Source: Geoglobus acetivorans (GTDB lineage: Archaea; Halobacteriota; Archaeoglobi; Archaeoglobales; Archaeoglobaceae). Taken from it: DNA of 64,000 bases. The notes beneath the pieces were generated by a model, which ran no database searches, had not been told where the DNA came from, and saw only the letters and a list, made by a program, of their open reading frames with translations. This document shows, piece by piece, positions 1 to 64,000 of the stretch; positions within the stretch are counted from its first letter, which is position 1, and every line of letters starts with the position of its first letter. The DNA is taken from assembly GCF_000789255.1 (NCBI RefSeq), contig NZ_CP009552.1, positions 1,488,001 to 1,552,000 of the forward strand, read 5' to 3'. The translations under genes were made by a program, and so were the position numbers.

Positions 1-2
1 TT

Positions 3-407
3 CTAACCCTTTTTGTCAGAAACTTCTGGTGCAGATTCCTGTGCCCTTACGGAGCCCTACTCAGCATTCTATCATACCTATCGCCGGCAAGAATTGAAAA
101 AACCGATTGCACATATTGCAGAAGATGCGACGAAGTATGCCCCTCGTTTATCGAGATAAGTGAGAGGGAATCGGTCAACGGTCCGGAATGCATAATGTGC
201 CTGGAATGCGTTAAAACGTGTCCTCATGATTACCTGTCTCTTAAAGTGGCGGGGAAAAGCATGAGCAGGTTCATATATCCTCTGACGATTGTCGCCATGC
301 TGTTCGGGTTCTTCATAATTGCAAAGCTGAGCGGCCACTGGGACAGCATTCTGACCTACGAGGACTACAAAAAGTTGCTTGCACTGAGAGAGTTCATAGG
401 ACACTGA
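3..407 (+). CDS. NapH/CcoG-like 4Fe-4S membrane polyferredoxin, C-terminal part
   Basis: The 5' end lies outside the window; the frame is open from base 3. The visible part begins with CRFLCPYGAL, typical of the NapH/NosR/CcoG family, in which membrane helices precede two ferredoxin clusters. Two CX2CX2CX3CP motifs follow (starting CTYC and CIMC), so two [4Fe-4S] clusters are expected. A last hydrophobic helix (FIYPLTIVAMLFGFFIIAKL) lies near the C-terminus. Such proteins pass electrons from quinol or other donors across the membrane. The specific partner cannot be told because the upstream genes are not visible. The family call is firm; the role is inferred. Confidence 0.8.
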   Translation, partial: LTLFVRNFWCRFLCPYGALLSILSYLSPARIEKTDCTYCRRCDEVCPSFIEISERESVNGPECIMCLECVKTCPHDYLSLKVAGKSMSRFIYPLTIVAMLFGFFIIAKLSGHWDSILTYEDYKKLLALREFIGH

Positions 408-443
408 ACCACAATTTTTTAAATGCAGTGACGTAATGAAGCT

Positions 444-992
444 GTGCTGTTCGTTGTCGGAGTTGGACTCAAGAAAGAACATCTCACGGACGAAGCAAAA
501 AAAGCAATTTCAAGAGCTGAGAAGGTTTATGGAAGCGAAAGAGCGTTAACAATTGCCAAAGAGTGGGTTAAGGGAAAAGCGACTGTTTTGAAGAGGTTCG
601 ATGAAGACGTTTACAGAAAAATCGAACGTGAAGGTGCAGAGAGAGATGTTGCTGTTCTCTCAACGGGTGATCCGATGGTTGCAGGCCTGGGCAGATTTTT
701 CAAAGATGCAAAAATAATCCCCGGGATTTCGAGCGTTCAAATTGCACTTGCAAGGGTTAAGGCTGACATCTGCGATGTGAGCGTTTTCAATGCCCACAGC
801 CAGAATCCAGAATTTTTGGGGCAGAGAAACATGCTGATCCTGACAAGAAAGGGTGTCCAGCTTGACTTTCCAGGAAAAAAGATGGTGATACTCGAAAATC
901 TCGAAAATGAAAATGAGAAGATTTATGAAGTCCAGGACTCCTTTACCGCTGAGGAGAATTACACAATCGTCTTTGTGAGGGTGAAAGAATGA
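444..992 (+). CDS. cbiE: cobalt-precorrin-7 (C5)-methyltransferase
   Basis: A tetrapyrrole methyltransferase of 182 residues, beginning with VVGVG and carrying the SAM-site loop [11 protein letters not shown] near residues 73-83. Its closest type is CbiE, which methylates C5 in the anaerobic corrin pathway. CbiE is often fused to or beside CbiT; here it stands alone and is followed directly by cbiX. The start is GTG at 444. A T-rich TATA-like stretch lies around 412-424. It overlaps the cbiX start by 4 bases, so the two are probably co-translated. It could be another Cbi methyltransferase, but length and motifs favour CbiE. Confidence 0.82.
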
Positions 993-1387
993 AAAGGGGT
1001 TTGATTATCGTCGGACACGGCAGCAATCGGCCCCACTATGCCGAAGTTATGGCAGAGCATAAGAAGAGAATCCAGAGCTTTGGCATATTCGATGAAGTCG
1101 AGATAGCCTACGCCACGGGAGACAGAGAACCCACACCCGATGCAGTTGTCAGAGAAATGCAATCGGAGTTGATTTTCCTCGTTCCAATGTTTCTATCCTA
1201 TGGGTTGCATGTAACGAAAGACCTGCCAGCGTTCTTCAACCTCGACGAGGGAAGGGGAGTGAAAGTCACGGAAATGGATGGCAAGAAGATTGTCATCTGC
1301 GAACCCATCGGCGAGGATACGTTCATAACCTACGCCATTCTCAACTCCGCATTCAGGGCAGGAGGTCAGCAACATCTCCAACAATGA
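989..1387 (+). CDS. cbiX: sirohydrochlorin cobaltochelatase, small archaeal type
   Basis: A 132-residue short CbiX (CbiXS) that inserts Co2+ into sirohydrochlorin at the start of anaerobic cobalamin synthesis. The two metal-binding histidines of the archaeal family are present at residues 10 (VGHGSNR) and 74 ([10 protein letters not shown]). Small CbiX works as a homodimer, unlike the double-length bacterial form. ATG start overlapping the end of cbiE by 4 bases. Its 3' end overlaps the convergent SUMT gene by 35 bases, so the last residues (AGGQQHLQQ) are poorly constrained. Confidence 0.9.
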
Positions 1388-2051
1388 ACAGTACCGGCCC
1401 TTTGAAATCCCTCATTTTTTCACCTATGTTCTTCAATCTTCCCTTAACGATCCTCTGAGTATCCAGAGTGCCGTTCTCGATTGCAACGGCAGGTTTATCG
1501 GGGCTGATACCAATTTCAATCATCCTCTCCGCAACGCTCTGGATGCTATCCCTCCCCATCATGACCACAAACGTTCCTCCCAATATCGCCTCAATCCCGA
1601 AATCCTCTCTTCCCGAAAGAACTGTGAGTGATGAAATCCCCCTGGCAGTCAGAGGAATTCCGGCAAGGACAGGAACACCATTCAAAGAGCTTACTCCGGG
1701 AATTATTTCAAACGGTATTCTGTTCGCCTTCAGAAAGAGAATTTCGTCCGCAAGCCTGCCAAAAATTCCGGGATCCCCTCCCTTCAGCCTCGCAACAGTC
1801 TTCCCCTCAAGCGCATATTTTTTCATCATTTCGTTTATTTCTTTCTGCCTTTTCTCCCCGTTACCATCGCCTTTTCTTTTTCCAGCATAAACAAGCTCTT
1901 TGTTTTCACAATCAACAAGCTCAAAGATTCCTTCATCGATGAGCGCATCATACAGAATTACATCCGCTTTTTCAAGAGCCTTGAGTCCCCTGAGAGTTAT
2001 GAGTTCGGGGTCCCCAGGACCTGCTCCAACAATATACACAAAGCCCCTCAT
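1353..2051 (-). CDS. cobA: uroporphyrinogen-III C-methyltransferase (SUMT)
   Basis: A 232-residue SAM-dependent enzyme that methylates uroporphyrinogen III at C2 and C7 to give precorrin-2, the branch point to cobalamin and siroheme. Clear family motifs: [15 protein letters not shown] at the N-terminus, [13 protein letters not shown] near residue 90, and [10 protein letters not shown] in the middle. It carries only the methyltransferase domain, without the CysG or HemD fusions seen elsewhere. It overlaps the upstream cbiO stop/start by 4 bases, which puts it in the cbiMNQO transcript. It is convergent with cbiX. Confidence 0.92.
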
Positions 2052-3028
2052 ACCCTCACAACCTCTGTTTTCTGAACGGTGACCTTTACAGGATAATTGA
2101 CCGCTTCCCTCTTCACAACATCTATCATGCTTTCAGAGCATACAAGCATTATCCTTGAACCCCCTATGGCCCTAAGGAAAGCCCTTTCCATTGCAGCAGA
2201 TGTTATATCCGGCTCAACTCCTTCTCTCTCAAGCCATTCTCTTGCACTTTTCCCCATAACAGCCACGAAGTCAAATTCATCTGGATCCGGGAGGCAGGAA
2301 TTATCGGGAACAATCACGACCTCTCCGCCATTGTACCATGTCCTGACCCCACACCTCTCCGCGATGGAGTGATCGATGTAAACGTCATCGAAGATGACCC
2401 TGCCCTCATTCATGATCAAAAACCTGTCCCCCACAGCCCTTGCGAAGTCGTAATCGTGTGTTGAGATTATCAATCCTCTCCCCTCCTTTTTCATTTCCAG
2501 GACAATCTCAATTATCTCTTTCAACCCGAGACCATCCACTCCTGCCGTAGGTTCGTCCATCACCACATAATCCGGCTCCATTGCGAGGACTCCTGCTATT
2601 GTTACTCTTTTCTTTTCTCCACCGCTGAGCCTGCTGCAGAGTCTGTTTTCGTAACCACCAAGACCGAGCTTTTTCAGAATTGACATGATTTTACCGTCAT
2701 CTCTAATCCCCACATTTTCAGGCCCGAAAACGACGTCCTGCCATACGGTCGGAGCGACGATCTGGTCGTCCGGATTCTGAAAAACAAATCCTATTTTCTT
2801 CCTCAGCGCAACGAGTGACTTTCTGTCGTATTTCACCTCCACCCCATCAACATAAATCTCGCCTCTGTCAGGTCTTAAAAGTCCGTTCAGGTGCATTAAA
2901 AGAGTTGATTTTCCCGCCCCATTCCTTCCCATGAGTATCGTTACCTCTCCTTTCTCAGCAACCATATCGATTCCCTTAAGGACATCCCTGTCCCCGTAAG
3001 AAAACCACAGATTTCTGACCTCTATCAG
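2048..3028 (-). CDS. cbiO: cobalt ECF transporter ATP-binding protein
   Basis: ATPase of the CbiMNQO cobalt importer. Walker A GRNGAGKST, signature LSGGEKKRVTIAG, Walker B VVMDEPTAG and switch STHD are all present. The first ATG (2965) would delete the first beta strand; the frame stays open upstream and encodes LIEVRNLWFSYGDRDVLKG, the normal ABC N-terminus. The best start is therefore CTG at 3028, overlapping the cbiQ TGA in a CTGA arrangement that mimics the common ATGA coupling, with GGGGGTGG just before it. ATA at 3025 is the alternative. After the ATPase domain there are about 90 extra C-terminal residues of unclear role. Confidence 0.88.
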   Translation of the reverse strand: MIEVRNLWFSYGDRDVLKGIDMVAEKGEVTILMGRNGAGKSTLLMHLNGLLRPDRGEIYVDGVEVKYDRKSLVALRKKIGFVFQNPDDQIVAPTVWQDVVFGPENVGIRDDGKIMSILKKLGLGGYENRLCSRLSGGEKKRVTIAGVLAMEPDYVVMDEPTAGVDGLGLKEIIEIVLEMKKEGRGLIISTHDYDFARAVGDRFLIMNEGRVIFDDVYIDHSIAERCGVRTWYNGGEVVIVPDNSCLPDPDEFDFVAVMGKSAREWLEREGVEPDITSAAMERAFLRAIGGSRIMLVCSESMIDVVKREAVNYPVKVTVQKTEVVRV

Positions 3029-3738
3029 AGTACCACCCCCGCAAGAGTCAGGAGAAGGACTATCACCAGTGCATGAACCGTCCCTCTATTCCCTCCTGTA
3101 ACGACCGGGACTTTTCCCGAGTAACACCTTGCTTCCATCGCCATGTCCAGTTTTTCCGCTCTATCCAATGATTTCACAAACATCGAATATCCAATCAAAG
3201 CAGCAGTCCTCACGAAACTCTTTCTGTTCGCAAAGCCCAGTCTTGATTCTGCAGATGTTTCAAGCCTGAAAAGCTCGTCAAGAAAGATCTGTATGCTCCT
3301 GTAAATCAGAGACATCATTTCAACGACAAAATCGGGCAATCTGAGTTTTTTCAGGGCAGACAGCAATTCGGGAATGCTGGTTGTAAAGATCAGGTAGAGC
3401 ATGAGCGAGAGGGACGAATACGTTCTCAGAAATGTCCTGAAAGCTGTCTCCACACCTTCCCTGCTGATGAGCCATACGAGATGCTCACCAGGCGTGATGA
3501 CAGCAATCACAAAGAGAGCAGGAGCTATGAAGTATGACGGCACTCTCAAAAACCTGAAGTAGCTGAATCCAGTCGAGTAAAGACACAGGGCTGAGAAGAT
3601 GAGGAATGCTAAGAGAAAAACCGGTGTTTTGTTGAACGCATACAGGAGAATAAATGAAAAGATAACAAAATAAACGTTCACCGGCCCATCTATGAGTTTT
3701 CTTGAGTTTGCCTGGATTTCCTCAAGCGTTTCGTGCAT
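3025..3738 (-). CDS. cbiQ: cobalt ECF transporter transmembrane (T) component
   Basis: A polytopic membrane protein of about 237 residues with the EcfT/CbiQ pattern: several hydrophobic helices in the first half, then a cytoplasmic coupling region with MEARCYSGKVP, the conserved helix that contacts the ATPase. I prefer ATG at 3738 (MHETLEEI); a GTG at 3750 in the same frame is possible. Both overlap the end of cbiN. The order cbiM-cbiN-cbiQ-cbiO is the standard cobalt cassette. Confidence 0.88.
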   Translation of the reverse strand: MHETLEEIQANSRKLIDGPVNVYFVIFSFILLYAFNKTPVFLLAFLIFSALCLYSTGFSYFRFLRVPSYFIAPALFVIAVITPGEHLVWLISREGVETAFRTFLRTYSSLSLMLYLIFTTSIPELLSALKKLRLPDFVVEMMSLIYRSIQIFLDELFRLETSAESRLGFANRKSFVRTAALIGYSMFVKSLDRAEKLDMAMEARCYSGKVPVVTGGNRGTVHALVIVLLLTLAGVVL

Positions 3739-3994
3739 CTCTACCAGCACCGTGCCTGCCGATCACGTAACCAACGACAAACGCTCCGATACCTGCCTGA
3801 ACACTGAAGAGCAGGCTCTCGATTTCACCGCTCGGTGGTTCCCAGACCGGTGAAAACCACGGCTCATAGTCAGGAGAGAGCTGTTTTATTGCCTCCTCAG
3901 CTTTCTCATCCGCTCCTGACCAGTTTTCAGCTTTTGCCAGCGGAAGCTGGAGAACCATAAATGCCAGTATCAGCATGAACAGCATCCTTTTCAC
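3722..3994 (-). CDS. cbiN: cobalt transport protein CbiN
   Basis: A 90-residue protein with an N-terminal hydrophobic helix (LFMLILAFMVLQLPLAKA), an extracellular segment with the typical EEAIKQLSPDYEPWFSPVWEPPSGEIES, cut here as LSPDYEPWFSPVWEPPSGE, and a second helix (FSVQAGIGAFVVGYVIG). This two-helix layout with the PDYEPW region is diagnostic of CbiN, the accessory subunit that loads Co2+ into CbiM. It overlaps cbiM by 4 bases and cbiQ by about 17-29 bases, so translation is tightly coupled. Confidence 0.9.
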   Translation of the reverse strand: MKRMLFMLILAFMVLQLPLAKAENWSGADEKAEEAIKQLSPDYEPWFSPVWEPPSGEIESLLFSVQAGIGAFVVGYVIGRHGAGRDARNA

Positions 3995-4641
3995 GCCACC
4001 ACCCCTTCCTTCACCGCATTGCGGTCAATCTGTGCAATGTAACCTATGAGCAGAGCAGAGAAAATTCCCTCAACAATCGCAACCGGAATCTGAGTTAGAG
4101 CAAAGATGCCCATGAACGTGAGCGCCGAGTTTATCATGCTGGTCCCCGGAAAAGCCAGTGCGAGCTGCAGAGACGTCACAACATAGGTGAACCAGTCGGC
4201 AACAACTGCGGTTATGAATGCATTCACCTTGAGGCTCACCCTGCCCTTCAAAGCCCTGTAAACCAGCCACCCGGCAAATGGTCCCACAATACCCATTGAC
4301 GCCGTGTTGGCACCGAGCGTTGTAAGCCCTCCATGAGCAAGGAGCAATGCCTGATACAGAAGAACTATTGCCGAAAGAAATGCAGTAACCGAAGGCCCGA
4401 AAAGCATCGTTGAAATTCCCGTGCCAGTTGGATGAGAGCAGCTACCGGTAACGGGAGAAGGAATTTTCAGAGACGACAGGACAAAAATGAACCCCCCAGC
4501 CACAGCCAGCAGAGCTTTGTTTTTCGGGTTCTCATCAATCAGTCTCTTTGACTTCACTGCTCCGTAAACAACGAAAACCAGCGACACTGCATACCAGAAC
4601 ACGGCCCATACCGGTGGAAGAAAACCCTCCATGATGTGCAT
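3991..4641 (-). CDS. cbiM: cobalt ECF transporter substrate-binding (S) component
   Basis: A 216-residue membrane protein starting MHIMEGFLPPVWA. The free N-terminal Met-His of CbiM/NikM supplies metal ligands, so the ATG at 4641 is the functional start. The signature SCSHPTGTG near residues 66-76 is also present. It is the first gene of cbiMNQO-cobA and diverges from cbiA across about 90 bases that contain TATA elements and an inverted repeat. CbiM and NikM are hard to separate by sequence; the corrin genes around it make cobalt the likely substrate. Confidence 0.92.
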   Translation of the reverse strand: MHIMEGFLPPVWAVFWYAVSLVFVVYGAVKSKRLIDENPKNKALLAVAGGFIFVLSSLKIPSPVTGSCSHPTGTGISTMLFGPSVTAFLSAIVLLYQALLLAHGGLTTLGANTASMGIVGPFAGWLVYRALKGRVSLKVNAFITAVVADWFTYVVTSLQLALAFPGTSMINSALTFMGIFALTQIPVAIVEGIFSALLIGYIAQIDRNAVKEGVVA

Positions 4642-4731
4642 TAAACCACCTCTCTTGATTTTTTGTCAAGAAAAATTGACAATATTTAAAAAACTTTCGA
4701 AGCGGATGATTAAAAAAGAGGGGGAAAATTC
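4642..4731. promoter_or_regulatory. divergent cbiM/cbiA promoter with inverted repeat
   Basis: The region between divergent cbiM and cbiA contains a perfect inverted repeat TTGTCAA-N6-TTGACAA at 4663-4682. Next to it, AATATTTAAA (4681-4690) can act as a TATA box for either strand: cbiA starts about 42 bases to the right and cbiM about 40 bases to the left. A purine-rich stretch (GAGGGGGAAAA) lies just before the cbiA ATG. The dyad overlaps the edge of the TATA element, as expected for a repressor site. The cognate regulator is unknown. Confidence 0.6.
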
Positions 4732-6006
4732 ATGCACGCCTTCGTAATTGCCGGAACAAACAGTGGTTCTGGAAAAACATCCATAGGAATATCCATAACC
4801 TCAGCTCTGATGAAAAGGGGACTGAAAGTTCAGCCGTTCAAGGTTGGTCCCGATTTCATCGATCCAACACATTACTCCTTTTGCGAATGGGGAGTGAACC
4901 TCGATGCATTCATGATGGGGGAAGACGGTGTCAGAAGGTCTTTCTGCAGGTGGACAAGAGGAAAGGACGTCGCCCTGATCGAAGGCGTTATGGGGCTATA
5001 TGATGGATACAACCTGACGACCTTCTCGTCGACCGCCCACATTGCCAGAATCCTGAATATTCCAGTCATACTTACAATGAACGTCAGGGCAATGTCAGTA
5101 TCGGCACTGGCCATGTTTGAAGGATTCAGAAATTACGACAGAAGGCTTAACGTGGCAGGAGTTATATTCAACAGCGCAACGAAATTCCATGAGAGACTGA
5201 AGAGGGTTTTTGAGGAAAAGGGCTACAGGGTATTCGGAGTTGTGCCGGAAACAGACCTGCTGAAAGTGGAGAGCAGACACTTGGGACTGCACTTGGGTAT
5301 GGAGGTGGAGAGAGACCTGGACAGGATTGCTGAATTTGCCGAAGAACACATAGACATAGACGGAATCCTGGAGATAAGCGAGCTGGAAATTGATTGCAAG
5401 GAATTTAAAGAGACTGAAAGAGGCGGATTCAAAATCGGAGTTCCTTTTGACGAGGCATTCTCGTTTTACTACAGAGATAACCTTGAGGCTCTCAGGAAGT
5501 TTGGCAAAATTGAGTTCTTCTCCCCCCTGAAAGGAGAAAGAATCGAATGCGATGCATACTACATCGGGGGCGGATACCCCGAACTTTACGAGTTTCCGGA
5601 ATTCCTCAGGTTTATAAGGAAGGAGGCCCTTGACGAGAAACCCATCTATGCTGAATGTGGGGGCATGATGGTTCTCTCAAGAACGCTCGAGATTGACGGA
5701 AAAAAAAGAAAAATGGCGGGTGTCCTTGATCTGGACATCGAATTCACGAAAAAACTCCAGGCACTCGGATACATCAGAGGAGAGGTTATACGAGACAACC
5801 CCTATTTCACCGGATCTTTCAGAGGTCACGAATTCCACTACAGCGTCGCTCACCCTGACAGCGATGTGAAGTTCGCCTTCAGAACGGATGGAAAGGGAAT
5901 CGCATGTGGTCTGGATGGGGCTATGGCCCACAGAACGCTCGCAGGTTACAGCCACATTCATTTCCATTCGGCAAACATCAAAGAATTTCTTAGGGGAAAC
6001 GCTTAA
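4732..6006 (+). CDS. cbiA: cobyrinate a,c-diamide synthase
   Basis: A 424-residue two-domain enzyme that amidates the a and c side chains of cobyrinate (glutamine- and ATP-dependent). The N-terminal dethiobiotin-synthetase-like domain has GTNSGSGKTS at residues 8-17 and the KVGPDFIDP motif. The C-terminal class I glutamine amidotransferase domain has the nucleophile Cys in ECGGMMVLS (about residue 309) and a late His (HIHFHS). In Archaeoglobales and methanogens a homologue (CfbB) amidates Ni-sirohydrochlorin for F430. The surrounding cobalamin genes favour CbiA. Confidence 0.9.
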   Translation: MHAFVIAGTNSGSGKTSIGISITSALMKRGLKVQPFKVGPDFIDPTHYSFCEWGVNLDAFMMGEDGVRRSFCRWTRGKDVALIEGVMGLYDGYNLTTFSSTAHIARILNIPVILTMNVRAMSVSALAMFEGFRNYDRRLNVAGVIFNSATKFHERLKRVFEEKGYRVFGVVPETDLLKVESRHLGLHLGMEVERDLDRIAEFAEEHIDIDGILEISELEIDCKEFKETERGGFKIGVPFDEAFSFYYRDNLEALRKFGKIEFFSPLKGERIECDAYYIGGGYPELYEFPEFLRFIRKEALDEKPIYAECGGMMVLSRTLEIDGKKRKMAGVLDLDIEFTKKLQALGYIRGEVIRDNPYFTGSFRGHEFHYSVAHPDSDVKFAFRTDGKGIACGLDGAMAHRTLAGYSHIHFHSANIKEFLRGNA

Positions 6007-6039
6007 ATCCTTCATAATCTGATTTGATTTTAAGGTGAT

Positions 6040-6225
6040 ATGATGAAGGTCGTGATTGATGAGAGCACATGTACGGGCTGCGGGACGTGTGAGAGCATCT
6101 GTCCTGAGGTTTTCCAGCTGGGCGACGATGGTCTCGCCCACGTTGTTGGCGAATGCGAGGGTCTTGAGGAGTGCTGCCAGGAAGCCGCGGATAACTGCCC
6201 GGTAGAAGCAATAACGATAGAGTGA
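6040..6225 (+). CDS. small monocluster ferredoxin (Pyrococcus type)
   Basis: A 61-residue ferredoxin. CTGCGTCESICP at residues 11-22 and a late NCPVEAI give the cysteine spacing of P. furiosus-type monocluster ferredoxins. C11, C14, C17 and the last CP cysteine would ligate one [4Fe-4S] cluster, while C21 and one of the CC pair near residues 47-48 could form the structural disulfide. P. furiosus has Asp at the second position; here it is Cys. Tandem ATGs at 6040 and 6043 leave the start open by one codon. It is a soluble electron carrier, transcribed alone or with cbiA. Confidence 0.88.
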   Translation: MMKVVIDESTCTGCGTCESICPEVFQLGDDGLAHVVGECEGLEECCQEAADNCPVEAITIE

Positions 6226-6303
6226 AAATTTCCATTTAAATTAAGATTTCTATTTATATTTTCCACGGAAAAGAATTTAAAGCACATCTCAGGCCATAAA
6301 GTA

Positions 6304-6669
6304 ATGCGAAAACTTGTTGCAGCGGTGGTCATCGTACTGCTATTCTCGGGAATCGCCGGAGCCTGGGATATACAGAGGCTTGAATACAATGCCAGTACCT
6401 CCACCCTGAAAATAAACTACGACCTGAATCCGTTTGAAGGCTTCCTTGCATTTATTCTCGGAGGAGAATTTTCAAAGAAAATTACGGAAAATTTCATCCT
6501 GGGGAACTACACCTTAGTCCATGCCGGCTTCACATCCGTAACGATTCAGCTCAATGAGACAGTGCATTTCAAGGAACCTGTTGCCGTAAAAATAGTAAAC
6601 GGAAACGAAAGTTATTTCCTCACAAACGTCACCGAACTGAGGCCAGAGTTTGAGAGACCAAAAAATTAG
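6304..6669 (+). CDS. secreted hypothetical protein
   Basis: Not recognised. A 121-residue protein with a clear signal peptide (KLVAAVVIVLLFSGIAGA, cleavage near residue 20) and a small, probably beta-rich mature domain with several N-glycosylation-type sites (NAS, NYT, NET, NES, NVT). There is no C-terminal anchor, so it is probably released or held by other means. A TATA-like run lies at 6236-6260. It is convergent with kptA, overlapping by 4 bases. Confidence 0.6.
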   Translation: MRKLVAAVVIVLLFSGIAGAWDIQRLEYNASTSTLKINYDLNPFEGFLAFILGGEFSKKITENFILGNYTLVHAGFTSVTIQLNETVHFKEPVAVKIVNGNESYFLTNVTELRPEFERPKN

Positions 6670-7301
6670 AGTCTTATCTCCCTTAGAATATATTCAGGAG
6701 GTATCTCTTTTGCGAGAACTATATGCTCATTGACCTTTATCAGCCTTATACCGTCTTCTCTCGCCTTTTTTGCATCTATTTCCAGAATTATTGGCTCGTC
6801 AGTCCTCAATCTTGCAACTTCCTCGCTTTTTTCAAGTGTCGTTGAGAGATGCACATAAGCCTGGTTGACAGGCTTGATTCCAAGATCAAGAAGTCTCACG
6901 GACTCCTCCTCGCTTGTACCATAGTAGAGCAGGTCTTCCTCAGCATCGGGCATGTCTGTAAGCTTAACGTCAACGCTGTGTCCATATCTCGCCCTTATTT
7001 TTCCTTCCTTGAGCTCATATCTGCCCTTCCTATCGCTGTAGATCAGGGCTTTTACAACCCACCTGTTCGCCCACCTGTACCTCCTCGAAACTATTCTCAG
7101 CAGGCGTTCAAAGTCCACCCATCCATTTTCATCCATTTCCAGACGGAATTTGTCAGGAAAGTGCCTCAGAACGCCCGATATGAACTTTCCGAGTCTCTCA
7201 ACCTTTTCCTTCGGAATCACAACCTCTCCAGAATAGCCGCAAACATCACAGGTTTCTCCCCTGTAAAATCCATGTTCCGGGCAAATCCTAACATCCTCCA
7301 T
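6666..7301 (-). CDS. kptA: RNA 2'-phosphotransferase (Tpt1/KptA)
   Basis: A 211-residue protein of the Tpt1 family, which removes an internal 2'-phosphate from RNA by transfer to NAD+, giving ADP-ribose 1'',2''-cyclic phosphate. Family motifs in order: LRHFPDKF, DENGWV, RARYGHS, LYYGTS and VHLSTT. An N-terminal zinc ribbon (CPEHGFYRGETCDVCG) precedes the catalytic core, as in other archaeal members. The start overlaps the next upstream minus-strand gene by 14 bases. In archaea its natural substrate is still unclear. Confidence 0.9.
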   Translation of the reverse strand: MEDVRICPEHGFYRGETCDVCGYSGEVVIPKEKVERLGKFISGVLRHFPDKFRLEMDENGWVDFERLLRIVSRRYRWANRWVVKALIYSDRKGRYELKEGKIRARYGHSVDVKLTDMPDAEEDLLYYGTSEEESVRLLDLGIKPVNQAYVHLSTTLEKSEEVARLRTDEPIILEIDAKKAREDGIRLIKVNEHIVLAKEIPPEYILREIRL

Positions 7302-7788
7302 ACCTCACCACCCAGACTAACGCGAGTATTGCACCGATTGCACTGCAGGTTTCAAGGCTCACTCCTCTGAATGTTACGTCAAGGTTGTATCTGGCTCTCT
7401 TTATTAAATCTTTTGGGAGACCCTTTCTTCCAAGACCGATGAGAAAACAGGCAGATTTAAGTTTCCGAATATCCTCAAGCGACAGAACATTATTTTCCGG
7501 TTTGGAAGTTGTTGCAACAACCTCTCCAAAATGGGAAGGGATTTTACTGATTAAATGCAGCCTTCCCTCATCTTCAAGCATTTTTAGATACCTGCCACCC
7601 CCACCGATGGTGGTGTAATCCATAACGTCCCTGACAAGCTCGCCCCGTTCCTTCCAGAAATTGAAATCAAAGAGGGCGAGATGAAAGTCGTAAGCATAAC
7701 AGAGCGGAGCAGCCCTTGCTATTGTCCTGAGATGGATCTCATGAAGCTTCAGTTTATCATACGTGTTAACCAGACATGCAACCATCAT
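7288..7788 (-). CDS. DUF531-like protein, possible SPOUT fold
   Basis: A 166-residue archaeal protein that I recognise as DUF531-like. The C-terminal part has the feel of a SPOUT methyltransferase knot: FLIGLGRKGLPKDL followed by a hydrophobic segment and SLETCSAIGAILAL. No catalytic role is established. It is coupled at both ends (4 bases with the Mut7-C gene, 14 with kptA), and both neighbours act on RNA or have a nuclease-type fold, so an RNA-modification role is plausible but unproven. Confidence 0.65.
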   Translation of the reverse strand: MMVACLVNTYDKLKLHEIHLRTIARAAPLCYAYDFHLALFDFNFWKERGELVRDVMDYTTIGGGGRYLKMLEDEGRLHLISKIPSHFGEVVATTSKPENNVLSLEDIRKLKSACFLIGLGRKGLPKDLIKRARYNLDVTFRGVSLETCSAIGAILALVWVVRYGGC

Positions 7789-8252
7789 TTCAAACCCTCC
7801 AGAAACCTAACCATATTCCTGTAATGACTGCCAAGCCAGTACAGCTTTCTGCACTTCTCACAGTACCAGAGCTCGTACCTTTCCATCAGGTTCTCCTCTA
7901 TGCCTTCCATTTTCATCACCTCCTCTGCCTCATGTTCAGTCGGCTTTCTCAGAGGGGTGTTGCAGACACTGCATCTCTCCATCCTGATCTCTGTATTTAT
8001 CCCAAATCCCTGCATCTCTCTGATCTGCTCAATTACACTGTCGCTGTCGATGAAAACAGCACTCCTTCCTTTTTTGACGCATCGTTCGTAAAGCTCCTTA
8101 TCTCTCGTCAGGAGAATTCTGTCCAGGAAGTTTTCAAGAAGAAATGTGTCCTCATCATCAACTTCGAAGTCTCCGATGTAAAGAGTGTCATACCCAAAGA
8201 TTCTGAGCCAGGTTGCTAGCTTGCCAAGCATCCTGTCAACCACGAACCTCAA
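7785..8252 (-). CDS. Mut7-C RNase-domain protein with zinc ribbon
   Basis: About 155 residues. The Mut7-C (PIN-like) pattern is clear: FVVDRMLGKLATWLRIFGYDT with the acidic FVVD, then LLTRDKELYERC. A C-terminal zinc ribbon has CSVCNTPL and YCEKCRKLYW followed by GSHY. I prefer the TTG at 8252, which places FVVD two residues in; an ATG at 8285 would add 11 residues and overlap the upstream HD gene more deeply. Predicted to be a nuclease-like protein; the substrate is not known. Confidence 0.78.
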   Translation of the reverse strand: MRFVVDRMLGKLATWLRIFGYDTLYIGDFEVDDEDTFLLENFLDRILLTRDKELYERCVKKGRSAVFIDSDSVIEQIREMQGFGINTEIRMERCSVCNTPLRKPTEHEAEEVMKMEGIEENLMERYELWYCEKCRKLYWLGSHYRNMVRFLEGLK

Positions 8253-8760
8253 ATTCCATCCACCACCTTGGATCGGTATTCTCAAGCTTCCTGTAAAGTG
8301 ATTGCCCTGAACTCGTTTTCAGCTCAATGTTCTGTCCAAAAAGCTCTGCATCAGAGTTTCTCAGCCCATATATTCTGCTCTGTACATACAGTTCAAGCTT
8401 ATCGGCATCATGGACGATGTCAGCATACCTTTCAAGCATATCTTTCAGCAGTCCCGCTTCCTCAAAATCCATCTGGTCATCAAACGCTTTTTCTGTATCC
8501 ACATCAACATACATCTTCGCAAGCTTATGAAGGTCAAGGGTTCTTGCCTCTGCTGAATCGTGAAACAGTGCTGCAATACCGCACTTAGCAGCATCATCCA
8601 GATTACCGTATTCCATTAAACCGAGAAAGAATGCTATTACGGCTGACAGAAATGAATGCTCGGCAACGCTTTCAGGATTCTCGATACCTACTTTCAGCCA
8701 GCCAGACCTCGGAACAGATTTCAGCGAGGCGAGTTCAAATATCAGGCGTTCAAGAGGCAT
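8236..8760 (-). CDS. HD-domain hydrolase (YfbR/HDDC2-like)
   Basis: A 174-residue HD-domain phosphohydrolase. The metal-binding pattern H...HD...D is visible in AEHSF, LFHDSAEA and HDADKLE. This resembles the YfbR/HDDC2 group of 5'-deoxynucleotidases. First gene of a minus-strand run HD - Mut7-C - DUF531 - kptA whose ends overlap throughout. Diverges from birA. The nucleotidase activity is inferred from the family only. Confidence 0.82.
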   Translation of the reverse strand: MPLERLIFELASLKSVPRSGWLKVGIENPESVAEHSFLSAVIAFFLGLMEYGNLDDAAKCGIAALFHDSAEARTLDLHKLAKMYVDVDTEKAFDDQMDFEEAGLLKDMLERYADIVHDADKLELYVQSRIYGLRNSDAELFGQNIELKTSSGQSLYRKLENTDPRWWMEFEVRG

Positions 8761-8808
8761 ACAGAGAATTTCTCAATGCTTAAATAAATGTTTGCGGTAC
8801 ATTTCTCG

Positions 8809-9732
8809 ATGAAAATTGAGCTGAACGACAGAAGACTCGACATGTTCACAGAACTGAAAAAGGGTGCGAGCGGGGAGGAGCTGGCGAAAAAATTCGGCGT
8901 GAGCCGGACATCTGTGTGGAAATTCGTCCATAAACTTGAGGAAACAGGATACATTCTGGAGAGAAGGCCAAAGTACAGAATCGTATCCAAACCTGACCCG
9001 TCACCATTCGATATGGCTCTCGCCCTGAAAGAAATTCCGGGGCTGCAGAACTTCCACTACTTCAGAGAAGTTGACTCCACAAACAGACTTGCAAAAGAGG
9101 TCGAAAATTCGGCAGTCTTTGCAGAGACCCAGAGTGCTGGAAGAGGAAGGATCGGCAGGAAATGGGAGAGCCAGAGGGGTGGGCTGTATGTTTCATTTTC
9201 TCTGAACCTCAGCATTCCTGTAAACGAAATACCAAAACTGACCCTTCTGGCGGGGGTGGCTGTTGCCAAAACACTTGAGAATTACGGAGCAAGGATAAAA
9301 TGGCCGAATGATGTACTGATAAACGACAAAAAGGTGTCAGGAATACTGAGTGAGTTTGTAGGGGAAGAGCTTTCGGCCAGAGTAATCATAGGAATAGGAA
9401 TTAACGTTAAGAACGAAATACCAGATCATCTGAGAGATAAAGCAGTATCCCTCAAAGAAATTGACGAAAGTGTCAGCATAACAGATGTTTTTGTCAGGCT
9501 GTGCAGAAATCTTTCAGAGCTGATGAAAAGATACCCTTCAGAGTGGGAATCAATACTCGGAGAATGGAAGGGGCTCAGCAGCACCATTGGAAAGCATGTG
9601 GTAATCGATGCCGGAGGACGAAGATACATGGGTATGGCCATGGACATCGACATAGATGGGGGCCTGATTATAAGAACAGAGCGCGGGAATGAGAAAATAA
9701 TTTCCGGGGAGTGCTTTTACACCAACTACTGA
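8809..9732 (+). CDS. birA: biotin--protein ligase with N-terminal HTH
   Basis: A two-domain BirA of about 307 residues: an N-terminal winged helix (LAKKFGVSRTSVWKFVHKLE) that may bind DNA, and a catalytic domain with GRGRIGRKWESQRGGLY, KWPNDVLINDKKVSGIL and a small C-terminal SH3-like domain. It makes biotinyl-AMP and transfers biotin to carrier lysines. An in-frame ATG at 8788 sits inside a TATA-like stretch (TTAAATAAATG), so ATG 8809 is the better start. The DNA-binding domain suggests autoregulation, but I see no clear operator. Confidence 0.92.
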   Translation: MKIELNDRRLDMFTELKKGASGEELAKKFGVSRTSVWKFVHKLEETGYILERRPKYRIVSKPDPSPFDMALALKEIPGLQNFHYFREVDSTNRLAKEVENSAVFAETQSAGRGRIGRKWESQRGGLYVSFSLNLSIPVNEIPKLTLLAGVAVAKTLENYGARIKWPNDVLINDKKVSGILSEFVGEELSARVIIGIGINVKNEIPDHLRDKAVSLKEIDESVSITDVFVRLCRNLSELMKRYPSEWESILGEWKGLSSTIGKHVVIDAGGRRYMGMAMDIDIDGGLIIRTERGNEKIISGECFYTNY

Positions 9733-9769
9733 ACAAAAATTATTTAAATGGATGTTCTCCATGGTAGAT

Positions 9770-10201
9770 GTGCTTACGGGCTATCTCGTCAGAGAGATGA
9801 AAGATGAAGAGGTTGAAGAGATTATCATTGCCGAATACGAGCATTTCGGATACAGCGTTTTTGCAGACCTTTCAAAGACCGACTACAGCAAGAAAGTGAT
9901 AGTGTGTGAAGAAGACGGAGAAATTGCGGGGTTTGCTGTTCTGTACTGGGACGAAAACAGTTTTCACATCGGGAGCCTTATTGTGGACAACAGGTACAGA
10001 GGGTCCGGAATAGGTAAGGCTCTCGTGGATGGGGCAAGAAAAGAGGCTTTCAAGCGTGGGTTCAGAAAAATTTACGCAGATGTCTCGGTGAGCAGCTCGG
10101 CGCTTGACTTCTACATGAGCAACGGATTTGAAATAGAGGAGACCATAAAGCATTACTACGGAATCTCCAAGCACGCTTTCAGGCTTTCTCTGACCGTTTA
10201 G
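9770..10201 (+). CDS. GNAT-family N-acetyltransferase
   Basis: About 145 residues with the GNAT core: the acetyl-CoA loop RYRGSGIGKALV after strand SLIVDN, and the terminal ALDFYMSNGFEI. The substrate is unknown. The start is uncertain: ATG at 9752 and 9761 lie very close to the TATA-like AATTATTTAAATGG (9739-9752), and GTG 9770 would suit leaderless initiation better. The 3' end overlaps the convergent livM gene by 23 bases. Confidence 0.8.
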   Translation: MLTGYLVREMKDEEVEEIIIAEYEHFGYSVFADLSKTDYSKKVIVCEEDGEIAGFAVLYWDENSFHIGSLIVDNRYRGSGIGKALVDGARKEAFKRGFRKIYADVSVSSSALDFYMSNGFEIEETIKHYYGISKHAFRLSLTV

Positions 10202-11231
10202 ACCTGAGATCTTTTAATGGTTCCGTTTCAATTGGTTTTTCTTTAATCAACCCTTCGGGCCTATAGTAGAGAATCACTATCATCAGAACGCCGAATATTA
10301 TATACTGCAGCCAGTTCACATCAAACGGAAGATTCAGCAGTGATGCGATCTCATGCTTATACCCGTCAAGCAGCCTCCAGATGACCACAAAGCTCATAAC
10401 TCCCGCAAGAACACCTCTGTTATTGGAAATTCCCCCGAGGAGGACCATTAGGAAAGGATAAAACGTCCAGTTTACCCTTGCAAATAGATTAACAATCCCA
10501 ATAACGTTTCCGGCATAATATGAATACAGCACACCGGCCATTGAAGCTACTGCAGAGCTGAATGCAAGGGTTTTGATTCTCACCCACATTATGTCCTTTC
10601 CAGAAAACTGCAGAGCGACTGCATCTTCCCTCATCGCCCTGAGCAGTCTTCCATAAGGGGAATTGAGCGCCCTTTCGAGAAAGAGGTACGTAATCAGCGC
10701 AAAGAAGAGAATCAGACCCACAAAAACCCATTCTCTCACGCTTCCAGAGACAAACGCAAGAACGTCAGGTACGGGGGCACCATAGTATCCCCCGACAAGG
10801 GCAGTATTGTTGTACGCGATCATGAACATTATCTCTGCTATCGCCAGGAGAGTTATTGCAAGATAATCGCTTTCAAGCTTTGCGCTGGGAAGGATGAAGA
10901 GGCCACCTATTGCGGCTCCAACCAGCCCCGCCAGTGCCAGCGAGAAAAGCAAAAGCCCTATGCCAAACGCGGGATTGGCTGCGATAACTTCATCGACCAC
11001 GCTTTTCATGAAACCGCTGGCCTGAGTTATGGTGTCACCCTTTATGGAAAACGCAGATATCAGAATTCGGTTGACAATTGCGCCGGCGGTAAACGCTCCA
11101 ATAAGCACCGCCAGAGCCTTTCCAAAGTTGGGAATTCCGCCGTAACCATATTCAATGTTCAGACTTAAGGCAATAATCGAATATATTCCAAACCACAGCA
11201 GTATTGAGCTTATCAGCGTTTCCAGCGCCAT
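10179..11231 (-). CDS. livM: branched-chain amino acid ABC transporter permease (LivM type)
   Basis: A 350-residue permease with about nine or ten hydrophobic helices. The cytoplasmic coupling loop reads LRAMREDAVALQFSGKD, the EAA-like element of LivM proteins. It pairs with LivH just upstream, overlapping by 19 bases. Both face the divergent livJ-livG-livF genes, and together the five genes make a complete Liv-type importer. The substrate could be a branched-chain amino acid or another small carboxylate or amide. Confidence 0.88.
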   Translation of the reverse strand: MALETLISSILLWFGIYSIIALSLNIEYGYGGIPNFGKALAVLIGAFTAGAIVNRILISAFSIKGDTITQASGFMKSVVDEVIAANPAFGIGLLLFSLALAGLVGAAIGGLFILPSAKLESDYLAITLLAIAEIMFMIAYNNTALVGGYYGAPVPDVLAFVSGSVREWVFVGLILFFALITYLFLERALNSPYGRLLRAMREDAVALQFSGKDIMWVRIKTLAFSSAVASMAGVLYSYYAGNVIGIVNLFARVNWTFYPFLMVLLGGISNNRGVLAGVMSFVVIWRLLDGYKHEIASLLNLPFDVNWLQYIIFGVLMIVILYYRPEGLIKEKPIETEPLKDLRSKRSEKA

Positions 11232-12133
11232 ATATACCTCCTCCAGTTAACAGACGTGAGTCCCTTAGGTATGAAGAGCAGGGTTAGAATCAGGATGGTG
11301 AGAGAGACGGCTTTGGTGTAAACAAGAACAGACATTCCAAATATCTTACTCAACCAGAAGGTCACAAGACTTTCAGACAACCCCACAAGATAGCCTCCAA
11401 GGATTGCACCGTATATCGTCGAAAGTCCCCCAACAATACTGGCAGCGAATATTGAAACAATGATCATCTGACCGGTGGTCTGAAAGGTTTCCTGAAGGAA
11501 TGGAAGCAAAGCTCCAGCAAGACCTGAAAAAGCTCCGGAAAGCAGCCAGGAAAACAGCCTTGTAGTTTCCACATTGACTCCCATGATCTCCGCCAGTGAG
11601 GGATTTTCCATCGATGCCCTCATGGCAACGCCAAACTTTGTGCGGTACAGAAGGAAAAAGAGGAAAGCAAGAGAAAAGACCACTGCCAGGGTCGAAGAGA
11701 TGAGTATCCCCTTTATCCCGGCCAGCTTGAAATCAAGGCTGATAAAATTGAACTTGGATGCATCAGCCATAATCATCTTGGACATTGACTCAGAAAATAT
11801 GCCGATCAGACCGAGGAGAATGAGGTCCCAAGAGAGGGTTGCAATCATCAAAATCAAAATTGATGCTTCCTTCTGTATGAGAGGTTTAAGCACCAGCAAA
11901 TATGTCGACACTCCGATGAGCGCCCCAAACATGATGGAAAACGGAATTGAGAAATAGGGCGTTGGAAAATTGAATATTGTATACGTAAGGTATGCAAAAT
12001 AAGATGCGAATACTGCGAAACTTCCCTGAGCGAAGTTGGGCACGGAAGTTGTTATGTACGTGATGGTCAGGCTTATTGCCAGAAGTGTGAGAAGATTAGC
12101 ATAGATTACTGCATTGTTGACAAGCAAACTCAT
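11213..12133 (-). CDS. livH: branched-chain amino acid ABC transporter permease (LivH type)
   Basis: A LivH-family permease of about 306 residues. The coupling loop RASMENPSLAEIMGVNVETT and the following glycine-rich helices (LSGAFSGLAGALLPF) are typical. An upstream ATG at 12175 would start inside the divergent TATA region, so ATG 12133 (MSLLVNNAV) is chosen. First gene of the minus-strand half of the liv locus. Confidence 0.88.
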   Translation of the reverse strand: MSLLVNNAVIYANLLTLLAISLTITYITTSVPNFAQGSFAVFASYFAYLTYTIFNFPTPYFSIPFSIMFGALIGVSTYLLVLKPLIQKEASILILMIATLSWDLILLGLIGIFSESMSKMIMADASKFNFISLDFKLAGIKGILISSTLAVVFSLAFLFFLLYRTKFGVAMRASMENPSLAEIMGVNVETTRLFSWLLSGAFSGLAGALLPFLQETFQTTGQMIIVSIFAASIVGGLSTIYGAILGGYLVGLSESLVTFWLSKIFGMSVLVYTKAVSLTILILTLLFIPKGLTSVNWRRYIWRWKR

Positions 12134-12183
12134 AGCATGCTCTTGCAGTAAACTTTTTAAAAAATTAATGGTCATTATCCATC
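12134..12183. promoter_or_regulatory. divergent livH/livJ promoter
   Basis: Only 50 bases separate the livH and livJ starts. CTTTTTAAAAAATT at 12153-12166 is AT-rich in both directions and can serve as TATA box for both sides, about 20 bases from livH and 18-30 from livJ. Both messages would have little or no leader. This keeps the two halves of the transporter co-expressed. Confidence 0.5.
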
Positions 12184-13536
12184 ATGACCTTGAGAAATTG
12201 TGTCATAGCCCTGATTATAATGGGGCTAATGCTGCCTTTAGCGGCTGCCGAGGAGATAAAGATTGGCGTTATGGTCGATCTCTCCGGGCCACTGACGACG
12301 TATGGAAACGACATAAAAAATACTCTCCAGATTGCGAAGGAGGACATAAACAACTATTTCAAGGAAAAGGGGATGGATTACACTGTAGAGTTCTACGTTG
12401 AGGACACGAAAGTCGATCCAAATGTTGCCCTGCAGAAAATCCAGTCCCTGAACAGCAAGGGTATAAAGCTCGTAATCGGACCAATGGGAAGTGGTGAGGT
12501 TGCGAACATAAAGGATTACGTGACGTCAAACAAGATAATAATCGTTTCGCCTTCTTCAACCGCCCTGCCAACGATAATCGGATTTGCAAAGCCTGAGGAT
12601 AAGAAGTTCATATTCAGGTTTGTTGGAACCGATGATCTGCAGAGCAAGGCAATAGCCAGCGAACTGAGAGATGCAGGTGTGAAGGGCGTCGTGATAACAT
12701 ACATAGGAAATGCATGGGGTAAGGGACTTTATGAGGAGATAAAGCCACAGCTCGAAGAGCTCGGCATAGAAGTTGCCAAGGTTGTTGAATATCCTGACCA
12801 GGTTCCGGCAGACTTCTCACCCTACATAACAAGCCTTGAAGAGGGTGTTAAGGCTCTCGCAGACAAATACGGATACGATAAGGTTGCCGTTGTTACGTTC
12901 TCATACGAGGAAGTTTACACCATGCTTGCTCAGGTTCCTGACGAGTCTCCACTCCTCGGAGTTGTGTGGTTCGGGTGTGATGGAAACGCGCTCAGCGATA
13001 AGACCGTTAACGTGAAGGATAAGGTTACCAAGGTGGGGACGTTCTCAACCCTCTTCGAGTCAAGAGGTCCAGCATACGATGACCTCGCAGTGAAGTATAA
13101 GGAAGCAGGATACGGAGACTCCCCATACCAGTATGCAATGAACGCATATGATGCTGCATGGGTTCTTGCTCTTGCGTATGCAGAAGTTGTCAAGGAGAAG
13201 GGTCAGTACGACCCGGATGCAATGGCTGAAAAGATGCCGGTGGTTACAGAAAAGTACAGCAATGGAGATTACGGGGTTGAGCCGGTCAGCGGAAAGATCG
13301 TGCTGAACGAGTGGAACGACAGAGCAAGCGGTGATTACGCGATATACTACGTGAACAAGGAGGGCAAGTGGGAAACCGCAGGAATCTGGAAGTTCGCAAC
13401 ACAGAGTGTTGACTGGCAGCACAAACCTGTCTGGCCAGAGGCACCTGCCAAGAAATCTGAATCAACACCAGGATTTGAGATAGTGGCTGGAATACTGGGC
13501 ATCGCTCTGGCTATCGGGCTGAGAAGAAGACTATGA
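12184..13536 (+). CDS. livJ: Liv-type substrate-binding protein with PGF-CTERM anchor
   Basis: A 450-residue periplasmic-binding-protein type I receptor. A signal peptide (VIALIIMGLMLPLAAA) leads into EIKIGVMVDLSGPLTTYG, the usual start of LivJ/LivK-type mature proteins. The C-terminus has STPGFE, a hydrophobic helix and RRRL, the PGF-CTERM tripartite signal processed by archaeosortase, so the protein is probably lipid-anchored at its C-terminus. Followed by livG with a 4-base overlap. The ligand is not determined by the sequence. Confidence 0.9.
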   Translation: MTLRNCVIALIIMGLMLPLAAAEEIKIGVMVDLSGPLTTYGNDIKNTLQIAKEDINNYFKEKGMDYTVEFYVEDTKVDPNVALQKIQSLNSKGIKLVIGPMGSGEVANIKDYVTSNKIIIVSPSSTALPTIIGFAKPEDKKFIFRFVGTDDLQSKAIASELRDAGVKGVVITYIGNAWGKGLYEEIKPQLEELGIEVAKVVEYPDQVPADFSPYITSLEEGVKALADKYGYDKVAVVTFSYEEVYTMLAQVPDESPLLGVVWFGCDGNALSDKTVNVKDKVTKVGTFSTLFESRGPAYDDLAVKYKEAGYGDSPYQYAMNAYDAAWVLALAYAEVVKEKGQYDPDAMAEKMPVVTEKYSNGDYGVEPVSGKIVLNEWNDRASGDYAIYYVNKEGKWETAGIWKFATQSVDWQHKPVWPEAPAKKSESTPGFEIVAGILGIALAIGLRRRL

Positions 13537-14273
13537 TTCTCCAGACATACAATCTTTCTAAATTTTTTGAGGGTCTCAAAGCCCTCGATAGTGTGAGCAT
13601 TTCTGTGCCGAGAGAGTCACTGACACTAATTATAGGTCCCAACGGTAGCGGAAAAACAACGTTTATAAACACGGTTACAGGGTTCTACAGAGCCGACGGA
13701 GGAAGAGTGGAGTTTGCCGGCAAGGACATCACCAATTTTCCGCCCCACAGAATATTCAAAGAGGGCATGGTCAGGACATTCCAGATACCGAGACCGTTCA
13801 AGAAACTCACGGTTATAGAGAACATGCTCATGCCCCTGGAAAATCCTGGAGAAAGTCTAAGAGGAGCAATTTTAAAAAACTGGGTGGATTTCGAGAACGA
13901 CGCCGTAGAAAAAGCATACGATATACTTGAATTCCTCAACATAGATCATCTAACCTTCGAGAGAGCCGAAACATTAAGCGGTGGACAGCTTAGACTTCTC
14001 GAAATAGGCAAAGCTCTGATGACCGATGCAAGGCTGATTGTAATGGATGAACCCCTGGCAGGAGTTGCACCCGCGCTGGCCCATGAGATACTGAAAAAAA
14101 TAAAAGAACTGTGTGATGCAGGAAAAACATTCCTCATTGTGGAACACAGGCTGGACATAATTCTCGACTATGCAGACAAGGTGTATGTTATGGGCAATGG
14201 GAGGTTAATTGCAGAAGGCGGCAGAGAAGTGATAGAAAAACCTGAGGTCGTGGAGGTGTATCTGGGTGCTTGA
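13533..14273 (+). CDS. livG: Liv-type ABC transporter ATP-binding protein (LivG type)
   Basis: A 246-residue ABC ATPase. Walker A GPNGSGKTT, the Q-loop region RTFQIPRPFKKLTV typical of LivG, signature LSGGQLRLLEIG, Walker B LIVMDEPLAG and the switch VEHR. The GVAPALAHEI sequence after Walker B is characteristic of LivG. It overlaps both livJ (4 bases) and livF (8 bases). Confidence 0.92.
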   Translation: MILQTYNLSKFFEGLKALDSVSISVPRESLTLIIGPNGSGKTTFINTVTGFYRADGGRVEFAGKDITNFPPHRIFKEGMVRTFQIPRPFKKLTVIENMLMPLENPGESLRGAILKNWVDFENDAVEKAYDILEFLNIDHLTFERAETLSGGQLRLLEIGKALMTDARLIVMDEPLAGVAPALAHEILKKIKELCDAGKTFLIVEHRLDIILDYADKVYVMGNGRLIAEGGREVIEKPEVVEVYLGA

Positions 14274-14976
14274 AACGAAAGGAGTTTCATCAGGTTACAA
14301 AGAACTCCACATTCTTTTTGACATAGATTTTAAGGCAGAAAAGAACAGGATAACCGCAATAGTTGGCCCTAACGGGAGCGGAAAATCCACGCTCCTCAAA
14401 ACCATCTTCGGATTCACAACCATCTATGACGGCAGGATTTTATTCGAAGGGCGGGAGATAACACACCTTCCACCACACGAGAAGACCAAGCTCGGCATAG
14501 CCTATCTCCCCCAGACCGACAACGTCTTCACAGACCTGACAGTCAGGGAAAACCTGGTAATCGCAGGCTACATTCTCGACGAGAGTGAATTCAGAGACAG
14601 GCTTGAGCTTGCACTGAACGTTTTTCCAGAGCTGAAGGACAAAATGGACAGGAAAGCTGGAATGCTGAGCGGTGGAGAGAGACAGTTTCTGGGTATAGCT
14701 TCAGCTCTGATAAGAAGAGCAAAGCTGCTCATGCTCGACGAGCCCACCGCAATGCTATCCCCAAAGTTCGCATCACAGGTTTTCGAGAGAGTCGTGAGCC
14801 TGAGAGACGACCTGAAGTTGACAATAATTCTTGTTGAACAGAATGTGCTGAAAGCACTGGAAATAGCGGACAATGCACTCATGCTGATAGGTGGAAAGGT
14901 CGCGTTTTTCGGAGGAGCAAAGGAATTGCTCGAACACGAGAAATTCGAAAGGTTCGTTGTCGGATACACGCTATGA
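14266..14976 (+). CDS. livF: Liv-type ABC transporter ATP-binding protein (LivF type)
   Basis: A 236-residue ABC ATPase. Walker A GPNGSGKST, LPQTDNVFTDLTVREN (LivF-type Q-loop region), signature LSGGERQFLGIA, Walker B LLMLDEPTAM, switch VEQN. The start is GTG at 14266 inside the livG end, giving tight coupling. It completes the transporter as the second ATPase of the heterodimer. Confidence 0.92.
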   Translation: MLETKGVSSGYKELHILFDIDFKAEKNRITAIVGPNGSGKSTLLKTIFGFTTIYDGRILFEGREITHLPPHEKTKLGIAYLPQTDNVFTDLTVRENLVIAGYILDESEFRDRLELALNVFPELKDKMDRKAGMLSGGERQFLGIASALIRRAKLLMLDEPTAMLSPKFASQVFERVVSLRDDLKLTIILVEQNVLKALEIADNALMLIGGKVAFFGGAKELLEHEKFERFVVGYTL

Positions 14977-15017
14977 GGGGTAAAATTATATAGCCTCACG
15001 TAAAAATATATGCTGAA

Positions 15018-15959
15018 ATGCAGGGATTGCTGATAACCAACGTGATAAAAATTCTGGATCGGGCAGGATATGTCGTTACCGATTTAGCTGAAACTAAACC
15101 GAGATGTTTTGATATTGTTGCAAGAAGAGAGGATACAGTCCTATTCCTTAAAGTCCTGTATAACATAGACTCCTTCAAGCAGGAGATGGCCAAGGAAATG
15201 AAAATCATCGCAAAGGCGCTCAAGGCAAGCCCCATAGTTATAGGAGAGAGATACAAGGCAGACTTCCTTGAAAGAGGTGTTGTGTACACGAGATACGGAA
15301 TTCCGGTAATAAATACCGCAACATTTTATGATGTCGTTGTGGACAACGAACTGCCCCTCATCTACTCTGCCCCGGGTGGATATTATGTAAAACTTGACAG
15401 CGAAAAAATAAAGAAGGTGCGAGAGGAGAAGGGTCTGTCTGCAGGCGAACTTGCAATGCACCTCGGGATCTCAAGAAGGACTGTTATGCTGTACGAAGAG
15501 GGTATCGACACAAACGTCGAAAATGCCATCAAGCTCGAAGAAATTCTCGGAGAATGTGTTGTTAAAGAGATAGATATCTTCAATTTTGTGAAAGATGATG
15601 AGGGGGAGGTTGCCCACCCCGGATACGGGGAAAGAGAAGAAAAGATAATACAGGATCTTAGAGAGATTGGAGTTGACGTGATCCCTGTCAAACACGCACC
15701 CTTTGACGTGATTTCAAAGCCCGAGAACGAACCTGTTCTCACAGGTATAAAGCAGGTGAGGGAAATAGACAAGAGAGTGGACCTGATGGGGAGAATTAGC
15801 AGAATCATTTCGACCATGGCTGCATACATAGTCGAAAAGAAAGTGAAAGTGCAGAGCGACAGCGTGGTTATCGTAATGAAGGAAGAGCTTAGCTGCGTTT
15901 CAAATCCAAAGGACTTTTACAATTTGCTTGAGGAAAAGAAAGACAACCGTGCAAAGTAA
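15018..15959 (+). CDS. archaeal HTH-type transcriptional regulator
   Basis: A 313-residue protein of a conserved archaeal family of putative HTH regulators. The N-terminal 110 residues resemble a nuclease-like or sensor domain (CFDIVARREDTVLFLKVL). An XRE-type HTH follows at about residues 130-185 (REEKGLSAGELAMHLGISRR, TVMLYEEG). The C-terminal part is alpha/beta and repeats the theme of the N-terminal domain (IGVDVIPVKHAPFDVI). A TATA-like AAAATTATATA lies at about 14982-14992. Its targets are not known. Confidence 0.75.
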   Translation: MQGLLITNVIKILDRAGYVVTDLAETKPRCFDIVARREDTVLFLKVLYNIDSFKQEMAKEMKIIAKALKASPIVIGERYKADFLERGVVYTRYGIPVINTATFYDVVVDNELPLIYSAPGGYYVKLDSEKIKKVREEKGLSAGELAMHLGISRRTVMLYEEGIDTNVENAIKLEEILGECVVKEIDIFNFVKDDEGEVAHPGYGEREEKIIQDLREIGVDVIPVKHAPFDVISKPENEPVLTGIKQVREIDKRVDLMGRISRIISTMAAYIVEKKVKVQSDSVVIVMKEELSCVSNPKDFYNLLEEKKDNRAK

Positions 15960-16071
15960 GATTATTGCCGATTCTATTCTAAAGCTCTCCTCAAACCGGC
16001 CAGACGTGGTCCTGATGAGATGTGGTGGCCAAGTAAAGCGCAACACGACTTCATCTGAAACAAATTCCTAA
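15949..16071 (+). CDS. possible small protein overlapping the regulator's 3' end
   Basis: A 40-codon frame from GTG 15949 to TAA 16069-16071, overlapping the end of the HTH regulator by 11 bases. The product reads like real protein (SKIIADSILKLSSNRPDVV, then LMRCGGQVKRNT), with an amphipathic first helix and a strand. I do not recognise it. It could be a short coupled protein, or the start of a longer gene cut by a frameshift or deletion. No strong ribosome binding site is visible. Confidence 0.35.
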   Translation: MQSKIIADSILKLSSNRPDVVLMRCGGQVKRNTTSSETNS

Positions 16072-16180
16072 AATCAGACCTGCTCAGGTTGAATAAATAT
16101 CTTCTGAAGTCTCACCAATTGCGAATTGAAATGCACAGCACTTCTCTTTTAAAGCTACAGAGCCTCGCAGCCCTTTTCTT

Positions 16181-16242
16181 TACCAAAATATTTATATAGA
16201 AGTTTCATTCCACTAATGCCAGAGACCCGGGAGGTGAAAGGT
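16181..16242 (+). promoter_or_regulatory. thermosome promoter and ribosome binding site
   Basis: TTTATATA at 16191-16198 preceded by CCAAAA (a BRE-like element) forms a strong archaeal promoter. The transcript would start near 16220 and carries GGAGGTGA at about 16229-16236, correctly spaced for ATG 16243. This ribosome binding site is what excludes the upstream ATG 16216 as start. Confidence 0.65.
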
Positions 16243-17886
16243 ATGGCGGTACTCCAGGGTCAGCCTGTACTGATTTTGAAGGAAGGCACTCAGAGAACTG
16301 TTGGAAGGGATGCCCAGAGACTCAACATAATGGCCGCGAGGGTTATTGCTGAGGCTGTTAAAACAACTCTCGGTCCAAGAGGAATGGACAAGATGCTTGT
16401 TGACAGCCTTGGAGATGTTGTGATAACAAACGATGGTGTTACAATTCTGAAGGAAATGGACATCGAGCATCCAGCAGCAAAAATGGTTGTTGAAATCGCA
16501 AAGACTCAGGAGAACGAGGTAGGAGATGGTACAACAACTGCCGTGGTTCTTGCAGGAGAACTGCTCAAGAAAGCTGAAGAGCTGCTTGACAACGAGATTC
16601 ACCCGACGATCATCGCCAAGGGTTACAGACTTGCTGCAGAGAAGGCCATGGAGGTTCTCGACAACATTGCCATCTCAGTCGACCCAAGTGACGAGGAGAC
16701 GCTCAGAAAGATAGCAGCGACCGCAATAACAGGCAAGCACGCAGAATATGCCATAAATCATCTGAGCAGCCTTGTCGTTCAGGCAGTCAAAAAGGTCGCA
16801 GAACAGGTGAACGGAAAATGGGAGGTTGACGTGGACAACATCAAGATAGAGAAGAGACAGGGTGGCGGTGTCGAGGACACAGAGCTCATAGATGGTATAG
16901 TCATCGACAAAGAAGTCGTCCACCCGGGAATGCCCAAGAGGATAAAGGACGCAAAGATACTCGTGCTTAAGGCAGCCCTTGAAGTTAAGGAGACAGAAAC
17001 TGATGCAGAAATCAGAATAACCGACCCGGAGATGCTCCAGAGGTTCATCGAGCAGGAGGAGAAGATGATAAAGGACATGGTGGATGCAATCGCAAACACC
17101 GGAGCGAATGTCGTATTCTGCCAGAAGGGTATCGACGACCTGGCCCAGTACTACCTCGCCAAGGCAGGAATTCTTGCTGTCAGGAGAGTTAAGCAGAGCG
17201 ATATTGAAAAGATTGCCAAAGCAACAGGTGCAAAAATAATCACTGATCTCAGAGACCTCAAATCAGAGGACCTCGGTGAAGCAGAGCTGGTCGAGGAGAA
17301 GAAGATCGGCGACGAGGAGATGGTGTTCATCAGAGGCTGCAAGAATCCAAAGGCCGTGACACTGCTCGTGAGAGGAGGCACAGAGCACATCGTTGACGAG
17401 GTCGAGAGAAGCCTGACAGACTCTCTGAAGGTAACAAAGGCTGCAATAGAAAACGGAAAGGTTGTTGCCGGCGGCGGCGCACCTGAAATCGAGCTTGCTC
17501 TGAAGCTCAAGGAGTGGGCACCGAGTCTGGGCGGTAGAGAGCAGCTTGCAGCCGAGGCATTCGCATCAGCTCTCGAAGCCATACCAAGGGCGCTCGCAGA
17601 GAACGCAGGGCTTGACCCGATAGACATACTGGTCGAAATAAGAAAGGCCCATGAAGACGGTAATGCCTTCGCAGGCGTCGATGTCTTCGAGGGCAAAGTT
17701 ATTGACATGAAGGAGAAAGGAGTCCTTGAACCGCTCAGGGTGAAGAAGCAGGCCATAAGTTCAGCAACTGAAGTGGCGATAATGATCCTGAGAATCGACG
17801 ACGTCATTGCAGCAAAGGGACTTGACAAGGACAGTGACAAGGGCGGGGACGATTTCGACAGCGGTGACTCTTCAGATGATGAATAA
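16243..17886 (+). CDS. thsA: thermosome subunit (group II chaperonin)
   Basis: About 547 residues, the usual length of an archaeal thermosome subunit. It has [13 protein letters not shown], the ATP loop [15 protein letters not shown], and ends in an acidic, Gly/Asp/Ser-rich tail ([13 protein letters not shown]); the family's usual Met-rich GGM end is absent. It forms double rings that refold proteins at high temperature. Transcribed alone from a strong TATA promoter. Whether it is the alpha or beta subunit cannot be decided here. Confidence 0.96.
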
Positions 17887-17901
17887 CCCCCATTTTTTTC
17901 A

Positions 17902-18789
17902 TCAATTCATTTTCAAGTATTTCAGGACTTTTGCGAGTTTTTCATCGAAGTTTTCATCCCTGAAAAACGGGTCAGACAGAATGACCTGATCCACAATGGT
18001 CATCAGCTCTGAGAGTTTTTCCGCAAAGGCCTTCTGAGTTCCGCTCAGGGTGAATTTCTCCAGCAGGAAGTCTCTATGCTGAAGAAGCTCTATGAAATCA
18101 GATTCGTCGCTCAGGTCATCCCCCTTCTGTCTTTTCAGGATGAGCTTCAAAAGGTCTATTCTGGCAACACGCTCGAAAACATCTTGATATCCCATCTCAC
18201 TCAAAAAACTCTTGCTGCTGCCCATAACGAGGGCGGAGGCAAGAAGGAGGTCCTGCTCAAACTCTGATGGGAGTATCAGCGCCGGACCGTAAGCTGCGTT
18301 GAATTTGGCACAGGAATATCTCAGAGCCCAAGTAACGTGTTCGGGAGAGATGTGATTGAGCAGGATGCCATCAGCCGTATTTGAAAGTGTTCTGATTGCA
18401 ATTTTTCCCGTGCCCCCTGCAACAACGGGGAAATCATATTTCTCCTTGATTTTTCTTATGCATCTCTCTGCCATCCCGACGTTCCCACCGTCTCCAGCAG
18501 CAATGCCAACAATAATCCTATCTCCGTACTTTCTGAATTTTCCGAGCTCTGAAATAATGTTTCGGCATTTTGTCGCCCTCAGAATTCCAAAGCCCACGTT
18601 CAGTTCAGTATTCTCAGCGATGAGTTCGGCAACATGAAACGGACTCCTGAAAAAGTCTGAATCTCCTATCCAAACGGTTCCCACAACCTTTTCGGCCCTT
18701 ACAGCCTTTTCGATCAGAACTCTGTCCTCAAAGTCACCGTTTATATTGATGGCAATCCTACCAGTTTTCAATAAGCTTTCGAATGTCAT
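17902..18789 (-). CDS. divergent luciferase-like (LLM family) protein
   Basis: A 295-residue protein whose first 170 residues follow the bacterial luciferase/F420-dependent (Mer-like) TIM barrel: VWIGDSDFFRSPFHVAELIA, then NTELNVGFGILRA, then DRIIVGIAAGDGG and FPVVAGGTGK. The C-terminal 100 residues are helical and differ from typical members. It probably binds F420 or FMN, but no substrate can be named. Last gene of a three-gene minus-strand unit; it overlaps the RHH gene by 32 bases, so it is translationally coupled to a DNA-binding and an actin-like protein. Confidence 0.6.
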   Translation of the reverse strand: MTFESLLKTGRIAININGDFEDRVLIEKAVRAEKVVGTVWIGDSDFFRSPFHVAELIAENTELNVGFGILRATKCRNIISELGKFRKYGDRIIVGIAAGDGGNVGMAERCIRKIKEKYDFPVVAGGTGKIAIRTLSNTADGILLNHISPEHVTWALRYSCAKFNAAYGPALILPSEFEQDLLLASALVMGSSKSFLSEMGYQDVFERVARIDLLKLILKRQKGDDLSDESDFIELLQHRDFLLEKFTLSGTQKAFAEKLSELMTIVDQVILSDPFFRDENFDEKLAKVLKYLKMN

Positions 18790-19258
18790 CCTTATCGATT
18801 TCTTCTTTTTCCACCTTCATCTTAGGCCTGTAGATTTTCTGTTCAAGTTCCTTTGCAAGTATTTTCGCTGCAAGCTTTGCTACGCTGTAAACTTCCTCTG
18901 CATCCTCAAAAACCTTCTTTCCCCGTCTCTCCTCCTTATCCCTGTCCGAAAAATAGTTACAGAACAGGCATTCATAGGGGTGGAGGGGCTGAGGCTCGGA
19001 ATCTATGTCCAGTCTCGAATATGTCTCAAGAACACAGTATTTCCCGTCGCTGTACCTGCACTTCTTCGCCCTCTCCACACCCTTTTTTCTCGCAAAGTTC
19101 AGGAACTCAACCGCCTCTTTCGGAATGTCTCTCTTTCTCTTGAAGAAATACCATTCCAGAAGCTGGATCACGAATTCTGACGGAGAGACTCCAAGCTCCT
19201 CACATTTCCTCAACAGTGCCCTTTCGATGTCCGGAGGGATGTCAAATGCTATCTTCAT
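18758..19258 (-). CDS. ribbon-helix-helix protein with C-terminal Cys cluster
   Basis: A 166-residue protein. Residues 1-45 form a ribbon-helix-helix pattern: strand KIAFDIP, helix DIERALLRKCEELG, turn VSPSEF, helix VIQLLEWYFFKRK. The middle has Cys residues spaced CX6C (CRYSDGKYC) and CX2C (YECLFCNYF), fit for a zinc site or Fe-S cluster. The C-terminal part is charged and helical. It overlaps the actin-like gene by 4 bases, an arrangement like parMR, where ParR is also an RHH protein. The DNA target is unknown. Confidence 0.6.
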   Translation of the reverse strand: MKIAFDIPPDIERALLRKCEELGVSPSEFVIQLLEWYFFKRKRDIPKEAVEFLNFARKKGVERAKKCRYSDGKYCVLETYSRLDIDSEPQPLHPYECLFCNYFSDRDKEERRGKKVFEDAEEVYSVAKLAAKILAKELEQKIYRPKMKVEKEEIDKDDIRKLIENW

Positions 19259-20256
19259 TTCTTCTTCCGGCCCTTCTTTTCTTTCACATCAGCCTCGCCA
19301 CTTTTCTCAGTCTCACTCTCTGCCGCACTCTCGTTTCTGAACGTTCTCGCAAGCCTGTGGAAGCCCCTCGCATTGGCTGTTACGGGATCATCCGGCACCT
19401 TTATCTCGCCGATGTCTCTGAAATGCTCGGCGAATTTATCATACACGCCGGGCAGTTTCGCTCCGCCCCCACTCAGAACAATATTCTCAACAAGTGAGAC
19501 GGAAAGACCTTCGAGGAGCATGTTCACCCTGTTCACTATCCTCTCCACCCACTCCTCAATAACTCTGTTATATTCCTCCTGAATATCCTCTTTTCTGACG
19601 ACAATCTTCTTGCCTCCTCTGACCCTGCCTACCTCATACCCTTCCTGTGAAAGAAGCCGGGTCATCTCCTCAGGAGTTATGGAGATTCCAAACCTGTTCC
19701 TTATCGTCATCTCCATGGTGTCATAGACCTTGTCCACACCCACCAACATAGTGTCCCCCTTCAGATACTCCATATCAGCAAGAACCACCACATCAGTCGT
19801 GCCAAAGCCGATGTCGATGCAAACACCCGTTTTTAGATTCATGTATGCCATTGAGCCCACAGGTTGAGGAAGAAGCAGAACATCAGCACCTATTGCGTTT
19901 TTAAGCTCATCAACAAGCTCGGCCCTTTCCTTCTTGGAGCTTTTGACCGGTAAGCCTGTTGTTACAAAACATCCCCCATCTACCCCGAGGAGGTTGAGAG
20001 CGTGTTTTGCGAGTTCGATATAGGAGCCATGCATTAGCCTGCCCTCATGCAGAGGTCTCAGCACCTCAACGTTCTCCATGTTCTGCGCCATGTACGCAGC
20101 TTCATCACCAACGTAAACCTCACGCTCATCTGTACCCTTCAGACTCCACTCCTTCTCCTCACCGTAAACAACAAGGCTCGGGAAAATTATGACGTTCTCA
20201 CCATCCGCAGTTGCCTTGGTGTAGTTTGTTCCAATGTCAAGCCCGACGAATTTCAT
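19255..20256 (-). CDS. actin-like ATPase, ParM/Ta0583 type
   Basis: A 333-residue ASKHA-fold protein. The phosphate-1 loop GLDIGTNYTKA is at residues 5-15, phosphate-2 is in CIDIGFGTTDVVVL (about 157-170), and the adenosine motif is LSGGGAKLPG near residue 265. These fit the archaeal actin-like/ParM group rather than MreB, Hsp70 or crenactin. The last 25 residues are charged and end in KEKKGRKKK, a possible DNA- or membrane-contacting tail. It heads an operon with an RHH protein and an LLM-like protein. A filament-forming or segregation role is inferred. Confidence 0.72.
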   Translation of the reverse strand: MKFVGLDIGTNYTKATADGENVIIFPSLVVYGEEKEWSLKGTDEREVYVGDEAAYMAQNMENVEVLRPLHEGRLMHGSYIELAKHALNLLGVDGGCFVTTGLPVKSSKKERAELVDELKNAIGADVLLLPQPVGSMAYMNLKTGVCIDIGFGTTDVVVLADMEYLKGDTMLVGVDKVYDTMEMTIRNRFGISITPEEMTRLLSQEGYEVGRVRGGKKIVVRKEDIQEEYNRVIEEWVERIVNRVNMLLEGLSVSLVENIVLSGGGAKLPGVYDKFAEHFRDIGEIKVPDDPVTANARGFHRLARTFRNESAAESETEKSGEADVKEKKGRKKK

Positions 20257-20316
20257 GAGATTACATGGGCATGAAAATTAAAAAAGTTTGCATTAAAATA
20301 AAGAAAAACAGGGAGG

Positions 20317-21450
20317 TTACCTCGCCCCCTGGATAAATGCCTTCACGTCCTCCGGAACGCTTTTCTCTGCCGATTTGTTCAGCACACCATCGTCAAGGAA
20401 GTCAATCGTATCATAGATGATCTGCTTCACATACTCCGGGTTGTGGACGAATGCACCGGGTTCGCGAGCAAGCAGGTTGAGGTTGTACGCGGCTCCAAGA
20501 ACGTCCTTGCTCGGCCAGTCCTTGAACGCGTTTGCAAACGTGTGCTCCTCAGCATTGGGCGTGCCGTAGAAGTACGGATACCTCTCCTCATCGTAGTAGA
20601 TGCCCTTCTCCGCCAGAAGCTTTTCAATTGTCTTTAACGCAGATTCGTACTGAGATTTTCTCTCGTTTATCGTTGATATCAGGGCATTCTTGTCATCTCC
20701 GTGGCACTTCTTGCAGAGCGTGTCGTACGCCTTGATGTCCACTACAGCCCCATTTTCGACCACAACAGCCTCAAATGTGTGGTCTGCATTGTTCATGTGG
20801 CATGCGGTGCAGAGAGACCATCTATACTTGCGTGCGGGTTGGATGCAACATAGTCCCTTCCCTCAAACTCGTAGGGCAGAGTTCTGAAGATTATGCCTCC
20901 CGCAGCCAGATAGTGAGAGTTGAACGCTCCAAAGTGCTTGCCCTTTATCTCCTCAGCCAACTTTATCGCAGCCCCGCTGCTCCTTCCCGAATGGCACACC
21001 ATACACAGATTGGATTCGCCGAGATCCGGCACTGATGAAATCCTGTCCGCGGGCTCTGAATACTCCGCAACCCTCTCAAATTTACCGGGGTTTCTCAGCT
21101 CAAAGCTTCCATCCTCAACCCTGTGGCAGGCCCAGCAGTACAGGAATTCCTTCTGCTGTCCTGTCAGCAGGAAAGTGTTGTTCTCCGGGTTGTAGTTTTC
21201 AGGATCGCTTACAAAGTTTCTGAAACCCGTCGAGGTGTGGCATTTCTGGCAGGGCTGCCTGTTGGGCTGCTTGAAATCATAGTGGACCCATGCTGGCGCA
21301 TCTTCTTCGGTTACGGCCTTGGTGACGTCCTCCTCTTTCACCTCAAGCACATGCCCTCCATGGGCGGAGCGTCCCCACTCCTCCATCTTTGGAACTGCCC
21401 CTTTGGAGAAAGAGTTCCAAGCTTCATGCCCCCCACAACGCCATACCCGA
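20317..21450 (-). pseudogene. multiheme cytochrome c, frameshifted and 5'-truncated
   Basis: Coding sequence for one multiheme cytochrome is spread over three frames. The largest pieces are 20793-21386 (CQKCH, CWACH, CMVCH) and 20317-20796 (CKKCH). A fourth motif, CTACH, is readable just upstream of ATG 20796 in the second frame, so a one-base indel lies near 20820-20840. A further frame change near 21390-21410 separates KMEEWGRSAHGGH from the upstream GYGVVGGMKLGTLSPKG. No signal peptide is present. Either the gene is decaying or there are assembly errors. It diverges from an intact HAO-like cytochrome. Confidence 0.7.
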
Positions 21451-21510
21451 AAATCTTAGGGTTAACTATTAATAATTAAAAACATAAAAAAGAGTTTCGG
21501 GTGAATTGCC

Positions 21511-22848
21511 ATGAGAAGAGTGTTGCTGGCACTCTTGATTTTTGCCCTATTGATTACCATAGCGAGCGCAAATGAGTGCATCGACTGCCACAGACAGGTG
21601 ACTCCCGGCATAGTTGACCAGTGGCTTTCAGGGAATATGAGCAAGTACTTCGGCTGTGAGGCCTGTCATGGAAGTGATCATAAAAACTCTGACGACTGGC
21701 AGAATGCGAAAATGCCAACTCCAGACACCTGCAAAGCCTGCCACCCTAAGCAATACAACCAGTATGCAAGCGGGAAGCACTACTATGCGTGGATAGCCAT
21801 GAACGCCATGCCCGCACTCCAGCACGTACCGAATCCTCAAAGAGATCTTGAGGGATTTAAAGGATGCAGCGGATGCCACAAAATAGGACACATCGAGGAG
21901 AAGGAGGGGTACAGGTACGGTGCTGCTGCATGTGATTCCTGCCACACCCGCCACAAGTTCAGCAAAGAGGAAGCAAGAAAGCCTGAGGCCTGTTTACCGT
22001 GCCACATGGGCTTTGACCATCCACAGTACGAGATGTGGTCAACCAGCAAGCACGGAGTCATATACAGGATTGAAGGAGACACGGGCAGGGCACCAAAATG
22101 TCAGACCTGCCACATGGCCAACGGAAATCACAGCGTCATGACCGCATGGGGATTCCTGGCCCTGAGGGTTCCTGAAGATGATGAAGAGTGGTGGAAGGAT
22201 AGAGTAACGATCCTGCAGGCCCTCGGAGTGCTGGATGAGGACGGAAATCCGACGGAGAGGTTTGAAATTGTCAAGGCGGGCAAGGTTGCGAGACTGAGCA
22301 AGGAAAAATGGCAGACAGAGAGGGAAAGAATGATCACAATATGCAGCCAGTGCCATTCTGAGAACTTCGCCAGAGAACAGCTTGAAGCTGGTGACAAAAT
22401 GATAAGGGAAGCAGACAGAGTGTTTGCAGAAGCTATAAGGACTGTTAAGGAGCTTTATGATCTCGGAATACTTGAAAAGCCAGATGACTGGAAATATGCT
22501 CCCGACCTGCTGCAGTTCTATGAGGTCAAAACACCGATAGAGGAAGAGCTTTACCTGATGTTCATGGAGTACAGAATGAGGACATTTCAGGGAGCGTTCC
22601 ACATGAACCCGGACTACAGCTTCTGGTATGGGTGGGCACCACTCAAAGAGTCACTGATCAAAATAAAGTACGAGGCTGAGAAACTTAAGGCTGAAAAGCT
22701 CGGAGAGAGCGAGGTGGTTACAACGACAACACCAGCTCCGGAAAAAACAGAAGCTCAAGAAACTAAATCAACTCCAGGATTTGAAGGCATCGTTACAGCC
22801 TTAGCAATAGTTTCGGCAATGATATTTGCAGGAAGGCGTGCAAAATAA
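21511..22848 (+). CDS. octaheme cytochrome c, HAO-like, PGF-CTERM anchored
   Basis: A 445-residue secreted cytochrome with a signal peptide (VLLALLIFALLITIASA) and eight CxxCH motifs (CIDCH, CEACH, CKACH, CSGCH, CDSCH, CLPCH, CQTCH, CSQCH). Heme spacing and the long helical C-terminal part (residues 290-400, with FHMNPDYSFWYGWAPL) match the hydroxylamine oxidoreductase/octaheme family. It ends in STPGFE, a hydrophobic helix and RRAK, a PGF-CTERM signal. Its reaction is unknown: it could be a reductase of N or S oxyanions or an electron relay. Whether the catalytic heme is Tyr-crosslinked, as in true HAO, cannot be judged by eye. Confidence 0.85.
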   Translation: MRRVLLALLIFALLITIASANECIDCHRQVTPGIVDQWLSGNMSKYFGCEACHGSDHKNSDDWQNAKMPTPDTCKACHPKQYNQYASGKHYYAWIAMNAMPALQHVPNPQRDLEGFKGCSGCHKIGHIEEKEGYRYGAAACDSCHTRHKFSKEEARKPEACLPCHMGFDHPQYEMWSTSKHGVIYRIEGDTGRAPKCQTCHMANGNHSVMTAWGFLALRVPEDDEEWWKDRVTILQALGVLDEDGNPTERFEIVKAGKVARLSKEKWQTERERMITICSQCHSENFAREQLEAGDKMIREADRVFAEAIRTVKELYDLGILEKPDDWKYAPDLLQFYEVKTPIEEELYLMFMEYRMRTFQGAFHMNPDYSFWYGWAPLKESLIKIKYEAEKLKAEKLGESEVVTTTTPAPEKTEAQETKSTPGFEGIVTALAIVSAMIFAGRRAK

Positions 22849-22932
22849 CTCCTTTAATTTTTTATCCTGAAGGCTTTACTGCCGAAGCACAAAACCCGAA
22901 CTTTTAAATTTTATTCTGCAAAATCAGAGACC

Positions 22933-23163
22933 ATGTTCGACAGAAAGACGAGGATGATGCTCATAATGGGTGTGCTGAACGACTGTTTTGGAGATGTAAG
23001 AACCACAATAGCCAATCTCTCGGAGTTTATAGCATCACACCCGGATTTTAAGGAAATTGACGAGCTTGAGTTGAGGGAAATACTCAACAAAGCTTACGAA
23101 CTTGAGAGAAAAATATTAGAAACGATGGATAAAGCCAAAAAAGAAGTTTATGACTCGACGTAA
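22933..23163 (+). CDS. small helical hypothetical protein
   Basis: Not recognised. A 76-residue protein that is almost entirely helical with heptad-like charge patterning (ELREILNKAYELERKILETM). It has a single Cys and no signal peptide. A TATA-like TTTTAAATTTTATT lies at 22901-22914, about 20 bases upstream, which suits leaderless translation. The 3' end overlaps convergent leuB by 16 bases. Confidence 0.55.
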   Translation: MFDRKTRMMLIMGVLNDCFGDVRTTIANLSEFIASHPDFKEIDELELREILNKAYELERKILETMDKAKKEVYDST

Positions 23164-24134
23164 GAAATAACGGCATTGGCCATTTCCATTGTTTTTAACT
23201 CTCCACCAAGATCTGGTGTTGTTCTGCCCTCGGATATGGCTTTCTCGACCGCACCCTCTATCCTGTCTGCATGATCCTGATAACCAAAATGCCTGAGCAT
23301 CATGCACGCCGTCAGGATCATTGCCGTCGGGTTGGCAATACCCTTTCCGGCTATGTCGAAAGCTGCCCCGTGCACGGGCTCGAAAATTGCATAGCTCTCC
23401 CCCACATTTGCCGATGGTGCAAGCCCGAGCCCGCCAACAACTCCCGCTGCAAGGTCTGAAACGATGTCGCCGAACATGTTTGTCGTCACGATCACATCAA
23501 ACATCTGGGGTTTCATGGCCACGTACATGCAGGCTGCATCTATGTAGTAGTCGTTCGCCTCTACGCCCTCATACTCTCCGGCAACCTCGTAGAACACCTG
23601 CCTGAAGAGTCCGCACGTCTTCTTCATCACGTTCGCCTTGTGCAGGGCCGTAACCCTTTTCCTGCCCTCCCTTTTTGCAAGCTCGAAGGCGTACCTCACA
23701 ATCCTTTCGCTCGCCTCTCTCGTTATCACCCTCACAGCCTCGGTTATGCCATCAGCGACCTCAAACTCCAGGCCTTTGTAGAGACATTCGGTGTTCTCTC
23801 TCACAATGACCATGTTGACGTTCTCGTGCAAAGCCGGAACGCCATTAAACGTTCTTGCAGGCCTTATGTTGGCGAAGGTGTTGAGCTCCTGCCTCAGCCT
23901 GACTATGACGTCCGCTGCGGTCTCTCCAGCCGCTCCAAAAAGCACCGCATCGCACTTCCTGACCTCCTCGAGCGTTTCGTCCGGCAGGGCCTTGCCGTAT
24001 TTTTTCTCCGCCTCATCCCCTGCCTCAAGCCAAACATATTTGAAGGGAAGATTGAAATTTTCCAGTACCAGCATTGCTGCTTCCATTACTTCCTGTCCGA
24101 TACCATCTCCAGGGATGACTGCTATTTTTTTCAT
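23148..24134 (-). CDS. leuB: 3-isopropylmalate dehydrogenase
   Basis: A 328-residue NAD-dependent beta-decarboxylating dehydrogenase. PGDGIGQEV at the start, [10 protein letters not shown] with the substrate-loop region, catalytic Lys in LHKANVMK, and [38 protein letters not shown] at the NAD site. The family also includes isocitrate and homoisocitrate dehydrogenases. Coupling to leuD (4-base overlap) supports leucine synthesis. Confidence 0.88.
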
Positions 24135-24619
24135 TTCAGCTCACCGTAAAGATTTCTGGCAAAATTAACAAGACCCCCACTGTCGAGAATGTTTCTGAGA
24201 AATTCCGGTAACGGGTTGAATTCGTATTCCTCATTCTTCGTTTTATTCACAATAACATTTCTCTCATAGTCAATTTCAAGCTCATCCCCATCATCAATCC
24301 TGTCCGCATTACTGCATTCGATAACCTTCAGACCTATATTTATCGCATTTCTGAAGAAGATTCTGGCGTAGCTTTTGGCAATCACCGCCTCGATCTTTGT
24401 TGCCTTCAGTGCGAGGGGTGCGTGTTCTCTGCTGCTCCCACAGCCGAAATTCTCTCCTGCCACTACAAAATCCCCTTTCTGAACGTCCTGTGCAAAATCA
24501 GGTCTGACGTTCTCAAAAACATGCTCCGCAAGTTTATCCGGCTCATTTATGACAAGATATTTTCCCTGAATTATTACATCAGTATCAATGTCATCCCCAA
24601 ATTTCCATGCTCTGCCCAT
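24131..24619 (-). CDS. leuD: 3-isopropylmalate dehydratase small subunit
   Basis: About 162 residues with the aconitase-family swivel domain: [18 protein letters not shown], then [14 protein letters not shown] with the substrate-binding Ser/Arg, and [14 protein letters not shown]. Two starts are possible, 24634 ([10 protein letters not shown]) and 24619 (MGRAWKF). TTTATAA on the minus strand at 24644-24650 would place transcription start near 24620, so leaderless ATG 24619 fits best. The large subunit leuC is not in the window. Homoaconitase small subunit is an alternative. Confidence 0.88.
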
Positions 24620-24704
24620 GTGAAGGTGTGGCATCCTTCCAGTTATAAATCTTTCACTTTCAAGTTCAAAAAGATTTAATTGAGGCATGCTCGAAGCATA
24701 AACC

Positions 24705-25244
24705 ATGAAGGTCAGATTCATCACCTCAAATAAAGGCAAATTCGAGGAAATGAAGCACATAGGGGAAAAATACGGCATAGATGTCGAGTGGGTCAGCATG
24801 GAATATCTGGAACCCCAGGGTAGCAGCTTGGAGTTTGTTGCCAGAAAGAGCATTGAGATGATTGGTGCCAAACCACCGTTTTTCATTGAGGATAGCGGTC
24901 TTTTCATTGAGGCACTGAATGGTTTTCCGGGCGTGTACTCATCATACGTTTTCAAAACAATAGGCAATGAGGGGATACTGAAACTCATGGAGGGTGTGGA
25001 GAACAGAAAAGCCAGATTCGTATGCGTTATAGCATACACTGATGGAAATGAAATGCAGATTTTCACGGGAGAAGTCGAGGGCGAGATTGCACATGAGGCG
25101 AGAGGAGAGGCCGGTTTTGGATACGATCCCATCTTTGAAGTTAGTGGCAGGACATTTGCTGAGATGGGTGAGGAAAAGAATGCTGTGAGCCACCGGAGAA
25201 GAGCAGCAGAAAAATTTTTCAGCTGGCTGGCAAAAAGTTTTTAA
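24705..25244 (+). CDS. rdgB: XTP/dITP diphosphatase (RdgB/HAM1 family)
   Basis: A 179-residue house-cleaning nucleotidase that removes ITP and XTP. Family motifs: [38 protein letters not shown] and [10 protein letters not shown]. It sits directly upstream of the uS15 gene, a neighbourhood seen in other archaea. Divergent from leuD with about 85 bases between starts. Confidence 0.93.
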
Positions 25245-25280
25245 TCGATAGGTACTGCTGAGTGGAAGGGGTTGATAAAG

Positions 25281-25739
25281 ATGGCAAGGATGCATGCAAG
25301 AAGGAAAGGAAAATCAGGATCAAATAGAGTTTACAGAGATTCTCCTCCTGAATGGGTGGATTTGAAAGCGGAGGAGGTCGAGAAACTCGTTATCAAGCTC
25401 TATAACGAAGGATACGAGCCGAGTGTTATCGGAACAGTCCTGAGAGACACCTACGGAGTGCCTTCAGTAAAGCAGATTACAGGAAAGAAAATAACGGAAA
25501 TACTCAAGGAGAACGGTGTTGAGATAAAGATACCTGAGGACCTGAAATCCCTCATAAGGAAGGCAATAAACCTGAGGAAGCATCTGGAGACTCACAGAAA
25601 GGATCTGCACAACAAGAGGGGATTGCAGCTGATTGAAGCAAAGATCCACAGGCTCTCATGGTACTACAAGGAAAAGGGAGTCCTGCCCGAAAACTGGAAG
25701 TACGATCCGGTCAAGCTTGAAATTGAGCTGTTCAGATAA
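25281..25739 (+). CDS. rps15: 30S ribosomal protein uS15
   Basis: About 152 residues, archaeal/eukaryotic-type S15 with the extended N-terminus ([14 protein letters not shown]) and conserved [17 protein letters not shown]. The rRNA-binding [20 protein letters not shown] and [12 protein letters not shown] are also clear. The start is ATG 25281; an ATG at 25272 would add three residues. Its stop codon overlaps the next ATG (TAATG). Confidence 0.97.
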
Positions 25740-26119
25740 TGGCACACCTCAGAGGTCATCACCTTATCTGCCTAAATTTTTTTAGAGGCGAAGGATACAG
25801 TCAGGATTTTGTGAATAACCTGTTCAGAATTCTCAAAGAAGATCAAATCAGCGTAATTTTCGGTGCCGACGATGTCTGCACGAGATGTCCACATCTTGAA
25901 GATGGACTATGCAATTACGAGGAGAATGCAGAAGAACACATTGTTGAGCTTGATCAGATGGCGTACAGGTTGCTGAATGTTTTCCCGGGAATGGAGATTT
26001 CCTGGAAAGATGTGAAAAACAGGCTGCCAGAGATAATGGGGGCCTGGAAGAAGTTTGCATGCGAAAACTGCGACTGGAGACGTGTCTGTGAGAGCGATGA
26101 TGAGTGGAACAGTTACTGA
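25739..26119 (+). CDS. DUF1284 protein with cysteine cluster
   Basis: A 126-residue protein starting with LRGHHLICLNFFRGEGYS, the hallmark of DUF1284. Cysteines at DDVCTRCPHLEDGLCNY and FACENCDWRRVC suggest an Fe-S or zinc site. Function unknown. Coupled to rps15 through a TAATG overlap and to the DUF371 gene through a 23-base overlap. Confidence 0.75.
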   Translation: MAHLRGHHLICLNFFRGEGYSQDFVNNLFRILKEDQISVIFGADDVCTRCPHLEDGLCNYEENAEEHIVELDQMAYRLLNVFPGMEISWKDVKNRLPEIMGAWKKFACENCDWRRVCESDDEWNSY

Positions 26120-26528
26120 TGAGATTCACGCAAAAGGCCATGAGAACATAACGGCAAGACACAGGACCACCTTGGAGGTCACCAAAGATGCAGAGATTAC
26201 GCCAAGGGGAGACTGCATCGTGGGTGTGAGGGCAGACAAATCTGTAAAAGATCTGAACGAGGAGATAAAACGCAGAATTAGAGAGGGGGCAGAACTGAAA
26301 ATCAGCCTCATACTGCCAGACTACGGGAAAAAAATCACATTCCATGCAGCTGGCAGTGAAAAGCTTGAACTCACTCACCCCACTGACGTAGTTATAAGAA
26401 AAAGTGATTATACCTGTCCGAGAACCCTTGGAATTCACTCGGAGATCGCTTCAGCAGACATAGACAGAGAGTTTGCAGACCTGCTCAGAGACAGAAAAAC
26501 CACTGTGATTCTGAGAATAGAGGTCTGA
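26097..26528 (+). CDS. DUF371 protein
   Basis: About 143 residues, matching my memory of the archaeal DUF371 family: GHENITARHRTTLEVTKDA near the N-terminus, followed by LTPRGDCIVGVRADK-like sequence (here ITPRGDCIVGVRADK) and a C-terminal RTLGIHSEIASADIDRE. Function unknown. Tandem ATGs at 26097 and 26100 are the likely starts; an in-frame ATG at 26055 lies inside the preceding gene. Confidence 0.72.
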   Translation: MMSGTVTDEIHAKGHENITARHRTTLEVTKDAEITPRGDCIVGVRADKSVKDLNEEIKRRIREGAELKISLILPDYGKKITFHAAGSEKLELTHPTDVVIRKSDYTCPRTLGIHSEIASADIDREFADLLRDRKTTVILRIEV

Positions 26529-26563
26529 AAAAATTTATATTCGGATAATACAATTAAAAATCA

Positions 26564-26980
26564 ATGATGCAAAGCAGTCCGATTCTAAGAAAGCTGTATA
26601 TGAATCTCGCAGCGTCATTCATAGTGGGATTGGTACTCTATTTCATGCTCTTTGGACTGTACAAGATAGTAGCCGGAATGAATATAATCCTGAACACTTC
26701 ACTGATATTTGCGGTCTTTGCAGTCTCGTTCATAATATCGGGAGTGATTCTCGAACACAGAAGTCAGAATCCTGAAAGGCCATATTACCTCATAGGCGCC
26801 CTTATTATTGCACTTGTTATAACCTTTGTATTCCTCTGTACAGTAAATGGACTGCTCGTTACTGCCAAGGAAGGCCTGCCAGATACTGAGATTTTCGTGA
26901 CATATGTATCCGCACTGACGGCAATGGCCTTTGCGATAATAAAAATCCTGAGCAGGGGAATTCCAGAAACGAGATATTAA
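26564..26980 (+). CDS. four-helix membrane protein of unknown function
   Basis: Not recognised. A 138-residue protein with four hydrophobic segments (about 15-40, 42-62, 73-98, 110-130), short loops and no cofactor motif. It follows a TATA-like AAAAATTTATATTCGG at about 26527-26543. Probably a small integral membrane protein. Confidence 0.55.
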   Translation: MMQSSPILRKLYMNLAASFIVGLVLYFMLFGLYKIVAGMNIILNTSLIFAVFAVSFIISGVILEHRSQNPERPYYLIGALIIALVITFVFLCTVNGLLVTAKEGLPDTEIFVTYVSALTAMAFAIIKILSRGIPETRY

Positions 26981-26989
26981 AAAATTGGT

Positions 26990-27850
26990 TTAAATTAGTC
27001 CGGCTCTCTGGAGAAGCAGAATATCTTCGGTCTCCAGTTTTTCTCCTCTCTTGAACATCTCGTAGATCTCCTTCGCTTTTCTGATCAGTTCCTCTTTCTC
27101 TCTCTGCTCCTTACTCTTGCTCTGCTTGGCCTTCAGCGCCTTGATAATCTTGTCAAGGTCCTTTATGTCCTTCCTGGTTTTGATTATCTCAGCATGATAC
27201 CTGTCTGCCTCTTTCCTCGCCTCAACCGCTTTTGCATGGTATTCGTCGGCCTTCTTCCGAGTTTCATCGACGTTCTTCAGAAGCTCAACGATCTGCTCAT
27301 GCACGCCATCTGCCTGCTCCTGATAACCCTTAATCTGCTCCGTTAGACTTCTGACCTCTTCTTTCAGCTTCTTTATCTCTGCTATGAGCTTCTTGAACTC
27401 CTCGTGCTTCTCAAGCTGTGTTTTTCTCTCCTCAAGTTCCCTCTTGAGCTTCGCAATCCTCTCAACAAGCTGTCTTTCTTTTTCAATCGTAAGAACGGCA
27501 GTCTGCTGCTTGAACTCAAGTCTCCGTATCTCCTTCTCTATCTCCCCAAGTGGCCTTCCTCCTCGGTCTATGTTCCTCCTGAGCTTGTCAAGGTCCTTGT
27601 AAAGGGCATCTATCTTCTTGTGAAGTTCGCTTCTCTCCGCTCTAAGCTCCTTTGCTTTCGAATTTAGCTCATCTCTGGACTTTTTCAGCTCTCTGACCTT
27701 GTTCAGCAGTTCCTTTACCTGCGCATTCAGTTCATTTCTCTTTTCAGCCAGCTTCTTGGACTCCTCGTTCAGCTCGTCCCTCTTCCTGATAAAATCCTTA
27801 AGATCCTTCTCCAGCTGTTCTCTCCTCTCAACCAACTTCTCCAGCATCAT
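26990..27850 (-). CDS. archaeal long coiled-coil protein (COG1340-like)
   Basis: A 286-residue protein made almost wholly of Glu/Lys/Arg-rich heptads, with long alpha-helical stretches (KLAEKRNELNAQVKELLNKV, EIKKLKEEVRSLTEQIKG). The short non-coiled C-terminus ends in ILLLQRAGLI. No ATPase head domain is present, so it is not an SMC or Rad50. It resembles the uncharacterised archaeal COG1340 family, usually single-copy and probably structural. Confidence 0.72.
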   Translation of the reverse strand: MMLEKLVERREQLEKDLKDFIRKRDELNEESKKLAEKRNELNAQVKELLNKVRELKKSRDELNSKAKELRAERSELHKKIDALYKDLDKLRRNIDRGGRPLGEIEKEIRRLEFKQQTAVLTIEKERQLVERIAKLKRELEERKTQLEKHEEFKKLIAEIKKLKEEVRSLTEQIKGYQEQADGVHEQIVELLKNVDETRKKADEYHAKAVEARKEADRYHAEIIKTRKDIKDLDKIIKALKAKQSKSKEQREKEELIRKAKEIYEMFKRGEKLETEDILLLQRAGLI

Positions 27851-28060
27851 GGTCTCACAACAGCAATCTTTGTAGTTGCTTAAAGGCAGGATTATGGGGG
27901 GAATTTAAACTTTATGCTGTCCGGTTCCGAGGAATGAATATAAAAGTTTCGGGATTTTGTTTCAGTAGCCCACCAGAGTTCTGTAAGGATTATTCATTGA
28001 TTTTGCAGGCTTCATGCTTACAGTTAATGGCGAGCATGTGGAAAAACTAAAAAAGAGTTT

Positions 28061-29326
28061 TCAGCAAATTTTCGGGAATTCATAAGCCGGATGTTCCTCA
28101 AACGTGTACTTTACCGTGTTGAACTGAGATTTGAGCTGCTTCACCCTGTTTCCTGCCTCCTTTTCAGAAATTTTTCCAGTGATGACTCCGTGGATAATCT
28201 CGGCAATCTCTTCCATCTCAGGTTCTTTCATTCCCAGCCTCGTCAGTTCCTGAACACCCATCCTTATGCCAGACGGATTTGCAGTATCCTTCAAACTGTC
28301 CCATGGCAAAAGATTTTTGTTCAGTATTATCCCCGCAGCTTCAAGTTTTTCGGCAACCCTCTCTCCTCCACCGTGCCTGCTCACATCAACGGCAACCTGA
28401 TGCGTTTCCGTGAATCCCCTGTTCTCTCCAACAACATCCAACCCAAGCTCATGAAGTCTCTCAGCAAGCTTCCTGGCGTTATCAATCACCTGTCTTGCAT
28501 AGCCCTCTCCGTAAATCTTCATTTCCATGGCCGATACGGCGTAGCCTGCAAGTGTGTTCAGGTGGTGGTTGCTGACCACTCCCGGAAAGACCGCTCTGTC
28601 TATAACATCTGCCAGCTCTTTTCTGCAGAGTATTACCGCCCTCTGCGGGCCGAAGAAAGTTTTGTGGGTTGAACCGGTCATGACATCCGCCCCTTCTTTG
28701 AGCGGCTTCTGAAACTGTTTTCCCGCAATCAGTCCGAGAACGTGGCTTGCATCAAACATTATTTTCGCATTTATTTCGTCCGCAATTTCTTTAAGTTCTT
28801 CCACAGGTTGTTTGAAGAGAATGAGACTCGTGCCAAGAACAAAAAGCTTCGGTTTTTCCTTCAGAGCGATTTTCCTCGTTTCTTCAATATCTATCTCAAA
28901 GCTATCGTTATCAAACGGATAGTAAAGGGTTGAAAGTCCCCTCAACCCGGCAGCCGATACCCTGTCATGGCTTATGTGCCCACCACAGGGAACTGAGTAG
29001 GCCATTATCTTATCTCCCGGATCTGTCAGAGCGAAGAATACTGCAAGATTTGCAACAACACCACTTACAGGCTGAACGTTGGCATGCTCCGCTTCAAAAA
29101 GCTCCTTTGTGAGAGAAATGGCGAGGCTCTCAATCTCGTCTATGAACGCGCATCCCTGGTAGTACCTCTCGCCAACCCTGCCCTCGGCATATCTGTGACC
29201 CAGGTCGGAAACGTAACACCCCCTCACAAACCTGCTCGTCAGATTTTCGCTCGCAATCATGGGGAGGGAGTCAGCGTAAAACCTGTGATGCCTGTCAATT
29301 ATCCCGTACACTTCCCGGTAATCCAT
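28061..29326 (-). CDS. glyA: serine hydroxymethyltransferase
   Basis: A 421-residue PLP enzyme. The PLP lysine lies in GSTHKTFFGPQRA, where bacterial and eukaryotic forms have THKTLRGP; the FFGPQ form recalls archaeal members that use tetrahydromethanopterin. Other motifs: MIASENLTS, ANVQPVSGVVANLAV, PCGGHISHD and ASHVLG. It interconverts serine and glycine, feeding C1 units to the methanopterin pathway. The downstream 27851-28060 spacer shows no gene. Confidence 0.92.
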   Translation of the reverse strand: MDYREVYGIIDRHHRFYADSLPMIASENLTSRFVRGCYVSDLGHRYAEGRVGERYYQGCAFIDEIESLAISLTKELFEAEHANVQPVSGVVANLAVFFALTDPGDKIMAYSVPCGGHISHDRVSAAGLRGLSTLYYPFDNDSFEIDIEETRKIALKEKPKLFVLGTSLILFKQPVEELKEIADEINAKIMFDASHVLGLIAGKQFQKPLKEGADVMTGSTHKTFFGPQRAVILCRKELADVIDRAVFPGVVSNHHLNTLAGYAVSAMEMKIYGEGYARQVIDNARKLAERLHELGLDVVGENRGFTETHQVAVDVSRHGGGERVAEKLEAAGIILNKNLLPWDSLKDTANPSGIRMGVQELTRLGMKEPEMEEIAEIIHGVITGKISEKEAGNRVKQLKSQFNTVKYTFEEHPAYEFPKIC

Positions 29327-29394
29327 GGATTTCAGGTGTTCAGATTACTTTTTAAATTTTTGCGCTGCGCGGTATCTGCCCTGAAGGCATGAGA

Positions 29395-30159
29395 TCAGCC
29401 GGAGCTTCTTGAGAGCCACACAACGACCAGCAGGACGAAGACGAGTCCCGAAAAAGCAGTCCCGAGCACAACCTTTCCGGAAACGAGCCCCAGGTTGTAG
29501 ATCAGGGTGGCTGTGAACACCGCAGCCAGCAGCACCTGCACTGTCAGGAAAACCACATAAGGTCTCTCCACCGGAAGCCTGAGTATCAGAGGCTCCTTCG
29601 CCGAGAATGCTGTCAGAGCGATCACCGCAAGCATCACTGTTGAGGGGATCACCAGAATCCCGGCAATCTTGCCCGCAAACCCGTCTGGCGTCCCATCAAT
29701 GGTAAAGTGAACTGCGACGACATCCGGAAGGGAGTTCCAGGAAAGGGCTGCGATGAGCAGATATGCGAGCAGTGGGACGGTCTGAAGCAGGATGGGCTTC
29801 TCCACACTTCCGGCAGAGAAGGGTTTCATTTCTCCTGGAGGGGATGACATGTCTTCCATCTCGTACGTCTCCTTGGCTATCCGGTAGCTGACGTACACAA
29901 GGGGAACGAGGGATAGAAGATAGATGGCGATGAAGGCGTGGATCGGGGGGTTGAGCAGAAGGACAGCGAGCAGCATGGCCACTCCAACGAGCACGCTGTA
30001 AGCGCCGGCAAACGCGTTGGCTTTCTTCCACGCCTCTCTCGAGAGGTAAGTGTATCCCATTCTCACCCCAACGTACGGGTTTGGCCTGTCCCTCACAAGC
30101 AGCGTGACGATTCCCATAAAGACCAGCAGCAGAGAAAGGGACACCTCAATCTCCACCAT
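29395..30159 (-). CDS. SdpI/DUF1648-like membrane protein
   Basis: About 254 residues with seven or so hydrophobic helices. The N-terminal part has RPNPYVGVRMGYTYLSREAW, the SdpI-family pattern. The C-terminal half has a DUF1648-like LPDVVAVHFTIDGTPDGFAG. B. subtilis SdpI has these two parts in the opposite order. The start is ATG 30159, inside the end of the PadR gene (14-base overlap). SdpI is an immunity and signalling protein for a toxin; here the pairing with a PadR regulator suggests a regulated membrane-stress or immunity unit, by analogy only. Confidence 0.65.
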   Translation of the reverse strand: MVEIEVSLSLLLVFMGIVTLLVRDRPNPYVGVRMGYTYLSREAWKKANAFAGAYSVLVGVAMLLAVLLLNPPIHAFIAIYLLSLVPLVYVSYRIAKETYEMEDMSSPPGEMKPFSAGSVEKPILLQTVPLLAYLLIAALSWNSLPDVVAVHFTIDGTPDGFAGKIAGILVIPSTVMLAVIALTAFSAKEPLILRLPVERPYVVFLTVQVLLAAVFTATLIYNLGLVSGKVVLGTAFSGLVFVLLVVVWLSRSSG

Positions 30160-30487
30160 CACCACCTCCGAGAACCTCCAGAATCTTTTTAATTTCGAGT
30201 TCGAGCTCACTTAAAACCTCTCTGCCAAGTTCGGTGAGCCTGTAGCACTTTCTCGGCCTGCTTTCCACCACCCAGAAGCCCTCTATCAGCCCCAGCCTCT
30301 GAAGACTCTTCAGCAGGTCGTACATCGCACCCTCACTCGGAGCGAAGCCCATTTCCTCGAGCTTTTTTCTGATGAAGTACCCGTGCATCTCCTCCTTTTT
30401 CAGCATTGAGAGGATCAGGTACGAGTACACTCCCGACCTGAGCTCCCTCCTGAGCTTCTTCAGCGCTCTCCCCTTCCTGTCGAACAT
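30146..30487 (-). CDS. PadR-family transcriptional regulator
   Basis: About 113 residues: a PadR winged helix with LRSGVYSYLILSMLKKEEMH, then GYFIRKKLEEMGF and EGAMYDLLKSLQRLGLIEG, plus a short C-terminal dimerisation helix. ATG 30487 is chosen because a TATA-like TTTTATAC lies about 30 bases upstream at 30516-30523. A perfect dyad overlaps the start codon, pointing to autoregulation. It is translationally coupled to the SdpI-like gene. Confidence 0.85.
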   Translation of the reverse strand: MFDRKGRALKKLRRELRSGVYSYLILSMLKKEEMHGYFIRKKLEEMGFAPSEGAMYDLLKSLQRLGLIEGFWVVESRPRKCYRLTELGREVLSELELEIKKILEVLGGGDGGD

Positions 30488-30506
30488 ACCTCTTAATGAG
30501 AGGTAT
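30486..30506. promoter_or_regulatory. perfect inverted repeat at the padR start (likely operator)
   Basis: ATACCTCT-TAATG-AGAGGTAT: 8-base arms, 5-base spacer. It covers the padR start codon and lies about 10 bases downstream of the minus-strand TATA-like TTTTATAC (30516-30523), at the expected transcription start. A protein bound here would block padR-sdpI transcription, as PadR proteins commonly do for their own genes. It may also influence the divergent CcmC-like gene at 30643. Confidence 0.65.
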
Positions 30507-30642
30507 CGAAGCTCGATGTATAAAAGCATTGCGAAGCGTGACAATGGATGTTTCAGCGGCAACATTCCGTTCCAGAAGTCGTCAGTCCAGCGCGATCTTG
30601 CCTGCTGGGAAACATTTTAAAGCCCGAAAAAAGACTGTTTGC

Positions 30643-31191
30643 ATGCGTTACGTGACTCTAACAGTGCTGCTCGTCATCTCAGCTGTCCTCATCGCGGCCC
30701 TCCCTTCAGAAAGCAGGCTCGGTGAAACGTACAAGCTCGTCTACATTCACGTCCCGATTTCTCTGGTCACGATAGCCACCACCCTCCTGCTTCCGCTCGT
30801 CCACCTCAGATTGCCGGGGTTCGTAAAGGGTGTTTCGCTCACAACCACAGCATATGCGGCAGTTCACCTCATTCTCTCCGCAGTCTTCATGTACGCAGCG
30901 TGGGGAGGAATAATCTTCTCCGAGCCCAAGTTCGTTTTCAGTCTCGTTCTGCTGTTCTTCACAGCGACTCACACAGCCCTGTGCCTTGTGGATTTGAGAC
31001 TCGCCAGATACTACTCCCTCCTTGCAATTGTGATTGTTCCGTACTTCTACTTTCAGGCGGCCTCGGCGGGCTTTCAGCTCCACCCAAAGGGCGTAGAAAT
31101 GCCGGCCTTTCTGTACCTTCCGTACACTCTCACATTCCCGCTGGTCGCACTCACGTACATCACGCTGGCCGGAAAACTGCAGAAGCTCTGA
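30643..31191 (+). CDS. CcmC-like heme-handling membrane protein
   Basis: A 182-residue protein with six hydrophobic helices. The motif YKLVYIHVPISLV after the first helix and WGGIIFSEPKFVFSLVLLFF in the middle align with CcmC (YVHVP and the WWD-type loop WG.WWxWD.R). The Trp/Asp residues of the heme-binding loop are mostly lost here. With so many c-type cytochromes nearby, a role in heme delivery is likely, but the altered loop means it may be a divergent or accessory member. ATG 30643 follows a TATA-like CATTTTAAAG. Confidence 0.62.
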   Translation: MRYVTLTVLLVISAVLIAALPSESRLGETYKLVYIHVPISLVTIATTLLLPLVHLRLPGFVKGVSLTTTAYAAVHLILSAVFMYAAWGGIIFSEPKFVFSLVLLFFTATHTALCLVDLRLARYYSLLAIVIVPYFYFQAASAGFQLHPKGVEMPAFLYLPYTLTFPLVALTYITLAGKLQKL

Positions 31192-31235
31192 CCAGCACCG
31201 CTTTTTTATATAAAAGATGATGACAGTATGCAGGT

Positions 31236-32441
31236 ATGAGCAGGTGGGTTTACCCCATTCTGGGCATGATCATACTGACCATGCTCGGCGGAATATACAC
31301 CTTCAGCCTCTTCTACAAACCCCTCCAGGAGTTCTACGGGATCTCAAATGTTGCGCCCCTCACACTCGCGTTCTCCCTCATAACGCTCACCTACTCGATC
31401 TTCATAATCCCCGCCGGCCTTCTGTACGACAGGCTCGGTCCGAAGATCCCGCTCATCACCGGTGCGTTCACCATATTCTCGGGATACCTGCTCGCGAGCC
31501 AGATGAAGAACTTTGACTGGGACACGGCAAGGGTCCTGTACTACGTCGGCCTGGGCTTTCTGCCCGGGCTCGGAATAGCGCTGGTTGACGCGGTCCCGAG
31601 ACCGCTCGCATCCAAGTGGTTCCCCGACAGGCCAGGAACTGCTATCGGGCTCGTTGCTGTTGGATTCGGGATCGGAGCTGCGGTTATGACGCCCGTAATA
31701 ACCGGCATGCTTGAGAAGTTTGGAGTGTTCAGGACCTTCGCCCTTGTGGGGCTGATGTACTTCGCCGTGATCGTTTTCTGCGCGCTGCCAATGAGGGATC
31801 CTGAGTCGAGAAAAGGAGAGTCCGCTCACGACCTCGATCTCGGCATGGTTCTGAGGAAAGGAAGGTTCTACAGGCTGTGGTTTGCGTTCTTCCTCTCGTC
31901 ATTTGCAGGGCTGATGGTGATAGGCAACGCGGCCCCAATTCTGCGTGAGGGGGCAAGGAACACTCCGGAGCTTGCTGGACTCGTTGCCGCGTTTCTGATC
32001 ATCACCTCCTTCGCGAACGCTGGTGGCAGATTCGCTTGGGGTTTCGCTCTCGACAGGCTCGGAGTTTTCAGGGCACTCAGGTTCAACTTCCTGCTGTCCG
32101 CAGCTGCCTCGCTTCTCTTAGCCTTCACGTACTCCACCTACGTCGTCTTTCCCCTCGCATCCGTGATATACGCGAACTACGGCGGAGTTCTTGCGATGTT
32201 TCCGGCCGCTGTTTCAATTTACTTCGGCAGGAAGTACGCTGGCAGGATATACGGGGCGATATTCACCGCATGGGGTTTCTCGGGACTGCTCGCTCCGTAC
32301 ACGGGAGGGCTGATAAGGGATCTGACGGGGGAGTACGTCTACGCGTTTTACGTTGCATTCGCCGTGAGTTTGATTGCGGTGGTGCTGATGATGGGGAAAG
32401 AAGAGGTGACGAGAGAGCCGGACAGAGTAGGAAACAATTAA
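31236..32441 (+). CDS. MFS transporter, oxalate/formate antiporter (OFA) type
   Basis: A 401-residue, 12-helix major facilitator. The start (YPILGMIILTMLGGIYTFSL) and motif A (GLLYDRLGPK) match the OFA family, with a second half-motif RFAWGFALDRLG. OFA members exchange small carboxylates such as oxalate, formate, lactate or pyruvate. Placed beside the cytochrome cluster, it may import an organic-acid electron donor. TTTTTTATATAAAAG at 31201-31215 is its promoter. Confidence 0.82.
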   Translation: MSRWVYPILGMIILTMLGGIYTFSLFYKPLQEFYGISNVAPLTLAFSLITLTYSIFIIPAGLLYDRLGPKIPLITGAFTIFSGYLLASQMKNFDWDTARVLYYVGLGFLPGLGIALVDAVPRPLASKWFPDRPGTAIGLVAVGFGIGAAVMTPVITGMLEKFGVFRTFALVGLMYFAVIVFCALPMRDPESRKGESAHDLDLGMVLRKGRFYRLWFAFFLSSFAGLMVIGNAAPILREGARNTPELAGLVAAFLIITSFANAGGRFAWGFALDRLGVFRALRFNFLLSAAASLLLAFTYSTYVVFPLASVIYANYGGVLAMFPAAVSIYFGRKYAGRIYGAIFTAWGFSGLLAPYTGGLIRDLTGEYVYAFYVAFAVSLIAVVLMMGKEEVTREPDRVGNN

Positions 32442-32450
32442 AATGAAAGC

Positions 32451-33332
32451 CTACCCGGAGTGTCTAAGCCAGACTGCAGCCAGAACGGATAGCAGCGCGG
32501 CAATTACAGTGAAAGCTGGGGTTTCGGCCCCTCTACTACTCCCGGCAGCGGTACCGTTCTCCCCGGGTGTTCCCACTGACCCGGGAACCGTGCTCCTGTT
32601 TTCCGTTACAGATGGTCCAGGTGTTTTTTCGCCAGATGTTCCGGGAGCTTTCTGAGGTGGCACAACATTAGGTCTGCTCTCCGTCACGTTTTCGCCCTCC
32701 GCATTCTCCGTCCCGTGCTGTTGCGGGGGGGAAGTGCCGTTTATCTCATGCCCGGGTGTCACCGTGGGACCGGGTGTGCCGATCTGTCCGGGCCCACTGG
32801 GAACCCCGCCACCTCCACCTGTGCTTCCTCCAGAGAGCGTGGAGACTGGCGCGGGAGTGAGAGACTCCTCAAGTTCCGGAGTCTGAGCTGGCTGAGGCGT
32901 GGGCTTAGGTGTTGGAGTGAGTTCAAGGGTTGCCGTCGGTTCAGGTGTCGGGGTCGGCGTCTGAAGCGGAGACGTGTTTACAACATCAAAGCTTACAGAG
33001 GAGTAATTGATAAGCTTCGGTGGGTCACTCCTATCGTAAACGTACACCACCACTTCCCAGCTCCCGGGAAAGACCACAAAGGAGTCCGAAATAGATGTAG
33101 ATGTGAAGTCCTTCGTTACTTCGCGATAAACAGTTCCGTTGTGTATCCACTGAAACCTGGCAGAACCCGCAAGGTCTTCGTAATTTGAAACATAGGCCTC
33201 CACAGTGTCCCCATCCCGGGGATTTTCTGGAAATACTGTCACCGGGAAATACGGTACATTTTGCGCAGAAACCACTGCTACGAACACCAGAATGCCAGCC
33301 ACCAGTATCAGGAATGTCCTTATACCTACCAT
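32451..33332 (-). CDS. Pro/Thr/Gly-rich surface protein with C-terminal anchor
   Basis: About 293 residues: signal peptide (LILVAGILVFVAVVSA), an Ig-like beta domain at roughly 20-115 (FPENPRDGDTVEAYVSNYED), then about 150 residues of Pro/Thr/Gly/Ser-rich linker (TPTPTPEPTATLELTPTP), suited to heavy O-glycosylation. The end is ETPAF, a hydrophobic helix and RHSG, which looks like a PGF-CTERM variant with Ala for Gly. ATG 33332 overlaps the lipoprotein gene end by 7 bases. Last gene of an operon with two multiheme cytochromes and a lipoprotein. Confidence 0.7.
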   Translation of the reverse strand: MVGIRTFLILVAGILVFVAVVSAQNVPYFPVTVFPENPRDGDTVEAYVSNYEDLAGSARFQWIHNGTVYREVTKDFTSTSISDSFVVFPGSWEVVVYVYDRSDPPKLINYSSVSFDVVNTSPLQTPTPTPEPTATLELTPTPKPTPQPAQTPELEESLTPAPVSTLSGGSTGGGGGVPSGPGQIGTPGPTVTPGHEINGTSPPQQHGTENAEGENVTESRPNVVPPQKAPGTSGEKTPGPSVTENRSTVPGSVGTPGENGTAAGSSRGAETPAFTVIAALLSVLAAVWLRHSG

Positions 33333-33775
33333 GTTATCCCCACCCTGTCTCCAGCAAGTTTTCTGGAGTTTGCATCCCATACCTCTACAACAACAACAAT
33401 ATTCGTCCCGCTTTCGGGAACATCTTTTTTCTCCATCCCTATGTATGCTGTAATGTTGTCTCCAACAGTATTAATGCTTACCGGAGCAACCGGTGTGATC
33501 ACTATCCTGCCACTCTTGTTATAGATTGCATAAACATGTATGCCGGGAAAAGGAGGAGAGTTCGTTACTCTGACCTTCTCAATTTCAACCTCAGCTCTTT
33601 TCGCTGAATTGATCTTCACAATGTGCTGACCAGAGATCACGTAGTGACTGAAGTTGACCTCAATCACAGGAACCTTCTCTGGCTTCTGCTGGACGCATCC
33701 GTAAAGGAAAGTTGCAAGTATGACAGAAATCGCAAGCACGATTATCCTCCACTCATGGATGGATTTTTTCGCCAT
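33326..33775 (-). CDS. lipoprotein of unknown function in cytochrome operon
   Basis: A 149-residue protein with a lipobox (ATFLYGC, Cys about residue 27) after a hydrophobic segment, so it should be lipid-anchored outside the membrane. The mature part is beta-rich and could be an Ig- or transthyretin-like domain. Not recognised. It starts 3 bases after the stop of the 8-motif cytochrome, so it is almost surely co-expressed and may help anchor the cytochromes. Confidence 0.65.
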   Translation of the reverse strand: MAKKSIHEWRIIVLAISVILATFLYGCVQQKPEKVPVIEVNFSHYVISGQHIVKINSAKRAEVEIEKVRVTNSPPFPGIHVYAIYNKSGRIVITPVAPVSINTVGDNITAYIGMEKKDVPESGTNIVVVVEVWDANSRKLAGDRVGITW

Positions 33776-33778
33776 CTC

Positions 33779-34957
33779 TCACACCCTCCCTCCATTGTAA
33801 TACACAAGGTTGTTCGGTTCAGAGTATGAAACAAATGGGCCGGTGGGTGGTGTTGGCGCCCCCGCTCTCTTGCAGGATATGCAGCTATCAGCGTGCAGAA
33901 TGAGCGGAGCATTGAAAATGCCCACATCTAAGTTGCCCATGATATTGGGGGGCCATGGTGCAGCTACGTACCCTCCAGAAGTCTTGTCGAAGACAGAAAC
34001 GGAGTAGCTGTCAGTATGGCAGGAGTAGCATGACAGTCTTCTCGCCACATGAACAGCATCTGTCAGCTCTGGAGGCAGGGTTCCCGAAACCTGCGGATTG
34101 TGACAGGACGAAAGGCAGTAATCGGAAATGTTTGCATAGGCTGTTCCAATTTTGCTTATATCGTGTATCGGAGCCTGAGGGTTATTACTCCTGCCACCCC
34201 AGTACCAGATGACGTGGGATGAATTGGGAGTTAGGCCATTAGGGCTCGGTTCCGGATGGTTTATTGCATTCCAGATGTCAGCATGGCAATCAGTGCAGTT
34301 TATCGAACTCAACGGCCTCCAGATGTGCTTCGCTCCAGAGCCACCCTTAAAAACCACAGTCGTGTTCGCTGGGCCCAGCGAATTCACAACCACTGACGTC
34401 CACGACTGAAAGGTGAAGTTATAGTACTGCGGCCTGACAAACTCAATATTCAGCTTGAAATCTGTGTGACACGCCAAGCATGCTTCGTTCTCACCAACAC
34501 CAAGGCTGAAGTTGAGGGCGTCCTGAACGAATTTCTTGTGGGCTGAGTAATCAGTCCCGTAGTTTGGGTCTCCAAACGCATTTGCCTTTGGGACTGAAAC
34601 GGTGGTTCCGTTTGCAAGGGTTATGCTGGTTTTTGAGTGGCAGTCAAGGCAGCGGGGCTTTACTGCAGCGTGTGCTTCACCTCCCGAAACCCATGTGCCG
34701 TTGTCGTAAGCTACGGTCTGGCCGAGGTAGGGGTTGCGGTGGCAGTCCTCACATGTCATGCCGGAATGGTAGGTTGAGTTGCTGAGCTCGGCTGCGATTT
34801 TTGAATGGCATTGAGTGCATGGGATGTCGTTTGAAGGAGAGGAGATGTCCTTGACATTGTGGGTTTGAAGAAGAACTGAGTAGGTGGAGTTGGGAAGGGT
34901 GTATAGGAAAATGGCAACAAGCGATATTATTACGAATACGAGAAATCTGAGGTTCAC
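33779..34957 (-). CDS. secreted multiheme cytochrome c with CxxCK and CX3CH motifs
   Basis: A 392-residue protein with an N-terminal hydrophobic segment (FLVFVIISLVAIFLYTL) and no obvious C-terminal anchor. Six CxxCH motifs (CTQCH, CEDCH, CLDCH, CLACH, CTDCH, CYSCH), one CX3CH (CLSSCH) and one CxxCK (CISCK, about residue 360). CxxCK recalls the lysine-ligated catalytic heme of NrfA. The N-terminal 157 residues are encoded by DNA identical to the gene at 35750-37078. GTG start one base past the upstream stop, with GAGGTGA before it. Confidence 0.82.
   Translation of the reverse strand: MNLRFLVFVIISLVAIFLYTLPNSTYSVLLQTHNVKDISSPSNDIPCTQCHSKIAAELSNSTYHSGMTCEDCHRNPYLGQTVAYDNGTWVSGGEAHAAVKPRCLDCHSKTSITLANGTTVSVPKANAFGDPNYGTDYSAHKKFVQDALNFSLGVGENEACLACHTDFKLNIEFVRPQYYNFTFQSWTSVVVNSLGPANTTVVFKGGSGAKHIWRPLSSINCTDCHADIWNAINHPEPSPNGLTPNSSHVIWYWGGRSNNPQAPIHDISKIGTAYANISDYCLSSCHNPQVSGTLPPELTDAVHVARRLSCYSCHTDSYSVSVFDKTSGGYVAAPWPPNIMGNLDVGIFNAPLILHADSCISCKRAGAPTPPTGPFVSYSEPNNLVYYNGGRV
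34440..34912 (-). repeat. 473-bp perfect direct repeat, copy 1
   Basis: Every base from 34440 to 34912 matches 36558-37030 by my line-by-line comparison. It encodes residues of the shared N-terminal tetraheme module (CTQCH, CEDCH, CLDCH, CLACH) of two neighbouring cytochromes. The flanks diverge abruptly on both sides, so a recent gene conversion is more likely than slow divergence. Confidence 0.9.
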
Positions 34958-34958
34958 C

Positions 34959-35693
34959 TCACTTCACCTCGGTATAAACGATAAAGTCAGTAGGAGAAAT
35001 GTCAGACACGCTCCATTCCGAGGTATTCCCAACGATATTGTTCGAGACGGTTAATGAAAACCCGGTATATGTCGTAATATTGAACTTTACCCCCACATCT
35101 GTGTGGCAGAAGATACAGGCTTCACTCTCCCCAGGATAGACGTTGGCTTCAAAAGCAGTTCCGAAGATTAGTTCAAAATGTGTCGAATTCAAACCGGAGT
35201 CGTCAGGATGGTTGCTCAATCCAAAGCCACCTGCCGCCCCGTAACTGGACAGAGCAGGATTGGAGTTATGACACCTGCAGCCAGCTGTATCATAACCAAG
35301 CACTTTGCTCAGGTTTCCATGAACTGCGTAGTGCATGTTCGTGGTGTTGAAATGACAGTAAGTGCAATCTGCCCTCGTTGCCGCATGTGCCTCAAGACCG
35401 GGCTGATTTGCTGAGCCGTTAGCATACGTTACACTTGCATTCCCCCTGTGACAGGCCTCACAGTCCTTTGTATCTGCTATCGTCGGATCGCCCCATTTTT
35501 TGTGGAGTGGCGAGAGCTGAAGCTCTTCATAAATGTCCGCATGGCATTTTTTACAGTCTACGTCAGAAGTCGGATTTGCATCCAGATAATACCATTCATG
35601 TATACCTGCAAATAGAGATACTGTCTTGGGAAGCACGAATACTCCCACCATCACGGTGGTCACAAGGATCAGTGCAAGCCTCGAAGGTCTCAT
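34959..35693 (-). CDS. secreted tetra-/pentaheme cytochrome c
   Basis: A 244-residue protein with an N-terminal membrane anchor or signal (LALILVTTVMVGVFVLP). Four CxxCH motifs (CKKCH, CEACH, CTYCH, CIFCH) plus a CxCH (CRCH) after YDTAG that may not bind heme. It is a clear relative of the gene at 37105-37821: KTVSLFAGIHEWYYLDA matches PTVSLFVGQHDWYDIDA. First gene of the operon cytochrome-cytochrome-lipoprotein-surface protein. Confidence 0.82.
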   Translation of the reverse strand: MRPSRLALILVTTVMVGVFVLPKTVSLFAGIHEWYYLDANPTSDVDCKKCHADIYEELQLSPLHKKWGDPTIADTKDCEACHRGNASVTYANGSANQPGLEAHAATRADCTYCHFNTTNMHYAVHGNLSKVLGYDTAGCRCHNSNPALSSYGAAGGFGLSNHPDDSGLNSTHFELIFGTAFEANVYPGESEACIFCHTDVGVKFNITTYTGFSLTVSNNIVGNTSEWSVSDISPTDFIVYTEVK

Positions 35694-35749
35694 TACAATT
35701 AAAAATCAGATAGAAGCTTTAAAACGTTACCGCATCTCATCACAGGAAG

Positions 35750-37078
35750 CTACCTGACCACTGCACCACTCGGCTCCGACTCGATCACAACACTCAGAGA
35801 ATATCCACTTCCAGTATTTATGTAGCTCCGGTGACAGGGGCCGCACGAACTCCCGCCTCCAGCATTATGGCATGGGCCACATCCCATCCCCATCGTGCCA
35901 GTGTGGTCCGCAGCCTCGTGGCACCCCATGCACATGTCACCGTTGAACGTGTTGGCGTACAGACCTATCACGTCAGATATTTTCCTGTGATCCGCGCTAA
36001 TGTTTAGAGCTGAATAGCTCGCGCTGTATCCGCTGTACCTCATAACCGGAGAAGGGTCCTTCGTTTTTCCTGAACCGTGGCAGGTTACACACTTTATCCT
36101 TTCTGCAGCATGAACGAAATTCGAGTTCGTGTCCGAGACAACGGCAGAGAGACCATATGTTGATGCAGCAGATGGATTGATGGCAGCATACCTCGCAACG
36201 TTGTGGCATTCGTAGCAGTAGGTGGAGTTCACCCAAGTAGCTCTGTAAGCATCCGGCACATAGTGGTACCTCAGATTTCCCCAGTAATTGTTGGTCTCCC
36301 AGTTGTAGCTTATGGAGTCATCAATCTCGATTGGTGCGTGAGTATACTGCGTGTATGGCGAACCTGGGGTTCCATTAATAAGAGCGTCGTAGATGTTTTT
36401 GTGGCACGAAGTGCAGTCTATCGAACTCAAGGGTTTCCATATATGTTTTGAGCCGTTCCCAGTCAGAGAGATCTGATAAGTTCTTGTTCCATTAACATTA
36501 AAGTTCGTTATACTCCAGTCGAAGCTCTTGGTGTAGCTGATGTTCCAGAAATACCTGAACTCAATATTCAGCTTGAAATCTGTGTGACACGCCAAGCATG
36601 CTTCGTTCTCACCAACACCAAGGCTGAAGTTGAGGGCGTCCTGAACGAATTTCTTGTGGGCTGAGTAATCAGTCCCGTAGTTTGGGTCTCCAAACGCATT
36701 TGCCTTTGGGACTGAAACGGTGGTTCCGTTTGCAAGGGTTATGCTGGTTTTTGAGTGGCAGTCAAGGCAGCGGGGCTTTACTGCAGCGTGTGCTTCACCT
36801 CCCGAAACCCATGTGCCGTTGTCGTAAGCTACGGTCTGGCCGAGGTAGGGGTTGCGGTGGCAGTCCTCACATGTCATGCCGGAATGGTAGGTTGAGTTGC
36901 TGAGCTCGGCTGCGATTTTTGAATGGCATTGAGTGCATGGGATGTCGTTTGAAGGAGAGGAGATGTCCTTGACATTGTGGGTTTGAAGAAGAACTGAGTA
37001 GGTGGAGTTGGGAAGGGTGTATAGGAAAATTGAGACGAGAACGATTACCAGAAGATAATACCTCAGTTGCATTAACAA
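35750..37078 (-). CDS. secreted decaheme cytochrome c
   Basis: A 442-residue protein with an N-terminal hydrophobic segment (LLVIVLVSIFLYTLP). Ten CxxCH motifs by my count: CTQCH, CEDCH, CLDCH, CLACH, CTSCH, CYECH, CVTCH, CMGCH, CGPCH and CGPCH. The first four lie in the module that is identical at DNA level to the 33779-34957 gene; the remainder is unrelated in detail. It follows the tetraheme gene at 37105-37821 by 26 bases, repeating the two-gene order seen in the downstream operon. Confidence 0.85.
   Translation of the reverse strand: MLMQLRYYLLVIVLVSIFLYTLPNSTYSVLLQTHNVKDISSPSNDIPCTQCHSKIAAELSNSTYHSGMTCEDCHRNPYLGQTVAYDNGTWVSGGEAHAAVKPRCLDCHSKTSITLANGTTVSVPKANAFGDPNYGTDYSAHKKFVQDALNFSLGVGENEACLACHTDFKLNIEFRYFWNISYTKSFDWSITNFNVNGTRTYQISLTGNGSKHIWKPLSSIDCTSCHKNIYDALINGTPGSPYTQYTHAPIEIDDSISYNWETNNYWGNLRYHYVPDAYRATWVNSTYCYECHNVARYAAINPSAASTYGLSAVVSDTNSNFVHAAERIKCVTCHGSGKTKDPSPVMRYSGYSASYSALNISADHRKISDVIGLYANTFNGDMCMGCHEAADHTGTMGMGCGPCHNAGGGSSCGPCHRSYINTGSGYSLSVVIESEPSGAVVR
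36558..37030 (-). repeat. 473-bp perfect direct repeat, copy 2
   Basis: Identical to 34440-34912 with an offset of 2118 bases. It covers almost all of the shared N-terminal module, but not the signal peptide start or the C-terminal heme region. Confidence 0.9.
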
Positions 37079-37104
37079 AAATAGAAATGAAATAATTTAA
37101 AAAT

Positions 37105-37821
37105 TTACTGCCCTGGCCAGTTGGCCGAACCAGGATAGGTGTTCACCCAGCCCTGACCGGTAGCGTTGCCCCAGATGACGTTTGTCACGGCGGTGGATGT
37201 ATTAATTGTATAGTTACTTGTCGCATACTGCTGAAGCAGAGTGTCCCAGTTAACATCGAACTCCATTGCACCGTAGTGAGTGAAGTTAATTTTAACTGCA
37301 ACATGAGTATGGCATGCAATACAGGCTTCGTTCTCCGCAAGGAGTACATCACTGCTCAGATCGGCAGAACTGACGAAGTCGGAGTGTGCTGCAAGCGATC
37401 CCGTATCATTGGCCAATCCAGTTATACCAAATCCTCCGGCTGCTGGTGCACCACCAACCTGCTTCTGATCATGGCAGTACATGCACTCTACCGTAGAGGC
37501 TGCATGAGCACCCCATTCCAGAGTAGCATCAGTCGGACCATTTGCAGTTCCACTGGCATACGCTATGCTTGTGTTTGCCTGGTGGCATCCCCTGCAGTCG
37601 TCCTCATCAGCAACTCCTGGAGTGCCCCAGCCCTTGTGATACGGGCTGTTGTTCAGCTCCTCATACACATCAGCATGACATTTCTGACAGGGTATCTGGT
37701 TGCCCGTTGCGTCAATATCGTACCAGTCATGCTGACCAACAAACAGCGATACTGTAGGAGGAAGCACTAAAACACCTACCGCAAGGAGCACGATCGCACC
37801 TAATATCAACCTACCATTCAT
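37105..37821 (-). CDS. secreted tetraheme cytochrome c
   Basis: A 238-residue protein with an N-terminal hydrophobic segment (LILGAIVLLAVGVLVLP) and four CxxCH motifs (CQKCH, CRGCH, CMYCH, CIACH). It is a paralogue of the 34959-35693 protein. CTTTATAAAATC on the minus strand near 37850-37862 is the promoter. It heads a two-cytochrome operon with the decaheme gene. The membrane-near hydrophobic N-terminus could act as an anchor, making it a candidate entry point for electrons. Confidence 0.82.
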   Translation of the reverse strand: MNGRLILGAIVLLAVGVLVLPPTVSLFVGQHDWYDIDATGNQIPCQKCHADVYEELNNSPYHKGWGTPGVADEDDCRGCHQANTSIAYASGTANGPTDATLEWGAHAASTVECMYCHDQKQVGGAPAAGGFGITGLANDTGSLAAHSDFVSSADLSSDVLLAENEACIACHTHVAVKINFTHYGAMEFDVNWDTLLQQYATSNYTINTSTAVTNVIWGNATGQGWVNTYPGSANWPGQ

Positions 37822-37928
37822 TTATTTTCACCCAATGTATAGTTTGTTAAAAGATTTTATAAAGTTTTCCTTCGAAAACAGCACTCACAAAGAACTAAAA
37901 CAAAAAATAATGAAAATTATCCAAGTTC

Positions 37929-40900
37929 TCAGTACACTGCCACCTCATCGAACAGCACGTGGTTTGCACCCTCGCTGAAGAGCTTGATCTGCAGGTACTG
38001 CTTGCCTGCGGGCATTTTGCCCGAGGTTATCACACCGAGCCATCCGCTGGTGACACTGTCTACATAGACTCTGTACGTCTCAGGAGTGCCTGCGTTGTCT
38101 CCAACGTCCTTGTAGGACCTGTACACGAACTGTATTCCTGCCCTGCCGTTCATGCTGTCTGAATAGATCTTGAACTGTGCCGTGAAGGTCTTGCCCTCGG
38201 CGAGGTTTATTGCGTAGTACTGCTGGTAGTACCTGTAGAGAGTTCCGAAGCTCGTGTCTGCGTATGGTGTGGTCCAGTATCCTGAACCATAGATGCCTGC
38301 AGACCTCTTTCCGATTGCAACAGTGGTGTTCACGTCAAGGCCGTTGCTGGCAATTCCCTTCGGCTCCCAGGCCTTTATGGGCTCGTATGGTTTTTGCTTG
38401 TACTCAGCACTTCTGAAGTACCTGTCAGGTCTTCCCGTGCCCCAGTCGCTGTCAAATCCTCCGTTGACCACGTAGTTCGTGGTGACGGGTGGGGTTATGA
38501 TAACACTGACGTCGTCAAAGTAGGCGGTGGTGTTGCTGGCGTAGAGCCTTATGCTGAAGTTGGTAGCGCTGCTGCTTGCCGTGATCTCAACTCCCAGCAG
38601 CACCCAGTCCGAGGTGTGGCCCTCCAGCTTCACCACTGGCGTTTCGGAGATGACGGTGTTGCCGTTCCACTGGACGAGGCTGATTCCCGCATAGCCTCCG
38701 TCTGCAGGTTTCTTAACGTAGACCGTTACCTGGTATGATGCACCCGGTGTCACCTGGAACCTGGCTGACTCCAGGTAGCCTGCAGTGGCTGATGCGAGAC
38801 CTGCAGATGCGCTGCCGGACTTTGGAGCTGACTGGGTGACTGCTGCCGAAACGTTGGTCCAGCTGACGGGGGTGCTGCTGACCGTCCAGCTCTCGAATCC
38901 GAAGTTGTATGCTGTTGGGGACGGGACGACACCTCCCTTCGAGAGCGTGAATGTTGTGAATGTCGTTGCACTCTTTCCTGTGTCCTTCTCTCCGGTCACG
39001 TATATCCTGTACTCTCCAGGCTCAAAACCGGTTGTGTCAATGCTGAACGTGAACTTCTCGTATCCAAAGCCCCTGCTGTCAACACCGCCGAACCTGCCGT
39101 CGTCAGGGGTAAGCTGTCCCTGCTCAACCACAACGCCATTGTGCACGAGTCTGTAGGTGGCGTTGTAGATCTGGACGTTATATCCGATTACCTCTGCAGT
39201 TATGGTTATCGTGTCTCCAACGTATGCGTAGGACTTGGATGCTGAGACGGTCACTATTGGCGGTGAGAGGTATGGAACGGTAACCGTGTCATGTATCTGT
39301 CCGTTTCCGTGGCAGTTGCCTCCTCCGCATGAGGTGTACATCGTGGCCATGTATGTGCCTATGCCCGGAGCGTGGAACGGCTCGTCCCTCTTGCTGTGGG
39401 TGTAGTGGCAGTCGCTGCACTTGACAAACGTTCCCGTCCACCCTGGCCAGCCGGGCTCCTTTACCGCTCCGTAAGGTGTTGAGTAGTTCCAGTGGTAGTA
39501 TCTGCCCTCCGCATATCCTCCTGCAACGTGGCAGGACTTGCAGTCGTTGTTGCCGTGCTGGAAGGTGGTGAGCCTGACGTCTGAAGGCACGTTTACCGGG
39601 GTGCCGTTGAGGTGGCAGTCCTGGCAGCTGTAGGTTGCGACACTCCAGCCCGGATCGAACATCTTGCTCGTGTCGTAGTGGCAGGTTGTACAGTCCGCAT
39701 CCGTCAGATTGCCAGTTCCATCTGTTGTGTTGACGTTGACGTGTCTGCCATAGCTTGAAACGTTTATTCCAATGCTTCCGGTGTAGCTCTCGTGGCAGGC
39801 AATGCACCCTCCTCCAGTCCCTTCGCTGACAGCGTGCACAAAGTCCTTGAGAGTTGTTGCAGACTGAGCAACACCACCATGACACTGCTTGCACACGCTG
39901 TCTGTGAAGCTTGACGAGAGGAATCCAGAGTGATCAACCCATGTTGTGCCGTCATTTGCTGTGCCTTCATCAACATCTATGCGTGGAGGAACTGGATTCA
40001 GCTGATTGCCCTTGTAGTCAGGAGAGCTCTGGTAGTGGCAGTTGGCACACCAGGTGCCTGAGAGGTCTTTTGCCCCATCTGCAATTAGTGTAACGTTGCC
40101 CAGCAACCCTGTCCTGTCCTTGTGGATTCCGCTCTGGTGGCAGTAGTAGCACGCCTCAATATCTGAGGTCCAGTAAGTACCCCACTTCTGTCCAGCAATA
40201 GGATCATTGCTGTGGTTGAGCTTCGGAATTGCAGGAATGGTGTAACCCCATGCTGTGAGGCTCGCAGATGTGTTCTGATTCTCATGACAGTCCACACAGT
40301 TGGCAGCATTGGTCTTGTCCCACATTGTGTATGTGCCGTCCGAACTGATGAACTTGATGCCATGTATCTGGGCCGTGACGGTATCATATGTCTCATCCTT
40401 CGGATCCATGTGGCACGAGTAGCAGTTCATCGTGCTGTTGTGTGCAGTTGGAATAGGTTTCGCACTGCCAATACCACTCTGATGGCATCCGAGACACAGG
40501 CCATTGCTTATCTGGGGTTTGACGTGCGTCTGGTCATGAATCCTTCCCGCACTGTGGCAGTTCCAGCACTTGGGCGAGTTGGGGCTGTCGGTGTGGTCAT
40601 ACATGTAGCTGTGGTTTGGATTCCGCATCACGTTCTTGAAGGTCGTCGTGGTGTTCTGGTGGCAGTAGTAACAGTCGGTCAGCACGTCACCGTTTATGTT
40701 CAGAACAAGGTCCGTTCTCTTCTTGCCATAGTGGCTTATCGTCGCGTTAACACTGCCGGCATCCGGATCGCTGTTGGCGTTGAGCATCTCGCCCTTGCTG
40801 TGGCAGTCCTGGCATGTGGCCTGCACAACAAGGTCTTCTCCAGCGTAGTAGTGTTCAGCCACAAGCGGAGCGCTGAACTGAGTTGTGCCGGTGTGGCAGT

Positions 40901-43379
40901 CTTCACACTTCTTCGGATTCTTGTAGCTGGCTGGATGTTCGGTAGGCTCTGTTCCGTCTCCGTGGCAGGCCCAGCATGCCTTGTCTATGGTATCCGTGAG
41001 CTTTGTCGTGTTCGCTGCATTGCTGTTCAGGTTTGCGTGGATGCTCTGCTTCATCGCCGAAACGTCAACGTGTTTCGGTGCGAATCCGCCAACATCGTGG
41101 CAGCTAACACAGTCTGGGCCACCGTTCGTGCCCTCGTCCACCTGGTGAATGAATTCACCAACAGTCGACGCGCTCTGCGCGGCTCCACCGTGACAGGACT
41201 TACAGAGACTGTCAGAGTCTCCATTTGCTATCAGACTGCCGTGGTCGAACCACTTCGAGCCCGCACTGTTAACCGCCTTTCCGGTGTTATTTACATCTAT
41301 GAACGGCGGCTCTTTCGGAAGCTCGTTACCATACTTTGTGGAAACGTGGCACTGGGCACACCAGTTTCCGCTGAGGTCTTTTGCTCCGTCCAAGTTGGCC
41401 ACAGTGCCAAGGGCGCTGGAAGTGTGAACAGCGTTAACGTTCGTACCGCCACTGGCGTGGCAGAAGAGGCACGCGGAATTGTCATCGCCTTTTGTCCAGT
41501 AGCTGCCCCAGTTCTGTCCCTCCCACGTTGCGTTTCCATGCTGGAAGGCTTTGTCGCCGATGTATGGCGGATTCATAGTGTACGTTCCAGTTCTCGTTGT
41601 GTACGTCCTTCCTGCAGCATTCGGATTTGCATGACAGTCCGTACACTTCACAGCGTTCGCCTTGCTCGTGGTGTAGGTCTGAAGGTCTGACGACAGGAAC
41701 CTTGGCCCTCCATGTGGTGACGGGGAGTGACAGACCTCACAGGGCACGGCGTTGTTGTGCTTAGCATCGACCTGCGGTGGGTTATAACCCTTGGCCTGCA
41801 CAACTGATTTCACAGCATCATTGACTCCGGGCACGTGGCAGTCCTCACAGCTCACGGCCTGAGTTTTGTCTGTTGAGTATGTTCCTGAATGAGTGAGGAA
41901 CTTTACGGTGTGGAAGTCGGTCGCGTCATGACAGACATTGCAGTTCACAACGCTGTTGTGCTTGGCTATGGTGTAGCCGAAGCTATCAGTTTGCGGCTGG
42001 TAGTTGTTGGTGTAAGCACTGGAATCGTAGCTGGTCAGGCTGTTGAAGAAGTTGGATATCGCTCCGGGGGAGTGGCAGGATTCACAGTCGGCCTTGGTTA
42101 CGGCGTTAGCCGAGCCAAGAGTCGTGTAGGTTGGCTGGGTCGCTGCTGTTTTGTCGAGGATGCCTATTCTGTGAGCATCCTGGGAGTGGCATGCAGTACA
42201 GTAGACTGGGTTGTCCGGGGAGTGTTTGCCCTGGTTGGTGTGGCAGGTGAGGCACTGCTCGTCTTCGGTGTATGAGTTGGAGGTTCCAGAGACAGCCGGT
42301 TTAGACAGGTCGTGGGCTGGCCCGTGGCAGCTCAGACACGGGATTGTCTGAGGAGATGTGTGAGCTTTGCTGGGCTGGCCGGTGTTGACGTCATAGGAGT
42401 AAATCGTTCTGTATGTGCCACCAACGCTGTAGCCAGTTGTGGTGTCAATTGCGGTGAGCTTGGTGTTCTTCTGGGCGTGACAGCCAGGTGTGTCGTAACA
42501 CCCGGCGATTTCTGGGGCAGGATAATTCTTATTTTTATCGAAGTTTCCAAGCTTCCAGAATCCTTTCTTAGAGTCCCAATTCAAATTGTTTGTAGACACA
42601 CCAAGATCGGCGTTGACGTGGCAACTAACGCAGTCTTTGTTATGAATATCTGATGCTTTCGCAGCCTTTGTCGAGTCGTAGGACCAGCCATTTCTGGCGT
42701 AACCATAATCACCCCGAACATGTATCTTGTCGTAGCCATTGTGGCACGCAGTACACTCTCCCGCAACTATCGCTCCAGCGTGTTCGCTCTTCTTAGGTTT
42801 CTGATGGAATTTGTAGCCCATTGAATATGGAGATTTTGGAGTGTAGGCGCTGTAACTGCCCGGAGTACCCCATTCACCAGCATCGCCGTGACATCTCGCA
42901 CAGCCCCACCAGTTGTACATGAATGTGGCTGTTGCTTGTAGATTCTGACCGTTTACCGTCGCAGTAGCCTCAACAGTCCAGTATCCGTAGTAATTCATCC
43001 CATTAAGATTGTAGCTGAAAGACGCCACGCCAGAACTATCCGTGCTGGATTGTATTGACGTAACTGCCGTCCCATCCGGCTTTCTGATTGTAAAAGTCAC
43101 TGTTACTCCGCCAATACCCCCATCTTTATCCATGACTATCGCATAACCCTTGATCGTTGTCGATTCACCACTCCAGTAGTCGTTACCCCAACTTTGTGGC
43201 GGATTGCTGAATCCATTCGCAGTGTCTGCCTGCCCGCTCTTCGGATCATCGAGCACCACAAGCCTCGAAAGGTTCAGTTTGAGAACTGGTTGTGCCGCTG
43301 CACTTCCTGTAATCGCTATTACAATCGCTATCGCTAAGAGCATCATCAGGATCGGTTTCGTTTTTATTTTCGACCTCAC
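37929..43379 (-). CDS. giant extracellular multiheme cytochrome c (31 or more hemes)
   Basis: A 1816-residue secreted protein. Signal peptide at residues 12-29 (MMLLAIAIVIAITGSAAA). An Ig-like (Big_1-type) domain spans about 60-150. The heme region runs from about 158 to 1350 with 31 CxxCH by my count, plus CX5CH (CYDTPGCH) and CX4CH (CGGGNCH). Then come an Ig-like domain (PPIVTVSASKSYAYVGDTI) and two carbohydrate-binding-like beta-sandwich modules to the C-terminus. No PGF-CTERM or TM end, so it is released or bound through its beta domains. GTG start with TAGGAGGGG before it. Probably carries electrons across or beyond the S-layer. Confidence 0.9.
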   Translation of the reverse strand: MRSKIKTKPILMMLLAIAIVIAITGSAAAQPVLKLNLSRLVVLDDPKSGQADTANGFSNPPQSWGNDYWSGESTTIKGYAIVMDKDGGIGGVTVTFTIRKPDGTAVTSIQSSTDSSGVASFSYNLNGMNYYGYWTVEATATVNGQNLQATATFMYNWWGCARCHGDAGEWGTPGSYSAYTPKSPYSMGYKFHQKPKKSEHAGAIVAGECTACHNGYDKIHVRGDYGYARNGWSYDSTKAAKASDIHNKDCVSCHVNADLGVSTNNLNWDSKKGFWKLGNFDKNKNYPAPEIAGCYDTPGCHAQKNTKLTAIDTTTGYSVGGTYRTIYSYDVNTGQPSKAHTSPQTIPCLSCHGPAHDLSKPAVSGTSNSYTEDEQCLTCHTNQGKHSPDNPVYCTACHSQDAHRIGILDKTAATQPTYTTLGSANAVTKADCESCHSPGAISNFFNSLTSYDSSAYTNNYQPQTDSFGYTIAKHNSVVNCNVCHDATDFHTVKFLTHSGTYSTDKTQAVSCEDCHVPGVNDAVKSVVQAKGYNPPQVDAKHNNAVPCEVCHSPSPHGGPRFLSSDLQTYTTSKANAVKCTDCHANPNAAGRTYTTRTGTYTMNPPYIGDKAFQHGNATWEGQNWGSYWTKGDDNSACLFCHASGGTNVNAVHTSSALGTVANLDGAKDLSGNWCAQCHVSTKYGNELPKEPPFIDVNNTGKAVNSAGSKWFDHGSLIANGDSDSLCKSCHGGAAQSASTVGEFIHQVDEGTNGGPDCVSCHDVGGFAPKHVDVSAMKQSIHANLNSNAANTTKLTDTIDKACWACHGDGTEPTEHPASYKNPKKCEDCHTGTTQFSAPLVAEHYYAGEDLVVQATCQDCHSKGEMLNANSDPDAGSVNATISHYGKKRTDLVLNINGDVLTDCYYCHQNTTTTFKNVMRNPNHSYMYDHTDSPNSPKCWNCHSAGRIHDQTHVKPQISNGLCLGCHQSGIGSAKPIPTAHNSTMNCYSCHMDPKDETYDTVTAQIHGIKFISSDGTYTMWDKTNAANCVDCHENQNTSASLTAWGYTIPAIPKLNHSNDPIAGQKWGTYWTSDIEACYYCHQSGIHKDRTGLLGNVTLIADGAKDLSGTWCANCHYQSSPDYKGNQLNPVPPRIDVDEGTANDGTTWVDHSGFLSSSFTDSVCKQCHGGVAQSATTLKDFVHAVSEGTGGGCIACHESYTGSIGINVSSYGRHVNVNTTDGTGNLTDADCTTCHYDTSKMFDPGWSVATYSCQDCHLNGTPVNVPSDVRLTTFQHGNNDCKSCHVAGGYAEGRYYHWNYSTPYGAVKEPGWPGWTGTFVKCSDCHYTHSKRDEPFHAPGIGTYMATMYTSCGGGNCHGNGQIHDTVTVPYLSPPIVTVSASKSYAYVGDTITITAEVIGYNVQIYNATYRLVHNGVVVEQGQLTPDDGRFGGVDSRGFGYEKFTFSIDTTGFEPGEYRIYVTGEKDTGKSATTFTTFTLSKGGVVPSPTAYNFGFESWTVSSTPVSWTNVSAAVTQSAPKSGSASAGLASATAGYLESARFQVTPGASYQVTVYVKKPADGGYAGISLVQWNGNTVISETPVVKLEGHTSDWVLLGVEITASSSATNFSIRLYASNTTAYFDDVSVIITPPVTTNYVVNGGFDSDWGTGRPDRYFRSAEYKQKPYEPIKAWEPKGIASNGLDVNTTVAIGKRSAGIYGSGYWTTPYADTSFGTLYRYYQQYYAINLAEGKTFTAQFKIYSDSMNGRAGIQFVYRSYKDVGDNAGTPETYRVYVDSVTSGWLGVITSGKMPAGKQYLQIKLFSEGANHVLFDEVAVY
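39785..40352 (-). repeat. internal duplication in giant cytochrome, second unit
   Basis: Encodes about residues 1009-1198. It matches residues 559-761 in heme spacing and in wording: FISSDGTYT, GQKWGTYWTSD, GAKDLSGTWCANCH, VCKQCHGGVAQSAT and GGGCIACHES. The match is at protein level, so it is older than the 473-bp repeat. Confidence 0.7.
41096..41702 (-). repeat. internal duplication in giant cytochrome, first unit
   Basis: Encodes about residues 559-761 with FLSSDLQTYT, GQNWGSYWTKG, GAKDLSGNWCAQCH, LCKSCHGGAAQSAS and GGPDCVSCHD. It pairs with 39785-40352. Boundaries are approximate. Confidence 0.7.
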
Positions 43380-43702
43380 AATTTTCCCCTCCTAAACCCC
43401 CCAGACGGGGAGTTTAAACACATAATCTGCACCTCAATTAATAAATTTTTTTTACTGCTACTTAAGCTTTGCTGGTTATTATGAGTATTATCAACAAAAC
43501 AGCCAGAAAAGCGTGAATCGACGCATGAATACACAAAGATATGAAGATTGTTTGAAAAATAAAGACATCAAGATACTGTCAATAAGCCCAAACGACCAAC
43601 ACCATATTCACATGTAACTGACGGATTAACGGCATAGCAGAGAAAGAGTATTGATATTGTTTAGAAAACCATTTTATACAGCAGGGGTAAAAATCGGCAT
43701 TA
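43380..43702. promoter_or_regulatory. intergenic region: giant-cytochrome leader with hairpin, and divergent promoter
   Basis: A 323-base spacer between divergent genes. On the minus strand the leader of the giant cytochrome contains a 10-base stem with AGAC/GTCT loop at 43393-43416, just before TAGGAGGGG and GTG 43379. TTTATTAATT around 43436-43446 is its TATA candidate. On the plus strand ATTTTATACAG at about 43671-43681 serves the gene at 43703. The middle (about 43460-43660) is AT-rich and I see no gene or RNA in it. Confidence 0.5.
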
Positions 43703-44926
43703 ATGAAATTGAAGTTGAATATCCTGATATTTATTACCTTAATACTGATTTTGTCCGGAATAGCATCGGCGAATTTTACCGGGCCAATAAAAATAGGAAA
43801 AGGCAGATATCCGACGATCGCACAGGATGAGAATGGCATGTACTGGCTCGTTTTCAACAACGAGAGCGGTATTTACATGATGAACTCTTCAGACCTGGCA
43901 AACTGGAGCTTGCCGGAAAAACTGCCATTTTCACAGCCAGATGACTACGATGCATACCTGAGAATCTACGACGGAAAGTTCTACATAGCATTCACTCGCC
44001 ACAAGCTTGTCAATCCCCACTCTCTGTTCGGCTTCGACTATGATGTTTACCTGGCCATAGGCGATGGTAAAAACTGGAAGCTCGTGCCGATAAACACGAG
44101 CAACTCGAGCGTCGACTGGTACCCCTACATCTACCGCGATCCGTTCGGCAAGTTCTGGCTGGTGTACAGCAAGGACTACAAGGACGGAAATGGTTCGACG
44201 ATAGTTGTGAGGTATTCTGACGATGCTGTCAACTGGAGCAGGGAGTATCCGGCAATACCCCCGAGCTCTCTTTTCGGCAGCATGTTCTACTTCAAAGACC
44301 GCTACTGGATGGTTTACGCACTCTACACAGGCAATTACACCATACCGGAAATCATGAACCTCCACGACCTGTACATCGCCTACAGCTTCGACGGAATAAA
44401 CTGGGTCAGGGCTGCAAAGCTGACGAACACCCCTCCGCCCTACAACTTCACCCTCTACGTCGATGCTGAGACTGACGGTAAGAACATCTGGGTGTCCTAC
44501 ACATCCACGATCGAGGGAAACGAGGAAGTTTACATCTTCGGCTCTCCTGATGGCTTTAACTGGAGCGAGCCAGTGAGGTTGAGCAGGAACATAGAATATA
44601 TCCGCAGTCTCGAAAACCCCTACAACTTCAAGTGCGATCAAAAAGACCTGCTGATAGATGAGAAGGGAAAAGCGATCGTAGTATACCAGTCCGCCATATT
44701 CCCAAACGCCACGACACTCTGGATCGTCTACGGGAAACCTGTGACCATGAAAGGGTTCTCAAAGGCAGAATACAACATAACTCTGCCATACAGATACAGT
44801 TCAGAGAAAAATCCAACATCTGAAAAAGAAAATTCCAAAAAAACGCCCCTTGGTGCCATACTACCACTTATAGCATTGGGATCTGCGCTGCTGACCGCAA
44901 GAATTGCAAAAAAGAAGAATGGATGA
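43703..44926 (+). CDS. surface beta-propeller (sialidase/GH43-like) protein
   Basis: A 407-residue protein with a signal peptide (ILIFITLILILSGIASA). Propeller-like repeats recur about every 50-60 residues: PTIAQDENGMYWLVFNN, YLRIYDGKFYIAFTR, PYIYRDPFGKFWLVYS, MFYFKDRYWMVYAL and DGKNIWVSYTS. D-G-x-N-W loops (DGINWVRA, DGFNWSEP) recall BNR/Asp-box and GH43 families. A C-terminal helix with IAKKKNG anchors it. I cannot confirm enzymatic residues; it may bind or trim surface glycans. Confidence 0.6.
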   Translation: MKLKLNILIFITLILILSGIASANFTGPIKIGKGRYPTIAQDENGMYWLVFNNESGIYMMNSSDLANWSLPEKLPFSQPDDYDAYLRIYDGKFYIAFTRHKLVNPHSLFGFDYDVYLAIGDGKNWKLVPINTSNSSVDWYPYIYRDPFGKFWLVYSKDYKDGNGSTIVVRYSDDAVNWSREYPAIPPSSLFGSMFYFKDRYWMVYALYTGNYTIPEIMNLHDLYIAYSFDGINWVRAAKLTNTPPPYNFTLYVDAETDGKNIWVSYTSTIEGNEEVYIFGSPDGFNWSEPVRLSRNIEYIRSLENPYNFKCDQKDLLIDEKGKAIVVYQSAIFPNATTLWIVYGKPVTMKGFSKAEYNITLPYRYSSEKNPTSEKENSKKTPLGAILPLIALGSALLTARIAKKKNG

Positions 44927-44965
44927 CAGAAACTTTTAAATTTACTCACACAGAAAACTAAAGCA

Positions 44966-45739
44966 ATGAAGTCCTCAGATAATCTCATAACACTTATAGC
45001 ATTCATAATTGGCATTTCCGTACTTGCACTGTCCCTTTACTCATTTTACACAGATTACAGCATGGGCAGGCCCGCCATAAATCTGGCAATAGACGTGATC
45101 TTTCTAATGTTTTCAGCAGTGCTCGTAGGTGGATCACTCAATCTCAGAAAAAGGTTGAAGGGATATGAAGTATCGGTCAATGCTGCATTCAACGAGGTCG
45201 TGTACAGCAGACTCAAACCGATCATGGAGGAGGTTGCGCTGGGCATAGTTGAGATGAACAGAGTATCAAAGAAAATCGAAAACCTTGAAAGAAAAATCTC
45301 TGCAATAGAAGAGCTTGCAACAACTCAGAAGCTGACTCCAGAAGAGAGAATAAACTTTTACTTTAAAGCAGTTGTAGTTATGGTGTTTTATATAGGACTT
45401 TTTATGTACATGACCCAGTACACGCTGCCTTACAACTACATCCTCTCCGCCCTCCTGTTCATTATCTGGTGGGGATTCATAACCTTCGAATTCCAGATAT
45501 TCGATAAGGGCGAGGCGCTCGTGATGCTCATTGCCCCGGTTCTCATAATCCCCTCACTATATACACTTACCAGAACACTTGCTGGCATTTCAATCGCTCA
45601 AGGAATGGTTTTCATCGCATCCGCATTTTATGCATATTACTACTACATAGTGGCAAAGGGAATCACCGGAACGGGCAATAAAGGGCTCAAAGACATGCTT
45701 GGAGAGTTCAGATCAAAAATTACAAGGAGGCAGGGTTAG
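44966..45739 (+). CDS. membrane protein with internal coiled coil
   Basis: Not recognised. 257 residues: two N-terminal helices (about 7-30 and 37-58), a cytoplasmic coiled coil of about 70 residues (MNRVSKKIENLERKISAIEE) and five C-terminal helices. A TATA-like CTTTTAAATTTACTC precedes it at 44935-44949. The 3' end overlaps the convergent signal peptidase gene by 4 bases. Confidence 0.55.
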   Translation: MKSSDNLITLIAFIIGISVLALSLYSFYTDYSMGRPAINLAIDVIFLMFSAVLVGGSLNLRKRLKGYEVSVNAAFNEVVYSRLKPIMEEVALGIVEMNRVSKKIENLERKISAIEELATTQKLTPEERINFYFKAVVVMVFYIGLFMYMTQYTLPYNYILSALLFIIWWGFITFEFQIFDKGEALVMLIAPVLIIPSLYTLTRTLAGISIAQGMVFIASAFYAYYYYIVAKGITGTGNKGLKDMLGEFRSKITRRQG

Positions 45740-46416
45740 CGCAATTCTCTGAGCAGTGAGTAGATGTATGCGGAGATCCCAATCACAACCACGGAAAGGG
45801 CATACTGCCGAAGGACATCCAGCATTTTCTTGTAGAACAAATATTCCTGCCCGTATGGCCCAATATCCCTAAGCTCCTTAGCATCGAGAATGAAGTAATT
45901 CCCCACACCCTTGACGACAATCGGTTTCCCGAAAACAAGGACAGCCTTACCAATTATATCACTCTTACTGATGGGGTTTGGGTCAGGTCCAGAGGCGTCG
46001 CCACCAGTATACACTTTATCACCCACAACCTTCAGAACCCGATGAGTAACAGAATAACCTACATCCTCTCTCACGAACATTATTATGTCTCCCTTTTCCG
46101 GCTCCTTGAAAATGGTCTGAACCAGGACAATATCTCCTCTCTCAAAAGTGGGATACATGCTGTTTGTAACTACTGCAGCGAAAAAAATCTTCATTGTAAT
46201 GCCAAGGTAGACTATCACAAGGAAAACAGCAAATTCTGCAACAGCCATCGCTATTGTGGCATTTCTACTCCTGCTACTATTCTCCAAAAGCTCGTGAATG
46301 TGCTTTCTCGTTCTTACCAGACTAATTTTTCTCCCAATTCCTTCACGATGGTTGTAAGCAAAGAATGCGGTGGCGAGAGCGCCTGCAATCAGCAGCTCAA
46401 TCATTGCAACCACCAT
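45736..46416 (-). CDS. signal peptidase I, archaeal Sec11 type
   Basis: 226 residues with a hydrophobic N-terminus, an anchor helix (AVFLVIVYLGITM), catalytic Ser86 in VTNSMYPTF, RGDIVLVQ, His126 in VTHRVLKVVGD, and Asp140 in YTGGDA: the Ser-His-Asp arrangement of archaeal/ER peptidases rather than the Ser-Lys of bacteria. The protein also has a C-terminal membrane helix. It overlaps the small upstream gene by 16 bases and so belongs to a three-gene operon with a CARDB-type surface protein. Confidence 0.88.
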   Translation of the reverse strand: MVVAMIELLIAGALATAFFAYNHREGIGRKISLVRTRKHIHELLENSSRSRNATIAMAVAEFAVFLVIVYLGITMKIFFAAVVTNSMYPTFERGDIVLVQTIFKEPEKGDIIMFVREDVGYSVTHRVLKVVGDKVYTGGDASGPDPNPISKSDIIGKAVLVFGKPIVVKGVGNYFILDAKELRDIGPYGQEYLFYKKMLDVLRQYALSVVVIGISAYIYSLLRELR

Positions 46417-46661
46417 ACAATGTAAAGCAGCAGATTTAATGTGATGTACAGAATTACCACATCTATCAGCAAATTCAGTGCATTTCTCCCTATTTCAATC
46501 CCTCTCGCCCCGTTTTCCGCCCTGATGCTGCCATCCCCATAAAACTTCAGAACAGCATTAACAAGTTCCAAAGGTAGTTTTGTCTCTGCAGATATTTTCT
46601 CAGGGTCTTTGATCCCCCGTTCAAGCTCCCTCAATACCAGGATTTCGTATTCAGACCTCAT
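46401..46661 (-). CDS. small protein: helix-turn-helix-like domain plus membrane helix
   Basis: 86 residues. Residues 1-50 look like a compact winged-helix start (EYEILVLRELERG, PEKISAETKLPLELVNAVL). Residues 60-84 form a strong membrane helix (LLIDVVILYITLNLLLYIVWW). A membrane-tethered DNA-binding protein or a small scaffold are both possible. Not recognised as a named family. Overlaps both neighbours (4 and 16 bases). Confidence 0.55.
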   Translation of the reverse strand: MRSEYEILVLRELERGIKDPEKISAETKLPLELVNAVLKFYGDGSIRAENGARGIEIGRNALNLLIDVVILYITLNLLLYIVWWLQ

Positions 46662-48484
46662 CTTCTCAGGTAGAACCTAAGAACTATAAGCACCGCCAAG
46701 ACTCCTACCAGTATTGTTACCGTGCCTGCATCCTTTCTGCCATTCTCACCGTTTTCCACTGCAGGAGTAGGTGTGGGCGATGCACTGGTTACGTTTTTCG
46801 CAAAAAAGACCTTTGATATACTGGAGTCATCAAGAAGCACTTTATAAGATCCCTCCTGTTTCGGGATATACTCAAACTCCACGTGCTTTTTCTCGTTCTG
46901 ATAGATGTTAACGGTCTCATTGTAAGCAACAATACCATTTATCTTGACCACAATCTCTGCCGTCCCTGTCCCACCCTCATTTTTAACGTCAAAGGATACC
47001 TTCACCGGCTGACCAACATCAACTATGAAATCACTGACCGACAGGTTCGAGTACTTCAGCTCCGGCGGAAGCTTCAGTTCAGTTTTCAATCTTATCGAGA
47101 CAGTTTTGTTGATAGATGAAAAGTCATAGAAAGAGGTCAGCAGGTCCGGAGCCTCTCTCAACCCATACTTCCTTTTTAAACCCGCATCGCTGAAGTAATA
47201 GTTGGTTACGTCCAGAACCACCTTTCCGCCCCTCTTCAAATAATCGCTGAAGGCAGTCATTTCCGGTTTATCAGTAACGTAGAACACGATGTCCGCCTTA
47301 TCCAGCTCGTAATCTTCCACAACACCAACATACGATACTGGCGCTTTATTCAACTGTCTGATATATTCAAGAAGGTCCGGAAGAATCTTCTCTGCCCTCT
47401 CATCGCTCTTGTAATAAAGCGCCACCTTCATTTCATCGCTGTAGTTTCCGTTCTTCCACAGATAAGCAAGAACGTTCGTGAGCATTTTTGCAGCATTATC
47501 TCTATTCATATCGTAGGCTTTTTCAAAATCGAAGTCTCTTGCCTTATTGTCCATCCCGCTTACACCAACGCTACCGAGAACGTAGTTGTTGGCCGAGAGT
47601 ACAAGAGTCCCATTACCCACTTTTCCGATCTTCAGGGGCTTGTTAAACAGATATGGCTGGACATAGACCGGCAGAACCTGCAATCCAGCTACTTTGCTCC
47701 ATCCCGCAGAAATTTCGAGTTTGTGATCACCAATGTCAAGTTGAGGAACGCTGAACTCCACCCTGGTAGATTCATAAGGTCCAAGCTCCACTTTTTTCTT
47801 TGAAAAATACTCACCATCAATCAAAAGCCTCAAGTAAAAGGACACTTTTTTGTTACCTGCGTTAAACACAGATACCTGAAGCGTATTATTCATACCTTCC
47901 GGCAAAATTGCAGCTTTTAAATTCGAATCAAATAAGTAGACCGTGCTTTTGACTTCATCAACCACATTAAACCTGATCTCTTTTTTGAGGTAATCCACAT
48001 CATTTCTCTTCTCAGTATAAACAAACAAACTTGCATCACTGCCATTGATCAGTCTTTCAAGGAAGCTTTTATACTCTTGTTCTGTTGCAGTTGTATTCAG
48101 AACATCGAAAACATAAACCACCGCTCTGTACTCGCCAGTCTTCCAGCTCTCCGGTATGTTTATATCAAAAACAGTGAAAATGCTGTTGGTCCAATCAAGA
48201 CCGGACTTTCTTATCACCTTCCCTGCCACCGGATAACCATCGGGATCGTATACAACCACCAGAAAGTCCACGGCATACGCTCTGAAGTGATTGATATCCG
48301 AGGCCTGAACGTATATCTTCGCAGTTTCCCCTTTTTCATAAGGAATTTTTCTTTCGATAAACTTACCATAGCCATCAACGTGGTCAACCAGTTTAATAGC
48401 AAAATTGTCTATCGCTAAAGTTGGACTCACCATGAACAGAAAAATAAGACATGCCAGGCAGACAATTCTCCCCCTCACATACAT
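46658..48484 (-). CDS. large secreted protein with CARDB-like domains and C-terminal TM
   Basis: About 608 residues: signal peptide (LACLIFLFMVSPTLA), several beta-sandwich segments (NNTLQVSVFNAGNKKVSFYL; VDVGQPVKVSFDVKNEGGTG, a CARDB hallmark), a middle alpha/beta part (residues about 310-450) resembling a glutamine-amidotransferase-like/DUF4350 fold (DIVFYVTDKP, LKRGGKVVLDVTNYYF), and a C-terminal helix ending RFYLRR. ATG 48484 is preferred over 48526, which lies in the divergent promoter. Possibly a surface assembly or adhesion protein. Confidence 0.6.
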   Translation of the reverse strand: MYVRGRIVCLACLIFLFMVSPTLAIDNFAIKLVDHVDGYGKFIERKIPYEKGETAKIYVQASDINHFRAYAVDFLVVVYDPDGYPVAGKVIRKSGLDWTNSIFTVFDINIPESWKTGEYRAVVYVFDVLNTTATEQEYKSFLERLINGSDASLFVYTEKRNDVDYLKKEIRFNVVDEVKSTVYLFDSNLKAAILPEGMNNTLQVSVFNAGNKKVSFYLRLLIDGEYFSKKKVELGPYESTRVEFSVPQLDIGDHKLEISAGWSKVAGLQVLPVYVQPYLFNKPLKIGKVGNGTLVLSANNYVLGSVGVSGMDNKARDFDFEKAYDMNRDNAAKMLTNVLAYLWKNGNYSDEMKVALYYKSDERAEKILPDLLEYIRQLNKAPVSYVGVVEDYELDKADIVFYVTDKPEMTAFSDYLKRGGKVVLDVTNYYFSDAGLKRKYGLREAPDLLTSFYDFSSINKTVSIRLKTELKLPPELKYSNLSVSDFIVDVGQPVKVSFDVKNEGGTGTAEIVVKINGIVAYNETVNIYQNEKKHVEFEYIPKQEGSYKVLLDDSSISKVFFAKNVTSASPTPTPAVENGENGRKDAGTVTILVGVLAVLIVLRFYLRR

Positions 48485-48529
48485 GCATAGAACAAAAGAA
48501 ATAAATAATTTACCAGAGAACCACAAACT
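48485..48529. promoter_or_regulatory. divergent promoter, CARDB protein / hexaheme cytochrome
   Basis: AAATAAATAATTTA at 48500-48513 is TATA-like in both directions. It lies about 16 bases from each start, so both messages would be nearly leaderless. This links expression of the hexaheme cytochrome with the surface protein/signal peptidase operon. Confidence 0.45.
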
Positions 48530-49171
48530 GTGAAAAAAGTTGCGTTGCTCTCGGCAGCGATCCTTATACTGACAATAATGTTCGCATCTCTCACGCAGGC
48601 ATCAGAAGTAAACAACCCTCTGTACAAACAATACGAAGGTTTTTTTGCTCCCTGGCATAAAGCAAAGATTTGCATGCCCTGCCACATAAACACTCTGTCG
48701 GGAGAAGAGCTCGAGAAGTTTCTGAGGTGCACACCATGCCATAACAGAGAAGTGGACCTAAAAGACCAGAACCAGCTCCTCAAACTGCATGGGGCGACAG
48801 TCTGCATAAAATGTCACGTTGGAAGCAATTATGACATTAACAACATTGGATTGAAAGTCCACGTACCCCACATGAAGGTCTCATGCGATAATTGCCACGG
48901 AACCGATGGAGCCATATCCAAACCAGACAGAAACAAATGCACTGATTGCCATGGTTCAAATCCCCACAGTGTTCACAGCAGAGTTCTTGATGATATCTGC
49001 TTTGACTGTCACTCGGAATACATGAAGGACTACCTGCCAAAAATAAACAAAAAAGAACTGGAAAGCGTAGGGCTGCAGGTGACTCCAACCCCAGAAAGAC
49101 CCCAGGAAGCCCAAGTATCCTTCAAGAGCCTTTCGGACTTTATCTTGTGGATAGTCGATCTCCTGTTCTGA
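48530..49171 (+). CDS. secreted hexaheme cytochrome c
   Basis: 213 residues with a signal peptide (VALLSAAILILTIMFASLTQA), six CxxCH motifs (CMPCH, CTPCH, CIKCH, CDNCH, CTDCH, CFDCH) and a hydrophobic C-terminal tail (SDFILWIVDLLF) that could anchor it. The heme region (VPHMKVSCDNCHGTD, SNPHSVHS) resembles NapC/NrfH-adjacent or class III cytochromes, with extra His for bis-His ligation. GTG start. Confidence 0.82.
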   Translation: MKKVALLSAAILILTIMFASLTQASEVNNPLYKQYEGFFAPWHKAKICMPCHINTLSGEELEKFLRCTPCHNREVDLKDQNQLLKLHGATVCIKCHVGSNYDINNIGLKVHVPHMKVSCDNCHGTDGAISKPDRNKCTDCHGSNPHSVHSRVLDDICFDCHSEYMKDYLPKINKKELESVGLQVTPTPERPQEAQVSFKSLSDFILWIVDLLF

Positions 49172-49212
49172 TTTTTGAAAAACTATTTAACCAAAACCCA
49201 TCGCTTTTTTCC

Positions 49213-50646
49213 ATGCTCACCCCATTTGAAATCAAACTCCTCAAATCACTCGAAAAGAGCAGAGAATACAGTATCGACGATGCCGCCGAGATTGCTGGAA
49301 TGAAGAAAGACGCTGTAATAAAAGCAATTTATCTGCTTGCAGAAAAGGGATTCGTCAAAATTGAGGAAAAAATCTGGAAAGAATATGAACTGACCGAAGA
49401 GGGAATAAAATACCTGACCGAAGGACTTCCAGAAGAGAAACTCGTTTCAGAACTGGGGGAAGGTAAGAGGTCAATAAAGGAGCTTGAAGAAAAGTTTGGA
49501 AAAAGGCTGGTGGGCATTGCTCTCGGGAACCTCAAGAAAAAGGGCGCGGTAAAAATAGAAGGCGGAGTCGTTGAGCTCATTTCAGAGCCAGAGTTTTACG
49601 AAAAAACTGCACTTGAAAAAATTTACAGCGACAGAACTGCCAAGCTGGACGAAAAAATTCTGAAAGAACTGAAGAAGAGAAAGCTTTTGAGAGAGGAGCA
49701 GTTCAAGGAAGTATTCTTCAAAATAATCAGAAAACCCGATGTCGAGCTGAAGGAGAAAATTTCGGACATCACACCTGAGATCCTCATTTCAGGAACATGG
49801 AAGGGGAAAGAATTCTTAGAATATGACATAAAAATTCCCTCGAAAGAAGTATTCGCTGCCAAAATTCACCCATACGAGAGAATAATCAGAGAATGCAGAA
49901 AGATCTTTCTGGAGATGGGCTTCACAGAGATAAAGGGCCACTACATCCAGCCAGCATTCTGGAACTTCGATGCGCTCTTCCAGCCACAGGATCACCCCGC
50001 AAGAGAGATGCAGGACACGTTTTATCTGGAGAGATATGTCGAGCTTGAAGGGGATGCTGTTGAAAGAGTTAAGCTGACACATGAAGATGGGTGGGTGACC
50101 GGTTCCAAGGGATGGGGTGGAAAGTGGAGTCTTGAAAAGGCAAAACAACTCGTGCTGAGAACCCACACAACTGCAATAACAATCCACTACCTCGCTCTGA
50201 ATCCCGAGCCCCCCGTTAAGGCGTTCTGCATAGATAGGGTTTACAGAAGAGAGACCATAGATGCCACCCATTTACCAGAATTTGACCAGCTTGAGGGTGT
50301 GGTCCTCGACAGGGACGTTGGATTTGCTGACCTGCTTGGCCTGCTGAGGGAGTTTTTCCACAAGATGGGTTTTGAGGATGTAAGATTCAGACCCGGATAT
50401 TTCCCGTACACAGAGCCGAGTGTGGAGCCAGAGGTCTATGTTGAGGGTCTGGGGTGGGTCGAGCTTGGAGGGGCAGGAATATTCAGAAAAGAAGTTACCG
50501 AACCTCTCGGAATAAAGGGGAAAGTTCTCGCCTGGGGTCTCGGAATTGGCAGACTTGCGATGCTCAGGCTTGGAATGAAAGATCTGAGAAGGCTTTACAT
50601 ACCGGATATTGGCTGGCTGAGGTCACTTCCAGCAATAAAAAGGTAA
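49213..50646 (+). CDS. pheS: phenylalanyl-tRNA synthetase alpha subunit
   Basis: About 477 residues. The N-terminal winged-helix repeats (about 1-190) are typical of archaeal/eukaryotic PheRS alpha. The class II catalytic core follows: HPYERIIRECRKIFLEMGF, WNFDALFQPQDHPARE, THTTAIT, VYRRETIDATHLPEFDQLEG and motif 3 GLGIGRLAMLRLGM. ATG 49213 follows a TATA-like CTATTTAACC at about 49175-49190; the in-frame ATG 49147 lies inside the cytochrome gene. The beta subunit is not in the window. Confidence 0.95.
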   Translation: MLTPFEIKLLKSLEKSREYSIDDAAEIAGMKKDAVIKAIYLLAEKGFVKIEEKIWKEYELTEEGIKYLTEGLPEEKLVSELGEGKRSIKELEEKFGKRLVGIALGNLKKKGAVKIEGGVVELISEPEFYEKTALEKIYSDRTAKLDEKILKELKKRKLLREEQFKEVFFKIIRKPDVELKEKISDITPEILISGTWKGKEFLEYDIKIPSKEVFAAKIHPYERIIRECRKIFLEMGFTEIKGHYIQPAFWNFDALFQPQDHPAREMQDTFYLERYVELEGDAVERVKLTHEDGWVTGSKGWGGKWSLEKAKQLVLRTHTTAITIHYLALNPEPPVKAFCIDRVYRRETIDATHLPEFDQLEGVVLDRDVGFADLLGLLREFFHKMGFEDVRFRPGYFPYTEPSVEPEVYVEGLGWVELGGAGIFRKEVTEPLGIKGKVLAWGLGIGRLAMLRLGMKDLRRLYIPDIGWLRSLPAIKR

Positions 50647-50731
50647 ACGCCCTCTTTGGACTTTTCCAATTTTTCGCCATGTTTATAAATCAAATGGACT
50701 TTAGATTCTGTAAAAATCCCTTGACTGTGGT

Positions 50732-51709
50732 ATGATGCCGAGACCGCACACTAAATTTGCTATCCTGATCATCGCCGGAGCAATCTCATTTTTAGTCGGC
50801 ATCAGCACAGGCTCATCAAAAATCGGTCTGAACGAGATACTGGGCTTAATTTCAGGTGTTGAAAAAGAATACGTATCAAACATACTCGATTTCAGGCTGA
50901 GGCGCACACTCCTGTCAATACTCGTTGGGGTGGCGTTATCGTCGTCAGGATGTGCCATGCAATCCCTTTTCAGAAATCCCTTGGCGGACCCGTACATCAT
51001 AGGGGTTTCAAGCGGAGCAAGTGTTGGGGCTGCCATTGCAATCCTGACAGGTCACGGTTCTTCCATCAACATAATGGCTGCAGCATTCGTATCTGCCATA
51101 ATTACAGTATTTGTGGTATATTACCTGGGAAAAGATTCCACATATTCTCTCCTGCTCGCAGGTGTGGCGATGGCCACATTCCTTTCGGGAGTCACATCAC
51201 TTCTCATATACATCTCGGGACAGAGCCTGCACCAGGTTCTCTTCTGGATAATGGGTGGATTCTGGAACGCAAACTGGTTCAAGGTGAAAATCGCATTTGT
51301 AGGATCCATAATAGGCGTTGCAGTAATCCTGTACAACTCGTGGAGACTGAACGCCCTTTTGCTTGGAGAGGAACATGCACTTAGCGTGGGAATAAACATC
51401 GAAAGGCTCAAAAGAGAAATTATCGCTGCCACCGCATTTCTGACGGCAATTGCAGTATCGGTAAGTGGAGTTATAGGCTTCGTAGGCCTGATAATCCCGC
51501 ACACAATGAGGTTGCTCTTCGGGGAAGACAACAGAATAATTGTTCCGACATCTATTCTCTTTGCATTCACATTCATGCCAGCCGTGGACACGATTGCGAG
51601 AATAGTCGTTCCGGGTGAGCTTCCGGTGGGAGTTATCACATCACTTCTCGGCGCTCCATTTTTCATTTATCTCCTGAGGAGGAAGAGGTATGAAGCTAAA
51701 GGTCAATAA
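50732..51709 (+). CDS. btuC: FecCD-type ABC permease, probably cobamide (BtuC)
   Basis: 325 residues, about ten helices, FecCD family: NPLADPYIIGVSSGASVGA, then LLLAGVAMATFL and GFVGLIIPHTMR. These importers take up Fe-siderophores, heme or vitamin B12. The same operon carries cbiZ, so a cobamide substrate is likely. Tandem ATGs at 50732 and 50735. A TATA-like GTTTATAAATC lies at about 50679-50689. It overlaps btuD by 20 bases. Confidence 0.85.
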   Translation: MMPRPHTKFAILIIAGAISFLVGISTGSSKIGLNEILGLISGVEKEYVSNILDFRLRRTLLSILVGVALSSSGCAMQSLFRNPLADPYIIGVSSGASVGAAIAILTGHGSSINIMAAAFVSAIITVFVVYYLGKDSTYSLLLAGVAMATFLSGVTSLLIYISGQSLHQVLFWIMGGFWNANWFKVKIAFVGSIIGVAVILYNSWRLNALLLGEEHALSVGINIERLKREIIAATAFLTAIAVSVSGVIGFVGLIIPHTMRLLFGEDNRIIVPTSILFAFTFMPAVDTIARIVVPGELPVGVITSLLGAPFFIYLLRRKRYEAKGQ

Positions 51710-52451
51710 TGTTACTGTCAGGCTCAACAGTACCGAAATACTCAAAGATGTGAGTTTAGAGATAAACAGAGGGGAATTCGTAAGTCTGCTTGGGCCGAAT
51801 GGCAGTGGTAAATCAACAATACTCAGGACAATATATGGCATTCTTAAGCCGACCGGAGGCGCAGTATATCTGAATGGAAAAAAGATGAACGGTGCCGGTT
51901 TTGAGGAGGTTGCAAAGCTCATAGGATACCTGCCACAGGAACAGTCTGAAGCCAATCTGAAAGTTCTCGATGTTGTTCTGCTTGGGAGAACTCCATACAT
52001 AAGGATAAGCCCGGGCAAAGACGATTACGCACTCGCAATGAAAGCCCTTGAACTCGTTGGAATGGAGAATTTTGCACAGAGAAGATTCTCAGAGCTTAGT
52101 GGGGGAGAGAAGCAGAAGGTCATGCTTGCGAGAATTTTCTGCCAGAACACAGAGTTCATGCTTCTCGATGAACCCACCGCCCACCTCGACGTAAGGAGTC
52201 AGCTCGAAATTCTGGAAATTGTGAAAAAAATGGTGAAAACCGGTAAAAGCACCCTCATCTCCCTGCACGACATAAATCTCGCAGCAATGTTCAGCGACAG
52301 AATCCTCATGATCAGGAATGGTAAAATCATCCACGTAGGGACTCCTGAGGAGGTTATCCGGCCCGACAGGATAGAGGAGGTCTTCGGGATTCGGGCAGAG
52401 GTTATCAGGCACAACCAGAGAATCCTCGTAATTCCGGAGGTTGTCAGATGA
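51690..52451 (+). CDS. btuD: FecCD-linked ABC ATPase, probably cobamide (BtuD)
   Basis: 253 residues. Walker A GPNGSGKST, Q-loop YLPQEQSE, signature LSGGEKQKVMLAR, Walker B FMLLDEPTAHLD, switch SLHDINLAA. This is the FepC/BtuD pattern. It overlaps btuC by 20 bases and cbiZ by 4 bases. Confidence 0.9.
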   Translation: MKLKVNNVTVRLNSTEILKDVSLEINRGEFVSLLGPNGSGKSTILRTIYGILKPTGGAVYLNGKKMNGAGFEEVAKLIGYLPQEQSEANLKVLDVVLLGRTPYIRISPGKDDYALAMKALELVGMENFAQRRFSELSGGEKQKVMLARIFCQNTEFMLLDEPTAHLDVRSQLEILEIVKKMVKTGKSTLISLHDINLAAMFSDRILMIRNGKIIHVGTPEEVIRPDRIEEVFGIRAEVIRHNQRILVIPEVVR

Positions 52452-53002
52452 GGTATCGAGTTGAGGACAACACCCTCATTGTAGAGGGCAAATTTGATGC
52501 ATTAAGCTCAGGTCTGAAGGGTGGCTGGAAAAAGGTTAGCAGCATATTCAACCATACGGTTTCGGATGATTTCCTCGATTCTGATCCAGTCCATTATCTC
52601 GAAACCGTTGCAAAAAGACTTGGACTGAAAAATTACTTCGGGTTACTCACCTCAGTCCCTATGGAAAAGCTGGCAATCGTGAAAAAGGACGAAGTCACAG
52701 CATTCGTAACTGCGGGGGTCAAAAACCCCAACGAAGTCATCGGGACGATAAACATCATCCTGATAATTGATGCAGAACCATCAGATGGTGCGATGGTGAA
52801 CACCATAATAACCGCAACTGAGGCAAAGAGTCATGCCCTTCTGGAGATGGGTTATGGCTTTACAGGGACAAACACAGATGCTGCTGTGGTCGCAAGGACT
52901 GGTGGCAGATACTATGAATATGCCGGCCCCGCAAGCGATTTAGGGAGCAAAATCTGGTACTGCGTGAAAAGAGGAGTCTTAAAGAGTTTGAGCAAATGGT
53001 GA
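52448..53002 (+). CDS. cbiZ: adenosylcobinamide amidohydrolase
   Basis: 184 residues with the CbiZ pattern: LSSGLKGGWKKVSSIFNH near residues 20-37, AFVTAGVKNP, and TATEAKSHALLEMGYGFTGT NTDA, given here in two parts. CbiZ cleaves the nucleotide-loop side chain of imported pseudo-B12 or cobinamide so the archaeon can rebuild its own cobamide. Its position after btuCD is a known arrangement and identifies the transporter's substrate. Confidence 0.92.
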   Translation: MRYRVEDNTLIVEGKFDALSSGLKGGWKKVSSIFNHTVSDDFLDSDPVHYLETVAKRLGLKNYFGLLTSVPMEKLAIVKKDEVTAFVTAGVKNPNEVIGTINIILIIDAEPSDGAMVNTIITATEAKSHALLEMGYGFTGTNTDAAVVARTGGRYYEYAGPASDLGSKIWYCVKRGVLKSLSKW

Positions 53003-53076
53003 CTGGAGAACAATTCGTTAAAGTTAAATACAATTTTCTTTATCAAGCATCAAAAAAAATTTAGAGGTGGTATAGA

Positions 53077-54027
53077 ATGGAGTGGAAAAAAATTTTCATA
53101 TTCCTGACACTGGCTGCACTGATCCTCATATCAGGCTGCGCAGATATCAAAAGTCCCGAAATACAGAACAAATCCGGTGAAAATCTAAAAACCGAAAAAT
53201 TTCCCATTACCGTAACAGACGACTTTGGATTCAACGTAACAGTGGATAAAAAACCGGAGAGAATCATTTCCTTAGCACCATCGAACACAGAAATCCTGTT
53301 TGCTCTCGGTCTTGGAGACAGAATAGTTGGAGTTACTGAATACTGTAACTATCCCGAGGAGGCGAAAGAAAGACCGAAGGTTGGTGGATACTCCACAATT
53401 GACATCGAGAAGGTGCTCAGCCTGAAACCGGACCTGGTCGTTGCATCGTTTGGAAATGGCGAAGAGACCATACAAACCCTCAAGGAATACAATCTGACAG
53501 TAATAGCGCTAAATCCAAAAGATCTCAAAGGAATAATAAGAGATATTGAAATGCTCGGCAAAGTTACCGGAGAGGAGGAAAACGCAACCAGACTCATAAA
53601 AATGATGGAAAACAAAATTGAAACCGTGAAAGCCAAGGCTGAAAAAATGGAAGCAAGACCGAAGGTTGCCCACATCCTGTGGCATGATCCGATTTACGTC
53701 AGCGGTAACGGCACATTTGTAAATGAACTGATAACAATTGCCGGAGGACAGAACGCTTTTGGAGACGTTGAGGGCTGGAAGGTCGTAAGCATCGAAGACC
53801 TCTACTCAAAAGACCCAGACATAATCATCGTGAACAGCGGCGATGGAATGAATGCAAACGGTGAAAATATCATATACGAGTGGGTTACAAGCGAGCTTAA
53901 AGACCTCAGAGCAGTAAAAGAAGGAAAAGTGTTCGTAATAAACTCCGACATGATCTCAAGACCATCCTACAGACTCGTCTATGCTCTCGAGGAGATTTCA
54001 AACATAATAGCTGAAAATAGTGGTTAA
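53077..54027 (+). CDS. btuF: cobamide-binding lipoprotein (BtuF-like)
   Basis: 316 residues with a lipobox (ALILISGCAD) and two substrate-binding lobes: PERIISLAPSNTEILFALGL, GVTEYCNYPEEAK, PDLVVASFGNGE and VFVINSDMISRPSYRLVYALEE. The helical-backbone class III binding-protein fold fits BtuF. AAATTAAATAC (53023-53033) is its own TATA-like element, with GAGGTGGT upstream of the ATG, so it can be transcribed separately from btuCD-cbiZ. Confidence 0.9.
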   Translation: MEWKKIFIFLTLAALILISGCADIKSPEIQNKSGENLKTEKFPITVTDDFGFNVTVDKKPERIISLAPSNTEILFALGLGDRIVGVTEYCNYPEEAKERPKVGGYSTIDIEKVLSLKPDLVVASFGNGEETIQTLKEYNLTVIALNPKDLKGIIRDIEMLGKVTGEEENATRLIKMMENKIETVKAKAEKMEARPKVAHILWHDPIYVSGNGTFVNELITIAGGQNAFGDVEGWKVVSIEDLYSKDPDIIIVNSGDGMNANGENIIYEWVTSELKDLRAVKEGKVFVINSDMISRPSYRLVYALEEISNIIAENSG

Positions 54028-54038
54028 ACTGCTAAATA

Positions 54039-55265
54039 TCAGTAAATTTTTTCGTATTTTTTCTTATCTCCCTTGAAAGTCGCATCAATTCCAAGTTTTG
54101 CGGTGATATTGTCTTTAGCAGAGGGGTCAAGGCTGCTTCCCCTCGCATTTGTTATCACCACCAGGTCTCTGTCCGCCTGGAATCTCGTCGCAATGGCGTA
54201 CTCAACATCTTCCATGCTGTAAATATCAATGTCATCATCCACCACAACCACATGCTTCAGGCTCGGGTGGGCGGAAAAGGCAGCGAGTATCGCATTCTTT
54301 CCATCCCCGTCAGTTATCTTCTCAATCTGAACTATGGCATGGAGGTAATGCCTGCCCCCAGCAGTCATGATTACATTCTTCACCCTACAAACCCTCGCAA
54401 CAGCTCGATAAATTTCGGGTTCATAGGGTACGCCCATGAGCATCTGGTGCTCGTAACCCGCCGGAGTTATCGAATAGAACATGAAATCCTCCTTTGCGTA
54501 GATGGTGTCCACTTCAATTACCGGTGCTCTCCTTATCCGGTCGTATGTACCCGTTATGTCTATAAACGGACCCTCATCAACCATCTCCCCAGTTATCCTC
54601 CCCCTGATAACTATTTCGGACTCAGGAACATGTATGCCATCAACGTTGCTCACCTCAAGTGTTTTCATCAGCGACGAGGCGTAGTGGTATTCCATGCCCT
54701 CATCAACCCTTGTCGCTGATGCAAACATGAATAGCGGGTGTGGTGATATAGATATGGCAATTTCAAGCTCTTCGTCCCGATCAATGGCGGATTTCCACCT
54801 CAGATACGTGTGTCTTGGAGGCACGAGTCTAACAGCCATTTTCTTTTTACCCAGAATGAGCATTCTGTGGAAGCTTGCATTGTAACTTCCATAATCGTTA
54901 CCATTTCCTGTAACGATGATGCCTGCAGTTATGTACCTGCCGGCGTCGTTCTCAAAATACTTCGGAACCGGCAGATCTTCCAGACTGTCCAGCTCCACAT
55001 AGTCAACATCCCGTTCAACAATCCTTCCCCCTATTTTCAGATTCGCAAGATATTTTGCAAGGTCTGAAACGCAGATGTCCATATAGCCACACAAAAGCTC
55101 CCTGGTTGCGAGAAAGTTTGTGGCTACCTTTTTTCCCTCCACATTGATAATGGCAGGAGTTTTCTCAAGTCCATTCTCTCCAATGAATTTCACAACCTCC
55201 TCATGGCCGATTTCCTCTTCAAAGACCCTGTGACCAGCAGCCCGGATCGCATCCCTGAAATTCAT
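54039..55265 (-). CDS. UbiD-family decarboxylase, possibly anhydromevalonate phosphate decarboxylase
   Basis: 408 residues, UbiD family: YFENDAGRYITAGIIVTG, NASFHRMLILGKKKMAVRLV and DPSAKDNITAKLGIDATFKG at the C-terminus. UbiD enzymes need prenylated FMN. In most archaea one UbiD member decarboxylates anhydromevalonate 5-phosphate in the modified mevalonate pathway. The divergent neighbour here is HMG-CoA reductase, which supports that role. An aromatic-acid decarboxylase is the alternative. Confidence 0.82.
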   Translation of the reverse strand: MNFRDAIRAAGHRVFEEEIGHEEVVKFIGENGLEKTPAIINVEGKKVATNFLATRELLCGYMDICVSDLAKYLANLKIGGRIVERDVDYVELDSLEDLPVPKYFENDAGRYITAGIIVTGNGNDYGSYNASFHRMLILGKKKMAVRLVPPRHTYLRWKSAIDRDEELEIAISISPHPLFMFASATRVDEGMEYHYASSLMKTLEVSNVDGIHVPESEIVIRGRITGEMVDEGPFIDITGTYDRIRRAPVIEVDTIYAKEDFMFYSITPAGYEHQMLMGVPYEPEIYRAVARVCRVKNVIMTAGGRHYLHAIVQIEKITDGDGKNAILAAFSAHPSLKHVVVVDDDIDIYSMEDVEYAIATRFQADRDLVVITNARGSSLDPSAKDNITAKLGIDATFKGDKKKYEKIY

Positions 55266-55315
55266 AAAAATAACAGCAGGGAAAATTATAATAATTTTAT
55301 TGCAATTTTCAGCTT
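55266..55315. promoter_or_regulatory. divergent ubiD-like/hmgA promoter
   Basis: 50 bases with AAATTATAATAATTTTATT (55283-55301) in the centre, TATA-like in both directions. The two genes of the mevalonate pathway would be expressed from one control region. Confidence 0.45.
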
Positions 55316-56578
55316 ATGCCATCGTCAAGGATTCCGGGATTCTACAAGATGAGTGTTCATGAAAGAATCGAAAAGATTTCCGAATTTGCAGGATTGACTG
55401 AAGAGGAGAAGAAGATGCTCTTCGAGAAGGGTCTTCCCCTGGAAATAGCAGACAGAATGATTGAGAACGTCATAGGCACTTTCGAGCTTCCTTTCGGGAT
55501 AGCGACGAACTTCCTGATTGACGGCAAGGACTACCTCATCCCCATGGCCATCGAGGAGGCGAGCGTTGTTGCCGCTGCAAGCAACGCAGCAAAAATGGCA
55601 AGAGAGGGAGGAGGTTTCACAACAGATTATTCAGGAAACATCATGATCGGGCAGATTCAGGTAGTGGATCTCAAAGATCCGTATTCTGCAAAATTTGAGG
55701 TTTTGAGAAACAGAGAGGAGATAATAAAGCTCGCAAATGAGCAGGATCCCATTCTGGTTAACCTGGGTGGAGGGTGCAAGGACATAGAGGTGAGAATAAT
55801 CGAAAGCATAAAGGGGAAGATGCTGGTTGTCCATCTGATCGTGGATGTGAAGGACGCAATGGGTGCAAATGCAGTAAATACGATGGCAGAAGCCGTTGCC
55901 CCCCTTATTGAGGATATAACCGGTGGAAGGGTGTATCTGAGAATAATATCAAACCTTGCAGTTTACAGACTTGCGAGAGCGAAAGCTGTTTTCAAAAAGG
56001 ACGCAATAGGAGGGGAGGATGTCGTTGAAGGCATAATGAACGCCTACGCTTTTGCCGAGGCGGATCCATTCAGATGTGCCACCCACAACAAGGGGATAAT
56101 GAACGGAATCTCCGCAGTGGTTATAGCAACCGGAAACGATTTCAGGGCGGTTGAGGCGGGGGCGCACAGCTACGCCGCTCTTAGAGGCTACAAGCCTCTG
56201 ACAACCTACGAAGTGAATAAGGACGGAGATCTCGTAGGAACAATTGAGCTGCCCATAGCGGTCGGAACAATTGGCGGTGCGACAAAGGTAAACCCCTTAG
56301 CCCAGCTGAGCCTCAAGATTCTCGGAATAAATACTGCAGAAGAACTTTCGAGGGTCATGGCTGCTGTTGGACTCGCACAGAACTTTGCAGCCTTAAGAGC
56401 TTTGGCCACAGAAGGAATACAGAGAGGACACATGGAACTCCATGCGAGGAACATCGCAATAATGGCTGGGGCCAGCAAGGAAGAAGTGGATCAGGTTGTA
56501 GAAGAGATGCTGAAAGCCGGTAAGATAAGGATGGATATCGCCAAGGAGATAATAGAACGGCTGAGAAGCAAAAACTGA
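55316..56578 (+). CDS. hmgA: hydroxymethylglutaryl-CoA reductase, class II
   Basis: 420 residues. Class II (Pseudomonas/Archaeoglobus-like) features: [20 protein letters not shown] with the catalytic Glu, [25 protein letters not shown] with the catalytic Lys, GTIGGATKV, and ELHARN with the late His. It makes mevalonate for archaeal isoprenoid lipids. A. fulgidus is known to have a class II enzyme, unlike most archaea, which supports the taxonomic placement. It probably uses NADH. Confidence 0.94.
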
Positions 56579-56600
56579 CATCAATTATTTTTGATTCCCC

Positions 56601-56879
56601 CTACAGTACCTTCACAAAAAATCTTGCAGGCTCTATCCACTCGCTCCTGCATTTCGGGCATCTTCCCGGATTCATTTTTTCAAACTCAAAGCCACACTTT
56701 TTGCACATCGGCGGAGACATAAGCAGCATTTTCCCCTTCCTCTTCAGAACTTTCGATGCCTTCTTCAGGGCATCATAAACCTCTTTTTCCCTGGAAATAT
56801 CCATTTCCAGGGCATAGCAGATTTCTCTGGCAGTCAATGGCCTTTCCTCGATGAGTGCGATAATCCTCTCAAGCTGCAC
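56601..56879 (-). CDS. small HTH plus zinc-ribbon protein
   Basis: 92 residues. The N-terminal 55 residues form a winged helix (LTAREICYALEMDISREKEV; YDALKKASKVLKRKGK). The C-terminal part is a zinc ribbon (CKKCGFEFEKMNPGRCPKCR). This architecture is common for archaeal transcription-related regulators and is conserved in Archaeoglobales and methanogens. Its target is unknown. Confidence 0.7.
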   Translation of the reverse strand: MQLERIIALIEERPLTAREICYALEMDISREKEVYDALKKASKVLKRKGKMLLMSPPMCKKCGFEFEKMNPGRCPKCRSEWIEPARFFVKVL

Positions 56880-57530
56880 GAGTTAAAGCAGGTCTCGTGC
56901 ATAATATAAAATCTGCCTTAAACTTATCAGTAGACAGAGCGTCAAAAACATATCACATCACAGGCGGTAAAGATGGTACTTCTTCCCGAAAGAGGCGAAG
57001 CTGAAGATTTAGAAGACATAACCACAGACTTCATGGTGGATATAGACATGACAGGAGACAATGGACACCACAAAAGAGCCTGTTCGAAGCAGGAATGATT
57101 GCAAAAAACATTTCAATCTGCAGGTTCACAAGGGATTTTGCATTTACAAAATTTAATTCCAAGTTCCCGAAAATGGAAGAGAGGAGTGCGGAACTGGGGA
57201 TGTTCGGCATAGAAGGGGTTCAGAAAGCATGTTGAAGGAGCAAGAAAGAGACCCGAGTTCACAGGGATAGAGCCAGAGTTTGTCAAAGGACACGCAGAGA
57301 AAATGCATGAGTAGTTTTAGAGAGTGTCGATCATGTCATAACTGATCCCCTTATGGAATCAGGAATACTCCCCAAACTTTGAAAGGTATGGTGCGAAATA
57401 CGGGGGCTTGCACACGAACAAATTTCAAGTAAAAAATATAAAAAACATCTTAGAAAATTACCTCGTCAGACTGGCGGACAAAAAAATTATATAATTCATG
57501 GCTCACTTTTTCCTCCAGGAGGTGGTACTG
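56880..57530 (+). pseudogene. gene-free stretch with decayed coding fragments
   Basis: No intact gene in 650 bases. Three fragments read like protein but lie in two frames and contain stops. 56973-57098 begins MVLLPERGEAEDLEDI. 57086-57236 includes FPKMEERSAELGMFGIEGV, which recalls the N-terminal domain of acyl-CoA dehydrogenases. 57366-57494 includes SPNFERYGAKYGGLHTNKF and ends ADKKII. They may come from one gene broken by indels, but I cannot name it with confidence. The eS17 promoter (TTATATAA at about 57487-57494) is at the right end. Confidence 0.4.
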
Positions 57531-57728
57531 GTGGGAACTGTAAAGCCAGCATATATCAAGAACATCGCAATGGAATTGCTCAAGAAATATCCGGATGCGT
57601 TCACGAACAGCTTTGATGAAAACAAAAAGCTCGTTCAGGAGTTTACCAATGTCAGAAGCAAAACTGTAAGGAACAGAATAGCCGGATACATTACAAGAAA
57701 AATAAACAAGGGCTGGAAGAATGTTTGA
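57531..57728 (+). CDS. rps17e: 30S ribosomal protein eS17
   Basis: 65 residues matching archaeal S17e: [39 protein letters not shown] and GWKNV. The true start is GTG 57531: GGAGGTGGT (57517-57526) is its ribosome binding site, and a TATA-like TTATATAA lies about 40 bases upstream. The longer frame from ATG 57498 would include the ribosome binding site. The end overlaps dapA by 8 bases. Confidence 0.93.
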
Positions 57729-58587
57729 GGGTGTAATTCCTGCCCTCGTAACACCATTTAAGGAGAATTTCGAAGTAGATTTTGAAGGTATTGCGAGGAA
57801 TCTGGATTATCTCGAAAAACACGTTTCTGCATTTGTGCCTACTGGCACCACCGGAGAAGCTGCAACCCTTAGCTACGAAGAACACATAAAGGTTGTGAGG
57901 TACGTCTGCGAGGTTTCGAAAAAACCGGTTATCGCGGGAGCAGGGTCCAATTCCACGAGAGAAGCCGTTTATCTTGCAAAGGAGGTTGAGAAGGCTGGAG
58001 CCGATGCGGCAATGTTCGTAACACCCTACTACAACAAGCCAAACCAGGATGGGCTTGTGGAGCATTACCGGGCCATTGCGGAAGAGATCAGCATCCCCAT
58101 GATCGTATACAATGTCCCGAGCAGAACAGGAACGAACATTCTGCCGGAGACGGCCAGAAAACTGGCGGAAATCGACAGCATCGCAGGAATAAAGGAGGCC
58201 AGCGGAAATCTGAAGCAGATAGCCCAGATACTAAAGCTCTGTCCCGACGATTTCACAGTCCTCTCCGGAGATGATTTCCTCACCCTGCCAATTATGCTGA
58301 TGGGCGGAAAAGGTGTAATCAGCGTTGCAGCCAATGTTGCACCTCACTTAATGAACGAGATGTACCAGGCGTTTGTTTCGGGCAACATTGAAAAAGCAAG
58401 GGAAATCCACTACAGACTGATGCCGCTTTTTGATGCCCTGTTCATAGACACCAACCCGATTCCGGTCAAAAAAGCTCTCGAGCTTATGGGTCTTGCGGGT
58501 GGAAAACCCAGACTTCCCCTTGTGGAGCTGAGTGGCGAAAAAACAGAAAAACTCAGGGAAGTTCTGAAAGACCTTGAACTAATTTAG
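57721..58587 (+). CDS. dapA: 4-hydroxy-tetrahydrodipicolinate synthase
   Basis: 288 residues, class I aldolase fold. [11 protein letters not shown] with the pyruvate-site Thr pair, catalytic Tyr in [10 protein letters not shown], Schiff-base Lys in GIKEASGNL, and [17 protein letters not shown]. First committed step of lysine synthesis. Coupled to rps17e by an 8-base overlap; dapB lies 1 kb downstream. Confidence 0.94.
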
Positions 58588-58606
58588 CTCTCTTCATTTC
58601 TGACAC

Positions 58607-59004
58607 TCAGTTCTTCACCCAGTCACTCAGATAGAGCCTGTATGTCTTTCCAAACCTCTCACGGTAGATCAAGTCCTTTTCCTCGAGCTTTTTAACAATC
58701 ATGGATACCTTCGATGTGGAGAAGCCTGTTCTGAAATTTGCCTGTATCTGAGAGGCGTAGGAGTTTCAGATGCGATTCTCATCCTTTTCCCCGATTTGTC
58801 TTTAAAACAGACGATAAAAGGAGCGACAATCAGTGTTATTCCCGCAACAGACAGAATTGATGGCAAAGAGGAATAGAATGACGAATAAACTGAAGGGCGC
58901 ATCATCGTGCATTCATTCTTGTATGCCTGAGACCCAGAGACCACAAAAGAAGACAGTATCAGGAACATGCCGACAATGACTGCCGCGAGATGAACGGGTC
59001 TCAT
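58607..59004 (-). pseudogene. broken gene: two-helix membrane protein fused to winged helix
   Basis: The 5' part (from ATG 59004) encodes two membrane helices (VHLAAVIVGMFLILSSFVV; ILSVAGITLIVAPFIVCF). Its frame runs on to 58699, but a wing-and-recognition-helix segment continues in another frame to TGA 58607-58609: YASQIQANFRTGFSTSKVSM, then IVKKLEEKDLIYRERFGKTY. The frame change is near 58760-58775, and the first helix of the DNA-binding domain seems lost. Probably a decayed membrane-bound regulator of a type common in Archaeoglobales and haloarchaea. Confidence 0.6.
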
Positions 59005-59206
59005 GAAAGATATTGAACGATGTGGAAAATTAAACATTACACTCCTTCACGCCTGAACCGGAGGTATGGGGGGACTGCTTAAAATCCTGAACCATCCCCT
59101 GATTCGATAAACCTTTATGAAACATCTCCTCGCCAGTTTCACCCTCGTTTTCACCCCCAACAAATATTGCCTCTCAGGACAAAGTTATGTTCAGAGGTGA
59201 TGTAAA

Positions 59207-59467
59207 ATGATGGGTTACGGTGGAATGATGGGCGGCTATGGATTCGACGGCATGGGTTACTACGGCCTCGGGTTCATCTGGCAGATAATCTGGCTGGTCG
59301 TTATAGTCGCGGTAATCTACCTGGTAATAAATGCGCTCAGCCAGAACAGGGGAAGTTCAAACTCAGGAGGAGAGAGCAGGGCGCTCAGAATACTGGACGA
59401 GAGGTTTGCGAGGGGAGAGATTGATGCCGAGGAGTACAGGAAGCTCAAAGAAGAACTTCTGAGATGA
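59207..59467 (+). CDS. SHOCT-domain small membrane protein
   Basis: 86 residues: a Gly/Tyr/Met-rich N-terminus (MMGYGGMMGGYGFDGMGYYG), one membrane helix (WQIIWLVVIVAVIYLVINAL), and a C-terminal SHOCT motif (LRILDERFARGEIDAEEYRK). GAGGTGATG upstream acts as ribosome binding site. SHOCT proteins are often oligomeric; the function here is unknown. The Met/Gly-rich start could bind metal. Confidence 0.8.
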   Translation: MMGYGGMMGGYGFDGMGYYGLGFIWQIIWLVVIVAVIYLVINALSQNRGSSNSGGESRALRILDERFARGEIDAEEYRKLKEELLR

Positions 59468-59479
59468 CACCTCCCCAAC

Positions 59480-59501
59480 AGGGAGTTTTTTTCAACTCCC
59501 T
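59480..59501 (+). terminator. hairpin downstream of the SHOCT gene
   Basis: AGGGAGTT-TTTTTC-AACTCCCT: an 8-base perfect stem with a T-rich loop, 12 bases after the SHOCT stop codon. It is the only clear intrinsic-type hairpin I noted and may end or stabilise this transcript. Confidence 0.5.
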
Positions 59502-59519
59502 TAATGCTGTTTCTCAGAG

Positions 59520-59554
59520 TTACGCATTATCTCAATCGGCCTATCTTTGCGTAA
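59520..59554. promoter_or_regulatory. spaced inverted repeat upstream of dapB
   Basis: TTACGCA (59520-59526) and TGCGTAA (59548-59554) form a perfect 7-base dyad with 21 bases between arms, about 57 bases before the dapB ATG. A TATA-like CGCTTAAAC lies about 15 bases further on. The geometry suits a dimeric or tetrameric regulator binding two turns apart. Chance occurrence cannot be excluded. Confidence 0.35.
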
Positions 59555-59610
59555 TGTGATTGTGTCGCTTAAACAAAACCTTTTTCTGTATCCCATCCAA
59601 ATAAAAAATC

Positions 59611-60381
59611 ATGAAAATCGCTGTTCACGGCGCAGCAGGGAGAATGGGAAAACTTGTGGTTAAGAACGCAGTTGAAGAGGGTTTTGAGGTTGTCCAGGCC
59701 TTCGACGTATCAGGGATTGGAGAAGACGCCGGAGAAATTGCCGGAATTGGAAAGATTGGCGTTCCGGTTTCAGATAATGTTGAAGAGCTTTCATGCGACG
59801 TCGTGATTGACTTCTCAGTTCCATCTGCAACCATGAAACTGCTCGAGGTGTGTGCTGAGAAGGGTGTAAAGGCTGTTGTGGGGACAACCGGTTTGAGTGA
59901 GGATCAGAAGAAGAGGATCGAAGAAATTGCTGGCAAAATTCCTGTTGTTCTTTCACCAAACTTCAGCGTCGGTGTGAACATATTCTGGAAGGCACTGGAG
60001 ATGCTTGCTGAGAAACTTTCCGACTACGACATGGAAATCTTTGAAATCCACCACCGTTTTAAGAGAGATGCACCAAGCGGGACTGCTCTGAGAGCGGGAG
60101 AGGTTTTGAAAGAGGCATCAGGTAAAAACCTGAGGTTCGTGTTTGGCAGAGAGGGCGAAAGCCTCAGGAGCGATGAGGAGATCGGCATGTTTGCAGTCAG
60201 AGGCGGGGACGTGGTAGGAGAACACACAGTATTTTTCATAGGCTTCGGAGAGAGAATTGAGCTGACTCACAGGGCATGGAACAGAGAAGCATTTTCGAGA
60301 GGAGCTGTGAAGGCTGCAGGCTGGATTGCGGGTGTTGATGAGCCGGGCCTTTATTCCATGAAAGACGTTCTCGGCATTTAA
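59611..60381 (+). CDS. dapB: 4-hydroxy-tetrahydrodipicolinate reductase
   Basis: 256 residues. NAD(P) motif HGAAGRMGKLV at the N-terminus, GTTGLSEDQ, and the catalytic EIHHRFKRDAPSGTAL. Second step of the diaminopimelate route, acting after DapA. It has its own promoter region, separated from dapA by about 1 kb of small or broken genes. Confidence 0.94.
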   Translation: MKIAVHGAAGRMGKLVVKNAVEEGFEVVQAFDVSGIGEDAGEIAGIGKIGVPVSDNVEELSCDVVIDFSVPSATMKLLEVCAEKGVKAVVGTTGLSEDQKKRIEEIAGKIPVVLSPNFSVGVNIFWKALEMLAEKLSDYDMEIFEIHHRFKRDAPSGTALRAGEVLKEASGKNLRFVFGREGESLRSDEEIGMFAVRGGDVVGEHTVFFIGFGERIELTHRAWNREAFSRGAVKAAGWIAGVDEPGLYSMKDVLGI

Positions 60382-60429
60382 TTTCGAAGCCTTTATCTCT
60401 TTCTTCATCAACTTTTCCGGGGGATAATC

Positions 60430-61251
60430 ATGGTGTCCTTTGAAGAGGTTGCTGAGACTGTTGTTGAGCTTTTCAGGAAGGCCGAGACTGAACTGCCTGA
60501 GGATGTTATTCAGGCTTTGAAAAACGCATACGAGCAGGAAGACAATGAAGTGGCGAGAAACACGATTGGGGCAATTCTGAGGAACATTGAGGCCGCAAGG
60601 GGTTTGAAGGTTCCCATGTGCCAGGATACCGGCCTTCCAATAATCTTCGCCGAGGTTGGAAGAGATCTTCGCCTGGACTTCAATCTGAGGGATGCGATAG
60701 TTGAGGGTGTAAGAAGAGCCACAAAAGAGGTCCCGCTCAGACCGAATGCCGTGCATCCGCTTACGAGAGAGAATCCGGGAACCAACATCGGCCCCCACGT
60801 ACCTCTGATAACGATGGATGTCGTGGAAGGGGATGCCCTCAAACTCACGGTACTGCCCAAGGGTGCCGGAAGCGAGAACGTCTCCGCTCTAAGGATGCTC
60901 CTCCCCAGTCAGGTCAATAACGTGGAGAGGTTCATAATCGAGGTTGTGAAGAATGCGGGAGGAAAACCCTGTCCACCCATAATAGTTGGAGTCGGGATCG
61001 GCACCACCTTTGATGGGGCCGCAAAGCTTGCTAAGAAGGCTCTTCTCAGAAACGTGACCAGCATGGACGAATTTGAGAGGGGATTGCTGGAGAAAATAAA
61101 CAGCCTCGGCATCGGTCCGGGAGGACTTGGCGGAAAAACAACTGCTCTGGCAGTTCTTGTTGAAACCGGCTACTGCCACACCGCATCTTTACCAGTGGCA
61201 GTGAACATCCAGTGCTGGGCGAACAGAAGAGCTTCAGCCATGCTGAGGTGA
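60430..61251 (+). CDS. fumarate hydratase class I, alpha subunit
   Basis: 273 residues, the Fe-S domain of a two-subunit class I fumarase. Cluster cysteines are in [24 protein letters not shown] and [12 protein letters not shown] related tartrate dehydratase is possible, but fumarase is expected for the carbon metabolism of Archaeoglobales. Its stop overlaps the beta-subunit start region (TGATG). Confidence 0.9.
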
Positions 61252-61256
61252 TGGTT

Positions 61257-61847
61257 ATGGTGGAACACTGGTTAAAAACCCCTATTGGTAAGGACGAGAT
61301 TCTGAACCTGAATGTTGGCGACGTGGTTTACATAACCGGTACAATGATCACAGCAAGAGATGAGGCCCATGTCAGAATGCTGGAGTACTTTGATGAGGGA
61401 AACGAACTGCCATTCAGGATTGAAGACGTGGTTATCTACCACTGTGGACCAATAATCGTGGAGGATGGCGGAAAATACAGAACAATCTCCGCTGGCCCAA
61501 CGACCTCTGCCAGAATGAATTCTCTCACACCAAAGGTCCTGGAGAGGGTTGACAGAATGGTTATTGTGGGAAAAGGTGGCATGAACGAGGAAGTGATAAA
61601 CGCTCTGAAGGGCAAGGGAGTGTATCTTGCGTACACCGGAGGGGCAGGAGCGCTTGCAGCACAGACCATAAAGACAGTCAGGGATGTTTACTGGAAAGAC
61701 CTTGGAATGCCTGAAGCTGCCTGGGTTTTTGAGGTGGAGAACTTTGGACCGTGTATAGTTGGAATAGACTCCAAGGGCAACAGCCTTTACAAGGAGGTTG
61801 AAAAAACGGTTGAAGAAAACTTCAGGAAAATCCTTTCTCAGCCATAA
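61257..61847 (+). CDS. fumarate hydratase class I, beta subunit
   Basis: 196 residues, the swivel domain: [46 protein letters not shown] and [17 protein letters not shown] 61257 is preferred: GAGGTGAT at 61245-61252 is a good ribosome binding site. ATG 61251 in the same frame is possible. It overlaps the convergent regulator gene by 26 bases. Confidence 0.9.
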
Positions 61848-62634
61848 CTTCATCAACTATTTTATTGAACCGGGCATCCTCTGCATTGTCCCAGAGGTAA
61901 GTGAACAGATGCTCACACCATGTTATGAATCTCTTGTCCTCGGAGACATAGAACCTGTCAACCCTGTCATTCAACTGCAGAATCGCAAACTCACCGTCAA
62001 TAACTCCAAGCTGTATCGGAGTGTCGAAAACCTTCACGTGCACCTTGCGCTTGATCAGTTCGTATTCCTCCTTTGTGAGATTCATATCCTGGAGAACTTT
62101 TCTGAAAGTCGAACCTCTGCCATAGAGGGTTTCGCGGTTTGAGATAACCCTTTCTTCCACCCCCTGCAGGTTCTTCTCCACCATTAGTTTGTAAACGTCG
62201 TAGCTTATGACCTTGTCAACATAAAGGCCGTACTCCTTTGCTTCAGCAATTCTTTCAACACCGAGCTTCAGCGCACTTTCAATGTCCATTACCTCGGCCC
62301 TTCTCAGATTGTGTATTCCTGCCAGGAACCCCGGTGGTAGAATCTCAACAAACTCCGGAACACCGTTAATGTCGTCTTTGAATTCATACACTGCCTTTAT
62401 AACGTCAATGACTTTCAGAAATGCCAGTCCCGCTCCGGTAAGACAGTATTTCTCGTCCTCCCGTCTCACAAGGCCCTCTTCCTCGAAAATTGTGAGGGTT
62501 CTTGATAGTGTGGAAGGAGCATAGCCGTTGATATTGAGAATCTCTCTGAAAGTGCAGGGCTTCCCCATTAAACTTTCAAGAATTCGAACCTTTTCCTCCT
62601 TTACGAGTTCCTTTGAGATACTATCAAATCCCAT
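61822..62634 (-). CDS. FilR1-like (DUF1724) transcriptional regulator
   Basis: 270 residues: an N-terminal winged helix ([28 protein letters not shown]) and a C-terminal sensor domain resembling the FilR1 middle domain of methanogen and Archaeoglobus regulators ([38 protein letters not shown]). The ligand is unknown. It lies 7 bases downstream of nth and is probably co-transcribed with it. Confidence 0.75.
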
Positions 62635-62641
62635 GTTATAT

Positions 62642-63292
62642 TCAATCGGCTCTCGGAGATATATTTTTCTCTTTTCGATAATATCTGCAGTGGATGGAAA
62701 TCTTGCACTCCTCGCACATGGGTCTGAGAGGTTTGCATACCGTCTGACCGTAACCCACGAAAGCCCTGTTCACCCTTCTCCAGAGCTTTTCGGGAATCCT
62801 CTTCTTAAGTTCGATTTCTGTTTCCTCAGGGGTTTTTGTTTCAACGACTCCGAGTCGGTTGGCAATTCTGTGGACGTGCGTGTCCACGGCTATGGTTTCA
62901 ACACCAAAGACCTCAGAGAGGACAATATTTGCAACCTTTCTCCCAACTCCGGGAAGTTTCAGGAGACCTTCGAGTGTTGAGGGAATCTCTTTTCCGTCAA
63001 GCTCCTCAGCAAGCTTCTTCAGGATTTTTGCCTTGTTTCTGTAAAATCCAACACCTTTCAGGAGGTCTTCAAGTTCCCGGGTTTCCATGTTTTTCAGATC
63101 TGAAAAATCGCTCACCCTCTGAAACAGCCTGTCTGCAACACTCACGGTCTGTTCGTCTCTTGTCCTTGTGGAGAGTATTGCGGAAATGAGCACTTTAAAT
63201 GGGTCAGATGTCCTTTCTTTCAGCGTGTAAACGGGTGCATTTCGCCTCCTTGCCTCATCCTCCATAATGTCGAGAATTTTATCAATGCTCAC
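62642..63292 (-). CDS. nth: endonuclease III (DNA glycosylase/AP lyase)
   Basis: 216 residues. Helix-hairpin-helix LPGVGRKVANIVL with the catalytic Lys, Asp in VDTHVHRIANRLG, and the Fe-S loop CX6CX2CX5C (CKPLRPMCEECKISIHC). It removes oxidised pyrimidines. The start overlaps the HAD gene by 11 bases. Confidence 0.94.
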   Translation of the reverse strand: MSIDKILDIMEDEARRRNAPVYTLKERTSDPFKVLISAILSTRTRDEQTVSVADRLFQRVSDFSDLKNMETRELEDLLKGVGFYRNKAKILKKLAEELDGKEIPSTLEGLLKLPGVGRKVANIVLSEVFGVETIAVDTHVHRIANRLGVVETKTPEETEIELKKRIPEKLWRRVNRAFVGYGQTVCKPLRPMCEECKISIHCRYYRKEKNISPRAD

Positions 63293-63863
63293 TGAGCCTC
63301 ATCTCCAGGATTTTCACGAGTTCTGCATGGGACCTGAATGTGAAATCTGGCGTGAACCCGAATTTTTCTGCAAGGCCCTTATTTCGCCCATTTTCAAAAA
63401 ACCAGAATTCAATACCTGTGTTTCTTGCAGTGAGATAGTCATATACGTAGTCTCCAACCATGGCCGCCTCGCTTTTGTCCACCCCGACCTCCTCCATGGC
63501 GTGAATCACGGGCAGGGGAGAGGGTTTGATGTCGTCCTCTCTCGTAAACACAAAATCGAATTCAAGTCCGTGCCTTTCCATGTTAATTCTCACACTTTTG
63601 ATTGAGTTTCTTGTGTATAGGGCCGTGTAGATATCCCTCCGATCAAGATACTCTAACAGGTCTTTCACGCCAGGATAAAGCCGTGATCTCTTCGCACACT
63701 CAAGCTCATAACTTTCCAGAACCTTCAGCATCTCTCTGCCTTTTTCACTCCGGATTATCTCCTCAAGAATGGGTCCATTTATCCTGAGAACGCTTTTTAT
63801 TCTGTCAACCGGAATGTTGAATTCCACCAAGGTACCATCAAGGTCAAATATTATCAGCTTCAC
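63282..63863 (-). CDS. HAD-superfamily hydrolase (phosphatase)
   Basis: 193 residues with the HAD motifs: I IFDLDGTLVEF, II (ALYTRNS), III/IV in KPSPLP and MVGDYVYDYLTARNTG. The cap domain is small and helical, as in phosphoglycolate phosphatase-like members. The substrate is undetermined. First gene of HAD-nth-regulator. Confidence 0.85.
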   Translation of the reverse strand: MKLIIFDLDGTLVEFNIPVDRIKSVLRINGPILEEIIRSEKGREMLKVLESYELECAKRSRLYPGVKDLLEYLDRRDIYTALYTRNSIKSVRINMERHGLEFDFVFTREDDIKPSPLPVIHAMEEVGVDKSEAAMVGDYVYDYLTARNTGIEFWFFENGRNKGLAEKFGFTPDFTFRSHAELVKILEMRLSEH

Positions 63864-63890
63864 AGCAAAAAGAGATTTTACGCTGGAGTA

Positions 63891-64000
63891 TTAAAAAGCT
63901 ATGTCGAGGGGATAGTGGCAGGCAAAGCCGTGTTTTCCTTCGGTGATCTCCGGTTCCTCCTTTCTGCATCTGTCCTTTGCAAATGGGCAGCGTGGATGGA
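63891..64000 (-). CDS. oligopeptide/dipeptide ABC transporter ATPase, C-terminal end
   Basis: Only the last 35 codons are visible; the gene continues beyond the window. [17 protein letters not shown] and HGFACHYP form the conserved C-terminal oligopeptide-transporter motif with cysteines (often Fe-S binding in archaeal members), typical of OppD/DppD/OppF-type ATPases. The stop is TAA, read on the minus strand at 63893-63891. Confidence 0.8.

Follow-up and report, generated by a model that had tools for sequence, protein, structure and literature searches.

A family-wide pair of an actin-like ATPase and a ribbon-helix-helix/four-cysteine protein, probably of ParMR type, on the chromosomes of Archaeoglobaceae

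In Geoglobus acetivorans, an actin-superfamily ATPase is encoded together with a small protein that combines a region resembling a ribbon-helix-helix (RHH) domain with a four-cysteine module. Comparison of genomes indicates that the two genes are a real pair throughout the family Archaeoglobaceae, and the pair is probably one functional unit of the ParMR type. The window analysed here is the whole stretch of 64,000 nucleotides between positions 1,488,001 and 1,552,000 of this single-contig genome (1,860,815 bases), and the features of the operon are collected in Table 1.

Layout and conservation of the actin-RHH pair

The original prediction described a chromosomal parMR-like operon in which an actin-like ATPase is coupled by 4 bases to a small RHH protein and is followed by a third, overlapping gene. 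All three open reading frames were recovered, with the stop of the actin gene and the start of the RHH gene sharing 4 nt (ATGA) and the RHH gene overlapping the luciferase-fold gene by 32 nt. A thermosome gene (16216-17886) is oriented towards the three-gene operon. A 60-bp gap precedes the actin gene and contains a promoter-like box, which is conserved as TGCAAACNTTTTTAA in seven upstream regions of the Geoglobus group. In the nearby stretch 20317-21386, neighbouring ORFs of 159 and 197 aa each resemble a portion of a multihaem cytochrome; the close relative G025 (L095) encodes this cytochrome in a single ORF of 460 aa, and thus the copy in the window looks fragmented.

Table 1. Coordinates of the operon features within the window
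Feature	Position	Strand	Basis
Actin-superfamily ATPase, 333 aa	19255..20256	-	Pfam matches, invariant nucleotide motifs, trees
RHH + four-Cys protein, 166 aa, proposed ParR-like adaptor	18758..19258	-	AF2 model, 38-sequence alignment, co-occurrence with actin
Ribbon-helix-helix-like region, residues 1-43 of the small protein	19130..19258	-	VIA-align, Foldseek
Four-cysteine module, residues 67-105 of the small protein	18944..19060	-	Invariant Cys in alignment
C-terminal tail, residues 159-166 (IRKLIENW) of the small protein	18761..18784	-	Column entropy, terminal Trp
Mer-like protein with luciferase fold, 295 aa, loose companion gene	17902..18789	-	AF2 model, VIA match to Mer 1f07
Probable BRE/TATA promoter of the operon (TGCAAACTTTTTTAA)	20278..20292	-	About 22 nt before the actin start; spotted by eye, no scan

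Among 59 genomes of the class, 38 contain both the actin and the RHH gene, two the actin gene alone, three the RHH gene alone and 16 neither (Fisher P 1e-9, phylogeny ignored); both actin-only genomes are less than 90% complete. When only the 42 near-complete genomes are counted, 28 have both genes, none has actin only, three have RHH only and 11 have neither, such that every near-complete genome with the actin (28/28) also carries the RHH gene. In one RHH-only genome (G024) the RHH gene is cut by the end of a contig, and the actin gene may therefore simply be unassembled. The two genes are adjacent in 32 genomes (31 measured pairs and G020), with the exact 4-nt overlap in 22. They are both retained, though unlinked or on separate contigs, in six genomes (G009, G011 and G039-G042); by genus, such retention of both genes without linkage on the assemblies is seen in g12 and in two g3 genomes. 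Conversely, both genes are absent in more than one lineage, namely from all of g11 and from six of the 10 g13 genomes. At the hisC locus of g13, some genomes have actin-RHH without the Mer-like gene whereas others have only the Mer-like gene; with such opposite losses, the actin-RHH pair seems to have been lost as a unit. Judged from these arrangements, an ancestral trio may have stood beside hisC, an order still seen in g2, one or other part of which was later lost in g13.

The three proteins show correlated pairwise distances (r 0.84-0.94), as is expected under vertical descent, and the actin is apparently a chromosomal, vertically inherited gene. Thus, the proposed chromosomal parMR-like pair was borne out, in that the actin and RHH genes are adjacent, co-occurring and conserved across Archaeoglobaceae. 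Neither of the two outcomes named beforehand as refuting the prediction came about: the actin-RHH pair extends across the family, and the small protein resembles an RHH domain. Conservation is weaker for the trio once the third gene is included.

The three encoded proteins

The actin of the window scores above the Pfam gathering thresholds of MreB_Mbl (62 bits), ALP_N (51 bits) and MreB-like_C (44 bits). In the alignment of 34 orthologues, D7, G9, T10, K14, D148, G150, G152, T153, T154, D155 and G263-265 are invariant, and the phosphate and adenosine motifs are intact in all 34. The orthologues are single-copy, share no less than 53% identity with the window protein and were found in Archaeoglobaceae only, among 344 genomes of the phylum searched at E 1e-8. 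The window protein has a charged, Lys-rich C-terminal tail; at this C-terminus (window 19255-19345) the orthologues finish with a variable acidic stretch and a Lys-rich, KKGKKKK-like tail.

Assignment to several known actin families was rejected by score. The protein falls below the salactin cut-offs of both Pfam (22.9 versus 27.1 bits) and NCBIfam (26.8 versus 400 bits) and scores under the family cut-off of volactin. It likewise reaches 57.6 bits against the NCBIfam cut-off of 400 for MamK and 58 bits against that of 293 for the cell-shape protein MreB, although the broad Pfam MreB_Mbl threshold is passed. Two maximum-likelihood trees grouped the window actin with plasmid ParM/PRTRC-D proteins and separated them from MreB and salactin (support 100/99 and 100/97). 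With long ParM branches and no MamK or Ta0583 in the trees, this position is support and not proof that the window actin sides with plasmid ParM rather than with MreB or salactin. The nearest plasmid proteins found by tblastn are mostly annotated as ParM/StbA or rod-shape proteins (22-28% identity), and most of their genes are followed by a short gene; two of these short genes, in Persephonella and Aromatoleum, also encode a Trp near the C-terminus. Pfam recognized no RHH domain in the small genes downstream of plasmid ParMs, and a search of viral contigs with the actin alignment gave no match.

The small protein was predicted to contain an RHH fold with an added four-Cys module, and both parts of this description were supported. 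The AF2 model, a monomer built from 38 orthologues, is of middling confidence, with a mean pLDDT of 74.6 and a pTM of 0.40. Its residues 1-45 superpose on CopASO, MazE6, Arc, RelB, DinJ and CopG with VIA Z scores of 5.2-6.8, values kept low by the small size of the domain (about 45 residues); the top-ranked structural matches of these residues are RHH or related antitoxin domains, and Arc is the best Foldseek match of the RHH-like region. This region comprises a presumed strand (1-8) and two predicted helices (9-22 and 26-43), and nearly every member has an acidic residue at position 6 of the strand presumed to contact DNA. The window protein alone matched no Pfam family, while RHH_1 and RHH_5 were weakly matched in some orthologues. 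The model continues with a helix (47-66) and the cysteine region, after which a long helix (106-140) and a linker of low confidence lead to a short helix at the C-terminus. C67, C75, C97 and C100 are invariant in all 38 orthologues with the spacing C-x7-C-x21-C-x2-C; no sequence family was recognized for this module in Pfam, NCBIfam or the PDB, and a PDB sequence search with the profile of the whole RHH protein gave nothing significant.

Conservation is also pronounced at the very end of the small protein. Column entropy falls to 0.97 bit over the last eight residues, compared with 2.22 for the linker, 1.09 for the cysteine module and 1.05 for the RHH part, and 37 of the 38 orthologues end in Trp. 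The sole exception is G048, a genome about 99% complete with no detectable actin. The RHH gene of this genome (L132:6989-7444) has TTG (Leu) at the terminal Trp codon and a shortened linker, with the RHH part and the cysteines intact. In G032 (96% complete) the actin is likewise undetected, yet the terminal Trp is retained, and the link between this residue and the actin is therefore only suggestive. The terminal Trp also holds in genera without the third gene; thus, the conservation of the tail does not come solely from the overlap with that gene.

When the profile of the small protein was searched against the 344 genomes of the phylum, just one weak, N-terminal match (G182) was obtained outside Archaeoglobaceae, and it was rejected as a homologue, being a different protein of 159 aa without the cysteine module and with no actin adjacent. 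Neither plasmids nor viral contigs contained a match to the RHH protein. A scan of genome contigs with the one RHH sequence as query, too insensitive for distant phyla, yielded just three loci, all from Geoglobus.

The third gene had been described as a divergent luciferase-fold protein, and its AF2 model agrees, being a confident TIM barrel (pLDDT 94.7) whose closest structure is methylene-tetrahydromethanopterin reductase (Mer; 1f07), with VIA Z 28.6 and 2.5 A over 268 residues at 22% identity. The fold is thus shared with Mer, and 33 of 34 Mer-like members weakly match the Mer model, but the window protein scores 39.8 bits against an equivalog score of 276. In the VIA alignment, which pairs model residue 10 with Mer residue 1, Asn15 takes the place of the catalytic Glu6 of Mer; this Asn is conserved in more than 90% of the Mer-like members, and Mer Gln178 is Thr or Ser in them. 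In Mer itself, Glu6 is catalytic and an E6Q variant keeps 0.4% of kcat (PMC11094777). A true Mer is encoded elsewhere in the same genome (G000:C1:325351-326331). The third gene thus encodes a Mer-like paralogue, which should not be a Mer enzyme.

The original prediction linked the luciferase-like protein to the filament system, but a role as its dedicated partner is not supported by the distribution of the gene. Across the 59 genomes, its presence is independent of the actin (P 0.14) and of the RHH gene (P 0.12). It occurs without actin-RHH in a whole genus (all five g11 genomes) and in G055; most of g3 lacks it, as do g13 genomes in which the pair is retained. The Mer-like gene is a loose companion and not a core part of the system. 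In g11, which is without actin-RHH, and in g4 it adjoins tyrS/aIF-1A (L145-L149, L153/L154), and at the same place g12 has an RHH-Mer-like pair.

Relation to known actin systems

The arrangement is closest to the type II plasmid partition systems (ParMRC) of R1, pSK41 and pB171, in which an actin ATPase is followed, in one operon, by a small RHH-like protein with a conserved C-terminal tail. ParR consists of an N-terminal RHH domain, a helical cap and an unstructured but conserved C-terminal tail that binds a hydrophobic pocket of ParM (PMC5016525). As modelled, the small archaeal protein follows the same plan, plus a cysteine module. Its conserved C-terminal tail is of the kind used by ParR to bind ParM, and the case for docking here, which rests on this pattern and on one natural loss, is suggestive. 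The archaeal actin also falls on the ParM side of the trees, with the long branches and the absence of MamK and Ta0583 noted above.

Several features separate the archaeal pair from plasmid ParMRC. It is chromosomal and apparently vertically inherited within one archaeal family, a four-Cys module is inserted in its putative adaptor, and its actin is strongly conserved (the identity of at least 53% given above), which is unusual for a ParM-type protein; such proteins are described as highly divergent (PMC12270681). Further, parC repeats were not found at the archaeal locus. A search for RHH-binding repeats near the operon had been proposed; no repeat family with three or more copies was found in 17800-21500, and repeat and tandem-repeat searches covering the operon and the window revealed no parC-like iterons or iteron arrays. 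Two-copy repeats were dismissed as parC candidates, being of the kind that chance would give, and no operator other than the promoter-like box was recognized upstream of the operon. Closeness to an origin was also discarded as an argument, as the nearest orc1/cdc6 gene is about 170 kb off. A ParMRC system requires parC iterons, and because these were sought and not found, the locus is not classed as ParMRC.

Chromosomal actins with small partners have been reported in other organisms. Bacterial cParMR systems of Desulfitobacterium and Clostridium, not found in archaea, likewise join a chromosomal actin to a small putative ParR; for one of these two systems, too, no cparC conserved among strains was identified, and the passages considered mention no cysteine module (PMC12270681). 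Salactin is a chromosomal archaeal actin with a proposed role in DNA partition, and homologues have been reported in Archaeoglobi (PMC10746226). The window actin, also chromosomal and archaeal, belongs to a separate family, and the true salactin of this genome is a second actin (G000:C1:1054645-1055688; 408 bits versus the NCBIfam cut-off of 400). Outside the window, in the operon of the latter (L197:1646-4122; G000:C1:1054645-1057121), salactin is followed by a coiled-coil ORF and, overlapping this by 4 nt, by the gene of a MinD/ParA-type ATPase; the same archaeon thus has a second actin operon, with a MinD-like partner. CdrS, a haloarchaeal RHH protein, is also encoded in an operon with a cytoskeletal gene, but its co-transcribed partner is ftsZ2 and it acts as a transcription regulator (PMC7439475). 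No description of the archaeal actin-RHH pair was found in the open-access literature, which is weak as evidence of absence.

Proposed mechanism, alternatives and significance

By analogy with the plasmid proteins ParM and ParR, the archaeal actin and its RHH/four-Cys companion may well work as one chromosomal filament module in which the latter serves as a ParR-like adaptor, a reading that we consider somewhat the better bet. The actin ATPase would polymerize with ATP, and the RHH protein, as a dimer, would bind DNA through its N-terminal ribbon, while its Trp-ended C-terminal tail would dock on the end of the actin filament. DNA binding and tail docking together would couple DNA, either a chromosomal site or the operon's own promoter region, to the filament. 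The four-Cys module may bind a metal ion (Zn or an iron-sulfur cluster), stabilizing the fold or tuning the binding, and the actin-RHH filament module as a whole would move or anchor chromosomal DNA. Metal or redox sensing by the small protein is a conjecture from its four invariant cysteines.

It is also conceivable, though fairly unlikely, that the RHH protein controls transcription of the actin operon and perhaps of a regulon, the actin having a separate cytoskeletal role with no contact between the two. Repressors are common among RHH proteins, the four cysteines would be in keeping with a regulator that responds to metal or redox state, and the failure to find centromere-like repeats at the operon or in the window fits such a role, for which CdrS, controlling cell division genes, provides an archaeal precedent (PMC7439475). 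However, the near-perfect co-occurrence even of unlinked genes, their joint loss and a C-terminal tail that is conserved behind a variable linker but altered in an actin-less genome are better explained by a physical partner, and the regions upstream of the unlinked actin and RHH genes share AT-rich promoter-like boxes alone, no common operator being recognized.

An improbable alternative is that the actin forms a cell-shape or general cytoskeletal filament and that the RHH-like protein, having lost DNA binding, serves as a filament-binding or membrane factor. The highly conserved, chromosomal and apparently vertical nature of the actin would suit this, as would the role of volactin, another archaeal actin, in cell shape (PMC10869688) and the acidic residue at strand position 6 of the small protein. 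Against it, VapB-type RHH antitoxins with an acidic residue at the same strand position are generally regarded as DNA-binding, the actin is far from the NCBIfam cut-off for MreB, and conserved mreC/mreD-like neighbours were not seen. The idea that all three genes constitute one redox-sensing filament system, with the luciferase-fold F420/FMN-type protein as the sensor, draws on the overlap of the genes in several genera and on RHH-Mer-like linkage in more than one chromosomal context, but it is very improbable given the independent distribution of the Mer-like gene, which stands alone in g11 and G055 and is absent where the pair is kept, and its Asn at the catalytic position.

To our knowledge, chromosome partitioning in most archaea is an open question. 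An actin with a ParR-like adaptor of DNA-binding type, conserved on the chromosome throughout one archaeal family, would be a direct, testable candidate for such a partition system. It is a bolder and quite unlikely proposition that a vertically inherited, chromosomal ParMR-type machine moves or anchors the archaeal chromosome, with the metal or iron-sulfur module of the adaptor placing the link between DNA and filament under the control of metal or redox state; we know of no cysteine module described for a ParR. The presence of salactin in the same genome means that two actin systems with different partners could be compared in one cell. If the ParMR-like reading of the actin-RHH pair is true, ParMR-type modules would extend from plasmids and a few bacterial chromosomes to the archaea.
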